Made by a program: the position numbers and the translations under genes. Shown one piece after another: positions 1-46,466 of a stretch of DNA of 46,466 nucleotides. A model generated the notes under the pieces. The model searched no databases. It saw only the letters and a list, made by a program, of their open reading frames with translations, and was not told the origin of the DNA. The DNA lies in contig JAISZL010000009.1 in NCBI GenBank assembly GCA_031269245.1, forward strand, positions 1 through 46,466. Direction: 5' to 3'. The stretch comes from Synergistaceae bacterium (GTDB taxonomy: Bacteria > Synergistota > Synergistia > Synergistales > Synergistaceae). Each line of letters begins with the position of its first letter. Position 1 is the first letter of the stretch.

Positions 1-458
1 GATTGCGTGACTTCAGATACCAGCGTGGGGGACACGTCTGCGCCATACAGTTCCTTGACCGTCGCCTGGATGCCGCGCGTCGTCATTCCCTTGCGATAAA
101 GCGTCATTATCGCGCTGTCCAGTATACCAATCCTGTGCTGGCGCTTCGGGATAATCAGCGGCTCGAAGGTTCCGTCTCTGTCCCCGGGAGTATACAGCGG
201 GATTTCGCCGGATTCTGACTTTACCGTCTTGTGCCCTTTGCCATTGCGGTAGTTGCCAGGCCCTGACGGCTGTTTCTCGGATGAAAGGTGAAAATCCAGT
301 TCCTTGTTGAGCATTTTTTCCAGAACGGTCTTTTGAAGCTGCCGGAACAAACCTTCCTTCACAAACACGTCTTCCCGCGTCCTGAGGCCTTCCGTGAGCT
401 CGTTCAGCATCTCATCGGTAATATTCAGCGATCCTTTCACTTTCTCCATGTTGCTCAT
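1..458 (-). CDS. IS256-family (mutator) transposase, N-terminal part, truncated by window edge
   Basis: This DDE transposase would catalyse cut-and-paste or copy-out movement of its IS. About 152 residues are visible, starting MSNMEKVKGSLNITDE from an ATG at 458 preceded by GAGGAGG. Family landmarks are the spaced motifs GNYRNGKGHKTVKS and DSAIMTLYRKGMTTR, then LYGADVSPTLVSEVT, the conserved block ahead of the first catalytic Asp in IS256 transposases. The catalytic residues lie beyond the edge, so whether the gene is intact is unknown. It reads away from the rest of the window and has no functional link to the neighbouring genes. Confidence 0.9.
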   Translation of the reverse strand, partial: MSNMEKVKGSLNITDEMLNELTEGLRTREDVFVKEGLFRQLQKTVLEKMLNKELDFHLSSEKQPSGPGNYRNGKGHKTVKSESGEIPLYTPGDRDGTFEPLIIPKRQHRIGILDSAIMTLYRKGMTTRGIQATVKELYGADVSPTLVSEVTQ

Positions 459-523
459 GTGTGATACCCTCCTCTTTAAGATTTCATGACTTTCTGGTTT
501 CACACACTTTATTTTACAGACTC
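1..523 (-). mobile_element. IS256-family insertion sequence, partial (runs off the left edge)
   Basis: The segment holds the 5' part of an IS256/mutator-type transposase gene on the minus strand. Just upstream of the gene, read inward from about 523, is GAGTCTGTAAAATAAAGTGT, which has the look of an IS256-family terminal inverted repeat. The other end lies outside the window, so the repeat cannot be paired and the right boundary is an estimate. No target-site duplication can be checked. Confidence 0.6.
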
Positions 524-674
524 GTTAAAGAATGCTTGCGCGTGGCGAAATTTGCCCCATGATTTCCCAAACTGGAAACTTGTAAACTATAGCGGCAAGA
601 GCTGGCAGGCGCATGACATTTTGAAAAGTGATTTTGTTCGAGGTTAAAGTGCCAATCGGGTTAAAGGCTAATCA

Positions 675-703
675 TGGACTGATCGATCGTTTAGTGCTAT
701 CAT
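675..703 (+). promoter_or_regulatory. possible sigma70-type promoter
   Basis: TGGACT (675-680) and TATCAT (698-703) are separated by 17 bp and stand about 25 bp before the TTG start at 728. The match is 4/6 and 5/6 to consensus. This is a visual match only. Confidence 0.3.
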
Positions 704-727
704 GTTATCGGATTGGAGGTGATCGTT

Positions 728-1117
728 TTGAATATGGGGCGTGGGTTGACTAAATATACTTGCGCGTCTTTTCTCATGACGGTACTGTTGCTGTTGCAGG
801 TCGCAATCGCGTCCCTGTCTCCTCAGAAGCTATCCGACAACATTTCCAGCGCGCCCAGCAGCGCCGGAGGCAACACATATATCCGAGTTATGGAGACGTG
901 CAACGACAATACCCTGACCGCCGGAGACAACCGGTTCGCCCGTTCGCGTTTGGATGCGTTCTTCGCGGAGGTGGCGGCCGATACGGCGGCTATAGATTAT
1001 TCTCATGGATCGGCAATCGACGCGGCGGACGGAAACATCCCCTTCCGTGCCTGGCATACCCTCGTCGGCCGCGCGCTCCAGGCGGCCCCTAAATCCAACA
1101 TGGTCTCGCGGAAATAA
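728..1117 (+). CDS. small exported protein of unknown function
   Basis: I do not recognise this 129-residue protein. The start chosen is TTG at 728, eight bases after GGAGG (715-719); ATG at 734 is an alternative. The N-terminus has a basic stretch (GRGLTKYT) and then a hydrophobic run (FLMTVLLLLQVAIASL), which looks like a Sec signal peptide or membrane anchor. The rest is polar, with one Cys (METCNDN) and an acidic/Ala-rich segment (RLDAFFAEVAADTAAIDY). It lies between an IS end and the activase gene and may be a remnant cut short by the IS event. No domain was identified. Confidence 0.45.
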   Translation: MNMGRGLTKYTCASFLMTVLLLLQVAIASLSPQKLSDNISSAPSSAGGNTYIRVMETCNDNTLTAGDNRFARSRLDAFFAEVAADTAAIDYSHGSAIDAADGNIPFRAWHTLVGRALQAAPKSNMVSRK

Positions 1118-1175
1118 ATACATAGCCCGATCAGTATCAGATCCTTCTCCAACTGATAAATAGTTAAATATTACA

Positions 1176-1220
1176 GGAGGCGGGATGATTTTTATTTTTC
1201 CAATAATCATCCGCTCCTCC
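1176..1220 (+). promoter_or_regulatory. hairpin in the leader of the activase gene
   Basis: GGAGGCGGGATGATT (1176-1190) pairs with AATCATCCGCTCCTCC (1205-1220) with a small bulge and a 14-base loop. The 5' arm contains a Shine-Dalgarno-like GGAGG followed by an ATG. Only three T residues follow the 3' arm, so it is a weak terminator at best. It stands 31 bases before the activase start and may control its transcript or translation, or end the upstream gene. Confidence 0.45.
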
Positions 1221-1251
1221 TTTGACAGGCATTTAAGGGAGGTGCTTACCC

Positions 1252-4200
1252 TTGTTGCATGTTGGATTGGACATAGGATCCACTACGGCTAAAGCGGTCG
1301 TACTGGACGAGAACGATCGCATCATACACAGCAGCTACCGCAGGCACTTCGCCGACATACGGGCGAGCGCGGGCGATATCATGTGCGAGATAAGGGAGCG
1401 TTGCAGCGATTCGATGATGACGCTCGTAATGGCCGGTTCCGGGGCGCTCGCCCTCGCGGAGGGGATGCATGTCCCATTCGCGCAGGAGCTCGTTGCGTGC
1501 AGGGCCAGCGTGGAGAGGTATCTCGCGCGCGTAGACGTCAGCATCGAGCTGGGCGGCGAGGATGCCAAGCTGACGTTCTTCGACGACGGCGGCATCGACC
1601 AGCGGATGAACGAGACGTGCGCGGGCGGAACCGGGGCGTTTCTGGATCAGATGGCGGCTCTGCTGGGGACGGACGCGGCGGGGCTGAACGAGTTGGCCAA
1701 AGGCTGCCGCGCCATTTATCCCATAGCGTCGCGCTGCGGAGTCTTTGCCAAGACCGACGTCCAGCCCCTGCTGAACGACGGCGCGTCACGCTCAGATATA
1801 GCGGCGTCCATCTTCCAGGCCATCGTGAACCAGACGATAAGCGGCCTCGCGTGCGGCAGGAAAATTTCCGGCAACGTCGCGTTTCTGGGCGGGCCGCTCT
1901 ATTTCCTCTCGGAGCTCAGAGCGCGATTCGCGGAGACTCTGGGGCTCAGCGACGAGCAGTGCGTATTTCCCGAGAACCCGCACCTGTTCGTTGCCATCGG
2001 AGCAGCTATCCTGGGCAAAAGGAGCGGAGCCGTAGACATGGCCCGCCTGTACGACAAGGCCGCGCTGTTCCTCAAGAACGACGGCGGCCGCTTGGTTAAC
2101 GTGCTCCCGGCCCTCTTCATCGGAAAAGAGGCGAGGGACTCGTTTGAGAAGAGGCACTCCGCGTCGCGGGCGGCGCGGGGCGAACTGGCAGGATACAGCG
2201 GTGACGCGTTCCTCGGCGTTGACGTAGGGTCGACGACTACGAAGGTCGTCCTGATCGGCAGGGACGGCGAGCTGCTCTTCTCGCGCTATCGCCCTACTGG
2301 GGGAGGGGAGCCCATCCAGACGGTGCGCGAGCTTCTGTTGGACCTGTACCGCGAGATGCCGCCCGGCGTCACCATAAAGCGCAGCGGGGTCACGGGATAC
2401 GGGGAAAAACTGGTCAAGTCCGCGTTCGGCATGGACGTGGGCGAGGTCGAGACGGTGGCCCACGCTATGGCGGCCGATTTCGTCATACCCGGGGCTGAGT
2501 TCGTGATAGACATAGGCGGGCAGGACATGAAGTGCCTCGGCATAAAGGACGGGGTGATCAGGAGGGTGTTCCTGAACGAGGCGTGCTCCTCGGGTTGCGG
2601 CTCGTTCATCCAGACGTTCGCCGAGTCGCTTGAAATGACGGTGGATGACTTCGCGGAGGCCGCGATGGAGTCCATGATGCCCGTCGATCTCGGCTCGCGA
2701 TGCACGGTGTTCATGAACTCCCGGGTGCGCCAGGCGCAGAAGGAGGGGGCTAGTGTCAGCGACATCTCAGCCGGCCTCGTGTACTCCGTTGTTAGGAACG
2801 CGCTCTACAAGGTGCTCAAAATCCGAAGCGCCGACGAGCTTGGAGAGAGGATCGTGGTGCAGGGAGGGGCTTTCAAGAACGACGCCATCCTGCGCGCGTT
2901 CGAGCTGATATCCGGCAGAGAGGTCGTCCGCCCCGAGATATCCGAGCTGATGGGGGCCTTCGGGGTAGCGCTGGCGGCGCGCGACACTGACTCGAACGCC
3001 CCGGGCGCGATGCTCGGGGCGCGGGAGGTGGCGGGTCTGCGCACTGAGACCGGGACCTCCAGGTGCGGCGGCTGCGGCAACAGGTGTATTCTCACCAAGA
3101 CCCGCTTCGACGACGGGCGCGCGTACGTCTCCGGCAACCGCTGCGAGCGGGGAGCGGACGGCGCGGCGCGGCGCGAAGCCTCATCCCCGCCCAATATGTT
3201 CAAACGCAAGTACGAACGGCTGTTCAATTTCTACAAGCCGATGCCGGACGGCACGGCGCCGCGCGGCGCTATGGGGATACCGCGTGTGCTCAACATGTAC
3301 GAGAATTATCCGTTCTGGTTCACGCTGTTCACCGATCTGGGGTTCAGGGTGGAGCTGTCCGGCGAGCGCCCCGACCCGTCGCTGGGGTTCGACACCATCC
3401 CGTCGCAGACGGTCTGCTATCCGGCGAAGATCGTCCATCGGCACCTGCTCGATCTGATCTCAAGGGGCGTGAGGAGGATTTTCTACCCGATCGTCCTGAG
3501 GGAGTCGCGAGAGTTTCCCGATGCCCACCAGGACTTTAACTGCCCCATCGTCACCGGCTACCCCGACGCGGTGTTTCTCAACATTGACGAGCTGCGCGAA
3601 CCCGGCGTCGACTTCATGTGCCCGGCGATTCCCCTGGAGCTCTCCGGAGGGCAGGGCGGGATGCTGAAAGCGCTGCTGGGCGGGCTGGAGCGATACGGGG
3701 TGGCGAAGCGCGAGCTGAGGCGGGCCCTCAGGCTCGCGGCGGAGGCGCAAAGATCATATAAATCCGACGTCAGGCGCTATGGGGACGAGGTGGTGGAGTA
3801 CCTCAAGTCCAGCGGGGGCGTGGGCATCGTCCTGGCCGGACACCCCTATCACCTCGACCCCGAGGTGCACCACGGCATCCCGGAGCTGATATGCGGCTAC
3901 GGGGTTGCGGTCCTCACCGAGGACTCCATATGCCATCGCGCGAACGAGGCGGGCGGCGTTGGCCCTCTCTACGTCGTGGACCAGTGGACGTACCACTCGA
4001 GGCTCTACAGAGCGGCCTCGGCAGTAGCGGGGCATCCTGATTTGGCCAACGTTCAGATGGTGCAGCTGAACTCGTTCGGCTGCGGGCTCGACGCCATAAG
4101 CGCCGATCAGGCGGCGGCGATTCTGGAGCGCGGCGGAAAACTCCACACCCTCATCAAGGTAGACGAGGGCAAGAACAACGGCGCGGTAAATATAAGGATA

Positions 4201-5490
4201 AGGTCGCTGCTCTCGTCCGTTCGCATGAAGAGTAGAGCCGGCGGCGCGAGCGCGGCGCGGCTTCCCTCCAAGGCCGACCGCGCCGGCGGTGCGCCGCGCG
4301 ATGCCGCTCGCACCATACTCTGCCCGCCGCTCTCCGTCCATCACTTCCAATTTTTGGAGGCGGCGATGCGAAGCGACGGGAGGGATTTCCGCCTGTTGCC
4401 GGAGGGGGGGCGCGAGTCCGTCGAGCTTGGCCTCAAGTACGTCAACAACGACGCGTGTTACCCGGCGATGGTAGTGGTGGGGCAATTCCTGAAGGCCCTC
4501 ATGAGCGGAGAGCACGACCCAGACACGACTGATTGCCTGTACGCTCAGACGGGGGGCGCGTGCAGGGCGAGCAATTACGTGCCGCTGCTCCGCGGGGCGC
4601 TTGACGCCGCTGGGTTCGCGCGTGTGCGCATCCTAGCGGCCAACGCGCAGGCGAACAGCGGAGCCGAGAGGTTCACGGCGCCGGCTCGCGTCGTGTGGCG
4701 TTCGGTCTTGGGGTTGCTGTACGGAGACGTGCTGATGCGCGTCCTGCACCGCACCCGCCCCTATGAGCTGCGCAACGGAGATGCCGACGCGATGTACGAC
4801 TCCTGGGTCTCCAGGTGCAAAAAAAACGTCGTCCGGGGGAGCTGGCGCGCGTTCAAACAGGACGTGACGGAGCTCATCCGGGACTTCGGGGATATCCCCG
4901 CGGATCCGACCCCTCGCCCTCGCGTCGGCATAGTGGGTGAGATCCTGGTCAAATACCACGCCAACGCCAACGAGCACCTGGTCGAGGTCATAGAGCGGGA
5001 GGGGGGCGAGGCCGTGGTACCCGACCTCACCAGCTTCATCCTGTACTGCCTCTTTGATCCTGTGTACTCGCACAAGAAACTCTCGGGCCCGCTGCTCCCA
5101 CGCATCGTCGGAGAGGTTGGGATAAGGGTGCTTGAACACCTGCGCGCGGCCATTAGTGCCGCCCTGGCTGGGACGAGGTTTGGCAGGATACACGACATAC
5201 GTGACATGGCTGAAAGTGTGTGCCGCCTCGTATCGCCGGCCAATCAGGCAGGTGAGGGGTGGCTGCTTGCGTCGGAGATGATGCGTCTCATAGAGGACGG
5301 GGTCAAGAACGTGATATGCGTGCAGCCCTTCGCCTGCTTACCCAACCACGTCACGGGCAAGGGGGTCATGAAGGAGTTGCGGCGGCTCTACAGGGGCGCC
5401 AATATCTTAGCGCTCGACTACGACTCGAGCGTGAGTAACGTGAACCAGCTCAACAGAATAAAACTGCTGATGGCCTCGGCAGACGTTTAA
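1252..5490 (+). CDS. fused acyl-CoA dehydratase activase / HgdB-like protein (BadF/BadG/BcrA/BcrD family)
   Basis: The 1412-residue protein joins two ASKHA ATPase modules to dehydratase-like modules. Module 1 begins GLDIGSTTAKAVVLD (res 5-19). It carries NETCAGGTGAF with C123 and SRCGVF with C162, 39 residues apart, matching the spacing of the [4Fe-4S]-binding cysteines of the activator HgdC. Module 2 begins LGVDVGSTTTKVVLIG (about 320) with C445 and C484, again 39 apart. A Cys group follows (C605, C608, C612, C631). Then comes a DUF2229-like region (MYENYPFWFTLFTDLGF, about 680) and a COG3581-like C-terminus (CLYAQTGGACRASNY, about 1095). The start is TTG 1252 (or TTG 1255) after GGGAGGTG. 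By family such proteins are ATP-driven electron donors for radical-type dehydratases; the substrate of this fused type is unknown. It is monocistronic, with its own terminator. Confidence 0.9.
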   Translation: MLHVGLDIGSTTAKAVVLDENDRIIHSSYRRHFADIRASAGDIMCEIRERCSDSMMTLVMAGSGALALAEGMHVPFAQELVACRASVERYLARVDVSIELGGEDAKLTFFDDGGIDQRMNETCAGGTGAFLDQMAALLGTDAAGLNELAKGCRAIYPIASRCGVFAKTDVQPLLNDGASRSDIAASIFQAIVNQTISGLACGRKISGNVAFLGGPLYFLSELRARFAETLGLSDEQCVFPENPHLFVAIGAAILGKRSGAVDMARLYDKAALFLKNDGGRLVNVLPALFIGKEARDSFEKRHSASRAARGELAGYSGDAFLGVDVGSTTTKVVLIGRDGELLFSRYRPTGGGEPIQTVRELLLDLYREMPPGVTIKRSGVTGYGEKLVKSAFGMDVGEVETVAHAMAADFVIPGAEFVIDIGGQDMKCLGIKDGVIRRVFLNEACSSGCGSFIQTFAESLEMTVDDFAEAAMESMMPVDLGSRCTVFMNSRVRQAQKEGASVSDISAGLVYSVVRNALYKVLKIRSADELGERIVVQGGAFKNDAILRAFELISGREVVRPEISELMGAFGVALAARDTDSNAPGAMLGAREVAGLRTETGTSRCGGCGNRCILTKTRFDDGRAYVSGNRCERGADGAARREASSPPNMFKRKYERLFNFYKPMPDGTAPRGAMGIPRVLNMYENYPFWFTLFTDLGFRVELSGERPDPSLGFDTIPSQTVCYPAKIVHRHLLDLISRGVRRIFYPIVLRESREFPDAHQDFNCPIVTGYPDAVFLNIDELREPGVDFMCPAIPLELSGGQGGMLKALLGGLERYGVAKRELRRALRLAAEAQRSYKSDVRRYGDEVVEYLKSSGGVGIVLAGHPYHLDPEVHHGIPELICGYGVAVLTEDSICHRANEAGGVGPLYVVDQWTYHSRLYRAASAVAGHPDLANVQMVQLNSFGCGLDAISADQAAAILERGGKLHTLIKVDEGKNNGAVNIRIRSLLSSVRMKSRAGGASAARLPSKADRAGGAPRDAARTILCPPLSVHHFQFLEAAMRSDGRDFRLLPEGGRESVELGLKYVNNDACYPAMVVVGQFLKALMSGEHDPDTTDCLYAQTGGACRASNYVPLLRGALDAAGFARVRILAANAQANSGAERFTAPARVVWRSVLGLLYGDVLMRVLHRTRPYELRNGDADAMYDSWVSRCKKNVVRGSWRAFKQDVTELIRDFGDIPADPTPRPRVGIVGEILVKYHANANEHLVEVIEREGGEAVVPDLTSFILYCLFDPVYSHKKLSGPLLPRIVGEVGIRVLEHLRAAISAALAGTRFGRIHDIRDMAESVCRLVSPANQAGEGWLLASEMMRLIEDGVKNVICVQPFACLPNHVTGKGVMKELRRLYRGANILALDYDSSVSNVNQLNRIKLLMASADV

Positions 5491-5495
5491 TACCA

Positions 5496-5527
5496 AAAGT
5501 GCCGCCCTCGACGGGGCGGCACTTTTT
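5496..5527 (+). terminator. intrinsic terminator of the activase gene
   Basis: AAAGTGCCGCCC (5496-5507) and GGGCGGCACTTT (5514-5525) form a perfect 12-bp stem with a 6-base loop and a run of six T. It lies 6 bp after the stop codon. Confidence 0.93.
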
Positions 5528-5632
5528 TACGGAGTCTGTCTTCTGTTCCAGAGAGTGTGCCTGTCGCTATACAACTTAAATTGCCGGCGGAATATATCCA
5601 CTAGATTCGTTTATCCAGGCTCCCGCCTCGCT

Positions 5633-5689
5633 CTGTAACATTCCTGTAACATTCCGTTAACCCATCCGTGCAGGCCGACCCTATATAAT
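5633..5689 (+). promoter_or_regulatory. Pho-box promoter of the pst operon
   Basis: CTGTAAC occurs at 5633-5639 and 5644-5650, then CGTTAAC at 5655-5661, all at an 11-bp period with ATTC spacers after the first two. A weaker fourth unit may lie at 5666-5672. A good -10, TATAAT (5684-5689), follows with no recognisable -35, as expected where PhoB binding replaces the -35. PhoB from this same operon is the obvious activator under phosphate limitation. The site stands about 60 bp before pstS. Confidence 0.82.
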
Positions 5690-5747
5690 TCCCTCGCAAC
5701 TGACCAAAGCGGTTTAAAAATTCTCAAGTCAGGGAGGTAGTTGTCAC

Positions 5748-6572
5748 ATGAGGAAAAGTTTCGCGGTATTGTTCTTTGCGGCGGCGGTGGCCGTCGCCGG
5801 GCTGGGGAGCGCGGCGGGAGCGGCGTCGGAGATAGCGATCAACGGCTCCACAACCGTGTTGCCGTTCGCTCAGTCAACGGCGGAGGCGTTCATGAAGCTG
5901 CGTCCGGACGTGCGGATCTCCGTCTCCGGCGGCGGGAGCGGCAACGGGGCGAAGTCACTGATCGACGGGATGGTGCAGATAGCGTCTATGAGCAGGGCGA
6001 TGAAGGACTCCGAGATCAATGATGCGAAGAAGAAGGGTATCGACCCGGTGCGGCACACGGTGGCGGTGGACTGCATAGTTCCCATCGTGCATCCGAGTAA
6101 CCCAGTCAACAACCTGACGGTCAGCCAGATAAGAGACATCTACGCAGGCAGCATAACCAACTGGAAGGACGTCGGCGGGCCCGACAAGCGGATAGCGGTC
6201 GTCGGGCGCGACACCAGCTCCGGGACCTACGAGGTCTGGGAGGAGAAGGTGATGAAGGGCACGCCCGTCACACCGAGGGCCCTCATCGTGGCGTCGAGCG
6301 GCGCGCTCGTGCAGACCGTCGCGGGCAACCCACTGTCCATCGGGTATGACAGCCTTGGCTACGTCGACCCCAAACTGGTCAAGGCGCTCGGCATAGACGG
6401 CGTAAAGGGAACGCCCGATACAGCGCGCGACGGCACGATAGCGACCAGCAGGCTGCTCTACATGTACACGAACGGCGCGCCCGCCGGCGACGTCAAGGCA
6501 TATCTCGACTTCCTCACGAGCGACGACGGACAGAGATACGTCGCCCGCGAGGGCTTCGTGACGCTTAAATAA
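5748..6572 (+). CDS. pstS: phosphate ABC transporter, periplasmic phosphate-binding protein
   Basis: PstS binds inorganic phosphate outside the inner membrane and delivers it to PstCA. The 274-residue precursor has a Sec signal peptide (MRKSFAVLFFAAAVAVAGLG, cleavage probably after an Ala near 25). It then has the family motif INGSTTVLPFAQ, the phosphate-loop segment SGGGSGNGAKSLIDG (about 63-77), and GRDTSSGTYEVWEE, which lines the binding site. It has no lipobox Cys, so it is likely a soluble periplasmic protein. The ATG at 5748 follows GGGAGG. It is the first gene of pstSCAB-phoUBR and directly follows the Pho boxes. Confidence 0.97.
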   Translation: MRKSFAVLFFAAAVAVAGLGSAAGAASEIAINGSTTVLPFAQSTAEAFMKLRPDVRISVSGGGSGNGAKSLIDGMVQIASMSRAMKDSEINDAKKKGIDPVRHTVAVDCIVPIVHPSNPVNNLTVSQIRDIYAGSITNWKDVGGPDKRIAVVGRDTSSGTYEVWEEKVMKGTPVTPRALIVASSGALVQTVAGNPLSIGYDSLGYVDPKLVKALGIDGVKGTPDTARDGTIATSRLLYMYTNGAPAGDVKAYLDFLTSDDGQRYVAREGFVTLK

Positions 6573-6592
6573 AAGAAGAGAGAACGAGGGTA

Positions 6593-7522
6593 ATGGAGAG
6601 AGCGGGGGAGATCGTCATAACGACCGGCGGACCGCGAGGCGCCCGGCGCGGCGCGCGCAAATGGGGGGAGATCGTACCTAAGGGAGTTGTCACGTCGGTC
6701 GCTCTCTCCGGAATATGGCTGATGGCGTTTATAATATTCTTCCTGATCAAGGAGGGGGCGCCGATACTCAAAGAGACCTCCTTGACTGAGATAGCGCTCG
6801 GGCAGTTATGGTATCCCGTCTCCAACCCGCCGTCCTACGGCATGTTGCCTCTGATAGCGGGGTCCGCGGCGGTGACCCTGCTATCGTCCATTATGGCGAT
6901 ACCGTTCGGCGTGGTTCTCGCGCTCTTCATATCGGATGTGTGTCCTGAGCGGGCGCGCGAGTTCTGCAAGGTGTCGCTCGAAATCCTGGGCTTCCTCCCG
7001 TCAGTGGTGCTGGGCTTCATAGGTATGGCGGTGATCGCGCCGCACATGCAGATGAAGCTGGAGCTGCTCTCCGGCCTCAACATGCTCAACGCGTCATTCC
7101 TGCTGGGCATACTGATCCTGCCTACGATAGCGACGCTCTCCGAGGACAGCCTGTACGCCGTCCCCCAGGCGATGCGCGACGCGTCCTACGCTCTCGGCGG
7201 GACGCGGTGCGAGACGATGTTCAAGGTGGTGCTCAAGTGCGCGTCGCGCGGGATAGCTCAGGCCGCTATCTTGGGCGTCATGCGCTCCGTCGGCGAGACG
7301 ATGGTGGTGCTGATGGCCGCGGGCGGAGCAGCTATCATACCGCTGGCTATGTCGGACCCGGTCCGCCCTCTCACATCCACGATAGCGGCGGAGATGGGCG
7401 AGACGCCGGTCGGCTCCCCGCACTATCACGCGCTCTTCTTCATGGGCTGCCTCCTGCTCTTCATCACGATAGCGCTGAACATCCTCGTCCTGCGGATAGA
7501 GTCCGGCGGAGGGGAGAAATAG
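6593..7522 (+). CDS. pstC: phosphate ABC transporter permease PstC
   Basis: PstC is one of the two inner-membrane channel subunits of the high-affinity phosphate importer. The 309 residues start with a basic cytoplasmic tail (about 30 residues, GARRGARKWGE) and then about six hydrophobic segments. The EAA-loop characteristic of binding-protein-dependent permeases is visible as DASYALGGTRCETMFKVVL, preceded by ILPTIATLSEDSL. The C-terminus has the usual GSPHYHALFFMGCLLLF segment. It lies 20 bp after pstS and 3 bp before pstA, so translation is probably coupled. Confidence 0.96.
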   Translation: MERAGEIVITTGGPRGARRGARKWGEIVPKGVVTSVALSGIWLMAFIIFFLIKEGAPILKETSLTEIALGQLWYPVSNPPSYGMLPLIAGSAAVTLLSSIMAIPFGVVLALFISDVCPERAREFCKVSLEILGFLPSVVLGFIGMAVIAPHMQMKLELLSGLNMLNASFLLGILILPTIATLSEDSLYAVPQAMRDASYALGGTRCETMFKVVLKCASRGIAQAAILGVMRSVGETMVVLMAAGGAAIIPLAMSDPVRPLTSTIAAEMGETPVGSPHYHALFFMGCLLLFITIALNILVLRIESGGGEK

Positions 7523-7525
7523 CCC

Positions 7526-8383
7526 ATGTCCATCTACCTTCTGAGAAGGGCGGCGGACAGGGCGTCGACCGCGGCGCTATACGGGTGCATGGCGCTGTCC
7601 GCCGCCGTCCTCGGCCTCATACTGGCGTTCCTTGCCTACAGGGGCGTCGGCGCGATATCGTGGGAGTTCATCAGCGATCATCCGCGCGCCGGGATGACCG
7701 AGGGGGGGATCGTAACGCCGATAGCCGGCACCGTTCAGCTCATACTGGTGTCGATGGCGTTCGCCTTCCCGGTGGGAGTGACTACGGCGGTGTACTTCAA
7801 CGAGTACTCGCGCGGCGGCGCGCTAACGAAGGCGCTGCGGCTCGCGGTGCGAAGCCTGGCCTCCGTCCCGTCGGTGGTGCTGGGGCTCTTTGGGCTGGCC
7901 TTCTTCTGCGTCTTCCTGCGCTTCGGCGCGTCGCTCCTGTCCGCCGGGCTGACCCTGGGGTGTCTGGCGCTGCCAACGTTGATCACGGCATCCGAGACAG
8001 CGCTCCAGAACGTGCCGCGGGAGTTCAGGGACGCGTCCTACGCGCTTGGCGGCACCAGGTGGCAGACGATATACAAGGTGGTGCTGCCGTCGGCGTTCCC
8101 GGGGATCATAACCGGGGGCATCCTCTGCGTCGGCAGGGTCGCCGGCGAGACCGCGCCCATAATGTTCACGGGGGCCGTGTTCTTCGCGCCGGGCTTCGCC
8201 AGAAGCATCTTCGACTCGGTGATGGCACTCCCCTACCATATATACGTGCTCGCGACCGCCGGAACGCGGATAGACAAGACGGAGCCGCTCCAATACGGGA
8301 CGATACTGGTGCTGCTGGCGCTGGTGCTGGGCATCTCGATGGTGGGGATAGTCGCCCGCGCCAGGCTGAGGAAGAGGCTGTGA
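7526..8383 (+). CDS. pstA: phosphate ABC transporter permease PstA
   Basis: PstA pairs with PstC to form the membrane pore. The 285-residue protein has about six transmembrane segments and the EAA loop DASYALGGTRWQTIYKVVLP, nearly the same as in PstC. The conserved region GGIVTPIAGTVQLILVS lies ahead of it. The C-terminus ends in a basic tail (RARLRKRL). The start ATG is 3 bp after the pstC stop. A 138-bp gap with a palindromic repeat separates it from pstB, so the downstream genes may be expressed at a different level. Confidence 0.96.
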   Translation: MSIYLLRRAADRASTAALYGCMALSAAVLGLILAFLAYRGVGAISWEFISDHPRAGMTEGGIVTPIAGTVQLILVSMAFAFPVGVTTAVYFNEYSRGGALTKALRLAVRSLASVPSVVLGLFGLAFFCVFLRFGASLLSAGLTLGCLALPTLITASETALQNVPREFRDASYALGGTRWQTIYKVVLPSAFPGIITGGILCVGRVAGETAPIMFTGAVFFAPGFARSIFDSVMALPYHIYVLATAGTRIDKTEPLQYGTILVLLALVLGISMVGIVARARLRKRL

Positions 8384-8400
8384 AAAAACGGGACCTTGGA

Positions 8401-8447
8401 GCTCCGCACTAAACCCCGAAAGGGGATTCGAGTCCCCTTGACCACCC
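8401..8447 (+). repeat. dispersed palindromic repeat, copy 1 (between pstA and pstB)
   Basis: The stretch CCCCGAAAGGGGATTCGAG and the following TCCCCTTGACC closely match 36256-36295 and, inverted, 36362-36396. The core AAGGGGATTCGAGTCCCCTT (8420-8439) folds as a hairpin of about 7-8 bp. There is no T run, so it is not a classic terminator. Its position inside an operon resembles REP elements, which affect mRNA stability. Confidence 0.7.
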
Positions 8448-8521
8448 TCATATAAAGTGCTAAGGGGACGGGTTTCGCGCTGGGTGCGGGTGGCGGACAC
8501 GGTTTTAGAGAGGAAATCTCG

Positions 8522-9286
8522 ATGGAAGAGGCAAAGATGGTGACCAAGTCGCTCTTCATGTCGTATTCACGGAACGCGCCTCCGGCCTTGAAGGACGTGA
8601 CGATGGACATCCGCGCGAACTCCGTGACGGCGTTCATCGGGCCGTCCGGGTGCGGCAAGAGCACGTTTCTGCGGTGTCTCAACAGGATGAACGACTTCGT
8701 GCGGGACGCGCGGATTACGGGGAGGGTGTTGCTCGACGGGATGGATATCTACTCGCCCGAGGTGGACGTGACGAACCTTCGCAGGCGAGTGGGCATGGTG
8801 TTTCAGAGGCCGAATCCGTTTCCGTTCTCGATCCGTGAGAACGTGGCCTACGGGCCGAAGCTCCTAGGCGCGCGGGACGAATCCGTGATCGACGAGATAG
8901 TGGAGAACAGCCTGAGAAGCGCGGGGCTGTGGGAGGAGGCCCGGGACAGGCTGAACGACATGGCCACGTCCCTCTCCGGAGGACAGCAGCAGAGGCTCTG
9001 TATCGCGCGCGCGATAGCGGTGGAGCCGGAGGTGCTCCTGATGGACGAGCCGACGTCGGCGCTCGACCCGATAGCCACGGCACGGGTCGAAGAGCTGGTA
9101 CGAGAGCTTAAAAGAGACTATACTGTCGCCATAGTGACGCACAACATGCAGCAGGCGGCCAGGGTCTCTGACACGACAGCCTTCTTTCTCATGGGGGAGC
9201 TGGTGGAGTACGGACCGACCGACGTCATATTCACCACTCCAACCGACCAGAGGACGGAGGATTACATAACGGGCCGTTTCGGATGA
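8522..9286 (+). CDS. pstB: phosphate ABC transporter ATP-binding protein
   Basis: PstB hydrolyses ATP on the cytoplasmic face to drive phosphate import. All ABC motifs are present in 254 residues: Walker [10 protein letters not shown] (40-48), the Q-loop with the PstB-specific [18 protein letters not shown], signature [14 protein letters not shown], Walker [14 protein letters not shown], and the switch His in [13 protein letters not shown]. The length is normal for the family. GAGAGG before the ATG serves as ribosome-binding site. phoU follows after 15 bp. Confidence 0.97.
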
Positions 9287-9301
9287 CGGGGAAGGGACGA
9301 C

Positions 9302-9976
9302 ATGAACAGGTTCAAGGACAAGGAGATAGAGTCTCTCTTCTCCAGGATATTCGAGCTGGGGAGCCTCACGGAGCGTGCGCTATCGGACGCTATCTGGGCA
9401 CTGTCGCACCATGACAAGGATTTGGCCCGAGGGGTTTTGGAGGGAGACGACGCGGTGGACGAGCTGGCTCTTGAGATAAACACCGTCAGCTTTCAGCTCA
9501 TAGCGAGGTATCAGCCGGTGGCGTTCGACCTTCGCGCGCTGGAGGCGTGCATCAGGATGGCGCTCGACCTGGAGCGCATAACGGACCTCGCGGTGAGCAT
9601 CGCCCGCGTGACGCTCGACCTCGACGTGCGCATAAAGCCCTTGAGGAACCTCGAACCCATGGGCATGAGGGTGATAGAGATGCTGAACCTGGCGATGGCG
9701 GCGCTCCTCAAGAGGGACGTGCGCGCGGCGGAGAACGTGTTCGCGATGGACGACGCGGTGGACGACTACGAGGACGGCGTCTTCACGGAGCTGATGGAGA
9801 TCGTGATGGCGACACCGGCGTTAGCCAGCGGCAGCAACAAGCTCATCACCGTGGCGAGGATACTGGAGCGCGCCGGCGACCACGTGACGAATTTGGCGGA
9901 GCAGATCTGCTACATGATAGCCGGGAACAGGGTGAGGGCCGCCAAGTTCCGCCGAACCAGGGCGGAGGAGGAGTAG
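9302..9976 (+). CDS. phoU: phosphate transport system regulator PhoU
   Basis: PhoU relays the transport state of Pst to the PhoR sensor and restrains phosphate uptake. The 224 residues form two tandem PhoU-type three-helix bundles. The first has the metal-binding-type motif around EGDDAVDELALEIN, the second AMDDAVDDYEDGVFTELM, and the C-terminus has the typical ERAGDHVTNLAEQICYM. Helical Asp/Glu-rich motifs of this kind bind iron or other metal clusters in known PhoU proteins. It sits 15 bp after pstB and 6 bp before phoB. Confidence 0.95.
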   Translation: MNRFKDKEIESLFSRIFELGSLTERALSDAIWALSHHDKDLARGVLEGDDAVDELALEINTVSFQLIARYQPVAFDLRALEACIRMALDLERITDLAVSIARVTLDLDVRIKPLRNLEPMGMRVIEMLNLAMAALLKRDVRAAENVFAMDDAVDDYEDGVFTELMEIVMATPALASGSNKLITVARILERAGDHVTNLAEQICYMIAGNRVRAAKFRRTRAEEE

Positions 9977-9982
9977 GGGGGG

Positions 9983-10750
9983 TTGTCGTCCGGCCGCGTG
10001 CTGATAGTTGACGACGAGGAGTCCATAGCGAGACTCATAGCCGACGCGCTCAAGCGTCACGGCTACGACTGCGATATGAAGCACGACGGGGACAGCGCGC
10101 TTGACGCCGCGGCGGAGCTGCTGCCCGACCTCATAATACTGGACGTGATGCTGCCGAGGCTCGACGGGTTCGAGGTCGCGCGGCGCTTGAAGGACGACCG
10201 CGAGACGCGGGATATACCCATAATCATGCTCACCGCCCGCCGCGAGGAGGAGGACGCGCTGGCTGGCTTCAGCGCCGGCGCGAGCGACTACGTGAGAAAA
10301 CCCTTCTCGCTCGCGGAGCTGGCGGCCCGAGTGGGAATACTCATGCGCAGGGGCCGCCCGTCCGGCGACGCGTGTGCTGTGGAGATCGGCCCGCTCCGGG
10401 TGGACCCGTCGAGAGAGGAGGCGTTCAAGGACGGGGAACGGCTCGACCTCTCCGTCACCGAGTACCGCCTTCTGGAGACGCTGGCCTGCGCTGGGGGCAG
10501 GACCGTGTCGCGCGACGAGTTGCTGCGCCGCGTGTGGAACATGCAGGCCGGCGACACGAGGACGATAGACGTGCACATATACCGACTCAGGCGCAAGATA
10601 GAGGAGAACCCCGAGCACCCCGAGATGCTGCACACCATAAGAGGACGAGGGTACAGGCTCGGTTTCCTTTCCAACCCAGCTAAAAACACGCTAAAAACGC
10701 CGGACTCACTAAACTCACTAAAAACTTCGAGAGGAGGGGGAAGCCGATGA
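9983..10750 (+). CDS. phoB: phosphate-regulon response regulator (OmpR/PhoB family)
   Basis: This DNA-binding response regulator is phosphorylated by PhoR and most likely binds the 11-bp repeats ahead of pstS. The receiver domain (res 1-120) shows the acidic pair VDDEE, the phospho-acceptor Asp in LIILDVMLPRLDG, the Thr in MLTAR and the Lys in VRKPF. The winged-helix domain (about 135-232) has the family features VTEYRLLETL, VSRDELLRRVW and RTIDVHIYRLRRKIE, ending in IRGRGYRLGF. The start is TTG 9983 behind a purine-rich GGAGGAGGAG. The C-terminal tail after residue 232 is an unusual Ser/Thr/Lys-rich extension encoded by short ctaaa-type repeats. Its stop overlaps phoR (ATGA). Confidence 0.93.
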   Translation: MSSGRVLIVDDEESIARLIADALKRHGYDCDMKHDGDSALDAAAELLPDLIILDVMLPRLDGFEVARRLKDDRETRDIPIIMLTARREEEDALAGFSAGASDYVRKPFSLAELAARVGILMRRGRPSGDACAVEIGPLRVDPSREEAFKDGERLDLSVTEYRLLETLACAGGRTVSRDELLRRVWNMQAGDTRTIDVHIYRLRRKIEENPEHPEMLHTIRGRGYRLGFLSNPAKNTLKTPDSLNSLKTSRGGGSR

Positions 10751-12579
10751 GCGGCGCGCGCATGTCTCTCAGGGCGCGGCTGACTGGGACGCTGGCCGGC
10801 AGGGTCGCGCTTTTGATCGTGCTGACGATAGCGATGAGCGCGATAGCGAGCGGGTTTTTCGTCTCACACGACGTGAAGCGCGAGATCAACTCGCTCACGA
10901 TGGACAACCTCAGGACGAGCGTGCTCGTCATAGCGAAGCTGCTGGACCCCGGATGGGCGGACCACGGGACGGAGATGCCGATTAGCCAGCGGGAACTGGA
11001 GGGGTGGGCGTATGTGCTCGGGGCTAGGATAACGATAATCGGGACGGATGGGACGGTGAGGGCGGACAGCAGCGTCCCGCCGGACTCGCTCGCGGCGCTC
11101 GACAACCACAGGGACAGGCCGGAGGTGAGCGACGCGCTCTCAGGCGGAGCCGGCGTGGACATGAGGCGCAGCGAGACGACGCGCGAGCCATATATCTACT
11201 ACGCTCTGCTCGACCGCACCGAGGGGGGGGACGGCTACGTGATCCGCTGCTCACTCCCGCAGGACAGGTTTTACGGCATGGTGTCACGGGTGCGCGGGAG
11301 CATCGCGGCGTCCCTCCTCTTGGCGGGCGCGGCGGCGCTGGCCGTCGGAATAGTCGGCGCGCGGCGCGTCACCAGGCCGATAAGGATGCTGATAGCGGCC
11401 TCGCGGGCAGCCAAGGAGGGGAAGCGCGCGATCTACCCTGCCGGGGGCGCGGCCGAGATAGACGAGCTGTCCAGGACACTGCGCGAGAGCGCGAGAGCGC
11501 AGTCCAAGATGATGAGCGACCTCAGGGACGAGCGCAACGAACTGGAGACGGTGGTGCAGTCCGCGCCGTGCGGACTGATGATGCTGGACGCCGGCGGCAG
11601 GATAAGCCGCGTCAACGTGGCTCTGGCACCGCTGCTCCGTGAGCCGCCGGAGGACGCGGCGGGGCGGCGCGCGGACGGCGCGCTTCGCTCGCCGGAGCTG
11701 ATAGAGCTGATTGCGTCCGCGCGCGACGGAGGGGACGGGAGCGCCGGGAAATCCTCCGAGACGGGGTTCGCTTTCCGCCACAACGGCACGGAGCTGTTCT
11801 TCAAGGCCCGCGCCGTCCCGACGGCGACAGGCGAGCTGCTCGTGGTGCTCGACGACGAGACGGAGCGCAAGAGGATGGAGATGGCTAGAAAATCATTCGT
11901 AGCGGACGCGGGGCACGAGTTCCAGACCCCGCTCACGTCGATATCCGCCGCGGCGGAGCTGCTCGCGTCCATGCCGGACTCGACGCACAAGGAGCGCGCG
12001 CCCTATATCGAGGAGATCGCGCGCCAGAGGAAGCGCATGACGGCGCTCGTTGACGACCTGCTCCTGCTCTCGCGCCTCGAGTCCGGCGTGCCGACGTGCC
12101 AGAGTGAGGACTTCGACCTGGCGGAGCTGTGCCGCGAGCTCGTTGACGATGCGAGGAAAAACCCGCTGGCCTCGGGGATCGAGTGGTCGGTCTCGCTGCC
12201 AGGCGGCAGGATTGCGTTCAACGGGAGGAAAAAGGAGATAGGGCGATCCATATCGAACCTGCTGGACAACGCCGTCAAGTACACGCGAAAGCGCTTCGCG
12301 GGAAGCGGCGGCGGGATAACCGTCTCGCTCGCGCCGGAGGGAGCGGAGTGCGTACTGCACATCGGCGACAACGGCATCGGCATCCCCCGCGACAAGCTCG
12401 CCGGCATATTCGGCCGATTCGAGCGCGCCGAGACGGACCGCTCGCGCGGCGGCGAATCAAACGGAGGCTACGGTCTGGGACTCGCCATAGCGAAGACCGC
12501 CATCGAGTCCCACGGAGGCCGCATAGACGCGAAGAGCTCCGGCGATTCGACGGACTTTTTTGTGCGTTTAAAACGCTGA
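10747..12579 (+). CDS. phoR: phosphate-regulon sensor histidine kinase
   Basis: This membrane kinase controls PhoB. In 610 residues there are two transmembrane segments (about 18-40 and 185-205) flanking a periplasmic domain, then HAMP (206-258), a PAS domain (about 265-373), HisKA with H390 in AGHEFQTPLTS, and HATPase_c. The ATPase has N-box NLLDNAVKY, G1 GDNGIGIP, an F-box-like GRFERAET and G2 GGYGLGLAIAK. The H-box reads GHEFQTPL instead of the common SHELRTPL, a mild deviation that keeps His, Glu, Thr and Pro. It is the last gene of the operon and converges on the patatin gene with no clear terminator between. Confidence 0.92.
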   Translation: MSGARMSLRARLTGTLAGRVALLIVLTIAMSAIASGFFVSHDVKREINSLTMDNLRTSVLVIAKLLDPGWADHGTEMPISQRELEGWAYVLGARITIIGTDGTVRADSSVPPDSLAALDNHRDRPEVSDALSGGAGVDMRRSETTREPYIYYALLDRTEGGDGYVIRCSLPQDRFYGMVSRVRGSIAASLLLAGAAALAVGIVGARRVTRPIRMLIAASRAAKEGKRAIYPAGGAAEIDELSRTLRESARAQSKMMSDLRDERNELETVVQSAPCGLMMLDAGGRISRVNVALAPLLREPPEDAAGRRADGALRSPELIELIASARDGGDGSAGKSSETGFAFRHNGTELFFKARAVPTATGELLVVLDDETERKRMEMARKSFVADAGHEFQTPLTSISAAAELLASMPDSTHKERAPYIEEIARQRKRMTALVDDLLLLSRLESGVPTCQSEDFDLAELCRELVDDARKNPLASGIEWSVSLPGGRIAFNGRKKEIGRSISNLLDNAVKYTRKRFAGSGGGITVSLAPEGAECVLHIGDNGIGIPRDKLAGIFGRFERAETDRSRGGESNGGYGLGLAIAKTAIESHGGRIDAKSSGDSTDFFVRLKR

Positions 12580-12621
12580 TTTACGATCAGGAACGTGACT
12601 CGCCGCGTCCCCGATATTTTT

Positions 12622-14805
12622 TTACGGCAGCGGGCTTGCCCACCACTTCGGGTTGCCCAGGGTGAAGCCCAGCGTCAGTTCGTTGTCGTCGTCGTATACG
12701 AGGAGCAGCCTCCCGTTGAGGAACTGGCCGGGGACGGAGAGGGCAAGCCCAGCCTCCCACGCCTCGGCGGTCCGGGACCAGTCGTCCATCACGATGCCGT
12801 AACTCGCGAAGAGCTCGCCGCGCACGGCGCCCCACCACGAGTTGTAAAAATACTTGCCGACGCCCAAGTGCGCCCAAGCGGCCTCGTCGCCGGGCAGCGG
12901 GTTGCCGGCGAGGCTGAAGAGCTCCTCCCGATCGCCCAAGAGCGCGCGGTACGCTCTATGGCTCTTGTCGCCCGTATAGAGCCCGACGTTCGTCACCAGG
13001 TGCAGATCGTTCATCAGTGGAAGGTACGCGGTGAAGTTCGAGCGCGAGACGAGCGTGTCCATGTCGCCCCACCATATCTGCGAGTTGATGGAGTACCCCC
13101 TGGACGGGATGATGAGATTGTCGAGCGTGTCCCTGTTGTAGTAGAAGTACGGGCCGACCTTGGTCTCCCCGCGCCGCCCCCCTATGCGGTCGCCCGCGAT
13201 GCCGAAGCCGACCCTGCTGTCGTTCCTCTCCCAATAATACATGCCCCTTAACGAATATCTGTCGAGGTGATATTCGTCCATGCCCCGCGGAAAGAACTTC
13301 TCGCTCCGCGCGCCGAGCGACACGCCCCACTGTCCTCCGTCCCTCAGGGGCGTGAAGTATCCCAGCGCCGCGCCCCATGAGTCGTCGCCGACGCGCAGGT
13401 CGAAATTAGCGGAGTCCCCGTCGGCCGCGATGTCGCGCGCGTTGAACGTGATCCCGGCCCAGCGGCGCGTGTGCAGGTTCGTGGCGTACCCGTCGACGCC
13501 TATCTCGTAGGCGGGGCGCTTCTCCACGGAGAACACCATATCGACCTCGTCCGGAGACCCGTCCTCCGCCGGATACGTGTCCACGTCCACCGTGGCTATG
13601 TTGTCCCTCTTGGCTATCCTCTCGAGCGCGTGGTTCACCTTCTCCGCGTCGTAGGGCTTGCCCTCCCAATCCCTGTATTCGCTCTCGATGTCGGATGCGG
13701 CGCCCCTGTTGAGGCCCGTCACCCTCACGCTCCGCACGACCCTGACCAGGCTCACGCCCGGACTTCCCAACGGCGGCGGCGGGGCGCCCTCGGAGACCGC
13801 GATTATCCGGCCGGCGTTCGCCAGCGCCGCGTCCAACCCCCTCTGATATATGACGTCGTAACCGGAGGCGTCCAACATGCTGAACTCCGACACGTCCGGG
13901 TACAGCACGACGTCCGCCATCAACTCGTTACTCTTGATGCGGTCGACGGTCATTATGTCTATCGTCTGCATCATCACGTCGACCATGCTTCTGAATCGCT
14001 CGTTCGGCTTGGCTATCGATGCGCCGGAGAGGTTTACGGCGATGACCGGGTATCCGGGGAATATGTCCTTCGCTATCGCGACCGGCAGGTTCGCCACCAG
14101 CCCGCCGTCCACCAGCAGGCGCCCGTCGACGGGCCAGGGCTCGGTGAGTCCCGGTATGGACGCGGATGCCCTTATCGAGGACGAGAGGCTCCCGCTCCTC
14201 ATCACGACCTCCTCACCCGTGCCGAGGTCCGCCGCCACGCAGGCGAACGGTATGGGGAGGTCGTTAAAGTCGGCCGTCTGGATGTGGCCGGTGTATTTGA
14301 CGAGAAAACTTGCCAGTGACACGGCGGGCAGCATCCCGAGCGGTCCGCTCCGCTTGAACGATTTATCGAAGTCCATGTGGTACGGCCTGACGCTCTCGCC
14401 CGCCGGTCTGTGCTCTCCCGCGTCGGGCTTGACACGGGTGCCGGAGTCGGCTAGCAGGCCGAGGACGTTCGTCTCGGAGACTATCTCGCGTATCTCGTCG
14501 GCGCTGTAGCCGCACGCGTAAAGCCCCCCGATGACGGAGCCGATGCTGGTGCCGACGATGCCGGCGACGGGGATCTTTTCCCGCTCCAGCACCTTGAGCA
14601 CTCCTATGTGGGCGAAGCCCTTCGTGCCGCCTCCGGAGAGGACGAGGACAACGCCACCGCGCCGGCCCGAGCCTCCCCCCACCCCGGGCGGTGAACCTTT
14701 AGCGCCCCAGGCGAGCGGGGCGGGCGCCGCGAAACCCAGCAGGGCAGCCAGCAACACCATACAGACAACCTCGATCGCGCCGTTTTTTTTCGTCGAACAA
14801 GCCAT
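12622..14805 (-). CDS. patatin-like phospholipase with POTRA and outer-membrane barrel (type Vd, PlpD-like)
   Basis: By family, such proteins pass a patatin lipase domain to the cell surface through their own BamA-like barrel. The 727 residues, very close to the length I recall for PlpD, hold a signal peptide (VVCMVLLAALLGFAAPAPLA, about res 13-32). The patatin domain has oxyanion motif GGGTKG (58-63), nucleophile S87 in GTSIG and catalytic D233 in VDGGLVANLP. A POTRA-like region with VVRSVRVTGLNRG (about 355) follows, then a beta-rich C-terminus with alternating aromatic strands ending in LTLGFTLGNPKWW. It lies 43 bp after an ABC permease gene in the same direction and may be co-transcribed. 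The catalytic dyad is intact, so activity on phospholipids is likely; the physiological target is unknown. Confidence 0.9.
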   Translation of the reverse strand: MACSTKKNGAIEVVCMVLLAALLGFAAPAPLAWGAKGSPPGVGGGSGRRGGVVLVLSGGGTKGFAHIGVLKVLEREKIPVAGIVGTSIGSVIGGLYACGYSADEIREIVSETNVLGLLADSGTRVKPDAGEHRPAGESVRPYHMDFDKSFKRSGPLGMLPAVSLASFLVKYTGHIQTADFNDLPIPFACVAADLGTGEEVVMRSGSLSSSIRASASIPGLTEPWPVDGRLLVDGGLVANLPVAIAKDIFPGYPVIAVNLSGASIAKPNERFRSMVDVMMQTIDIMTVDRIKSNELMADVVLYPDVSEFSMLDASGYDVIYQRGLDAALANAGRIIAVSEGAPPPPLGSPGVSLVRVVRSVRVTGLNRGAASDIESEYRDWEGKPYDAEKVNHALERIAKRDNIATVDVDTYPAEDGSPDEVDMVFSVEKRPAYEIGVDGYATNLHTRRWAGITFNARDIAADGDSANFDLRVGDDSWGAALGYFTPLRDGGQWGVSLGARSEKFFPRGMDEYHLDRYSLRGMYYWERNDSRVGFGIAGDRIGGRRGETKVGPYFYYNRDTLDNLIIPSRGYSINSQIWWGDMDTLVSRSNFTAYLPLMNDLHLVTNVGLYTGDKSHRAYRALLGDREELFSLAGNPLPGDEAAWAHLGVGKYFYNSWWGAVRGELFASYGIVMDDWSRTAEAWEAGLALSVPGQFLNGRLLLVYDDDNELTLGFTLGNPKWWASPLP

Positions 14806-14848
14806 CCTTGCCTCACCACCATAGTCATATAGTATGTGTTTTTTGGTA

Positions 14849-15778
14849 TCACTCCCTCTCCTCCCTCCTGAACGGGCTTCCGAGGGACGCGGGGGCGCCG
14901 AGCAGTATCCCCTGCCGCTTGCGTATGGAGATGAACGTCAGCACGGCCAGCGTCATCAGGTAGGGGAGCATCAGGAGTATCGGAGCCGGAACGCTGGTGC
15001 CCGCCGCCTGCATCCGCATCTGGAGGGCGTCGATCCCGCCGAAGAGATAGCAGCCCAGCGCGGCTCGCATCGGGTGCCATATGCTGAAGATCACGAGGGC
15101 CACCGCTATCCACCCCCGGCCGGCGGTCATTCCCTCCACCCACATCTGGGTGTAGACGACCGACAGATACCCGCCCGCTATGCCGGCGAGCCCGCCGCCC
15201 AACAGCGTGTAGAGGTAGCGGATGCGGACGACCGGGAGCCCCATCGCGTCCGACGCCCTCGGGCTCTCACCAACGGCCCTCAGATTCATCCCCGGCCTCG
15301 TCTTGAATATGAAAAAAGCCAGAAGCGCGACGAGCGCGTAAGAGGCGTACACCATCGCGTCGTGGTTGAAGAACACCGGCCCTATCACCGGCACGTCGCC
15401 TAAGACCGGGAGCTTGAACGGCGACAGGCCCTTGATGGTCCGGCCGACGTGAGCACGCCCCAGCATGGCGCTCATGCCCCCTCCGAACATGGCGAGCGCG
15501 AGTCCGCTGACGACCTGGTTTGCGCCCATAGTGATGCAGAGGAACGCGTGGACGAGCGTGACCAGGACGCCGGCCGCAAACGCGGCGGCCAGGCCGGCAC
15601 AGGGGCTGCCCGTCGATTGCGTAACGGAGAATCCGGCGAACGCGCCCACGAGCATGATCCCCTCCAGCCCGAGGTTCATGACGCCGGAGCGCTCCGTCAA
15701 TATCTCCCCCAGCGTCGCGTAGAGAACCGGCGTCCCGCTTCTGACCGCGGCGGCCAGTATAGGTATCAGGACGTCCAC
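14849..15778 (-). CDS. BMP-family (nucleoside/simple sugar) ABC transporter permease, second subunit
   Basis: This inner-membrane subunit has 309 residues and about eight to nine hydrophobic segments. The family pattern is clear: TPVLYATLGEILTERSGVMN near the N-terminus, followed by LGLEGIMLVGAF, with GANQVVSGLALAMFG and GESPRASDAMGLPV further on. This pattern matches the YufQ/NupQ class that works with YufO/YufP and a BmpA-type lipoprotein. It starts with GTG at 15778, one base after the stop of the partner permease. Substrates of relatives are purine nucleosides or simple sugars; which applies here is not visible. Confidence 0.88.
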   Translation of the reverse strand: MDVLIPILAAAVRSGTPVLYATLGEILTERSGVMNLGLEGIMLVGAFAGFSVTQSTGSPCAGLAAAFAAGVLVTLVHAFLCITMGANQVVSGLALAMFGGGMSAMLGRAHVGRTIKGLSPFKLPVLGDVPVIGPVFFNHDAMVYASYALVALLAFFIFKTRPGMNLRAVGESPRASDAMGLPVVRIRYLYTLLGGGLAGIAGGYLSVVYTQMWVEGMTAGRGWIAVALVIFSIWHPMRAALGCYLFGGIDALQMRMQAAGTSVPAPILLMLPYLMTLAVLTFISIRKRQGILLGAPASLGSPFRREERE

Positions 15779-15779
15779 G

Positions 15780-16874
15780 CTACTCCGCTCTCTCCGAGGC
15801 CGCGCCGTGTACGCTTGCGCCAGCCCTTCGCACGCGGTACTTCGAGAACATCTCCCCGCCCAAGATCGAGAAGAGTATCACGCCCTGGATCACCTGCGCG
15901 CTCGACAACGGGAGGGACATCACGACCTGAAGCGTGTCGCCCCCGACGAGCAGCATCCCCATGAGGAACGCGACCAGAGGCACCGCCAGCGGGTTGAGCC
16001 GCGCGAGCCACGCCACTATGACGCCGGTGAAGCCGTAGCCGACGGCGAATCCCCTGGAGAGCCTCCCCTGAAGCCCGGCGACCTCACCGAAGCCGCATAC
16101 GCCGGCTATGGCCCCCGACACGAACATGACGAGCAGGATGTTCCTCATGATGCTCATGCCGGCGTAGCGCGCGGCCTTCGGGTTCTCCCCTATCACCCTG
16201 ATCTCGAAGCCCCACTGTGTCTTCCGCATGATCACCCACGTCAGCAGGGAGAGCGCCGCGGCGATCGCTATGCCGGAGTGCAGGCGGCTGCCGCCGAAGC
16301 GCCAGAGGCGAGCCGTCTCCGGGAACGGGGCAGTCATGGGAAACCCCATGCTCATCGGATCCTTCCACGCGCCGTAGAGCAAAAAATCCATCAGGTAGAG
16401 GGCAATGTAGTTCAGCATCAGCGTGGCTATTATCTCGTTGACGTTCCAGCGCCCCTTCAGAAAGCCCGGCACCGCGCCCCACACGCCGCCCGCCGCGGCG
16501 GACGCGGCGAACATCATGGCGAACATCGCGGCGGGGCTGTCGACGCTGAAATACCTCACGACGGCGGCGGACGCGAGCGCCCCCGCCACGAGCTGGCCCT
16601 CCGCGCCGATGTTCCATATCATCATCTTGAACGAGTAGAGGCACGCCAGTCCGGTGAGGGTTAAGGGCGCCGCCTTGACCAGCGTCTCGCTCAGGCCGTA
16701 CCAGCCGCCGAGCGAGCCCCGGATTATCTCGCCATACGCCTCGAAGGGGTCCACGCCCATCAGAGACATCAGAGCTCCGCCTATCACCAGGGCCATGCAC
16801 ACTGACACGGAGGTGACGGCGGCGTTCAATGGCACGGACGAGGACACCCGCGGTTCGAGGCGCCACGCGCTCAC
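15780..16874 (-). CDS. BMP-family (nucleoside/simple sugar) ABC transporter permease, first subunit
   Basis: This 364-residue membrane protein is of the YufP/NupP type, with about eight hydrophobic segments. Family landmarks are DPFEAYGEIIRGSLGGWYGL followed by SETLVKAAPLTLTGLA, IWNIGAEGQLVAGALAS, NVNEIIATLMLNYIALYLMD and the cytoplasmic loop VIGENPKAARYAGMS. The GTG start at 16874 overlaps the ATPase stop (GTGA), so translation is coupled to the upstream gene. With 14849-15778 it forms the heterodimeric pore. Confidence 0.9.
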   Translation of the reverse strand: MSAWRLEPRVSSSVPLNAAVTSVSVCMALVIGGALMSLMGVDPFEAYGEIIRGSLGGWYGLSETLVKAAPLTLTGLACLYSFKMMIWNIGAEGQLVAGALASAAVVRYFSVDSPAAMFAMMFAASAAAGGVWGAVPGFLKGRWNVNEIIATLMLNYIALYLMDFLLYGAWKDPMSMGFPMTAPFPETARLWRFGGSRLHSGIAIAAALSLLTWVIMRKTQWGFEIRVIGENPKAARYAGMSIMRNILLVMFVSGAIAGVCGFGEVAGLQGRLSRGFAVGYGFTGVIVAWLARLNPLAVPLVAFLMGMLLVGGDTLQVVMSLPLSSAQVIQGVILFSILGGEMFSKYRVRRAGASVHGAASERAE

Positions 16875-18433
16875 CTGGCCGCCTCCATCGTCTCTCCCGC
16901 CATCATCAGCCCTATCTCCTCCTTAGTCACGCCGCCCGGGCGTTCAACCATGCCCATTACCGTCCCCCCGCTCATCACCATTATGCGATCCGACATCTCC
17001 ATCAGCTCGTCCAAGTCCTCCGACACTAAAATTATCCCGGAACCGCGCGCGCGTTCCTCCATTATCCTCTCGTGCACGAACTCAGCCGCCCCGACGTCGA
17101 GGCCCCACACGGGGTGCATGGCCAGTATCACGGCCGGCGCCTCCGAGAGCTCGCGCGCGAGCATGAGCTTCTGTATGTTACCCCCCGACAGCGCCCTGAC
17201 CGGGGACGACAGCGAATTGGCCTGGACGTCGTACATGTCCGTCAATCTTCCCGTCAGCCCGTCTATGTACTTCCAGTTCATGAAAATCTTCCTGACCGCG
17301 GCGGGTTTTTTCCAGTAGCGCTTGAGGGCCACGTTCTCCCTCAAGTTCATGTTGGACGCGAGCCCGACGCCCTTGCGGTCGACTGGGATGTAGCTCACCC
17401 CTCGCCTGATGAACTCGCGCGGTGTCCTCCCGGACACGCGCTCGCCCTTGAAGGTTATCAGGCCGGCGTCTATGGCTCTGAGGCCGGACAGCGCCTCGCA
17501 GAGCTCCCCCTGGCCGTTGCCCGCGACCCCGGCCACGCCCAGTATCTCGCCCGCCCTCAGGTCGAACGACACGCTGCGGAGCGATACGACGCCCCGGTCG
17601 TTTCGCGCGCGCAGACCCTCGCACGACATGATCGTCTCCCCGCCGCGCGACGGCTCCGGCCTTTTCACCCGCTTCAGCGCCCTGCCCACCATCATCTCGG
17701 CCAGCGCCTCGCGCGTCACGCCGGACGCGCCCACGGCGTCCACGCGGCGCCCCTTGCGGAGGACGGTGAGGCGATCCGAGATGGAGAGCACCTCATCGAT
17801 CTTGTGGGATATGAGGATGATGCCGTGCCCCGCCGCCGTCATGATGCGCAGCGCGGAAAAGAAGTCCCTCACCTCCTGGGGGGTGAGGACGGACGTGGGC
17901 TCGTCCAGTATCAGGACCCTGGTGCCGCGATACAGCATCTTCAATATCTCCACCCGCTGCTGTTCCCCTATCGAGAGCGTCCAGACGCGAGCCTCCGGGT
18001 CCGCGGCGAGCGAGTAGCGCTCCGACAGAGCCCTTATGCGCTCCACTATCTCGTTTTTTTTCATCACGAACGGGACGCCGCTCATCCCGAGCAGCATGTT
18101 CTCCCATACGGTGAGCACGGGTATGAGCATGAAGTGCTGGTGGACCATGCCGATGCCGGACTCTATCGCGTCCCTCGGCGAGCGGAACGAGACCTCGCGC
18201 CCTTCGAGCGCGATTGAGCCGGCGTCGGGGGCGTATATGCCGGACAGCACGTTCATGAGCGTGGTCTTCCCCGCCCCGTTCTCGCCCAGCAACGCATGGA
18301 CCTCGCCGCTCATCAGGTCGAAATCGACCCCCCTGTTGGCGTAGCTGCCGAAAAAAATTTTGTCTATGCCGCGCATGGAAACCAGCGGCGTCGAAGTTGC
18401 GCTGTCAACGGACTTATGCTCAGACGGCGACAA
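16871..18433 (-). CDS. BMP-family (nucleoside/simple sugar) ABC transporter, duplicated ATP-binding subunit
   Basis: This 520-residue ATPase has two ABC domains. The first has Walker A GENGAGKTT (50-58), signature LSIGEQQRVEI and Walker B VLILDEPTSVLTP. The second has the degenerate Walker A GVAGNGQGE and signature LSGGNIQKLMLARE with the altered Walker B AMHPVWGLDVGA, as usual for YufO-type and sugar ATPases. The open frame extends up to 18637, but the TTG at 18433 lies eight bases after GGAGG, gives the normal family length and avoids an upstream hairpin, so I chose it. It is the first gene of its operon. No BMP lipoprotein gene is adjacent, so the binding protein must be encoded elsewhere. 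Confidence 0.9.
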   Translation of the reverse strand: MSPSEHKSVDSATSTPLVSMRGIDKIFFGSYANRGVDFDLMSGEVHALLGENGAGKTTLMNVLSGIYAPDAGSIALEGREVSFRSPRDAIESGIGMVHQHFMLIPVLTVWENMLLGMSGVPFVMKKNEIVERIRALSERYSLAADPEARVWTLSIGEQQRVEILKMLYRGTRVLILDEPTSVLTPQEVRDFFSALRIMTAAGHGIILISHKIDEVLSISDRLTVLRKGRRVDAVGASGVTREALAEMMVGRALKRVKRPEPSRGGETIMSCEGLRARNDRGVVSLRSVSFDLRAGEILGVAGVAGNGQGELCEALSGLRAIDAGLITFKGERVSGRTPREFIRRGVSYIPVDRKGVGLASNMNLRENVALKRYWKKPAAVRKIFMNWKYIDGLTGRLTDMYDVQANSLSSPVRALSGGNIQKLMLARELSEAPAVILAMHPVWGLDVGAAEFVHERIMEERARGSGIILVSEDLDELMEMSDRIMVMSGGTVMGMVERPGGVTKEEIGLMMAGETMEAAR

Positions 18434-18610
18434 AATAATATCCTCCACGCGGATTTTCGAGCTTTCTAACCGGCGTTTATACCAATTTGAAATCAAAGGC
18501 CTGAAGGGTGAAGCGTTAAAACAGGTTTGGAGGACCGCTTTAGCCGCATCAAAAACAGCCTGTTGATCGCGAGCCGGTATTTTTAGCACAACGCCATCCA
18601 AGTATACATG

Positions 18611-18635
18611 AAAACGCCCGGCTTGTGAGCCGGGC
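18611..18635 (-). terminator. intrinsic terminator after lplA
   Basis: Read on the minus strand, GCCCGGCT (18635-18628) and AGCCGGGC (18623-18616) form a perfect 8-bp stem with a 4-base loop, followed by GTTTTC. It lies 46 bp after the lplA stop and separates lplA from the ABC operon. Confidence 0.8.
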
Positions 18636-18681
18636 ACTCGAAAAAGCGCAAGGTCGAGATCACGGGCGCTGGGCTAGCGCG

Positions 18682-19656
18682 TCATGAGACTAGGTCGATC
18701 CATTCGTCCGCGGTCATGCCGGATATGTACGAGCCGACGTCGACGCCGCCGAGCGCGGATTTTATGGCGGCGCGCTCGTGCCGCAGCCCCCTCATCAGCT
18801 CCTCCAGGCCGGATTTGTCCAGAACGCCGAAGAAGTCTCCGTATATGCGCGCGTCGCGTATCGTCCCCCGCTCCACGGAGAGGCGCGCCTCGACGATGCC
18901 GTAGGGATACCGGGCGACGCGCCTCACGTTGTACGCCGGGGACTTCCCGAAGTTCCAGTCCCAGCTGGAGTACTTCTCCCCAGCGAGCCTCTCCGCGGCC
19001 TCTATATCGGCGGGCGCGAGCTCATACGGCTCGATGCCAGACGATATGAAGAAGTCCGCCATGCGCGAGAAGAACTCGCCGACCGGCATGGGGGACGGCA
19101 TGTGATCGGCTATGTTGGTGACACGGCTGCGGACCGACTTCACCCCGTGACTCTCGATCTTTATGTCCCGCGGCTTCAGCGCCCGGCTCAGGTCAGAGAA
19201 GTCCGCGCTGTACAGAATGCAGCCGTGGTGCATGATGCGCCCTCGCCTCACTGCCTGGGCGTTGCCGCAGAATTTCATGCCGTTTATCACGAGGTCGTTG
19301 CGCCCTTTAAGCGACGCGCTCACCCCGAGCGTCGCCAGAAAGCGTATGACGGGGGATGTGAATAGCTCGTAGTTGCTGAAGTCGCCGTGCTTGGCGGCCT
19401 GGATGACGGTGAAGTTGACGTTGCCCAGGTCGTGAAAGACGGCGCCGCCTCCCGATTGCCTGCGTACTACCGGGATACCTCGGCTGGACACGTATTCGGC
19501 GTCGATCTCGGACTCCGCGTTCTGATTGAGACCGATTATGACCGACTTCGAGTTTCTCCAGAGAATTATAGTCTCGATGTCCATCCCCGTCAGGACATGC
19601 TCCTCCAGCGCGAGGTTGAACTGAGGGGAGGTGTTGTTGTTTATTATCAGATACAC
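18682..19656 (-). CDS. lplA: lipoate-protein ligase A
   Basis: LplA attaches scavenged lipoate to lipoyl domains of 2-oxoacid dehydrogenases or the glycine-cleavage H protein through a lipoyl-AMP intermediate. In 324 residues the BPL/LplA catalytic fold shows the signature VVRRQSGGGAVFHDLGNVNF and, further on, KFCGNAQAVRRGRIMHHGCI with the Lys expected to contact lipoyl-AMP and the following KGRND-type loop. The C-terminal accessory domain has SSWDWNFGKSPAYNV. The GTG start at 19656 follows a G-rich stretch. A terminator follows. It is probably the last gene of a run that begins with the PAS-GGDEF protein. No lipoyl acceptor gene is nearby. Confidence 0.93.
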   Translation of the reverse strand: MYLIINNNTSPQFNLALEEHVLTGMDIETIILWRNSKSVIIGLNQNAESEIDAEYVSSRGIPVVRRQSGGGAVFHDLGNVNFTVIQAAKHGDFSNYELFTSPVIRFLATLGVSASLKGRNDLVINGMKFCGNAQAVRRGRIMHHGCILYSADFSDLSRALKPRDIKIESHGVKSVRSRVTNIADHMPSPMPVGEFFSRMADFFISSGIEPYELAPADIEAAERLAGEKYSSWDWNFGKSPAYNVRRVARYPYGIVEARLSVERGTIRDARIYGDFFGVLDKSGLEELMRGLRHERAAIKSALGGVDVGSYISGMTADEWIDLVS

Positions 19657-19776
19657 GCGCCGCGCCCCCTTCGTTTCGATTCCAAGTCAAACGAGCCACA
19701 ATTTGATTTGGGAGATGTTGAGGTTTCTTGTCCACCGGGGCGGTTTTACGCCCTTCCCCTCTGAGTTGCTGCCGAG

Positions 19777-20727
19777 TCACTCCGAGAATCCGAACAGCCC
19801 CAGGCTTTCCGCGTCGCGGAGGGCGGTGATAGCCTCCTCGTCGATTTCCTCCTGATCCGAGCCCGAGGCCATCTTGGCCCGCAGGACGTCTCTTGTCTCC
19901 CGCATCTTGTCGAGGCAGCCGATGCCCTTGTACGTCTCCTCGATCATGTCCATGTCGTTGGGATCTAATACCCTTCCGGTCAAGTACCCGAATGCGAATG
20001 TGACGGCCGTGATGAAGGCCAGGCGCTCGTCCGTCTCCGACCACAGATCCGTGAGCATGGACGCGGTCATGAGCATCTCCTCGATGTACGCGTCCTCGTC
20101 CTCGTCGCCGTCGATATCGGAGTCGTCGATCTCCCATAGCTCCAACACGTAGAACGGCAGGTCCGGATCCGCCTCGAACGCGTCCAAGAGCGCGCCCAGC
20201 GAGTCCCTGCTGCCCCCGTCCGTCTCGAACATGGCTATCGCCCTGCAGAATTCACCCATAGGGGTCTGGCAGATGTCGGAGTCCGCGGAATCCATCACGG
20301 CCGTGAAATCCTTCCTCTCAACCAGTACCGTGTAGTAGATCATACGGCTCGCGCCGCGGCAATCCCTGTCGAGCTCCATCAACTCGCGCGCCGTTTCGAG
20401 CGCGTCGTCCTTCCTGCCGCCGAAGTAGAGAAATGAGGCCAGGTCGGAGAGCATCGACATGTAAAGCGAATATACGCGCTCGTCGACTTCGTCCGAGTCG
20501 TCCGATACCTCTATCTGCGGGCGCAGAAGCGCGACGGCGTCGTGAAGCAGATTTATCCCTCTGAGGGGATCTTCGTTGAGCGACTGCCATTTTATGTATT
20601 TCGCGAGAGGGTTATCGGGGTCTATCTCCATGATCTCATCGGCCAGCACCCCGCGCCTTTCGTCGTCATCCTCGCCGATGACTTGCTTGATCAGCTCGCT
20701 GATCTTTTGAAGGTTCATGTCGTCCAT
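19777..20727 (-). CDS. acidic TPR-like helical-repeat protein
   Basis: I cannot name this 316-residue soluble protein precisely. It is strongly acidic (DDSDIDGDEDEDAYIEEM) and mostly helical. TPR-like spacing is seen in LADEIMEIDPDNPLAKYIKW and in FGGRKDDALETARELMELDR, suggesting a protein-interaction scaffold. ATG 20727 is the chosen start; a TTG at 20739 would overlap the previous stop. GGAGG ahead lies inside the end of the PAS-GGDEF gene, so the two are translationally coupled and probably act together. Confidence 0.65.
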   Translation of the reverse strand: MDDMNLQKISELIKQVIGEDDDERRGVLADEIMEIDPDNPLAKYIKWQSLNEDPLRGINLLHDAVALLRPQIEVSDDSDEVDERVYSLYMSMLSDLASFLYFGGRKDDALETARELMELDRDCRGASRMIYYTVLVERKDFTAVMDSADSDICQTPMGEFCRAIAMFETDGGSRDSLGALLDAFEADPDLPFYVLELWEIDDSDIDGDEDEDAYIEEMLMTASMLTDLWSETDERLAFITAVTFAFGYLTGRVLDPNDMDMIEETYKGIGCLDKMRETRDVLRAKMASGSDQEEIDEEAITALRDAESLGLFGFSE

Positions 20728-20735
20728 AACTTTGA

Positions 20736-22577
20736 TCAATCCTCCATATTTGTCGCGAATTTTGGCGGTTCAGCGCGCAGCTTTACCATTACTTCCTGAA
20801 CTATAAACGGGTCGAACTGCCTCCCGGCGCTCGACTCTATGGAGTCGAGCGCTTCGCCGAAAGAGGGGCGCGCTTGGCCGCGGTTCAGGCTCATCATCCC
20901 CTCCAGCGCGTCGAATATCGAGACGATGCGCGACACGACCGGTATGGAGTCACCCTTTTGCTGATTCGGGTACCCCATTCCGTCCCACCACTCGTGATGT
21001 GAGAGTATGAAATCCGCTGCGGGTGCGATCTCGACTATACATCGGGCTATCCTGTAGCCCACCGCCATATGCTGAAGCGGCGGCGCGACCCTCTCCTCGG
21101 ACGGGGTGCCGCGAATGGCGTCCAGTTCGTCGGCGCACGCCAAGAGCCCCACGTCGTGATACTTGCACAGCAGCCTCAGCATGTATGGGTCGAAGTCGCC
21201 ATCGAGGTTCTCCGCGATCCAGTCGCCCCACATTATCATGCGCTTGCAGCGGCTGCCCATGGCCCCACCCATGATATTGCGCAATTGCTCCTCCAGCGCG
21301 CCCAGTATCCTCAGCCGAGACGATTTACCGTCTCGGAGCTTGTTGGAGTACATAATGTCCTCCGCTTCGCTCATGACATCGCTGATGGGAGTCTCTGCGA
21401 AGCTCTTCACCGCCACGCCCAGCGCCATGCTCGGGCGGACGACCCCCACGCTCTTCCACTCCTGACACGTCTTGGTGATATTGGCCGCCCTCGACTCCGA
21501 CTCCTCCTTGCCCGTGTTCGGCATGAGCATTATGAATTCGTCCCCTCCCCAACGAAACACCATGTCGTTTTTCGTCGCGCCGCGCCGCAGGATGTCGGCG
21601 GCGGAGCTGAGCAGCACATCGCCCTCGTGGTGACCGAAGGCGTCGTTGGCCAGTTTGAGGCAGTTCAAATCGGCGTAGATGACGCCGAGGGGCAGTGCCT
21701 CCTGCCTGTCCAGGCTGACCAGCGCGTCCTCGCACGCATGTCTGTTCAAGAGTCCCGTCAAGACATCGTGGCTGTTGACAAAGCTTATCTTCTCCACCGC
21801 CAATTTTGCCTCAGTAATATCCTCTACTATTCCGATAGCTCCGAGAAACGCGCGGTTGTCCGAGATGACGGGGCTGAACGAAACCCTGACCCATCCCTTG
21901 CTCTCACCGTCGGAGGACTGGAATTGCGACTCGTGCTTGGAGTTGATCCCGACCACGGCGTCAATGGCAGCCCTTTTGAACCGGCTGTATATCTTCAGGT
22001 TGTTGTCCTCGGCCAGGCAGACGTTCATGACCTCCGACTTTTCCAATCCGAAGATCGAGAGGAAAGCGGCGTTGCAGTCGGTTATTATCCCGTCGCTGTT
22101 GACGTGCATGAAGCCGAGCGGGGAATCGTGGAATATGGTCCTGTAGCGGTCCTCCCTGTCGGTGAGGTCGGATATCTTGTCCATGTATTCGTTTATGTCC
22201 CTGCATACGAGCGACAGCAGATTCCGTCCGCCCGAGCGATACCAGTTGAACCGTGCCTCCAGCAGAATCTCCCTGCCGGAGGCGCCCTTGGCCGGGAACG
22301 TGAGCTTCATCCGTCTGACGTCGTCCTCCATCGTCCTTCGGAAGATGGCGTCGACGTAGACCCTCGGAATGAGGTCGTCTATCCTGACCGCGGCCCCGTC
22401 CTCGCCGGACAGATTGAACAAATCGCGCGCCAAGTCGGAGGCGGCCACTATCTCCCGTCTCTCGTCGACAAGGAAGACAATCTCGTTCACGCGCTTGACG
22501 AACATGAGCAAATCGCCCATGCCTCCCGCCGGTTCCAACACGTTGGGGCTATCCTCCGAAACTCTCATCCTCGACAT
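20736..22577 (-). CDS. PAS-GGDEF-HD signalling protein (diguanylate cyclase with HD-GYP-like domain)
   Basis: The 613-residue protein has no transmembrane segment. It starts with two PAS domains (about 20-140 and 145-270; FHDSPLGFMHVNSDGIITDC opens the second). A GGDEF domain has an intact active site RWGGDEFIML (about 340) and the usual HDVLTGLLNRHACED start. The C-terminal HD domain has KYHDVG and HHEWWDGMGYPN, keeping the HD and HHExxDGxGYP residues of c-di-GMP phosphodiesterases, though the intervening helix is divergent. It could therefore both make and break c-di-GMP. ATG 22577 follows GAGGAAG. Its stop overlaps the start region of the TPR-like gene. PAS ligands are not identifiable. 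Confidence 0.9.
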   Translation of the reverse strand: MSRMRVSEDSPNVLEPAGGMGDLLMFVKRVNEIVFLVDERREIVAASDLARDLFNLSGEDGAAVRIDDLIPRVYVDAIFRRTMEDDVRRMKLTFPAKGASGREILLEARFNWYRSGGRNLLSLVCRDINEYMDKISDLTDREDRYRTIFHDSPLGFMHVNSDGIITDCNAAFLSIFGLEKSEVMNVCLAEDNNLKIYSRFKRAAIDAVVGINSKHESQFQSSDGESKGWVRVSFSPVISDNRAFLGAIGIVEDITEAKLAVEKISFVNSHDVLTGLLNRHACEDALVSLDRQEALPLGVIYADLNCLKLANDAFGHHEGDVLLSSAADILRRGATKNDMVFRWGGDEFIMLMPNTGKEESESRAANITKTCQEWKSVGVVRPSMALGVAVKSFAETPISDVMSEAEDIMYSNKLRDGKSSRLRILGALEEQLRNIMGGAMGSRCKRMIMWGDWIAENLDGDFDPYMLRLLCKYHDVGLLACADELDAIRGTPSEERVAPPLQHMAVGYRIARCIVEIAPAADFILSHHEWWDGMGYPNQQKGDSIPVVSRIVSIFDALEGMMSLNRGQARPSFGEALDSIESSAGRQFDPFIVQEVMVKLRAEPPKFATNMED

Positions 22578-22637
22578 ACTTCCTCAATGCTACAAATATT
22601 ACGCTGGCTAATCAATTTAACTTTTTTAAATTATACC

Positions 22638-25600
22638 TCATATTTTCAGCGTGCAATTGTTCGCTTCGTCGCAGTCATGTTTAAAAGGGCACGATTCGCA
22701 GCGTTCGAGTTCTCCCTCGAAAGGGCCCTTTAACGCGGTTTCCGCCGCCGTGCTTATATTTTTACCTATGTCGTTCCAATTGTCGATTTTTTTGATTTTC
22801 ACGGGCGGCGGGCCGATGAGCCGGTCGTTTCTCAAGAAGATGATCCCCACGTCGACATCGAGCTTCGGGCGCGCTATATGACACGCCATGGCGTAAAACA
22901 GCATTTGCGCCTCGTACAGCTCCTCCGGCGCGCTCTCCCGCGATGTGATTTTCCAGTCCCTGACGTGGCCTCCGCGCTCGTCCTCCCAGTATGCGTCGAT
23001 GCTCCCCACCAGGTTCGTCCCGGCATGGCGCACAGAGAACGCGAGCTCCCTTCGCAGCGCGCCCGCCCGGCGAAGAGAGCGCATCTCATTGCCCGCCTCT
23101 GTGGCGGCGAACGCGCCGAGCCACGCGAGGATGATTTTTCTGTTGGACTGCGGCCCGCACGCGTGCCTGAGGGGCGCGGGCATCTCCCTCAGGGTATCCT
23201 CCAGCTCCCTGCCGCCCTCCAGTGGGAGGCAATGCGTGAGGGAGTTCGCGTCGAAATCCCATCTCGACAACACCCAGTGCGCGACTGAGCCCAGATCGGC
23301 GCCGCCGTAGCCGTCTCCGTCTGGCATCTCCCACTTCAGTGCGCGCCCCTGGCGATAGCGTGCCCTGTACGCGGCGGGACACCACGAGATGAGGGAAAAT
23401 GCCGACGCTGACATGCGGGCGAGGCGCGGCCTGAATGGGACGCCGCTTGGCACCGCCTTCAGCGCGTCCTGAGCGGCTCCCTTCGCCGGCTCCGGCGACG
23501 CGCGGTGACGCGCGGCGACGCCGCGGAGCGAGAGTGCCGTGACCGGCAGCGGTCCTCCGTTCGCATCGTTCGCCTCCATCAGCAGGCCGAGCCAGTCGCC
23601 TCCGGAGGGGAGCGACCGTTTCAAAACGCCGCAGCACAGGAGGTAATCCTGCGCGCGCGTCATCGCCACGTACATCAGCCGGGCGCTCTCATCCATCTCC
23701 TCGGCGCGCTCTATGACGGCGTGCCATTTCGCCGTGACGGAGGCGCTCCCGTCGGGCAGACGGCTCGCAACGACGCCGAGCTGCCTCGACACCGATACCC
23801 TGCCTCCGACGCCACCCCTTCTTCCCGTCGGCGACGCCTCCATTCCCATTATGGCCACGATGGGAAACTCGAGTCCCTTCGAGGCGTGAACGGTCATCGC
23901 GCGCACAGCGTCGATATCCTCGCGCGACGCGTCGGGCTCGAACGCGCCCTCCCCTCCCCTCATCTCCCTCTCCAGGTAGCTGGCGCACGGCGGCAGGAGC
24001 TTCCCGAATGACGACTCGTACTCGCGCGCCATGTCTATGGCCGTTCGCACGTTGGCTCGCACCCTCGCGCGCGACTCCGCGCCGTAGGCGTCGAGCCACG
24101 AGCCGTCCTCCGTCAGCGCGCAGAGCGCCTCCGATGGCCCGAGCAGACGAGCCGTTCTCCGCAGCTTGGACTCGCGTGCCGCGTGTTCGCCGAACTCGCG
24201 CGAGAAAACGTCCCTGAGCGTCGAGCCGGCGGCGCGGGCCGATTCCGCCAGGCAGAGCGCGGTTCCCGGCGGCAGTCCGGAGAGGGGCGACTCCATCCAT
24301 CCGGCAAGGGCCGTCTCGTCGTCCGGGTTGTCCAACAGGCGCAGCAAGCCCACGATGTCGCGGACCTCGCTCCTGTTGAAGTACTCCCTGCCGCTGCCGA
24401 AGACGACCGGCACACCCTCCCGCGCGAACGCGAGCTCTATCTCGCGGTACGGCGTCCTCGTGGGCACCAGCACCGCCATGTCGCGCCAACGAGCCGGCCT
24501 GAACGCCGTCGTTTTTCTGTCCCACACGACGGTCCCGCCCGCCGACATCTCCCTGAGCCTCGCGGCTAACCCCCCGGCCAGCGACATCCGCCGGGACTTA
24601 GCGTCCTCGCGGGGGCCCTCCGGTTTTTTATCACGCCCCTCCGCCGCCTCTTCCGCGGGGGGGTAGACAAGTATTTCGAGCGGGGACTCCGGCGCGTCCG
24701 GCCCGTTGCGCTCCTCCCACCACGGCGCGTCGGAGGGGGGCAACAGCGGCTCGTACCTCGCGCGCAAGTCCGCGTCTTCCAATACGCCGTCTCTCCATAT
24801 GTGCCCGAAGACCATGTTGATCCCGTCCATCAGCCTGCCGCTCATGCGGTAGCTGTGGGAGAGGGGGATGCCTAGGGCCTCGGGCGCCGCGGCGTAGCGG
24901 GCAAGCAGCCTTGGGTTCGCGTGGCGGAATCTGTATATGGACTGTTTTATGTCGCCGACGATAAACAGCGTCCTCGTCCCCCCGTCCGGTCCGCCGGCAT
25001 CTCCCCACGCCCGGACCAGCGAGCCTATCATGTTGTCCTGCAGCTCGTCGGTGTCCTGAAACTCGTCCACCATTATGTGCCTGAAGCGAGCGGCGTAGGA
25101 TTTGCTCGCGGCCAGGACGTCCCCGGCGTAACGCACAAGGTCGGAGAAGGTGAGCGCGCCCAGCTCTCCCCTGACCGAGTCCCAGCATTTCCAGAATGTG
25201 GCGGCGATCGCCAGGAGCAGCCTCCTGACGCGCGCCTCGTCCTCTCCGTAAGGGGGCGACGCGAACAGCGTCGCGGACACCTCCGCGTCACCCCTGCGCT
25301 CGTCCCTCCACTCCTTCAGGTTCTTGCCGAGGGCGCCCTCGATCGCGTCCTTGAACGCGCGCTTACCGCCGGAGAGGTTCGAGAGGGCGTTGTTTACGAG
25401 GTCGGCGAAAAAACCTCGGCACGTCTCGCGGCTCCGTTCCGCCCCTCTCCACCTATCCCTGACCCCTCGGAGCGCGCTGGGCAGATTTCCCGCGTCCGGC
25501 TCGTCGATAAAGCGCCCTATCGAGGGGAAGACTCGGTCCTGCCACTCGTCCCACGCGGAGAACCACCTGCCCTCCAAGAACGACGCGACCCGCTCCCGTG

Positions 25601-26261
25601 CGGCGAGCTCGAGGCGGGGATCGAAGTCCCTCATGTCCTCCGGGCGCCGGTTCATGCTGCCGAAAAGCTCGCAGGAATCCCTGCCAAGGCTGGCCAGCTC
25701 GCGCGCTCCGAAGTAGTTAATGAGGCCGGGGTAACCCGGGTCGCTGAACAGCGATAGCGCGTATTTCTCCCACTCGTCCGGCATCTTGCCGGGCAGTCGC
25801 CCGTCGGGCCGAGTCGCCGCGCTCCATCTGAGGTCGTTCCAGAATTCGCGCTCGCTCGGCGCGCCGATTATGGACGAGCGCGGGTCTATGTCGAGCTCCA
25901 GGCCGGACTCTCGTATAACCCGCAGGGCATACGAGTGGATGGTCGAGATGTACGCTTCGTCGACACGGTCTATCGCGTCCCTGAGGTGCGGAGTGTCGGC
26001 CCTGTGCCATGATTTGAGCGTGCCGCGTATCCGCTCCCTCATCTCGGACGCCGCAAGCTGGGTGAAGGTGAGCGTCAGTATCTGGTCGACCTTGCAATCC
26101 GGGTCGCTCGCGAGAAGCCACGCGAAGCGGCGGGCGAGCGTGTGGGTCTTGCCTGTTCCCGCGCCCGCGCTGACCACAATCAGGGGGGCGCGGGAGCATA
26201 TGGCCAGCCTCTGCTCCTCCCGCGCGTCCTCGACGAGCCCGCTCAGCGACGCCTCATTCAT
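22638..26261 (-). CDS. addA: AddA/RecB-like helicase-nuclease (double-strand break repair)
   Basis: This is a superfamily I DNA helicase with a C-terminal RecB-type nuclease, 1207 residues. Helicase motifs are Walker A VSAGAGTGKTHTLARR, DEFQDTDELQ, DIKQSIYRFRHANP, TVHASKGLEFPIVAI and YVAMTRAQDYLL. The nuclease shows the His in GSVAHWVL, D and DWK in SIDAYWEDERGGHVRDWK, and the Gln in EAQMLFYAMA. An unusual Cys set, SWCPAAYRARY (about 960) and CESCPFKHDC near the end, looks like a [4Fe-4S] site of the kind known in AddB. ATG 26261 is chosen after GGAGGGGG; it overlaps addB by 8 bases. With addB it should resect double-strand ends for RecA loading. Confidence 0.9.
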   Translation of the reverse strand: MNEASLSGLVEDAREEQRLAICSRAPLIVVSAGAGTGKTHTLARRFAWLLASDPDCKVDQILTLTFTQLAASEMRERIRGTLKSWHRADTPHLRDAIDRVDEAYISTIHSYALRVIRESGLELDIDPRSSIIGAPSEREFWNDLRWSAATRPDGRLPGKMPDEWEKYALSLFSDPGYPGLINYFGARELASLGRDSCELFGSMNRRPEDMRDFDPRLELAARERVASFLEGRWFSAWDEWQDRVFPSIGRFIDEPDAGNLPSALRGVRDRWRGAERSRETCRGFFADLVNNALSNLSGGKRAFKDAIEGALGKNLKEWRDERRGDAEVSATLFASPPYGEDEARVRRLLLAIAATFWKCWDSVRGELGALTFSDLVRYAGDVLAASKSYAARFRHIMVDEFQDTDELQDNMIGSLVRAWGDAGGPDGGTRTLFIVGDIKQSIYRFRHANPRLLARYAAAPEALGIPLSHSYRMSGRLMDGINMVFGHIWRDGVLEDADLRARYEPLLPPSDAPWWEERNGPDAPESPLEILVYPPAEEAAEGRDKKPEGPREDAKSRRMSLAGGLAARLREMSAGGTVVWDRKTTAFRPARWRDMAVLVPTRTPYREIELAFAREGVPVVFGSGREYFNRSEVRDIVGLLRLLDNPDDETALAGWMESPLSGLPPGTALCLAESARAAGSTLRDVFSREFGEHAARESKLRRTARLLGPSEALCALTEDGSWLDAYGAESRARVRANVRTAIDMAREYESSFGKLLPPCASYLEREMRGGEGAFEPDASREDIDAVRAMTVHASKGLEFPIVAIMGMEASPTGRRGGVGGRVSVSRQLGVVASRLPDGSASVTAKWHAVIERAEEMDESARLMYVAMTRAQDYLLCCGVLKRSLPSGGDWLGLLMEANDANGGPLPVTALSLRGVAARHRASPEPAKGAAQDALKAVPSGVPFRPRLARMSASAFSLISWCPAAYRARYRQGRALKWEMPDGDGYGGADLGSVAHWVLSRWDFDANSLTHCLPLEGGRELEDTLREMPAPLRHACGPQSNRKIILAWLGAFAATEAGNEMRSLRRAGALRRELAFSVRHAGTNLVGSIDAYWEDERGGHVRDWKITSRESAPEELYEAQMLFYAMACHIARPKLDVDVGIIFLRNDRLIGPPPVKIKKIDNWNDIGKNISTAAETALKGPFEGELERCESCPFKHDCDEANNCTLKI

Positions 26262-29061
26262 CGCCGCCGTCCCCCTCCAGCCCGCAGCCGCCGCCGCGCT
26301 CCAGGCGTCTGCATATGGACGAATAGCCGCACACACGGCACATCTTTGAATCGTAATTGGCGGCGTACTTGCCGGTCAGCGCCGCATCATCCATCGCTCG
26401 CAGTGTCTCCAGCGCACCCTCCATTTTTTCGCCGATCTCAGTGACGCGTCCCGACGCCCCGTATATCACGTTCAAACCGTTCGACCACGCGCCCCTTATT
26501 CGCAGGTCTCCGTGCCCCGCGTAGCACACCCCGCCTACGTCTGTTCCCGCGCGGCACAGCGCCGCGGCGTATGCCGCGAGCTGAACGCTGTCCTTGTACG
26601 CGTCGCCCCGTCCCAGCTTGTAGTCCACGATAACCGCGGTCGTCCCGAAATCTCCCTCCCAGAAGTCGACCCGGTCGGCCCTGCCAGTGAATACGACGTT
26701 TTCCATCTCCAGATCCGGGAGTTTGAACTCCGTCTCCGTCCTGACCCGCCTCAGCCCGGCTTCCCTGGCCCTGCGCTCAGTGTCGTCCTGCCAGTCGGCC
26801 ATGGACAGCATGTTGTTCCTCAATTCCGACATGGAGCGCGACGACCGCGTATCGGAGACGACGGGGAATTCTTCCGATATCCCGGCGATTATGCCGTCCC
26901 ACTCGGAGAGAAGCGCGGCGCGAAGCGTTCCGGCGGCCGGCGGTGAGACATATTTCGTCCAGACCGACCGCCACGCCTCGTGCATAACCGTCCCGCGCAT
27001 CATCCTGCCGAACACCTCCTCCTCCTCCGGTTTGGAGCTGAAACAGGCGATGCTGCCGCACCAGTATGAGAAAGGGCAGTTCGCCCACTCGTCCGCGGAG
27101 CTCAAACGCACCCTTGCCCTGCGGCCTCCGGCGACGTTTTTCGATACGGCGACGCGCGGAAACGCGCCTCCGCGCTGAAACGCGTCATCGTCCTCCGCGC
27201 GGCCAGTCATGGCGAAATCGCGCATTATGGACAGCCCGCTGAACATCTCGCCTGGCAGCGACCGCAGGAATGGTGAATCTCCTTGCGGGCGCCCCCCGGC
27301 GTCCAGGCTCGAACGCGCCAGTATCGTCAGGTATTCCCCGGTTGCCGCCAGCCTCCTGAAGAGCGCCTCCTTCTGCTCCCTCTCCTCTCGCATGGTGGGA
27401 AGGTGCACGGCCGCGTTCGGGGAGTCGTTCACGTCAGCCCGTATGTCGCCGCTCAGGAGCGGAGGATCGGACGATGGGCCCGGGTAGCGCCCGGGGTCGA
27501 CGTCGGTCATTATCCAGAGCGAGTGGGAGACCAGAACTGGCGGAGGGGAGTCGTACAGGGAGATGACCCCGTCACGCCGCGGGGGCAGGGCGGTCGCCGC
27601 CTCTTTGCTCCAGTTGGCGAGGAAGTCCATCGCGGCGGAGCCTCTGAAGCGTATCGACGCGGCCTCGCCGAGCGACGGCGAGAGCTCGCCCAACATCTTG
27701 AGCTTCAGCTCTATCTCGACCCTCGCCGAGGATATCTCCCTCACGGCGGAGTCCATGTCGTAGTCGCGCCCTACCTCGCTCGATACCGCGCGCTCCCATT
27801 CCCCGTCTCCCGCGAGCTCCAGAAGCGCCCGGAGTATCTCCTCCCCGGTGTGCCCGCCCTCGTCGTCCATGAGCTCGCAGAACGAATGAAGTTTTTCGAA
27901 CGCGCTCCGCGCGCGCTCGTCGTCCTTCAGGAATGCCCTCCACATCTCTGCCCCCTCCGGCATCTCGCGCGTGAATCTGTCGCGGTCCAACTCGCCCGCG
28001 GCGATCTGCGGGGTTCTCAGCAGGTGAAGGGTGCGCTTGGGGGGCCAGCCAAGCCGATGCGCGTCCCAGGCGAGGCGCGCGATATGGGATATGGCGGTTT
28101 TGTCGACGGAGACCTCGCCCCGGGGCTGGTAGGGTATCCCCCTTCTCGAAAGGGCCAGCCCCATAAGGCGCACGTGTTCCGGCGGAGTCAGTATGCCTAT
28201 GTCGTCCCCGACCTCCGCCATATGCTCCCCGCGTATCAGTGCTACCTCCGCCGCGATCATGTCGAACTGCGACGCCGCGTCGGCGGAGGTCATGGTCTCG
28301 GCGCGGCAGGCATCCGAGGGGAGGCGCGAGTTCTTGATCCCGAGCTGCGAGGCGGCGTCACGGAGGTTCTCCATCCCCGCGTCGGGCATGAAGAACTCCA
28401 TGAAGACACACCGCTTCAACAGCGACGTCACGAGCCTTAGCTGCGCCCCGGTGAACGACAGGAACCCCACCCATCGCATCGCCCTGCCGTCCATGAAGCC
28501 GGTCCCGAATCGATCCACCGCGTCAGCCGCGAGCGACGGTATCTGCGAGCTGTCCGCCAGGCCGTGCTCGTCCAGGTAGAGCAGGTAGTCGGTGTAAAGC
28601 CTGTACAGCAGATCGCGCTTCGGTCTCCCGCCATCGCCGCCGCGCAGTATGTCGTCGGGCGCAACGTCCTCCAGCATCATCTCTTTTATGGCGTCGCTCA
28701 GGAGATCCACGAAGCCCCTCCTCCTCGCCCCGCCAGGCGCCCGGATGCCGCGCGCGTCGAGACTGGCCAGGGTCTGCCCTAGCAGGAACTCGAGGACGAG
28801 CCTGTGGTCGGGCGGATCGATGCACCTCTTCCGCTCCGCGCGGGGCACGATCCTGACGTACAGCTCGGCCCAGCTCCATACATCGGGGCTCTCGCCGAAG
28901 CAGCCGCCTGCCGTTTGGAGCATGTCGAGCAGCATCCCCTCGCACGACCTCGACGGGAGCATATATATGACCTCCCCGGGGACGGAGTCCGTGCCCGCCG
29001 GCCGCGTCAGCGCGGTTCTCAGCGCGGAGAGTTTGGAGTAGCCGCGAAGCAGCGCCGCCAT
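26254..29061 (-). CDS. addB: AddB-like exonuclease subunit with PD-(D/E)XK nuclease and Fe-S site
   Basis: This is the partner of AddA: 935 residues, shorter than Bacillus AddB. The N-terminal helicase-like part has no Walker A that I can find, so it is probably an inactive motor. The C-terminal nuclease has the His in RGTVMHEAWR, GRADRVDFW, the catalytic VDYKLGRGD and the Gln in DSVQLAAYAAAL. Cysteines in NCPFSYWC (about 659) and CRVCGYSSIC (about 906) match the split [4Fe-4S] ligands of AddB-type nucleases. ATG 29061 has only a weak ribosome-binding site; it lies 9 bp after the hydrolase stop, so translation may depend on coupling. The addB-addA order is typical. Confidence 0.82.
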   Translation of the reverse strand: MAALLRGYSKLSALRTALTRPAGTDSVPGEVIYMLPSRSCEGMLLDMLQTAGGCFGESPDVWSWAELYVRIVPRAERKRCIDPPDHRLVLEFLLGQTLASLDARGIRAPGGARRRGFVDLLSDAIKEMMLEDVAPDDILRGGDGGRPKRDLLYRLYTDYLLYLDEHGLADSSQIPSLAADAVDRFGTGFMDGRAMRWVGFLSFTGAQLRLVTSLLKRCVFMEFFMPDAGMENLRDAASQLGIKNSRLPSDACRAETMTSADAASQFDMIAAEVALIRGEHMAEVGDDIGILTPPEHVRLMGLALSRRGIPYQPRGEVSVDKTAISHIARLAWDAHRLGWPPKRTLHLLRTPQIAAGELDRDRFTREMPEGAEMWRAFLKDDERARSAFEKLHSFCELMDDEGGHTGEEILRALLELAGDGEWERAVSSEVGRDYDMDSAVREISSARVEIELKLKMLGELSPSLGEAASIRFRGSAAMDFLANWSKEAATALPPRRDGVISLYDSPPPVLVSHSLWIMTDVDPGRYPGPSSDPPLLSGDIRADVNDSPNAAVHLPTMREEREQKEALFRRLAATGEYLTILARSSLDAGGRPQGDSPFLRSLPGEMFSGLSIMRDFAMTGRAEDDDAFQRGGAFPRVAVSKNVAGGRRARVRLSSADEWANCPFSYWCGSIACFSSKPEEEEVFGRMMRGTVMHEAWRSVWTKYVSPPAAGTLRAALLSEWDGIIAGISEEFPVVSDTRSSRSMSELRNNMLSMADWQDDTERRAREAGLRRVRTETEFKLPDLEMENVVFTGRADRVDFWEGDFGTTAVIVDYKLGRGDAYKDSVQLAAYAAALCRAGTDVGGVCYAGHGDLRIRGAWSNGLNVIYGASGRVTEIGEKMEGALETLRAMDDAALTGKYAANYDSKMCRVCGYSSICRRLERGGGCGLEGDGGDE

Positions 29062-29070
29062 CGATGTGTT

Positions 29071-29856
29071 TTATATGTCCGCGATGAATGGATTGCTCAA
29101 CACCCCTATGCCGTCTATCTCAATCTCCACGCGGTCCTCAGGGCTGACCCTGCCAACCCCCTCCGGGGTACCGGTGGCTATGACGTCGCCGGGCTCGAGC
29201 GTGGCGAACCTGCTTATATGGGATATTATGCGCGAGACGGGGAATATCATGCTGCTGAAGACATCCCTCTGAACGACGTTCCCGTTGAGCCGAGTCGTTA
29301 TCCCCGCCCCGTCGGGCATGCGTTCGGTCAGCAACACCACCGGCCCGAAGGGAGCGAAGGTGTCGAACCCCTTGGCCCTGGTCCACTGCCCGTCCTTGTT
29401 CTGAAGGTCGCGAGCCGTGACGTCGTTGAAGCAGGAGTAACCGGCCACGTAAGAGAGCGCCTCGGACTCGGACACGCGGCGGCACTTCCTGCCTATGACC
29501 ACGGCGAGCTCTCCCTCGTAGTCTATCCTCCCCGCCCAATCGGGTATGCGCACGAGATCGCCTGTGCCGACTATCGAGGTGACGGGCTTGATGAAGATCA
29601 GAGGCTCCTCAGGCAACTCGTGTTCGAGCTCGCGGACGTGGCCGGCGTAGTTGCGCCCGACGCACCATACCTTGTTCGGCGCCAACGGGGTCATCAGCTT
29701 CACACGGCTCAAGGGGCAACTCATCCTCATTCCGGAGAACCCGGTGAGAAGGTCTCCCTCCGCTATGTCGATCATCGTCCCCCGCAGGGTTCCATTGTAT
29801 GTCCTGCCGTCTATCGAAAATCTGCAAAACTTTTGAGGCCCCTCCGTCCCTCTCAT
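29071..29856 (-). CDS. fumarylacetoacetase-family hydrolase
   Basis: The 261-residue protein has the FAH fold used by hydrolases, isomerases and decarboxylases of acylpyruvates and related 2-oxo acids. The metal ligands show in RIDYEGELAVVIG (E114, E116) and the Asp in CFNDVTARDLQ. The family motif WCVGRNYAGHVREL lies before them, and GDVIATGTPEGVG near the C-terminus. The open frame runs further upstream, but ATG 29856 directly follows the malY stop (TAG-g-ATG) and gives normal length. The true substrate is unknown. It is sandwiched between malY and addB in one operon. Confidence 0.9.
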   Translation of the reverse strand: MRGTEGPQKFCRFSIDGRTYNGTLRGTMIDIAEGDLLTGFSGMRMSCPLSRVKLMTPLAPNKVWCVGRNYAGHVRELEHELPEEPLIFIKPVTSIVGTGDLVRIPDWAGRIDYEGELAVVIGRKCRRVSESEALSYVAGYSCFNDVTARDLQNKDGQWTRAKGFDTFAPFGPVVLLTERMPDGAGITTRLNGNVVQRDVFSSMIFPVSRIISHISRFATLEPGDVIATGTPEGVGRVSPEDRVEIEIDGIGVLSNPFIADI

Positions 29857-29857
29857 C

Positions 29858-31066
29858 CTACGGCTCCCTGGGATCTGACCGCCCGATTCGCTCGAACGCC
29901 CTCTTGATTCGGTCCAGGCCCTCGGCGAGCTGCGCCCTGGGACAGCCGATGTTGAGCCTGGCGAATCCCCCGCCGCTGGAGCCGAAATTGGCGCCGTTGT
30001 TGAGCGCCACTCTCGCCTCATTTATCAGAATGTTCGCCAGCTCGTAGTTGCTCAAACCGTAATCCCTGAAGTCGAGCCAGAAGATGTAGGTGCCCTCCGG
30101 GTGCTTCAGCTTGACGCGGGGCATCTCGCCGCGCAGGAAGCCCTCCACGAAGCCCCTGTTCTTCTCCAGGTAGGCGAGCGCCGCGTCTAGCCAAGGGGCG
30201 CCCTTCGAATACGCCGCCTCGAGGGCTGTCAGAGCCATGAGGTTCAGGCTCGATATCTGCAGCCTGTTGAGCGCCCTCTTCATGCGGACGGCAACGCCCG
30301 CGTCCTCGGCGATCCACGCCGACGCGGTCAGCCCCGCGATGTTGAATGTCTTGCTTGGCGCCACGAGCGTGACGAGCAGCGGGCTGACCGACGGCGCGGC
30401 GAGCGACATCGGCACGTGCTTCGCGTCGCTGTAGACGAGATCCTGGTGTATCTCGTCGCATATGATCATCACGCCGCGCTCCGCGCATATCTCGGCTAAG
30501 GCCGCCAGCTCGTCTCCTCGCCACACCCTCGCCACCGGGTTGTGCGGGCTGCACAGCAGGAGCGCCTTGACACCGGGCGCGAGCGCGTTCCTCAGGTGGC
30601 CGAGGTCCATCTCGTATCCGTCCCGCGTTTCCCGCAGCGGGTTTTCGACGACGGTCCTGCCGTTCTCCCTGATCACCCTGAAAAAAGGGGGGTATACCGG
30701 GGGCTGCACCACTACTCCGTCCCCCGGCTCGGTGAACTCAATCACCGCCGCCGCCAGCCCCGCGACGACGCCAGCGACGTAGCCGACGTCGTCGGGCTTG
30801 ACGCTCCATCCGTGACGAGTCCTCTCCCATTCCGCGACCGCCTCGCGGCCCGCGTCGCCCATGATGGGGTAGCCGAACACGCCGAACTCGACCTTCTCCC
30901 TCAGCGCCGCTATTATCTCGGGCGCCGACCTGAAATCCATGTCGGCCACCCAGAATGGCAGCAGGTCCTCTCTGCCGAACTCCTTCTTCAGCCCGTCCCA
31001 CTTGGAGCAGTTGGTCCCCCTCCTGGCGACGGGGGTGTCAAAATCGTACATATATGGCGGCGCCAT
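29858..31066 (-). CDS. malY: MalY/PatB-type PLP-dependent C-S lyase (cystathionine beta-lyase family)
   Basis: This aminotransferase-fold enzyme of 402 residues probably splits cystathionine, cysteine or related thioethers by beta-elimination. Features are the MalY-class start GTNCSKWDGLKKEFG, LPFWVADMDF, the substrate loop QPPVYPPFF, LLCSPHNPVARVW, CDEIHQDLVY and the PLP-binding K239 in APSKTFNIAGL. ATG 31066 lies after GAGGTGAGGG. Known members also include regulators (MalY represses the maltose system), but there is no maltose gene here, so a lyase role in sulfur amino-acid breakdown is likelier. It is the first gene of the malY-FAH-addB-addA run. Confidence 0.9.
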   Translation of the reverse strand: MAPPYMYDFDTPVARRGTNCSKWDGLKKEFGREDLLPFWVADMDFRSAPEIIAALREKVEFGVFGYPIMGDAGREAVAEWERTRHGWSVKPDDVGYVAGVVAGLAAAVIEFTEPGDGVVVQPPVYPPFFRVIRENGRTVVENPLRETRDGYEMDLGHLRNALAPGVKALLLCSPHNPVARVWRGDELAALAEICAERGVMIICDEIHQDLVYSDAKHVPMSLAAPSVSPLLVTLVAPSKTFNIAGLTASAWIAEDAGVAVRMKRALNRLQISSLNLMALTALEAAYSKGAPWLDAALAYLEKNRGFVEGFLRGEMPRVKLKHPEGTYIFWLDFRDYGLSNYELANILINEARVALNNGANFGSSGGGFARLNIGCPRAQLAEGLDRIKRAFERIGRSDPREP

Positions 31067-31344
31067 GCCCTCACCTCGTTCTGACTGGAAAATAAAACCT
31101 GCCCTGTATATTTATTTTAATTGATTTTGCGGGAAACAATCGGGCGCACCCGAAACCTTCCCTTTATATTGTAATTCACCGCGCGCGATATGGCTAGGGA
31201 AAGGCTGATTTATTGTTTAGATGCCTAAAGGATGAAGATTCAAACAGAGTCGAAACCAGCGTCATAAAACGCTTGAACGTCGTTTCGTCCATTTAATCAG
31301 CGCTCCCCCCGGCCTAGGATCGGTCTGACGGGGCTTCCGGCACG

Positions 31345-31914
31345 TCAGTCCGCCTGATCCAGGTCGAGCATCTCGATCCTCGGGTCGTCTATGTCGTTGT
31401 TCGAGATGAGCCTGACGATGGAGGAGTTGCTCAGGACGTCGAGCGCCTCGCTTATGTCCTCCACGTCCACCCTGCCGTTCATGACACCGGGCACCGGGAG
31501 ATATATCCGGCGCAAGCGCTCCTTTATCGCGAGCCTCAGGAGCTGCCTCGCGCTGCGGGCAACTATCGTCGGGTCCGCCATGCAGTGCCCGCCGGGTATC
31601 TTCTGACCCCAGCTGTACCTGTGCACTTCGTCCGGGAGGCAGCGATCGAACTTGCAGACGGAGGGCTTCGTGAAGAATGCGATGATCCTCTCGTCGATGA
31701 ACCCGACCTGTCCCTTGCCTATCATTATATAGCGGCCCAGTTTGTCGGCGAGTCTGGGAACGTAAGCCGCGAGAGATAGCGCGTTTCCCCGGTCCACTAT
31801 GCCGCACATATCCTTCTTGCGGACCTCAAGGCTCACCGTTACGCAGACGTTTTTATTGTCCTTCCATAGCTCGGCTATATCGGCTCGATAGACTCGAAAA
31901 ACACGGCTTGGCAT
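31345..31914 (-). CDS. macro-domain-like protein, tentative
   Basis: The 189-residue cytoplasmic protein resembles macro-domain ADP-ribose binding proteins, by eye only. The N-terminal part has IVDRGNALSLAAYVPRLADK in the place of the family's N-rich loop. Then comes ERIIAFFTKPSVCKFD (75-90), like the FPTKxxW stretch, and a helix ARSARQLLRLA. Last is RRIYLPVPGVMNGRVDVEDI (135-154), like the family's LPxxGCGNGGLDW block, with GCGNGG altered to GVMNGR. Loss of these glycines may mean no catalysis. ATG 31914 follows GAGGTGAGG. It is divergent from the hybrid kinase. It could instead be a lineage-specific protein with no ADP-ribose link. Confidence 0.5.
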   Translation of the reverse strand: MPSRVFRVYRADIAELWKDNKNVCVTVSLEVRKKDMCGIVDRGNALSLAAYVPRLADKLGRYIMIGKGQVGFIDERIIAFFTKPSVCKFDRCLPDEVHRYSWGQKIPGGHCMADPTIVARSARQLLRLAIKERLRRIYLPVPGVMNGRVDVEDISEALDVLSNSSIVRLISNNDIDDPRIEMLDLDQAD

Positions 31915-32259
31915 GTATCCTCACCTCGCGCAGGGTAATGGCGCCGCGAACGGAAGCCGGCGCGGCATATCGCTGTCCGTTGTATTATTTTTATTATTAT
32001 ACGCCCGCGCGCCGTCCGCCGCAAAAAACGCGCTGCCGATGCCGGAGGTCTTCGTTTGCGGAGATTCGCCGCCGTCAGCGCCGCGCCCTGGGAAGTTTAT
32101 GAAATATCTTCGTAAAACACTTAATGTTGATTGTGTAAAGCCTGGATTTGGTGCACAATAGGCGATGCGATCCGCGAAAATCTCCGCGTGTTTCCGCGCC
32201 GGATGAAGGGACGCCCTTATGACAATGGGCCTCGTATGAGAGGGGTTAGTTATTTTTTG
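31915..32259 (+). other. intergenic region between divergent genes
   Basis: These 345 bases separate the macro-like gene (minus) from the hybrid kinase (plus) and must carry promoters for both, but no convincing -35/-10 pair stands out. An open frame at 31913-32161 begins with a signal-peptide-like hydrophobic run (SLSVVLFLLLYA) and then PEVFVCGDSPPSAP. It might be the stump of an exported protein, but nothing else supports it. Codon-level evidence for the kinase only begins near 32257. Confidence 0.5.
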
Positions 32260-34476
32260 ATGAAAAAATATCTCCACAACCATCTCGTGATGTTTTTATT
32301 CTTCGTCTCAGCCTTCACGGTGCTGGCGATATCCATATACACAGGCGTTATGATGCGCTCCTTCTCCGCGTTTTTAAAGTCCAGCATAGAGGCCCGCCTG
32401 ATCGCGGAGAGCCGCAGCGCCGCCGGAATCGTGACGGCCGGGGAGCTGGGGCGGCTCATGGCTCCGGAGGACATGGAAAGCCCGCTCTTCGCCGACATAA
32501 GGAGCCGCGCTATAAAGTTCGCGGAGGAGTCGAACGTGCTCTTCGTCTACTATTTTCGAGTCGTCAGCGGCGATCTGCTGCAGTTCATCGTTGACAACGA
32601 CACCACGGAGGACACGGTGAACCTGGCGACCCCGCCCATTCCGATGGAGCCGGCCCCGCGGATAGCGCTATCCGGCATTCCGTCGACGGCGGGGCTGGGG
32701 AATTATTCTGAAGGCTACAGCGGGCTTCTCTCCGCGTATTCGCCGGTCTTCGACTCCGAAGGAAGGGTCGCGGCGGTGGCCGGGGTGGATATCCCGGACG
32801 ATCAGATCATGTCGGTCCGCGGCCGCATAAACAACCAGATACTGATGCTGATAGCCTCCATGATCACTGTGATCGCCAGCGGCTGCGCCGGTTTTTCGCT
32901 GTATCGCAAAAAGGCCGAGCAGGCCGAGTCCGCCAACGTGTCTAAGAGCAATTTCCTGGCCAACATGAGCCACGAGATGCGAACGCCGATGAACGCCATC
33001 ACCGGCATGACGCTGATAGCCAAGTCCTCGGACGACCTGGCCCGCAAGAACTACTGCCTTGGCAAGATCGAGAACGCTTCGGCACATCTTCTGGGGGTCA
33101 TCAACGACATACTCGACATGTCGAAGATAGAGGCGAACAGATTCGACCTGTCGATCGCCTCGTTCAACTTCGACAGGATGCTGCAGAAGGTGGTGAGCGT
33201 GATCAATTTCCGCGTCGAAGAGAAGCGGCAGAGACTCACCGTCCACACAGACAGGACCATCCCGATGAACCTCATGGGCGATGACCAGAGGCTGGCCCAG
33301 GTCATCACGAACCTGCTCTCCAACGCCGTCAAATTCACGCCGGAGGGCGGCTCGATACACTTGGAGTCCAGCCTTGTCGGAAGCGTCGGCGAGTCCCGCA
33401 CCATCCAGGTCCGCGTTACAGACTCCGGCATCGGCATCAGCCGGGAACAGCAGTCCCGTCTCTTCACCTCGTTCGGACAGGCTGACGCCTCCATCTCGCG
33501 CAAATTCGGCGGCACCGGCCTGGGGCTTGCCATATCGAAGAGGATCGTCGAGATGATGGGCGGCGGGATATGGGTGGAGTCCGAGCCGGGGCATGGGGCT
33601 AAATTCTCGTTTGCCGTCAACATGGAGATCTCTGACGAAAACCCCCGCTGTCCCCTCCGCGACGGTGTGAACTGGAAGAACATGAGGGTGCTCGTCGTCG
33701 ACGGCGTGAGGGAGGATCGCGATTATTTCGCGGAGATCGCCGCGAGCCTCGGACTCAACTGCGACACGGTCCCCGATGGGGATGCCGCCTGCCGGATGAT
33801 GGAGCGGAACGGCCCATACGATATTTACTTCGTCGGCTGGAACACTCCCGGCGCCAACGGCGAGGAGATCGCCCAAAGGATAAAGAGTTCAAGCGAACGC
33901 GCCTCGGCCATAGTGATGATGTCGTCCACGGAGTGGGCGGCCGGCGAGGGTGGCTCGCTCGCCTCGGGGGTACGGAAATTCCTGCCGAAGCCGCTTTTCG
34001 CGTCGTCCATCGCGGACTGCGTCAACGAGTGCCTCGGCACGGAGAACCTGATCCCCGGCCTCGGGGCGGGACATGGGAGGACGGACTCCTTCGAGGGATG
34101 CAGGGTGCTGCTCGCGGAGGACGTGGAGCTCAACAGGGAGATAGTCATAGCCCTGCTCGAGCCGACGTCACTCGAGATCGACTGCGCTGAGAACGGGGCG
34201 AGGGCGCTGAAGCTCTTCAGCGAATCGCCGGACCGTTACGACTTGATACTAATGGACGTGCAGATGCCTGAGATGGACGGCTACGAGACCACTAGCCGGA
34301 TCAGGGCTATGGGCACCCCTCACGCGCGCGAGGTGCCCATAATAGCCATGACCGCCAACGTGTTCCGCGAGGACATCGAAATGTGCATCGCGTCCGGCAT
34401 GAACGACCACCTCGGCAAGCCTCTGGATTTCGATGAGGTGCTGGAGAAATTGAGGAAATATCTGACGCGCGAATAG
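32260..34476 (+). CDS. membrane hybrid sensor histidine kinase with two receiver domains
   Basis: The 739-codon frame from ATG 32260 (TTG 32257 or ATG 32236 also possible; AGAGGGG at 32239-32245 favours the later starts) encodes a transmembrane helix (8-30), an external sensor region of about 160 residues and a second helix (about 193-215). HisKA follows with H238 in NMSHEMRTPM, then HATPase_c (NLLSNAVKF, TDSGIGIS, GGTGLGLAISKR). The first receiver is degenerate: its acceptor position in IYFVGWNTPGANG is Gly instead of Asp. The second is intact, with LAEDVELN and LILMDVQMPEMDGYE. There is no DNA-binding output, so it must signal to another protein. The ligand is unknown. Confidence 0.9.
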   Translation: MKKYLHNHLVMFLFFVSAFTVLAISIYTGVMMRSFSAFLKSSIEARLIAESRSAAGIVTAGELGRLMAPEDMESPLFADIRSRAIKFAEESNVLFVYYFRVVSGDLLQFIVDNDTTEDTVNLATPPIPMEPAPRIALSGIPSTAGLGNYSEGYSGLLSAYSPVFDSEGRVAAVAGVDIPDDQIMSVRGRINNQILMLIASMITVIASGCAGFSLYRKKAEQAESANVSKSNFLANMSHEMRTPMNAITGMTLIAKSSDDLARKNYCLGKIENASAHLLGVINDILDMSKIEANRFDLSIASFNFDRMLQKVVSVINFRVEEKRQRLTVHTDRTIPMNLMGDDQRLAQVITNLLSNAVKFTPEGGSIHLESSLVGSVGESRTIQVRVTDSGIGISREQQSRLFTSFGQADASISRKFGGTGLGLAISKRIVEMMGGGIWVESEPGHGAKFSFAVNMEISDENPRCPLRDGVNWKNMRVLVVDGVREDRDYFAEIAASLGLNCDTVPDGDAACRMMERNGPYDIYFVGWNTPGANGEEIAQRIKSSSERASAIVMMSSTEWAAGEGGSLASGVRKFLPKPLFASSIADCVNECLGTENLIPGLGAGHGRTDSFEGCRVLLAEDVELNREIVIALLEPTSLEIDCAENGARALKLFSESPDRYDLILMDVQMPEMDGYETTSRIRAMGTPHAREVPIIAMTANVFREDIEMCIASGMNDHLGKPLDFDEVLEKLRKYLTRE

Positions 34477-34983
34477 AATAAATAATACGCGGGGGGCCTC
34501 CTATCGAGAAGAACGCCGTGCGGACCAACGGATTGCCGTATTATTCACGGCAGTGATGCCGAACGGAGTCTGGAGAAGGGGAGAAAGTGACGTTTCTGCC
34601 GGAAGCCGGAGGGGCGTCCTTCCTAGCTTGGCGTCTGGAGCGGCCCATGCCCTATACGGCGGGGATCGCCATGATAGTGGGGTCTTGGGCCATTTGCGCG
34701 CATTTTCGTTCCTTTAACCCTAATGTCTCAGGCAGCGCCCGCAAGAAATTTTCAAGAAGCGATTGCCCGTCCTCCGTCAAAAACAGCGAAGTCTAAATTT
34801 CACCGCATCCACTATATCAACGGACGGTCGTGTGTATGCTATGATTTATAAAGCGGCGTACCATGCCAATCCGATTTCAAACGGCCGTCGGGGGGGGGCT
34901 ATACGAGGTCGCGGGAACATCGGTTTCGGTTTTTTGGATCTCGCGCCGTTGATCTTAACTAACCACATAGAGGACTGATCGTC
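34477..34983 (+). other. 507-bp intergenic region before lysA
   Basis: A 9-bp inverted repeat, AATAATACG near 34485 and CGTATTATT near 34540, could fold with a long loop after the kinase gene. A 69-codon open frame at 34587-34796 has a purine-rich sequence ahead of its GTG, but its protein matches nothing I recognise. No lysine riboswitch or leader peptide rich in Lys codons was seen. AT-rich stretches near 34840 (TATGATTTATAAAG) may include the lysA promoter. Confidence 0.45.
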
Positions 34984-36240
34984 ATGGGCAATTTCATTTG
35001 GGGCGGGTGCGACGTTACGGAGCTTGCGGCCCGTTTCGGCACGCCTCTTTACGTGATGTCGGAGGATGAGATAACGAGCCGCATAAGGGCGGTGCGGGCC
35101 TGTTTCGATGACAGGTATGACTCGTGCCGGACGTACTTCGCGTCGAAGGCATTCCTGACGAAGGATATGTTGAGGATATTGATGCGGGAGGAGACGGGGC
35201 TCGACGTGGTGTCGGGCGGCGAGCTTTACCTCGCGAGGGCGGTTGGCTTCCCGCCGGAGATGATAATGTTCCACGGCAACAGCAAGACCGAGGCGGAGAT
35301 TGGCTGTGGCTTGGATTACGGTGTCGGCTGTTTCGTCGTGGACAGCGCGGAGGAGATGCTGCTGATCGACCGGATGGCATCGACGCGCGGTGTCAGGCCC
35401 CGCATCCTGATGCGGGTGACGCCTGGCGTAGAGGGACACACGCACAAACACATAGCCACCGCCGGGGTCGGGTCGAAGTTCGGCGTGCCCATGGAACTGG
35501 TGCGCGACACGGTGTCAGACGGAATGAGGCTTCGCGGCGCGTCGCTGGAGGGCTTCCACTTCCACGTCGGCTCTCAGCTCATGGACAACGCCTGCCACAT
35601 GGCCGCGCTCAATATCGTGCTGGAACTGATGAAGCGTGTGAGAGACGAGCTCGGTTTCGTCGCTGGGACGCTCGACATGGGCGGCGGCTTCGGCGTCGCC
35701 TACGTCGAGGGCGACGCGCCCAAGCCAATCGACTCCTTCATACGCCCCATGACGGAGCGAGTGGAGGAGTTCTGCGCCGCTGAGGGTATGCCGCGCCCGT
35801 TCCTGGTGGTCGAGCCCGGGCGCTTCATAGTCGGCCCCGCCGGGATAACGCTGTATGCCGTGGGCAGCGTGAAGGAGGTGCCGGACATCGGCTTGTGTGC
35901 CGGAGTCGACGGCGGATACCCGGACAACCCTCGCCCCGCGCTCTACGACGCTAAGTACGCGGCCGTCGCGGCTAACAAATGCGGATGCGCCTCGCTGAGG
36001 AGGACGACTATAGTGGGAAAGTGCTGCGAGTCGGGGGACGTGCTGATCCGCGACATCGACCTGCCAGAGCTGGAGCGCGGCGACATAATCGCGGTGAAGT
36101 GCACCGGCGCGTACAATCACTCGATGTCCAGCAACTACAACAAAAACCCGATCCCGGCGGTCGTCATGATAAAGGACGGAGAGCCGAGGCTGTCGGTGCG
36201 CCGCCAGAGCTTCGAGGACATGTTCGCGATGGAAATTTAG
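34984..36240 (+). CDS. lysA: diaminopimelate decarboxylase
   Basis: LysA removes CO2 from meso-diaminopimelate to give lysine, the last step of the pathway. The 418-residue protein has the alanine-racemase-type barrel with PLP Lys K55 in YFASKAF. It also has LDVVSGGEL, FHGNSKTEAEI, FHVGSQL, the glycine loop DMGGGFGVAY and EPGRFIVGPAG. The C-terminal domain has the active-site Cys in GKCCESGDVL and the substrate-contact Tyr in TGAYNHSMSSNYN. ATG 34984 is preceded by AGAGGA. It appears to be transcribed alone, ending at the repeat-hairpin module. Confidence 0.96.
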   Translation: MGNFIWGGCDVTELAARFGTPLYVMSEDEITSRIRAVRACFDDRYDSCRTYFASKAFLTKDMLRILMREETGLDVVSGGELYLARAVGFPPEMIMFHGNSKTEAEIGCGLDYGVGCFVVDSAEEMLLIDRMASTRGVRPRILMRVTPGVEGHTHKHIATAGVGSKFGVPMELVRDTVSDGMRLRGASLEGFHFHVGSQLMDNACHMAALNIVLELMKRVRDELGFVAGTLDMGGGFGVAYVEGDAPKPIDSFIRPMTERVEEFCAAEGMPRPFLVVEPGRFIVGPAGITLYAVGSVKEVPDIGLCAGVDGGYPDNPRPALYDAKYAAVAANKCGCASLRRTTIVGKCCESGDVLIRDIDLPELERGDIIAVKCTGAYNHSMSSNYNKNPIPAVVMIKDGEPRLSVRRQSFEDMFAMEI

Positions 36241-36242
36241 GA

Positions 36243-36295
36243 CCGCGGGGCGCCTGCCCCGCACCCCGCAAGGGGACTTGAGTCCCCTTGACCCC
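36243..36295 (+). repeat. dispersed palindromic repeat, copy 2
   Basis: GCCCCGCACCCCGC followed by a perfect 9-bp hairpin AAGGGGACTTGAGTCCCCTT (36270-36289) and GACCCC. It matches copy 1 at 8401-8447 and is inverted relative to copy 3 at 36362-36407. Similarity to copy 3 continues outward to CCGC at 36243. Confidence 0.75.
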
Positions 36296-36310
36296 TCAGC
36301 GTTAAAACAT

Positions 36311-36347
36311 AATATTTGATGCCATCCGCCGGGTGGCATCAAATATT
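36311..36347. terminator. perfect hairpin, possibly a two-way terminator for lysA and the ser operon
   Basis: AATATTTGATGCCA (36311-36324) and TGGCATCAAATATT (36334-36347) form a perfect 14-bp stem that extends inward by three more pairs. The strand context is AT-rich but lacks a long T run. It lies between convergent genes lysA and the phosphatase, inside two inverted copies of the dispersed repeat. Confidence 0.6.
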
Positions 36348-36361
36348 TATATATGGGAGTA

Positions 36362-36407
36362 CAGAGGGGCTTAACTCCTCTGGCGGGGTACGGGGCGGGC
36401 CCAGCGG
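36362..36407 (-). repeat. dispersed palindromic repeat, copy 3 (inverted)
   Basis: Read on the minus strand, GCCCCGTACCCCGC (36396-36383) then CAGAGGAGTTAAGCCCCTCTG is a diverged copy of 36256-36295. The hairpin AGAGGAGTTAAGCCCCTCT keeps pairing despite base changes on both arms (GAGG with CCTC), which suggests that the fold is selected. Confidence 0.65.
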
Positions 36408-36409
36408 TC

Positions 36410-37063
36410 TTACAGCCCTTTCTGCTCCGGCAGGTCGAAATTTCCACTGCCGTCGCTTAAGAAATGCGCGTCGCCCATCAGGCTCATGCGTGGGGGTATA
36501 CCGTCGCGCAGTTCTACTATCGAGAGCCCGCAGTTCGCTATCTGGAAGTTCCAGAAGCTGGAGAGGGGCGCGTTCAGGAAATGGCACAACAACACCTTTA
36601 TGACGGCGTCGTGTGCTGTCACGCAGACGTCGCCGCTGTATTTTCCGGCGATCCCGCCGATCGCCGAGACGGACCGTATTTGCACGCCTCGAAGGGACTC
36701 GCCGCCCTCCCCGGGCATCACCACGGTGTGCGGCGAGCTGTGCCACATGTCGACTATGCGGGGCCAGCGCTCGCTCACCTCGGAGGAGAGCAGGCCCTCC
36801 CAGTCGCCGTGGTTGATCTCAGTGAGGCCGGGGATCACATCGAACCGTTCCGTCCCGCAGGCGGCGGCGATCTTCTCTCCGGTGACGCGCGCGCGTTTGA
36901 GCGGGCTGCTGGCTATGGCGTCGAATTTATGCCCCGAGAGGTATGACGCCACCCTGTCGCCCTGGGCCAGTCCGCGCTCGTTGAGATCTGTGTCCCTCTG
37001 CCCTTGGAACCTCCCCTCGATGTTCCACCGCGTCTCCCCGTGCCTCACTATGAAAAGCCTCAT
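36410..37063 (-). CDS. histidine-phosphatase family protein, candidate phosphoserine phosphatase
   Basis: The 217-residue protein belongs to the phosphoglycerate-mutase-like phosphatases. The phosphohistidine is H8 in IVRHGETRW, with Arg and Ser in SSPLKRAR, E82 in TEINHGDWEG and the second His H151 in TAHDAVIK. Its gene overlaps serA by 4 bases (ATGA) in an operon that supplies the first two steps of serine synthesis. The likely job is therefore removal of phosphate from phosphoserine, as shown for some histidine-type phosphatases (for example in Hydrogenobacter). The motif AHDAVI in place of the common SHGGVI is a small oddity. An alternative is a cofactor-dependent mutase or an alpha-ribazole-type phosphatase. 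Confidence 0.85.
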   Translation of the reverse strand: MRLFIVRHGETRWNIEGRFQGQRDTDLNERGLAQGDRVASYLSGHKFDAIASSPLKRARVTGEKIAAACGTERFDVIPGLTEINHGDWEGLLSSEVSERWPRIVDMWHSSPHTVVMPGEGGESLRGVQIRSVSAIGGIAGKYSGDVCVTAHDAVIKVLLCHFLNAPLSSFWNFQIANCGLSIVELRDGIPPRMSLMGDAHFLSDGSGNFDLPEQKGL

Positions 37064-38715
37064 CTCCGCTCTTCCCCGTCCAACCTCACGGTCGAGGCCC
37101 AGATAAGGTCCCCGTCCCGCTCTATCGCCTGGATGAGGTCGTCCGATATGACCCCGTCCACCTCCATGATCGCTAAGGCGAGTCCGCTCGTCTCAATGCG
37201 GCCAAGGGTGAAGTTCGCTATGTTGACCGACGAGTCGCCGAGCAGGTTGCCGATTTTGCCGATGACCCCCGGACGGTCGTGGTTCTGGAACATCAGGAGC
37301 TGACCGCGCGGTTCGAAGTCCATCCAGTAGTCGTTGACCTTCACGATGTGCTGGCGTCCCTCCTCGGTTATAGTCCCTGTTAGCGTCACCTTGGAGCCGG
37401 GCGTCTCGAACGTAACCTCGATCAGGTTGCGGTAGGCAAGCGACTCCCCGGTGCTCTCCTCGATCGCGATGCCGCGCTCCGCCGCGAGCAGCGGGGCTAT
37501 CATGTAGTTCGTCTCGGGACCATGCGACACCTCCAGGAAGCCCTTCATGAGCGCGACCGTGTACGGGCGGTTCCTGTTGCCGGGCGCGTCCTCGTCGCAC
37601 AGCTCGTCCCCGCGAAGCATGACCTTGCACTTATTTGCCAGGTTCCCGTCCTTTTCGAGCAGTTTCGCGGCGAGTATACCCATCTTACGCGCCAGGCGGA
37701 CGAAGTTCTTCTGCGTCTCGTTGAGGTGCTGCTCCATGAACGGCAGGTTGACGGCGTGGTCGTACTGATCGCCGCGCAGCGCGGCCAGCGCGTTGGTCAC
37801 AGCGATGCGCGCGACCTCCGTCTGAGCCTCGACCGTGGTTGCGCCGAGATGAGGGGTCACTACCACGAGGTCGGATATGTCGTCCGCCAGGAGGGGGTTG
37901 TCCGCCGCCGGGGGCTCCTGAGTGAACACGTCGAACGCGGCGCCGGCGAGCCTGCCGTCGCGCAGTGCCTGCGCACACGCCGCCTCGTCCACGATGCCGC
38001 CGCGCGCGCAGTTGACCAGGTATGAGCCGGGCTTCATGGAGCGGAGCATCTTCTCGTTTATGACGCAGTGGGTCTCCTTGGTGATGGGGACGTGAACCGT
38101 GACGACGTCGGCCAGTGAGAGCGCGCCCGCCAGGTCCGCGGTCTTCTGCACGCCTATCTCGGACATCTTCTTCTCGGGCACGTATGGGTCGTAGCCCATG
38201 ACCTCCATGCCGAACGCGCGGCACCTCAGCGCCACCTGCGCGCCTATCCTGCCCATGCCTATCACGAGGGCCTTCTTGCCGTTGAGCTGCCTTCCAGTGA
38301 AGCGCTTGCGGTCCCACCCGCCGCTCTTGAGTGAGGCGTATGCCTGCGGGATGCGCCTCATCATGGAGAGCATGAGGGCCATGGTCTGCTCGGCCGCCGC
38401 TAAGGTGTTGCCAGTGGGGGCGTTTATCACGACTATGCCGTGCCTGCTCGCCTCCTGTATATCCACGTTGTCGACGCCAACCCCTGCGCGGGCGATGACC
38501 TTCAGGCTGGGGGAGGCCTCTATGGCGGCCTTGTCCATGGTTGTGCCGCTCCTGGTGATGACGGCGTCGTAGTCCTTGAGGATTTCGAGCAGATCAGGTC
38601 TGGGGAGGCCAATCTTCACGTCGAACTCGACGTCGGGCGCGTCCTTCAAAATCCTTATCCCCTCGTCGCCGAGCGACTCCGGAACCAGAACCCTGAACTT
38701 TCTCTCGCCGCTCAT
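37060..38715 (-). CDS. serA: D-3-phosphoglycerate dehydrogenase
   Basis: SerA oxidises 3-phosphoglycerate to 3-phosphohydroxypyruvate with NAD, the committed step of serine synthesis. The 551-residue long form has the substrate-binding half, the Rossmann motif VIGMGRIGAQ (151-160), catalytic Arg in NCARGGIVDEAAC, Glu in DVFTQEPP and His in TPHLGATT. An intervening ASB-type domain follows, then a C-terminal ACT domain (LLMFQNHDRPGVIGKIGNLL). The ACT domain suggests feedback by serine in addition to the attenuation control upstream. ATG 38715 is one base after the aminotransferase stop (TAG-c-ATG) and its own stop overlaps the phosphatase gene. Confidence 0.96.
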   Translation of the reverse strand: MSGERKFRVLVPESLGDEGIRILKDAPDVEFDVKIGLPRPDLLEILKDYDAVITRSGTTMDKAAIEASPSLKVIARAGVGVDNVDIQEASRHGIVVINAPTGNTLAAAEQTMALMLSMMRRIPQAYASLKSGGWDRKRFTGRQLNGKKALVIGMGRIGAQVALRCRAFGMEVMGYDPYVPEKKMSEIGVQKTADLAGALSLADVVTVHVPITKETHCVINEKMLRSMKPGSYLVNCARGGIVDEAACAQALRDGRLAGAAFDVFTQEPPAADNPLLADDISDLVVVTPHLGATTVEAQTEVARIAVTNALAALRGDQYDHAVNLPFMEQHLNETQKNFVRLARKMGILAAKLLEKDGNLANKCKVMLRGDELCDEDAPGNRNRPYTVALMKGFLEVSHGPETNYMIAPLLAAERGIAIEESTGESLAYRNLIEVTFETPGSKVTLTGTITEEGRQHIVKVNDYWMDFEPRGQLLMFQNHDRPGVIGKIGNLLGDSSVNIANFTLGRIETSGLALAIMEVDGVISDDLIQAIERDGDLIWASTVRLDGEERR

Positions 38716-38716
38716 G

Positions 38717-39847
38717 CTATCTCTCCTCCCATCTCTTGAACGCGGCGGCCATGAAGTCGCCCGCGCCGCGCCGCGCGTCGCCGAGCGCCGCGTAGAGGCT
38801 GCCCAGCGCCAGTGATATCTCCGGCCACCGCACGTCGTGGTAGTGGGACATCCGTATCAGTTTGCCCTTGAACTGCGCTTGCCCTCCCGCTGGCTCGACG
38901 CCCATTGCCTTCAGCGCCTTGGAGATGGCCGGCGTGTCCCCGGATTTGAGGGAGAACGACGTGACTCCCGGCGAGCGGAAGCGCTCGTCCTTGACCAGGA
39001 GGTCGAAGCCCAGCGACTCGATGCCTGCCGCGAGCGCGCGGGCGGCACGGCGCCGCAGGTCGAACCAGCCATCAGTCAATATCTCGTCGAGCGCGGCGTC
39101 GAGCGCGAAGTAGAGCGTCACGGGCGGGGTGTAGGGGTTCTCAGGGTCATCCTTGTACAGGACTTTTTTCTGCCGTAGCAGGTCGAAGTAGTAGTTGCCG
39201 CACTTCCTCTCCTCCGCGGTCTTCCACGCGCGCTCGGAGAGCCATACGAGCGCGAGCCCCGGAGGCGTGAGCAGCCCCTTCTGCGACGCGGTGGCGAGTC
39301 CATCGATTCCCCACTCCTCCGGGAAACAGGGCATCGCCCCGACGGAGCTGACCCCGTCGACCAGCACGAGGGGTCTGTTCTTCTCCGGCAGCGCGGCGAT
39401 TATTTCGTCGACGTGGTTAAACACTCCGGTGGAGGTTTCGTTCTGAGTCAGGAGCAGGACGCTTGCATCCGGGTTCCGCTCCACGGCGCGAGCCACGACC
39501 TCCGGCGTGACTCCCTCTCCGGGCGTCACGTTGACGTCCGCGATGCCGGCGCCGGTGAGAGCAGTGATCTCCCTGAACCTGTCGCCGAACACCCCGCAGG
39601 ACACGGATATAACCTTTGTGTCGGGGCCTGTGAAGTTCGTCGACAGGCACTCGAGTGCCCCGGTGCCGGACGCCGGGAATATAACGGTCTTGCCGCCGCT
39701 CTTCAGCAACCGTGACAGCTTCGCCTCGATGCCGGAGAAGAGCTCGGAGAACTCGCGCCCTCTGTGAGCTATGAGCGGGCGCGCCTCTTTGAGCGATACC
39801 TCGGTGGATACCGGGACCGGGCCCGGAGTCATCAAATACTTGTTCAT
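38717..39847 (-). CDS. class V aminotransferase, probable phosphoserine (serine-pyruvate type) aminotransferase
   Basis: This PLP enzyme of 376 residues belongs to the alanine-glyoxylate/serine-pyruvate group of class V. It starts with MTPGPVPVSTEV and has SGTGALECLSTNF, LLTQNETSTGVFNHVDEI, the PLP aspartate in LVDGVSSVGAM and the PLP-bound K190 in TASQKGLLTPPGLA. It is the first gene of an operon with serA, so it most likely turns phosphohydroxypyruvate into phosphoserine; relatives beside serA occur in other deep-branching bacteria and archaea. A role in serine-pyruvate exchange is the alternative. ATG 39847 follows AGGAGG. The 5' untranslated region carries a Ser-codon attenuator. Confidence 0.9.
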   Translation of the reverse strand: MNKYLMTPGPVPVSTEVSLKEARPLIAHRGREFSELFSGIEAKLSRLLKSGGKTVIFPASGTGALECLSTNFTGPDTKVISVSCGVFGDRFREITALTGAGIADVNVTPGEGVTPEVVARAVERNPDASVLLLTQNETSTGVFNHVDEIIAALPEKNRPLVLVDGVSSVGAMPCFPEEWGIDGLATASQKGLLTPPGLALVWLSERAWKTAEERKCGNYYFDLLRQKKVLYKDDPENPYTPPVTLYFALDAALDEILTDGWFDLRRRAARALAAGIESLGFDLLVKDERFRSPGVTSFSLKSGDTPAISKALKAMGVEPAGGQAQFKGKLIRMSHYHDVRWPEISLALGSLYAALGDARRGAGDFMAAAFKRWEER

Positions 39848-39915
39848 CCTCTGTTGCCTCCTTCGAATTTTTGTGAGTGATGCGCGAGGCGTTCATGTAA
39901 TGCCTCTGGCATACA

Positions 39916-39950
39916 GAAAAAGAGGCCGACTTCTTCAGGTCGGCCTCTTC
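39916..39950 (-). terminator. attenuator terminator upstream of the serine operon
   Basis: On the minus strand, AAGAGGCCGAC (39949-39939) and GTCGGCCTCTT (39930-39920) form a perfect 11-bp stem with an 8-base loop and a run of five T that starts within the 3' arm. It stands between the operon's promoter and its first gene, 69 bp ahead of the aminotransferase start, so transcription must pass it. It could also end liv read-through. Confidence 0.92.
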
Positions 39951-40017
39951 TCGTGTCTGGATGATTTTTATCCTGTCGCGCGGCGTAACTTTATTTCCTC
40001 AAGGCGAGAGACCGACC
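39938..40017 (-). promoter_or_regulatory. predicted antiterminator of the serine attenuator
   Basis: GGTCGGTCTCT (40017-40007), inside the end of the leader ORF, can pair with AGAGGCCGACC (39948-39938), the 5' arm of the terminator, over 11 bp with one G-U pair. The two structures exclude each other. A ribosome finishing at the leader stop (39993-39991) would cover the first arm and let the terminator form. A ribosome stalled at the upstream Ser codons leaves it free. Confidence 0.75.
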
Positions 40018-40110
40018 CATATAACAAAAGCCTCCTGTCATACTGACGGAGGAGCAGGAGAAGAGAGAGGATCCTATGCCTTTGCGGAGAAATACATACG
40101 CGCTCTTCAT
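39991..40110 (-). CDS. serine-rich leader peptide of the serine operon attenuator
   Basis: The 39-codon ORF runs ATG 40110 to TAA 39993-39991 and is too short for ordinary gene calls. Residues 14-23 read SSLFSCSSVS, six Ser and one Cys in ten; eight Ser in total. It begins only a few bases after the predicted transcription start, so it is probably translated as a leaderless or nearly leaderless message; there is no good Shine-Dalgarno. The Ser codons also form a 9-bp hairpin with one bulge (40052-40031), which may act as a pause site. Its last codons hold the antiterminator arm. The peptide itself probably has no function beyond being translated. Confidence 0.72.
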   Translation of the reverse strand: MKSAYVFLRKGIGSSLFSCSSVSMTGGFCYMGRSLALRK

Positions 40111-40119
40111 AATACTTGA

Positions 40120-40148
40120 CTTATACCACCTTATTGGTTATATGTCAA
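40120..40148 (-). promoter_or_regulatory. promoter of the serine operon
   Basis: On the minus strand, TTGACA (40148-40143) and TATAAG (40125-40120) are spaced by exactly 17 bp. It lies 17 bp after the livF stop. A 10-bp palindrome, TGACCGGTCA (40167-40158), overlaps the livF stop just ahead of the -35 and could be an operator. Expected transcription start is near 40113. Confidence 0.85.
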
Positions 40149-40164
40149 CAAAGTCAATGACCGG

Positions 40165-40884
40165 TCACCCTCCGAGGTAAGCCTCCTTGACCTTCGGGTT
40201 CTCCAGCAGATCCGCTCCCGTGCCCTCCAGCGTGATATTGCCCACCTCGAGCACGTAGGCTTTGTGGGCGATCTTGAGGGCGGCGAACGCGTTCTGTTCG
40301 ACCAGCAGGATCGTGCGGCCCTCCCTGTTGATCTCTCTTATGACCTCGAAGACCTCGGAGACCAGTATCGGAGCCAGTCCCAGCGACGGCTCGTCAAGCA
40401 TGAGCAGGTCCGGGTGGCTCATCAGCGCGCGGGCGACCGCGAGCATCTGCTGCTCGCCGCCGGAGAGCGTGCCGCCCTTTTGATTGCGGCGCTCCTTCAG
40501 CCTTGGGAACAGCGCGTAGCCGTACTCCATGTCGCGAGAGATCCCGTCACCGTCGCTTCTGCTGTACGCCCCGAGCACCAGGTTCTCCTCCACCGTGAGC
40601 TGGGGGAGTATTCTGCGGCCCTCGGGTGAGAGGGATATGCCGAGCTTCACCATGACCTCCGGCGGGCGGCCCAGCAGCGAGACCCGCTCGCCGTCCCGCG
40701 CGGTGTAGGTCACCGCGCCCTTCGCGCCCTTGACGAGACCCGCGATGCTGCGGATCGTGCTACTCTTGCCCGCTCCGTTAGCCCCTATAAGGGTGACTAT
40801 CTCGCCGCGCTTTATCGACATGGACGCGTCCTTCACGGCATGGATCCCGCCGTACCACACGTTAAGGTCCTTTATCTCAAGCAT
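40165..40884 (-). CDS. livF: branched-chain amino-acid ABC transporter ATP-binding protein LivF
   Basis: This is one of two ATPase subunits of the LIV importer, 239 residues from ATG 40884 (after GGAGG; overlaps the livG end by 8 bases). Motifs: Walker A IGANGAGKSSTIRS, Q-loop and LivF-type LSPEGRRILPQLTVEENL, signature LSGGEQQMLAVARAL, Walker B LLMLDEPSLGLAP and switch His replaced by the usual LivF Gln-rich VEQNAFAALKIAH. It is the last gene of livKHMGF; there is no terminator between it and the serine operon promoter, so some read-through into the attenuator is likely. Confidence 0.95.
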   Translation of the reverse strand: MLEIKDLNVWYGGIHAVKDASMSIKRGEIVTLIGANGAGKSSTIRSIAGLVKGAKGAVTYTARDGERVSLLGRPPEVMVKLGISLSPEGRRILPQLTVEENLVLGAYSRSDGDGISRDMEYGYALFPRLKERRNQKGGTLSGGEQQMLAVARALMSHPDLLMLDEPSLGLAPILVSEVFEVIREINREGRTILLVEQNAFAALKIAHKAYVLEVGNITLEGTGADLLENPKVKEAYLGG

Positions 40885-41695
40885 GTGCGGCCTCCTTGCC
40901 AAGATACGCCTCTATGACCCTTGGGTTTGCCTTTATGTCGGCCGGGGCGCCGTTGGCTATCAGCTCCCCCTGGTCCAATACCCATATGTGCTCGCAGACG
41001 CCCATGACCACCTTCATGTCGTGCTCTATCAGAAGAATGGAGAGGCTGAACTCGTCGCGAAGCCTCCTGATGAAATTGAGCAGGTCCGCCGACTCCTGCG
41101 GGTTCATGCCGGCGGCCGGTTCGTCCAGCAGGAGGAAGGAGGGCCTCGTTGCGAGTGCGCGGGCTATCTCGAGCCTCCTCTGCGCGCCGTAGGGGAGCGA
41201 CGACGCCTGGGCGAGGGCGTATTTTTCGAGGCCCAGCCGCTCCAGGAGCGAAACGGCGTTGTCCGCTATCTCGCGCTCCTCCCGCGCCGCCGCGGGGAAC
41301 GCGAACGAGAACATGTTCATCCACCACGCGCCCCTCTGGCGCACGTATGCGCCGACCATGACGTTCTGCAGTGCCGTTTCGTTCCCGAAGATTCTGATGT
41401 TCTGAAACGTGCGTGCGATCCCGGCCTCGCATACCCTGTGCGGGGGCAGCCCCGTTATCCTGGAGCTCTCGCCGGGTGCGTGGGAGAACTCCACGTATCC
41501 CGACGTGGGCTTGTAAAAACCGGTTATGACGTTGAACGCCGTGGTTTTCCCCGCGCCGTTGGGGCCGATCAGGCCGACTATGCCCCCCCTCGGGACCGCC
41601 ATCGTCATGCCGTTCACCGCCAGCAACCCGCCGAAGCGGAGTGTGACGCCGCTCAAGGAGAGTATGTTGTCGCGCGGCGCTCTCGCGTCCGTCAT
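40877..41695 (-). CDS. livG: branched-chain amino-acid ABC transporter ATP-binding protein LivG
   Basis: This is the second ATPase subunit, 272 residues from ATG 41695. The open frame reaches 41896, but the ATG overlapping the livM stop (ATGA) is the natural start and gives the family length. Motifs: Walker A IGPNGAGKTTAFNVITGFY, LivG-specific VCEAGIARTFQNIRIF, signature LPYGAQRRLEIARAL with Tyr-Gly in place of Ser-Gly as usual in LivG, Walker B FLLLDEPAAGMNP, and switch His in LIEHDMKVVMGVC. Confidence 0.95.
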   Translation of the reverse strand: MTDARAPRDNILSLSGVTLRFGGLLAVNGMTMAVPRGGIVGLIGPNGAGKTTAFNVITGFYKPTSGYVEFSHAPGESSRITGLPPHRVCEAGIARTFQNIRIFGNETALQNVMVGAYVRQRGAWWMNMFSFAFPAAAREEREIADNAVSLLERLGLEKYALAQASSLPYGAQRRLEIARALATRPSFLLLDEPAAGMNPQESADLLNFIRRLRDEFSLSILLIEHDMKVVMGVCEHIWVLDQGELIANGAPADIKANPRVIEAYLGKEAAHA

Positions 41696-42765
41696 GACGC
41701 CCCGCCTCCCCTCGTGACGCGGTTGCGGTATGAGAAGAGGCGATCCCAACTGAACTCGCTCATCCCCATTATGCCCTCGCGGCGGAAGATTATGACCGCT
41801 ATCAGGAGGACTGAGAAGATTACCATCCTCATCCCGGGGATGCCGGGTATTTCGAGCGAGCCAATGGTTACCGGGTTTTCCACGAAGCGAAGCCATTCGA
41901 GCATGGTCGTGACCAGTATCGATCCGACGACGCTCCCTGTTATCGAGCCGAGGCCGCCGACCACAATTATCATCAGCAGGCTGTAGGTCTGGGTTATCAT
42001 GAACATCTTAGGGTCGATGGTGGTTATGAGGTTGCCCATGAGGGCGCCGCCCACCCCTCCTCCGAAGCAGCCCATCGTGAAGGCCAGCACTCGCGTCGAA
42101 TACGTGTTTATGCCCATCGTCTTCGCGGCTATCTCGTCGTCGCGCACGGCTCGGATGACGTTGCCGAAATTGCTCCTCATCAGGCGGGCGACGCAGGCGA
42201 GCGCAGCGATGAGGCATCCGTAGCTCATCCACAGGCTCGTGTGCGACGGTATCCCCTTCAGCCCCAGCGGGCCGTTGGTTATCGGCGTCAGGTTGGTTAT
42301 CAGTATGCGGATTATTTCCGAGAAGCCGAGCGTAGCTATGCCTAGGTAATCCCCGCCCAGCCTCAGCACGGGCAGCGCTACCAGCCACCCGAACAACGCC
42401 GCCAGCAGTCCGGCGGCCAGGAGAGAGACCAGGAACGGCGCGTGTATACCGGTCAGCCACGGCGCTATGGGGTCGAGTATCCACATGGCGGTCTTCTGCT
42501 CGGGGGTGAGTATCAGGAGCGCCGAGACGTAAGCGCCTATCGCCATGAATCCGGCGTGCCCCAGGGAGAACATCCCGGCCATGCCGTATATGAGGTTTAG
42601 GCTCAAGCCCAGGATCGCGTTGATGGCTATCAGGTTTATTATGCGTATCTTATATCCGTCGAGATGCCCCTCCGCCCACCAGAGGAAGGCGGCGAGCAAC
42701 GCTGTGGCAACGACGGTCATCGCGTTGTCCCTTACTGGGTTTTTGTTCTCTGGCAGCGTGCTCAT
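41692..42765 (-). CDS. livM: branched-chain amino-acid ABC transporter permease LivM
   Basis: This inner-membrane channel subunit of 357 residues has about eight to ten hydrophobic segments. Family features: LIAINAILGLSLNLIYGMAG followed by MFSLGHAGFMAIGAY, the cytoplasmic coupling loop RAVRDDEIAAKTMGINTYST and IVVGGLGSITGSVVG. The N-terminal tail of about 15 residues is polar. It overlaps livH upstream (ATGA) and livG downstream (ATGA), a tightly coupled arrangement. Substrates expected are Leu, Ile, Val and possibly other neutral amino acids. Confidence 0.95.
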   Translation of the reverse strand: MSTLPENKNPVRDNAMTVVATALLAAFLWWAEGHLDGYKIRIINLIAINAILGLSLNLIYGMAGMFSLGHAGFMAIGAYVSALLILTPEQKTAMWILDPIAPWLTGIHAPFLVSLLAAGLLAALFGWLVALPVLRLGGDYLGIATLGFSEIIRILITNLTPITNGPLGLKGIPSHTSLWMSYGCLIAALACVARLMRSNFGNVIRAVRDDEIAAKTMGINTYSTRVLAFTMGCFGGGVGGALMGNLITTIDPKMFMITQTYSLLMIIVVGGLGSITGSVVGSILVTTMLEWLRFVENPVTIGSLEIPGIPGMRMVIFSVLLIAVIIFRREGIMGMSEFSWDRLFSYRNRVTRGGGAS

Positions 42766-43655
42766 ATCTTGTCCTCCAGTTTCTCTCCCATGAGCCCCGT
42801 TGGCTTGATCAGGAGGATGGCTATGAGGAGGATGAACGCGAACGCGTCCTTGAAGCCGGAGAGGTTCGGGAAGAACGCGACGGACATGATCTCCACGAAG
42901 CCGAGCGAGAGGCCGCCCAGCATGGCGCCTGGTATCGAGCCGATTCCGCCGAAGACGGCGGCTATAAAAGCCTTGAAACCCGGCATTATCCCCATGAGCG
43001 GCTCAACCCTGGGGTAGCGGAGCGCCCACATGATGCCCGCCACCGCGGCCAGGGCCGAGCCTATCGCGAACGTGAGGGCTATTATCCTGTCCACCGAGAC
43101 CCCCATGAGGCGTGTCGTCTCTATGTCGTATGAGATGGAGCGCATCGCGAGCCCCGGCTTTGTCCTGTACACCATCCATAATAAAGCCGCCACAAGCACG
43201 AACGAGATAGCCGGAACCATCAGGGCCAGCGGGACGAGCCTCACCCCGCCGAGAGAGAACGCCTGCATTAGGCTGGGCGGCTGCACGACGGGCCTCGGCA
43301 TCCCGGAGAAGATGACTATGGATATGTTCTCGATGAAAAACGACACGCCGATGGCGCTGATCAAGGCGGAGATGCGCGGCGCGTCGCGGAGCGGCCTGTA
43401 CGCTATCCTGTCGACGAGCAGTCCGCACAGGGTCGCGCCGACTACGGCGATCGCCAGGCCGAGCGCCCACGGCAACTTGTACTGGATCGTCGCGAAGAAC
43501 ACGAAATAAGCCCCCAGCATGAATATGTCCCCGTGGGCGAAGTTGATGAGGCGGAGTATCCCGTACACCATGGTGTAACCTATCGCTATCAGCCCGTACA
43601 GGGAGCCGAGGCCGAGCGCGTTGATGAAGTGCTGCATGAACAAGTTAAGGTTCAA
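42762..43655 (-). CDS. livH: branched-chain amino-acid ABC transporter permease LivH
   Basis: This is the partner channel subunit, about 297 residues. The chosen start is TTG 43655, six bases after GGAGGGG; ATG 43637 is also possible. Family features: ALGLGSLYGLIAIGYTMVYG then LRLINFAHGDIFMLGAYF at the N-terminus, the coupling loop MRSISYDIETTRLMGVSVDR and AVFGGIGSIPGAMLGGLSLG near the C-terminus. It follows a strong hairpin terminator after livK, so it is probably made in smaller amounts than the binding protein. Confidence 0.94.
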   Translation of the reverse strand: MNLNLFMQHFINALGLGSLYGLIAIGYTMVYGILRLINFAHGDIFMLGAYFVFFATIQYKLPWALGLAIAVVGATLCGLLVDRIAYRPLRDAPRISALISAIGVSFFIENISIVIFSGMPRPVVQPPSLMQAFSLGGVRLVPLALMVPAISFVLVAALLWMVYRTKPGLAMRSISYDIETTRLMGVSVDRIIALTFAIGSALAAVAGIMWALRYPRVEPLMGIMPGFKAFIAAVFGGIGSIPGAMLGGLSLGFVEIMSVAFFPNLSGFKDAFAFILLIAILLIKPTGLMGEKLEDKI

Positions 43656-43673
43656 TGAAAACCCCTCCAATTC

Positions 43674-43711
43674 AAAAAGCGGCGAGAAACGCGCATATCT
43701 CGCCGCTTTTT
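43674..43711 (-). terminator. intercistronic terminator between livK and livH
   Basis: AAAAAGCGGCGAGA (43674-43687) and TCTCGCCGCTTTTT (43698-43711) form a 14-bp perfect stem with A and T runs on the two sides, so it could work in both directions. It lies 19 bp after the livK stop and 19 bp before livH. Partial read-through would give high LivK and lower transporter levels. Confidence 0.88.
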
Positions 43712-43729
43712 ATTTGTATGCCCGCGGGT

Positions 43730-44854
43730 TTATGGGACGATGGTCCCGATGAACTCCTTCTTTCCGTTTCTGATACCCAGGATGCCGAGGTCTTTCTGCG
43801 GGTTGTGGTCCGCGTCGAAGGTCGTCGTGCCAGTGACCGTCAGGAGGTCCTTCGTCTGCTCGAGGGCGTCGCGGATCTTCTCGGGCTCAGCGCTGCCCGC
43901 GCGCTTGATGGCGTTGATTATGAGCAGGTAGGCGTCGTAGCCGAGCGCCGCGTTCGCGTTGGGGTCCTTGCCCGGGTATTTTTTGTACCAGTTCTCGGTG
44001 AACTTCTTGGCGACCGCGTTCATGTTCGGCATGTCCGGGGCGTATGCGAAGCCTGTGAAGAGGAAGCCCTCTATGGCGTCGCCGCCGAGCGTGGCCATCT
44101 CAGGATTGTCCATCGCGTCGCCGCCCATGAAGCGAAACGCCGCGCCCAGCTCCTTTGCCTGCTTCAGGACTATCGCTCCCTCAGCGAAGTACGCCGGGAG
44201 TAAGACGATGTCAGGCTGCTTGGATATTATCTCGGTGAGCTGCGCGGTGAAGTCCTGGTCGCCCGACTGATACCTGACCTCGGAGACTATCTCGCCGCCG
44301 AGTGCGATGAAGGACTGCTTGAAGAAGTTGGCGAGCCCGACTCCGTAGTCGCTCGCGACGTCGACCAGTGTGGCCGCCTTTTTGAAGCCGAGCTCCTTGT
44401 AGGCGTATGCTGCCGCCCCGGCGCCCTGCAGCGGGTCGATGAAGCACGCGCGGAAGGTGTACTTCTTTCCCTGCGTAACTAGCGGGTTCGTCGCGCTCGT
44501 GGCAACGACCGGCACGCGGCCGACCTCGGCCACCTCGCCCCCGGCTATGGCCAGCCCGGACGCGTAGGTCCCGATGATCGCGCTGACCTTGTCCCTCTCA
44601 ATGAGGCGGGTCACCGCGTTGGCCGCCTCGACCTTGTCGGATTTGTTGTCGACCACCACGAGCTCGATCTTCTTCCCCAGCGCCTCGGGGAACTCCTCCA
44701 TCGCGAGCTGTACTCCCTCCAGCTCGAGCTGACCGCCGAACGCGTTCTGACCGGTGAGGCAGTTGTAGAAACCGATCTTGATCGCGTCATCGGCGGCGAA
44801 CGCCGCACCTGAAACGAACAAACAGATGAGAACAGCCAATGACAACTTACGCAC
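43730..44854 (-). CDS. livK: branched-chain amino-acid ABC transporter substrate-binding protein
   Basis: This periplasmic binding protein of the LivJ/LivK family has 374 residues from GTG 44854, eight bases after AAAGGAG. The Sec signal peptide is MRKLSLAVLICLFVSGAAFA, cleaved before ADDAIKIG. No lipobox Cys is seen, so it is soluble. Family landmarks: IKIGFYNCLTGQNAFGGQLE, VVVDNKSDKVEAANAVTRLI, AIIGTYASGLAIAGGEVAE, and later ADHNPQKDLGILGIRNGKKE, typical of these receptors. The ligand is probably branched-chain amino acids, but members also bind other amides and acids. It heads the liv operon. Confidence 0.93.
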   Translation of the reverse strand: MRKLSLAVLICLFVSGAAFAADDAIKIGFYNCLTGQNAFGGQLELEGVQLAMEEFPEALGKKIELVVVDNKSDKVEAANAVTRLIERDKVSAIIGTYASGLAIAGGEVAEVGRVPVVATSATNPLVTQGKKYTFRACFIDPLQGAGAAAYAYKELGFKKAATLVDVASDYGVGLANFFKQSFIALGGEIVSEVRYQSGDQDFTAQLTEIISKQPDIVLLPAYFAEGAIVLKQAKELGAAFRFMGGDAMDNPEMATLGGDAIEGFLFTGFAYAPDMPNMNAVAKKFTENWYKKYPGKDPNANAALGYDAYLLIINAIKRAGSAEPEKIRDALEQTKDLLTVTGTTTFDADHNPQKDLGILGIRNGKKEFIGTIVP

Positions 44855-45388
44855 TGCTACCACTCCTTTATTATAATATATGTTTGAAACCGGGATAAGA
44901 GTTTACGTGTGTCCGTATGCCCGTAATGATATCACAAAATTTGCCGATGTCATGCCCATAACCTTATAATAACGTGAGAACTCGCGAAATTGAACACAAA
45001 TCAAGGCCCGGGGGTGCCACTCGCTCCCTGGTTGGAAAATCGGCGTCCGCGTGAAATAGAATGGGCGCGGGCGATGCGCGTCGTGCGCTATCTTACACCG
45101 ATGCCGCGGCGTTGCATATCGAGGGGAAATAATATGGCGACGCGAGGCATGAATCGTCGCATGGATCGAGGAAGGCCATGTATTTTACAAAATTCCTCAT
45201 GTTTTTGAAAAGATTTAAGTCTTGGGATTTTGAAACACATTCTCAGTATTTACGATTACTTGAAGCCGGTAGAAATAACCAATATGAAAATATTATTATA
45301 TTTTTACGTATAAATATCCCATTTTATTTGGTATCGTGTTATTATTGTAGCACGGGGTGACATTTAATTAGGTGAGGTGATGTGTGAA
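44855..45388 (+). other. 534-bp intergenic region between livK and the response regulator
   Basis: The left part carries the livK leader, with TATAAT close to the livK ribosome-binding site but no clear -35. The right part (about 45180-45360) is strikingly AT-rich against the GC-rich surroundings. A 24-codon frame at 45134-45208 begins after GAGGGG, and a 60-codon frame at 45178-45360 (MYFTKFLMFLKRF...) begins after GAGGAAGG. Both are plausible by start signals alone; I recognise neither, and base composition rather than selection may keep the second frame open. Confidence 0.4.
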
Positions 45389-46054
45389 ATGAAGTCGATT
45401 CATTTGTTGATTGTCGAGTCCGATCTTCTGGTCCTTTTCTCGATCGGTCAGGTGGTCAGGTACTTCGACAACTATTTGGTAGTTGACAAAGTCGAGCATG
45501 TGGAGGACGCCATCGAGCGCATGAAGGTAGTCCCCGTTGACCTCGTGATCCTCGGCGGTCAGGACAACATAGACAAGTGGCAGAGCTTTACGAGCTTCAT
45601 ACACAAGGCGAAGCTGTTGCTTCTCGTCCAGAATCCCACGAAGGAACTCATCCAGGACGCCATTTCGTATGGCGTGTGGGATGTGATCCTGAGACCGGCA
45701 GCTCCCGAGCGCTTGCGTTTTTCGCTGGAGATGTTCCGCTATCGCCATATATACGGCGAGGCTCTCGAGTACCCGTTGCAACAGGAACGCCTCGACGCGA
45801 TATTCTTCCCCCGCGAGCGCCATCAGCACATAGTGTCAGGGACCATCAAGAACAGCGAGATGTTGGAGAAAGTGATGCAGTTCATCGAGGACAAGGAGGA
45901 GCCGCAATCCGCCGGAGAGATCGCGGAGGTTCTGAGCGTGTCGAGGATCACCGTCAGAAAGTACTGCGAGGCGTTGGTCAACACCGGCAAGCTCCACGTC
46001 AAGAACAAGTATCAGGCCAAAGGGCGGCCGATAAAGCAGTATTTCCTGGCTTGA
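45389..46054 (+). CDS. atypical response regulator (CitB/DcuR-like) with degenerate receiver
   Basis: The 221-residue protein has a receiver-like N-terminus and a C-terminal helix-turn-helix like those of CitB/DcuR regulators (SAGEIAEVLSVSRITVRKYC, about 164-183, then KGRPIKQYFLA). The receiver is altered: the acidic cluster reads ESD (10-12), but the phospho-acceptor position in DLVILGGQDN is Gly56, and the conserved Lys is Arg102 in ILRPAAPER. It is therefore probably not phosphorylated and may be constitutive or ligand-controlled. ATG 45389 follows GAGGTG by 9 bases. No kinase gene is adjacent. Relatives control uptake or use of citrate and C4-dicarboxylates, but the target here is unknown. 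Confidence 0.85.
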   Translation: MKSIHLLIVESDLLVLFSIGQVVRYFDNYLVVDKVEHVEDAIERMKVVPVDLVILGGQDNIDKWQSFTSFIHKAKLLLLVQNPTKELIQDAISYGVWDVILRPAAPERLRFSLEMFRYRHIYGEALEYPLQQERLDAIFFPRERHQHIVSGTIKNSEMLEKVMQFIEDKEEPQSAGEIAEVLSVSRITVRKYCEALVNTGKLHVKNKYQAKGRPIKQYFLA

Positions 46055-46084
46055 TCGCTCGCCCGCGAGATCGCGTCTTTGAAA

Positions 46085-46112
46085 GAAGGCGGAGCCGTCA
46101 GGCTTCGCCTTC
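46085..46112 (+). terminator. hairpin after the response regulator gene
   Basis: GAAGGCGGAGCC (46085-46096) and GGCTTCGCCTTC (46101-46112) pair over 12 positions with one G-U, loop GTCA. What follows is C/T-rich rather than a T run, so termination may be weak or need other factors. Confidence 0.6.
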
Positions 46113-46251
46113 TCCTCCCTCCTGTTATATCATCCCTAGCAGTCTGTCGGTTTCCGGGAAGTTCGTTAATATTATTTTAGGAAGAGTGGGGATAAGAGTG
46201 AGAAACATCTCGCCTCTTTTCTTTTTATGCCGGATTTATGTTGTTTTTTAG

Positions 46252-46466
46252 TGAATCGCCCCGTGTTTAGTGGAGAGTTATGATACCAGTAAACCGAAGG
46301 AGGAGATTCAAGGATGTCATCAACAAGTAAGACAACGCCAAACGGTTCAAGAGGTTCCAATCGCTACCCTGAAGAGATCAGGAGTCAGGCAGTGGAGCTG
46401 TTCAACAGCTCGCTTCCAGAGTATAAGACGCGCCAGGCGGCAGCGAAGCGGGTCGCCGGTCTGCTC
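46252..46466 (+). mobile_element. IS3-family insertion sequence, left end (runs off the right edge)
   Basis: TGAATCGCCCCGTGTTTAGT at 46252-46271, continuing GGAGA, has the form of an IS3-group terminal inverted repeat starting with TG. The OrfA-type gene begins 62 bp inside it. The other end is outside the window, so the boundary rests on the left repeat only. Confidence 0.65.
46314..46466 (+). CDS. IS3-family transposase OrfA, N-terminal part, truncated by window edge
   Basis: About 51 residues are visible from ATG 46314, which follows AGGAGGAG (46299-46306). After a Ser/Thr-rich start, RYPEEIRSQAVELFNSS and the following helix with RQAAAKRVAGLL match the N-terminal helix-turn-helix of IS3 OrfA proteins, which bind the IS ends. 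OrfB with the DDE catalytic domain would follow downstream, usually through a programmed -1 frameshift. Confidence 0.82.
   Translation, partial: MSSTSKTTPNGSRGSNRYPEEIRSQAVELFNSSLPEYKTRQAAAKRVAGLL

Follow-up and report, generated by a model that had tools for sequence, protein, structure and literature searches.

A putative leader-peptide attenuator sensing serine upstream of the serine synthesis operon in Synergistales

Introduction

Can a ribosome translating a short serine-rich peptide decide whether the genes for serine synthesis are transcribed? The question is raised by a locus in a 46,466-nt stretch of DNA from a Synergistaceae bacterium (hereafter, the window), where a promoter, a small open reading frame (ORF) rich in Ser codons, and an intrinsic terminator precede a serine synthesis operon. 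Leader-peptide transcription attenuators are known for the trp, his, leu, ilv, phe, and thr operons. The original prediction, made from the window, had interpreted the locus as an attenuator of this kind that senses serine. Here, we re-examined the locus and compared it with the upstream regions of orthologous operons in the family and the order.

Results

Promoter, Leader ORF, Terminator, and Operon in the Window

All features described here lie on the minus strand. The promoter (40148-40120) consists of a -35 element, TTGACA (40148-40143), a 17-nt spacer, and a -10 element, TATAAG (40125-40120); TTGACA-16/18-TATAAN is found at the equivalent place in relatives. A 9-nt gap (40119-40111) separates the -10 element from the ATG, at 40110, of a 39-codon leader peptide gene, MKSAYVFLRKGIGSSLFSCSSVSMTGGFCYMGRSLALRK (40110-39991, with the stop codon at 39991), a Ser-rich ORF conserved across the order Synergistales. 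Its putative control codons, TCC TCT CTC TTC TCC TGC TCC TCC, occupy 40071-40048; five of the eight encode Ser, an AGT follows two codons further on, and in relatives the Ser columns stay Ser through synonymous change. The leader is followed by an intrinsic terminator (39950-39917; -20.8 kcal/mol) composed of GAAGAGGCCGAC-CTGAAGAA-GTCGGCCTCTT and then a T run. The upstream gene, livF, stops only ~16 nt ahead of the promoter, which sits between livF and the terminator. A simple promoter and terminator scan of the window flagged neither element, the promoter because the scan rules require T at the last -10 position (here G), and the terminator probably because the stem takes up its T run. On inspection of the sequence both elements are obvious, and both are conserved among relatives.

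The first gene downstream (39847-38717) encodes a class V aminotransferase (alanine/aspartate-glyoxylate aminotransferase-like) that scores below every curated cut-off; it adjoins serA in relatives and, judged from this context, is likely the operon's phosphoserine aminotransferase. It is followed by serA (38715-37060), coding for phosphoglycerate dehydrogenase (TIGR01327, 567.5 bits; cut-off, 454). The third gene (37063-36410) overlaps the serA stop and codes for a histidine-phosphatase-superfamily protein, a candidate for the final step of serine synthesis; its best model is phosphoserine phosphatase PspA (136.9 bits, under the cut-off of 350). Hence, the interval from the promoter to the first gene contains a short translatable ORF rich in codons for the product of the pathway, and an intrinsic terminator lies ahead of that gene.

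Alternative Folds of the Leader RNA

In the minimum free energy (MFE) fold of the ribosome-free RNA, region 1, AAAGGCATAGGATC (40083-40070), is paired with region 2 and the sequence immediately 3' of it. A GGCATAGGA-like motif of region 1 recurs in many relatives of genera g1 and g11. The same fold contains a small hairpin, CCTCCGTCAGTATGACAGGAGG (40052-40031), which includes Ser codons and has CTCC...GGAG counterparts in several relatives. Region 2, GGTCGGTCTCT (40017-40007), lies in the final leader codons and is the putative 5' arm of an antiterminator. Region 3, ACGAGAAGAGGCCGAC (39954-39939), would serve both as the 3' arm of the antiterminator and as the 5' arm of the terminator, the latter being formed by regions 3 and 4.

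The duplex of regions 2 and 3 (2:3; -19.7 kcal/mol) is nearly equal in energy to the terminator (3:4; -20.8 kcal/mol) and exclusive with it. Region 2 pairs with region 3 in the computed fold if the RNA submitted excludes everything upstream of 40035 and stops short of the 3' arm of the terminator. With a ribosome stalled on the Ser run and region 4 absent, the RNA below it folds as 2:3; with the ribosome placed at the stop codon, it folds as 3:4. The whole leader of the window folds better than shuffled sequences (z = -3.1), an excess that probably comes mainly from the terminator.

Re-reading of the window showed the coordinates and sequences of the original prediction to be right, for the promoter, for the 39-codon ORF with its Ser run, for the terminator with its T run, and for the alternative pairing of 40017-40007 with the 5' arm of the terminator; the serine synthesis operon that it placed after the terminator is present as well, with its aminotransferase, SerA, and phosphatase-like genes. 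The case from the window alone is nevertheless weak, the features being only modestly improbable: the Ser score of the leader was matched by 12 of 100 dinucleotide shuffles and the energy of the 2:3 duplex by 71 of 200. It is from conservation among related sequences that the case for an attenuator draws its strength.

Ser-Rich Leaders Are Conserved across Synergistales

Sequences upstream of orthologous aminotransferase-serA operons were gathered from the family and the order, yielding 65 usable regions. Of these, 55 have an ORF in which a 12-codon stretch includes at least 5 Ser, and 41 have one that reaches at least 6, for example, MVFSTVLEFGTGTSFSGSSSSSSSASSCGRRGSRVAGRQCSPPV (L062) and MNCKTISKSVSSSSLSSGLSSCGWSSPRRRSQSE (L048). 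The shuffle background was 6.6% and 1.4% at the two thresholds, and the antisense strands reached them in 5/65 and 0/65 cases. Upstream of serS, 2 of 28 regions reached the lower threshold and 1 of 28 the higher, and a Ser leader before this gene was rejected. Ser makes up 26.4% of the residues of the 55 leaders, compared with 7.3% in the downstream genes and 7%-8% in the other two frames. Within clades, Ser columns switch among TCA, TCC, TCG, and TCT and seldom lose Ser; such synonymous change points to selection on the peptide code and not on the DNA alone. These data are all genomic, many of the genomes are incomplete metagenome-assembled genomes (MAGs), including the named relatives of the window genome ("Synergistaceae bacterium" MAGs), and related sequences do not count as independent observations. 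The leader starts come from a calling rule and are doubtful at some loci, including L006-L008, L010, L012, L019, and L025; the leader of L006 stops a few codons upstream of region 2.

Regions in which serA comes first, i.e., those without a match to the aminotransferase of the window, have a Ser-rich leader in 11 of 15 cases in the order. In families f2, f3, and f6, as well as in genome G047, serA alone is preceded by the same arrangement of promoter, Ser-rich ORF, and terminator. Its presence in these three families indicates that the leader follows serine synthesis rather than the aminotransferase gene. One genome (G033) has two aminotransferase-serA copies (L005 and L039), each with its own Ser leader.

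Some of the compared loci have no leader (L033, L045, L055, L057, L058, and L120-L123). L033, L045 (genus g9), L055 (g18), and L120-L123 are Synergistaceae serA or aminotransferase-serA operons; L045 retains the promoter and a terminator, a pattern that would fit loss of the sensor ORF. L057 and L058, from family f6 genomes (G152 and G140), have neither leader nor terminator, and their aminotransferase is ~76% identical to that of the window, for which gene transfer that left the attenuator behind is a possible explanation. Outside the order but within the phylum, four genomes of family f11 have the aminotransferase-serA pair and no Ser leader; an ORF of ~175 amino acids (MQVRITARG...) that resembles a ribosome hibernation factor lies ahead of the pair (L112-L115).

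Three Pairings Co-evolve

Because RNAduplex finds too many chance partners on single sequences to prove region 2, we adopted a swap test, in which the leader tail (the part after the Ser run) of each of 54 loci was paired by RNAduplex with its own region 3 or with that of another locus. After removal of main effects, own-partner duplexes were better by 3.1 kcal/mol (z = -7.5; 0 of 5,000 permutations). At the same 54 loci, the terminator arms (3:4) gave z = -18.5 and the head and tail of the leader (1:2) z = -4.5, while the control pairings, head with region 3 (z = +0.5) and tail with region 4 (z = -0.2), revealed no co-evolution; the controls share the same relatedness as the tested pairs, and the z values are not strict probabilities. 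The terminator did not co-evolve with the 5' part of the leader in this test, and a pairing between the two was rejected. For the tail and region 3, the three clades gave z values of -2.9, -3.5, and -1.7, the signal being weak outside family f1 (z = -1.7). Alignment of 13 2:3 stems showed standard pairs in 170 of 182 cells (93%), and two positions had undergone full compensatory change (U-A/C-G and G-C/A-U).

As judged from these comparisons, the co-evolving pairings correspond to the classical 1:2, 2:3, and 3:4 layout and are exactly the three that an attenuator model needs. Region 2 lies at or near the leader stop, as expected of an antiterminator, and the 1:2 pairing, whose region 1 lies within or ahead of the control codons, is seen both in the MFE fold and in the co-evolution of head and tail, consistent with a protector. 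The original prediction of serine attenuation looked to relatives for conserved Ser codons and covarying stems, and would have been abandoned had the Ser run or the pairing been unconserved there; both were found conserved, the Ser codons in the two sets of upstream regions counted above and the covariation in all three stems, and the comparison supports the prediction.

The Leader of the Window's Genus Is Probably Translated Leaderless

The ATG of the leader lies 8-9 nt past the -10 element at every locus of the window's genus in which a promoter is visible (the window, L005-L008, and L011-L016). The promoter table covers L004-L019; the remaining loci were read by eye, as were the starts of L006-L008 and L012. 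In this genus, the 5' untranslated region (UTR) is expected to be ~0-3 nt long, and upstream of the Ser run in the window there is no in-frame ATG, GTG, or TTG besides the leader ATG. Leaders of this genus have no Shine-Dalgarno sequence; most other genera examined have one, and a longer UTR. The spacing, the minimal UTR, and the lack of a Shine-Dalgarno sequence or of an alternative start together suggest that the leader is probably translated leaderless, as has been reported for the leader of the Sinorhizobium meliloti trpL attenuator (PMC7298713).

Discussion

The observed elements, their conservation, and their co-evolution lead us to infer, with a probability of about 90%, that the locus is a ribosome-mediated transcription attenuator whose effector would be charged seryl-tRNA. 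Transcription is predicted to begin just upstream of the leader ATG, with a ribosome trailing the polymerase. When serine is ample, the ribosome would reach the stop codon (39991) and cover region 2 (40017-40007), so that the 3:4 terminator would form and transcription would end near 39917. When charged seryl-tRNA is scarce, the ribosome would stall on the Ser codons (40071-40048), holding region 1 and leaving region 2 free. Region 2 would then pair with region 3 ahead of region 4 synthesis, no terminator would form, and the aminotransferase-serA-phosphatase operon would be transcribed. If the leader were not translated, 1:2 and 3:4 would form and the operon would stay off.

The same elements might have come together by chance, as an ordinary terminator after the liv operon, an unrelated promoter for the serine operon, and a short ORF that is Ser-rich by accident. 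The proximity of livF to the promoter and the ease with which shuffled sequences equal the Ser score and the pairing of the window would agree with this, but the in-frame Ser codons, their position, and the three pairings are conserved over the order, and the promoter is placed between livF and the terminator. The comparative data already refute such a coincidence, to which we accord practically no probability. It is also highly improbable that the ORF is incidental and that the leader RNA itself binds tRNA or a metabolite, as a T-box or a novel serine riboswitch. RNA-based tRNA sensing is available to these bacteria, given the T-boxes in 47 of 53 Synergistaceae genomes; none of these T-boxes, however, is at the compared serA loci. 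At the gathering score of Rfam 15, no family matched the window region or 16 relatives. Neither the T-box model (RF00230; specifier loop and T-box sequence) at the window or related loci nor the covariance model of the serC motif (RF00517) here gave a match, and identity with a T-box or another Rfam RNA was rejected. Moreover, it is the Ser codons, with synonymous change, that are conserved, and not an aptamer sequence. Two weak T-boxes lie on contig C85 of the window genome (G000), and T-box and leader-peptide sensing coexist in the family.

That the leader peptide is itself a product acting in cis or in trans has a precedent in S. meliloti peTrpL, a leaderless attenuator leader peptide with a trans function (PMC7298713). 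Outside the Ser runs, however, the peptide is poorly conserved between genera, and its sequence tracks the RNA pairing (e.g., SQSE* over region 2), which makes this role highly improbable. Less easily dismissed, though still unlikely, is an attenuator that reads Cys, Ser and Cys together, or the Ser-Gly-Cys group instead of Ser alone. Cys accounts for 5.6% of leader residues compared with 1.4% in the downstream genes, a 4-fold enrichment (Gly, 1.3-fold), and both amino acids derive from Ser; given this enrichment, the sensor may not be limited to Ser. Against it, the Ser:Cys ratio in the leaders is ~5:1, it is Ser that makes up the runs, and leaders of families f6 and f10 such as L072 are without Cys in the scored frame. 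TCN codons account for 86.5% of leader Ser codons and 80.4% of those in the downstream genes (Fisher p = 0.004); a strong preference for TCN was rejected, the difference being only slight and open to contributions from base composition or RNA structure.

The proposed serine attenuator resembles those of the trp, his, leu, ilv, phe, and thr operons in its short ORF with a run of codons for the regulated amino acid, in its 1:2, 2:3, and 3:4 stems, and in the terminator before a biosynthetic operon; it differs from them in the amino acid, in its occurrence in Synergistota, and in the leader start 8-9 nt after the -10 element in the window's genus. Leader ORFs with runs of Cys codons precede cys/cbs genes in Mycobacterium and relatives and likewise concern the end product of a sulfur- or serine-derived pathway, but no terminator or conserved hairpins were found there, whereas all stems are present here (PMC1262725). 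The S. meliloti trpL leader ORF also starts at or adjoining the transcription start, a site that is predicted in our case, but it encodes Trp codons and belongs to an alphaproteobacterium (PMC7298713). RNA-level control of these two steps of serine synthesis has also been proposed for alphaproteobacteria, where the serC motif (RF00517) precedes serC-serA; that motif comprises two short stems on the ribosome-binding site, without leader peptide or terminator (PMC1273637). In Bacillus subtilis, ribosomes slow down on Ser (TCN) codons during serine shortage, as we propose here, but in sinR control the translation affected is that of the regulator gene itself, without a leader peptide or RNA switch (PMC3862929). 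A 2010 survey presented a leader peptide beyond Proteobacteria and Actinobacteria as new (PMC2965389). In the open-licence literature, where absence is not proof, we found no description of a serine leader-peptide attenuator and no report of leader-peptide attenuation in the phylum Synergistota. What is new here is serine as the amino acid, the phylum, and the leaderless form in one genus; the mechanism is already known.

More tentatively, and with more doubt than confidence, we suggest that an ancestral serine-specific attenuator of Synergistales turned leaderless in the window's genus, with the sensor ribosome loading at the 5' end as the RNA emerges, and that it may read TCN isoacceptors preferentially and Cys too. 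The probable switch from Shine-Dalgarno to leaderless initiation within one family would provide matched systems in which to study how attenuation depends on ribosome loading.

Serine has six codons, read by separate tRNA families, and the system would lend itself naturally to testing which isoacceptors signal starvation. The proposed attenuator would add serine to the amino acids under leader-peptide attenuation, in a form kept across an order whose genomes also use T-boxes.
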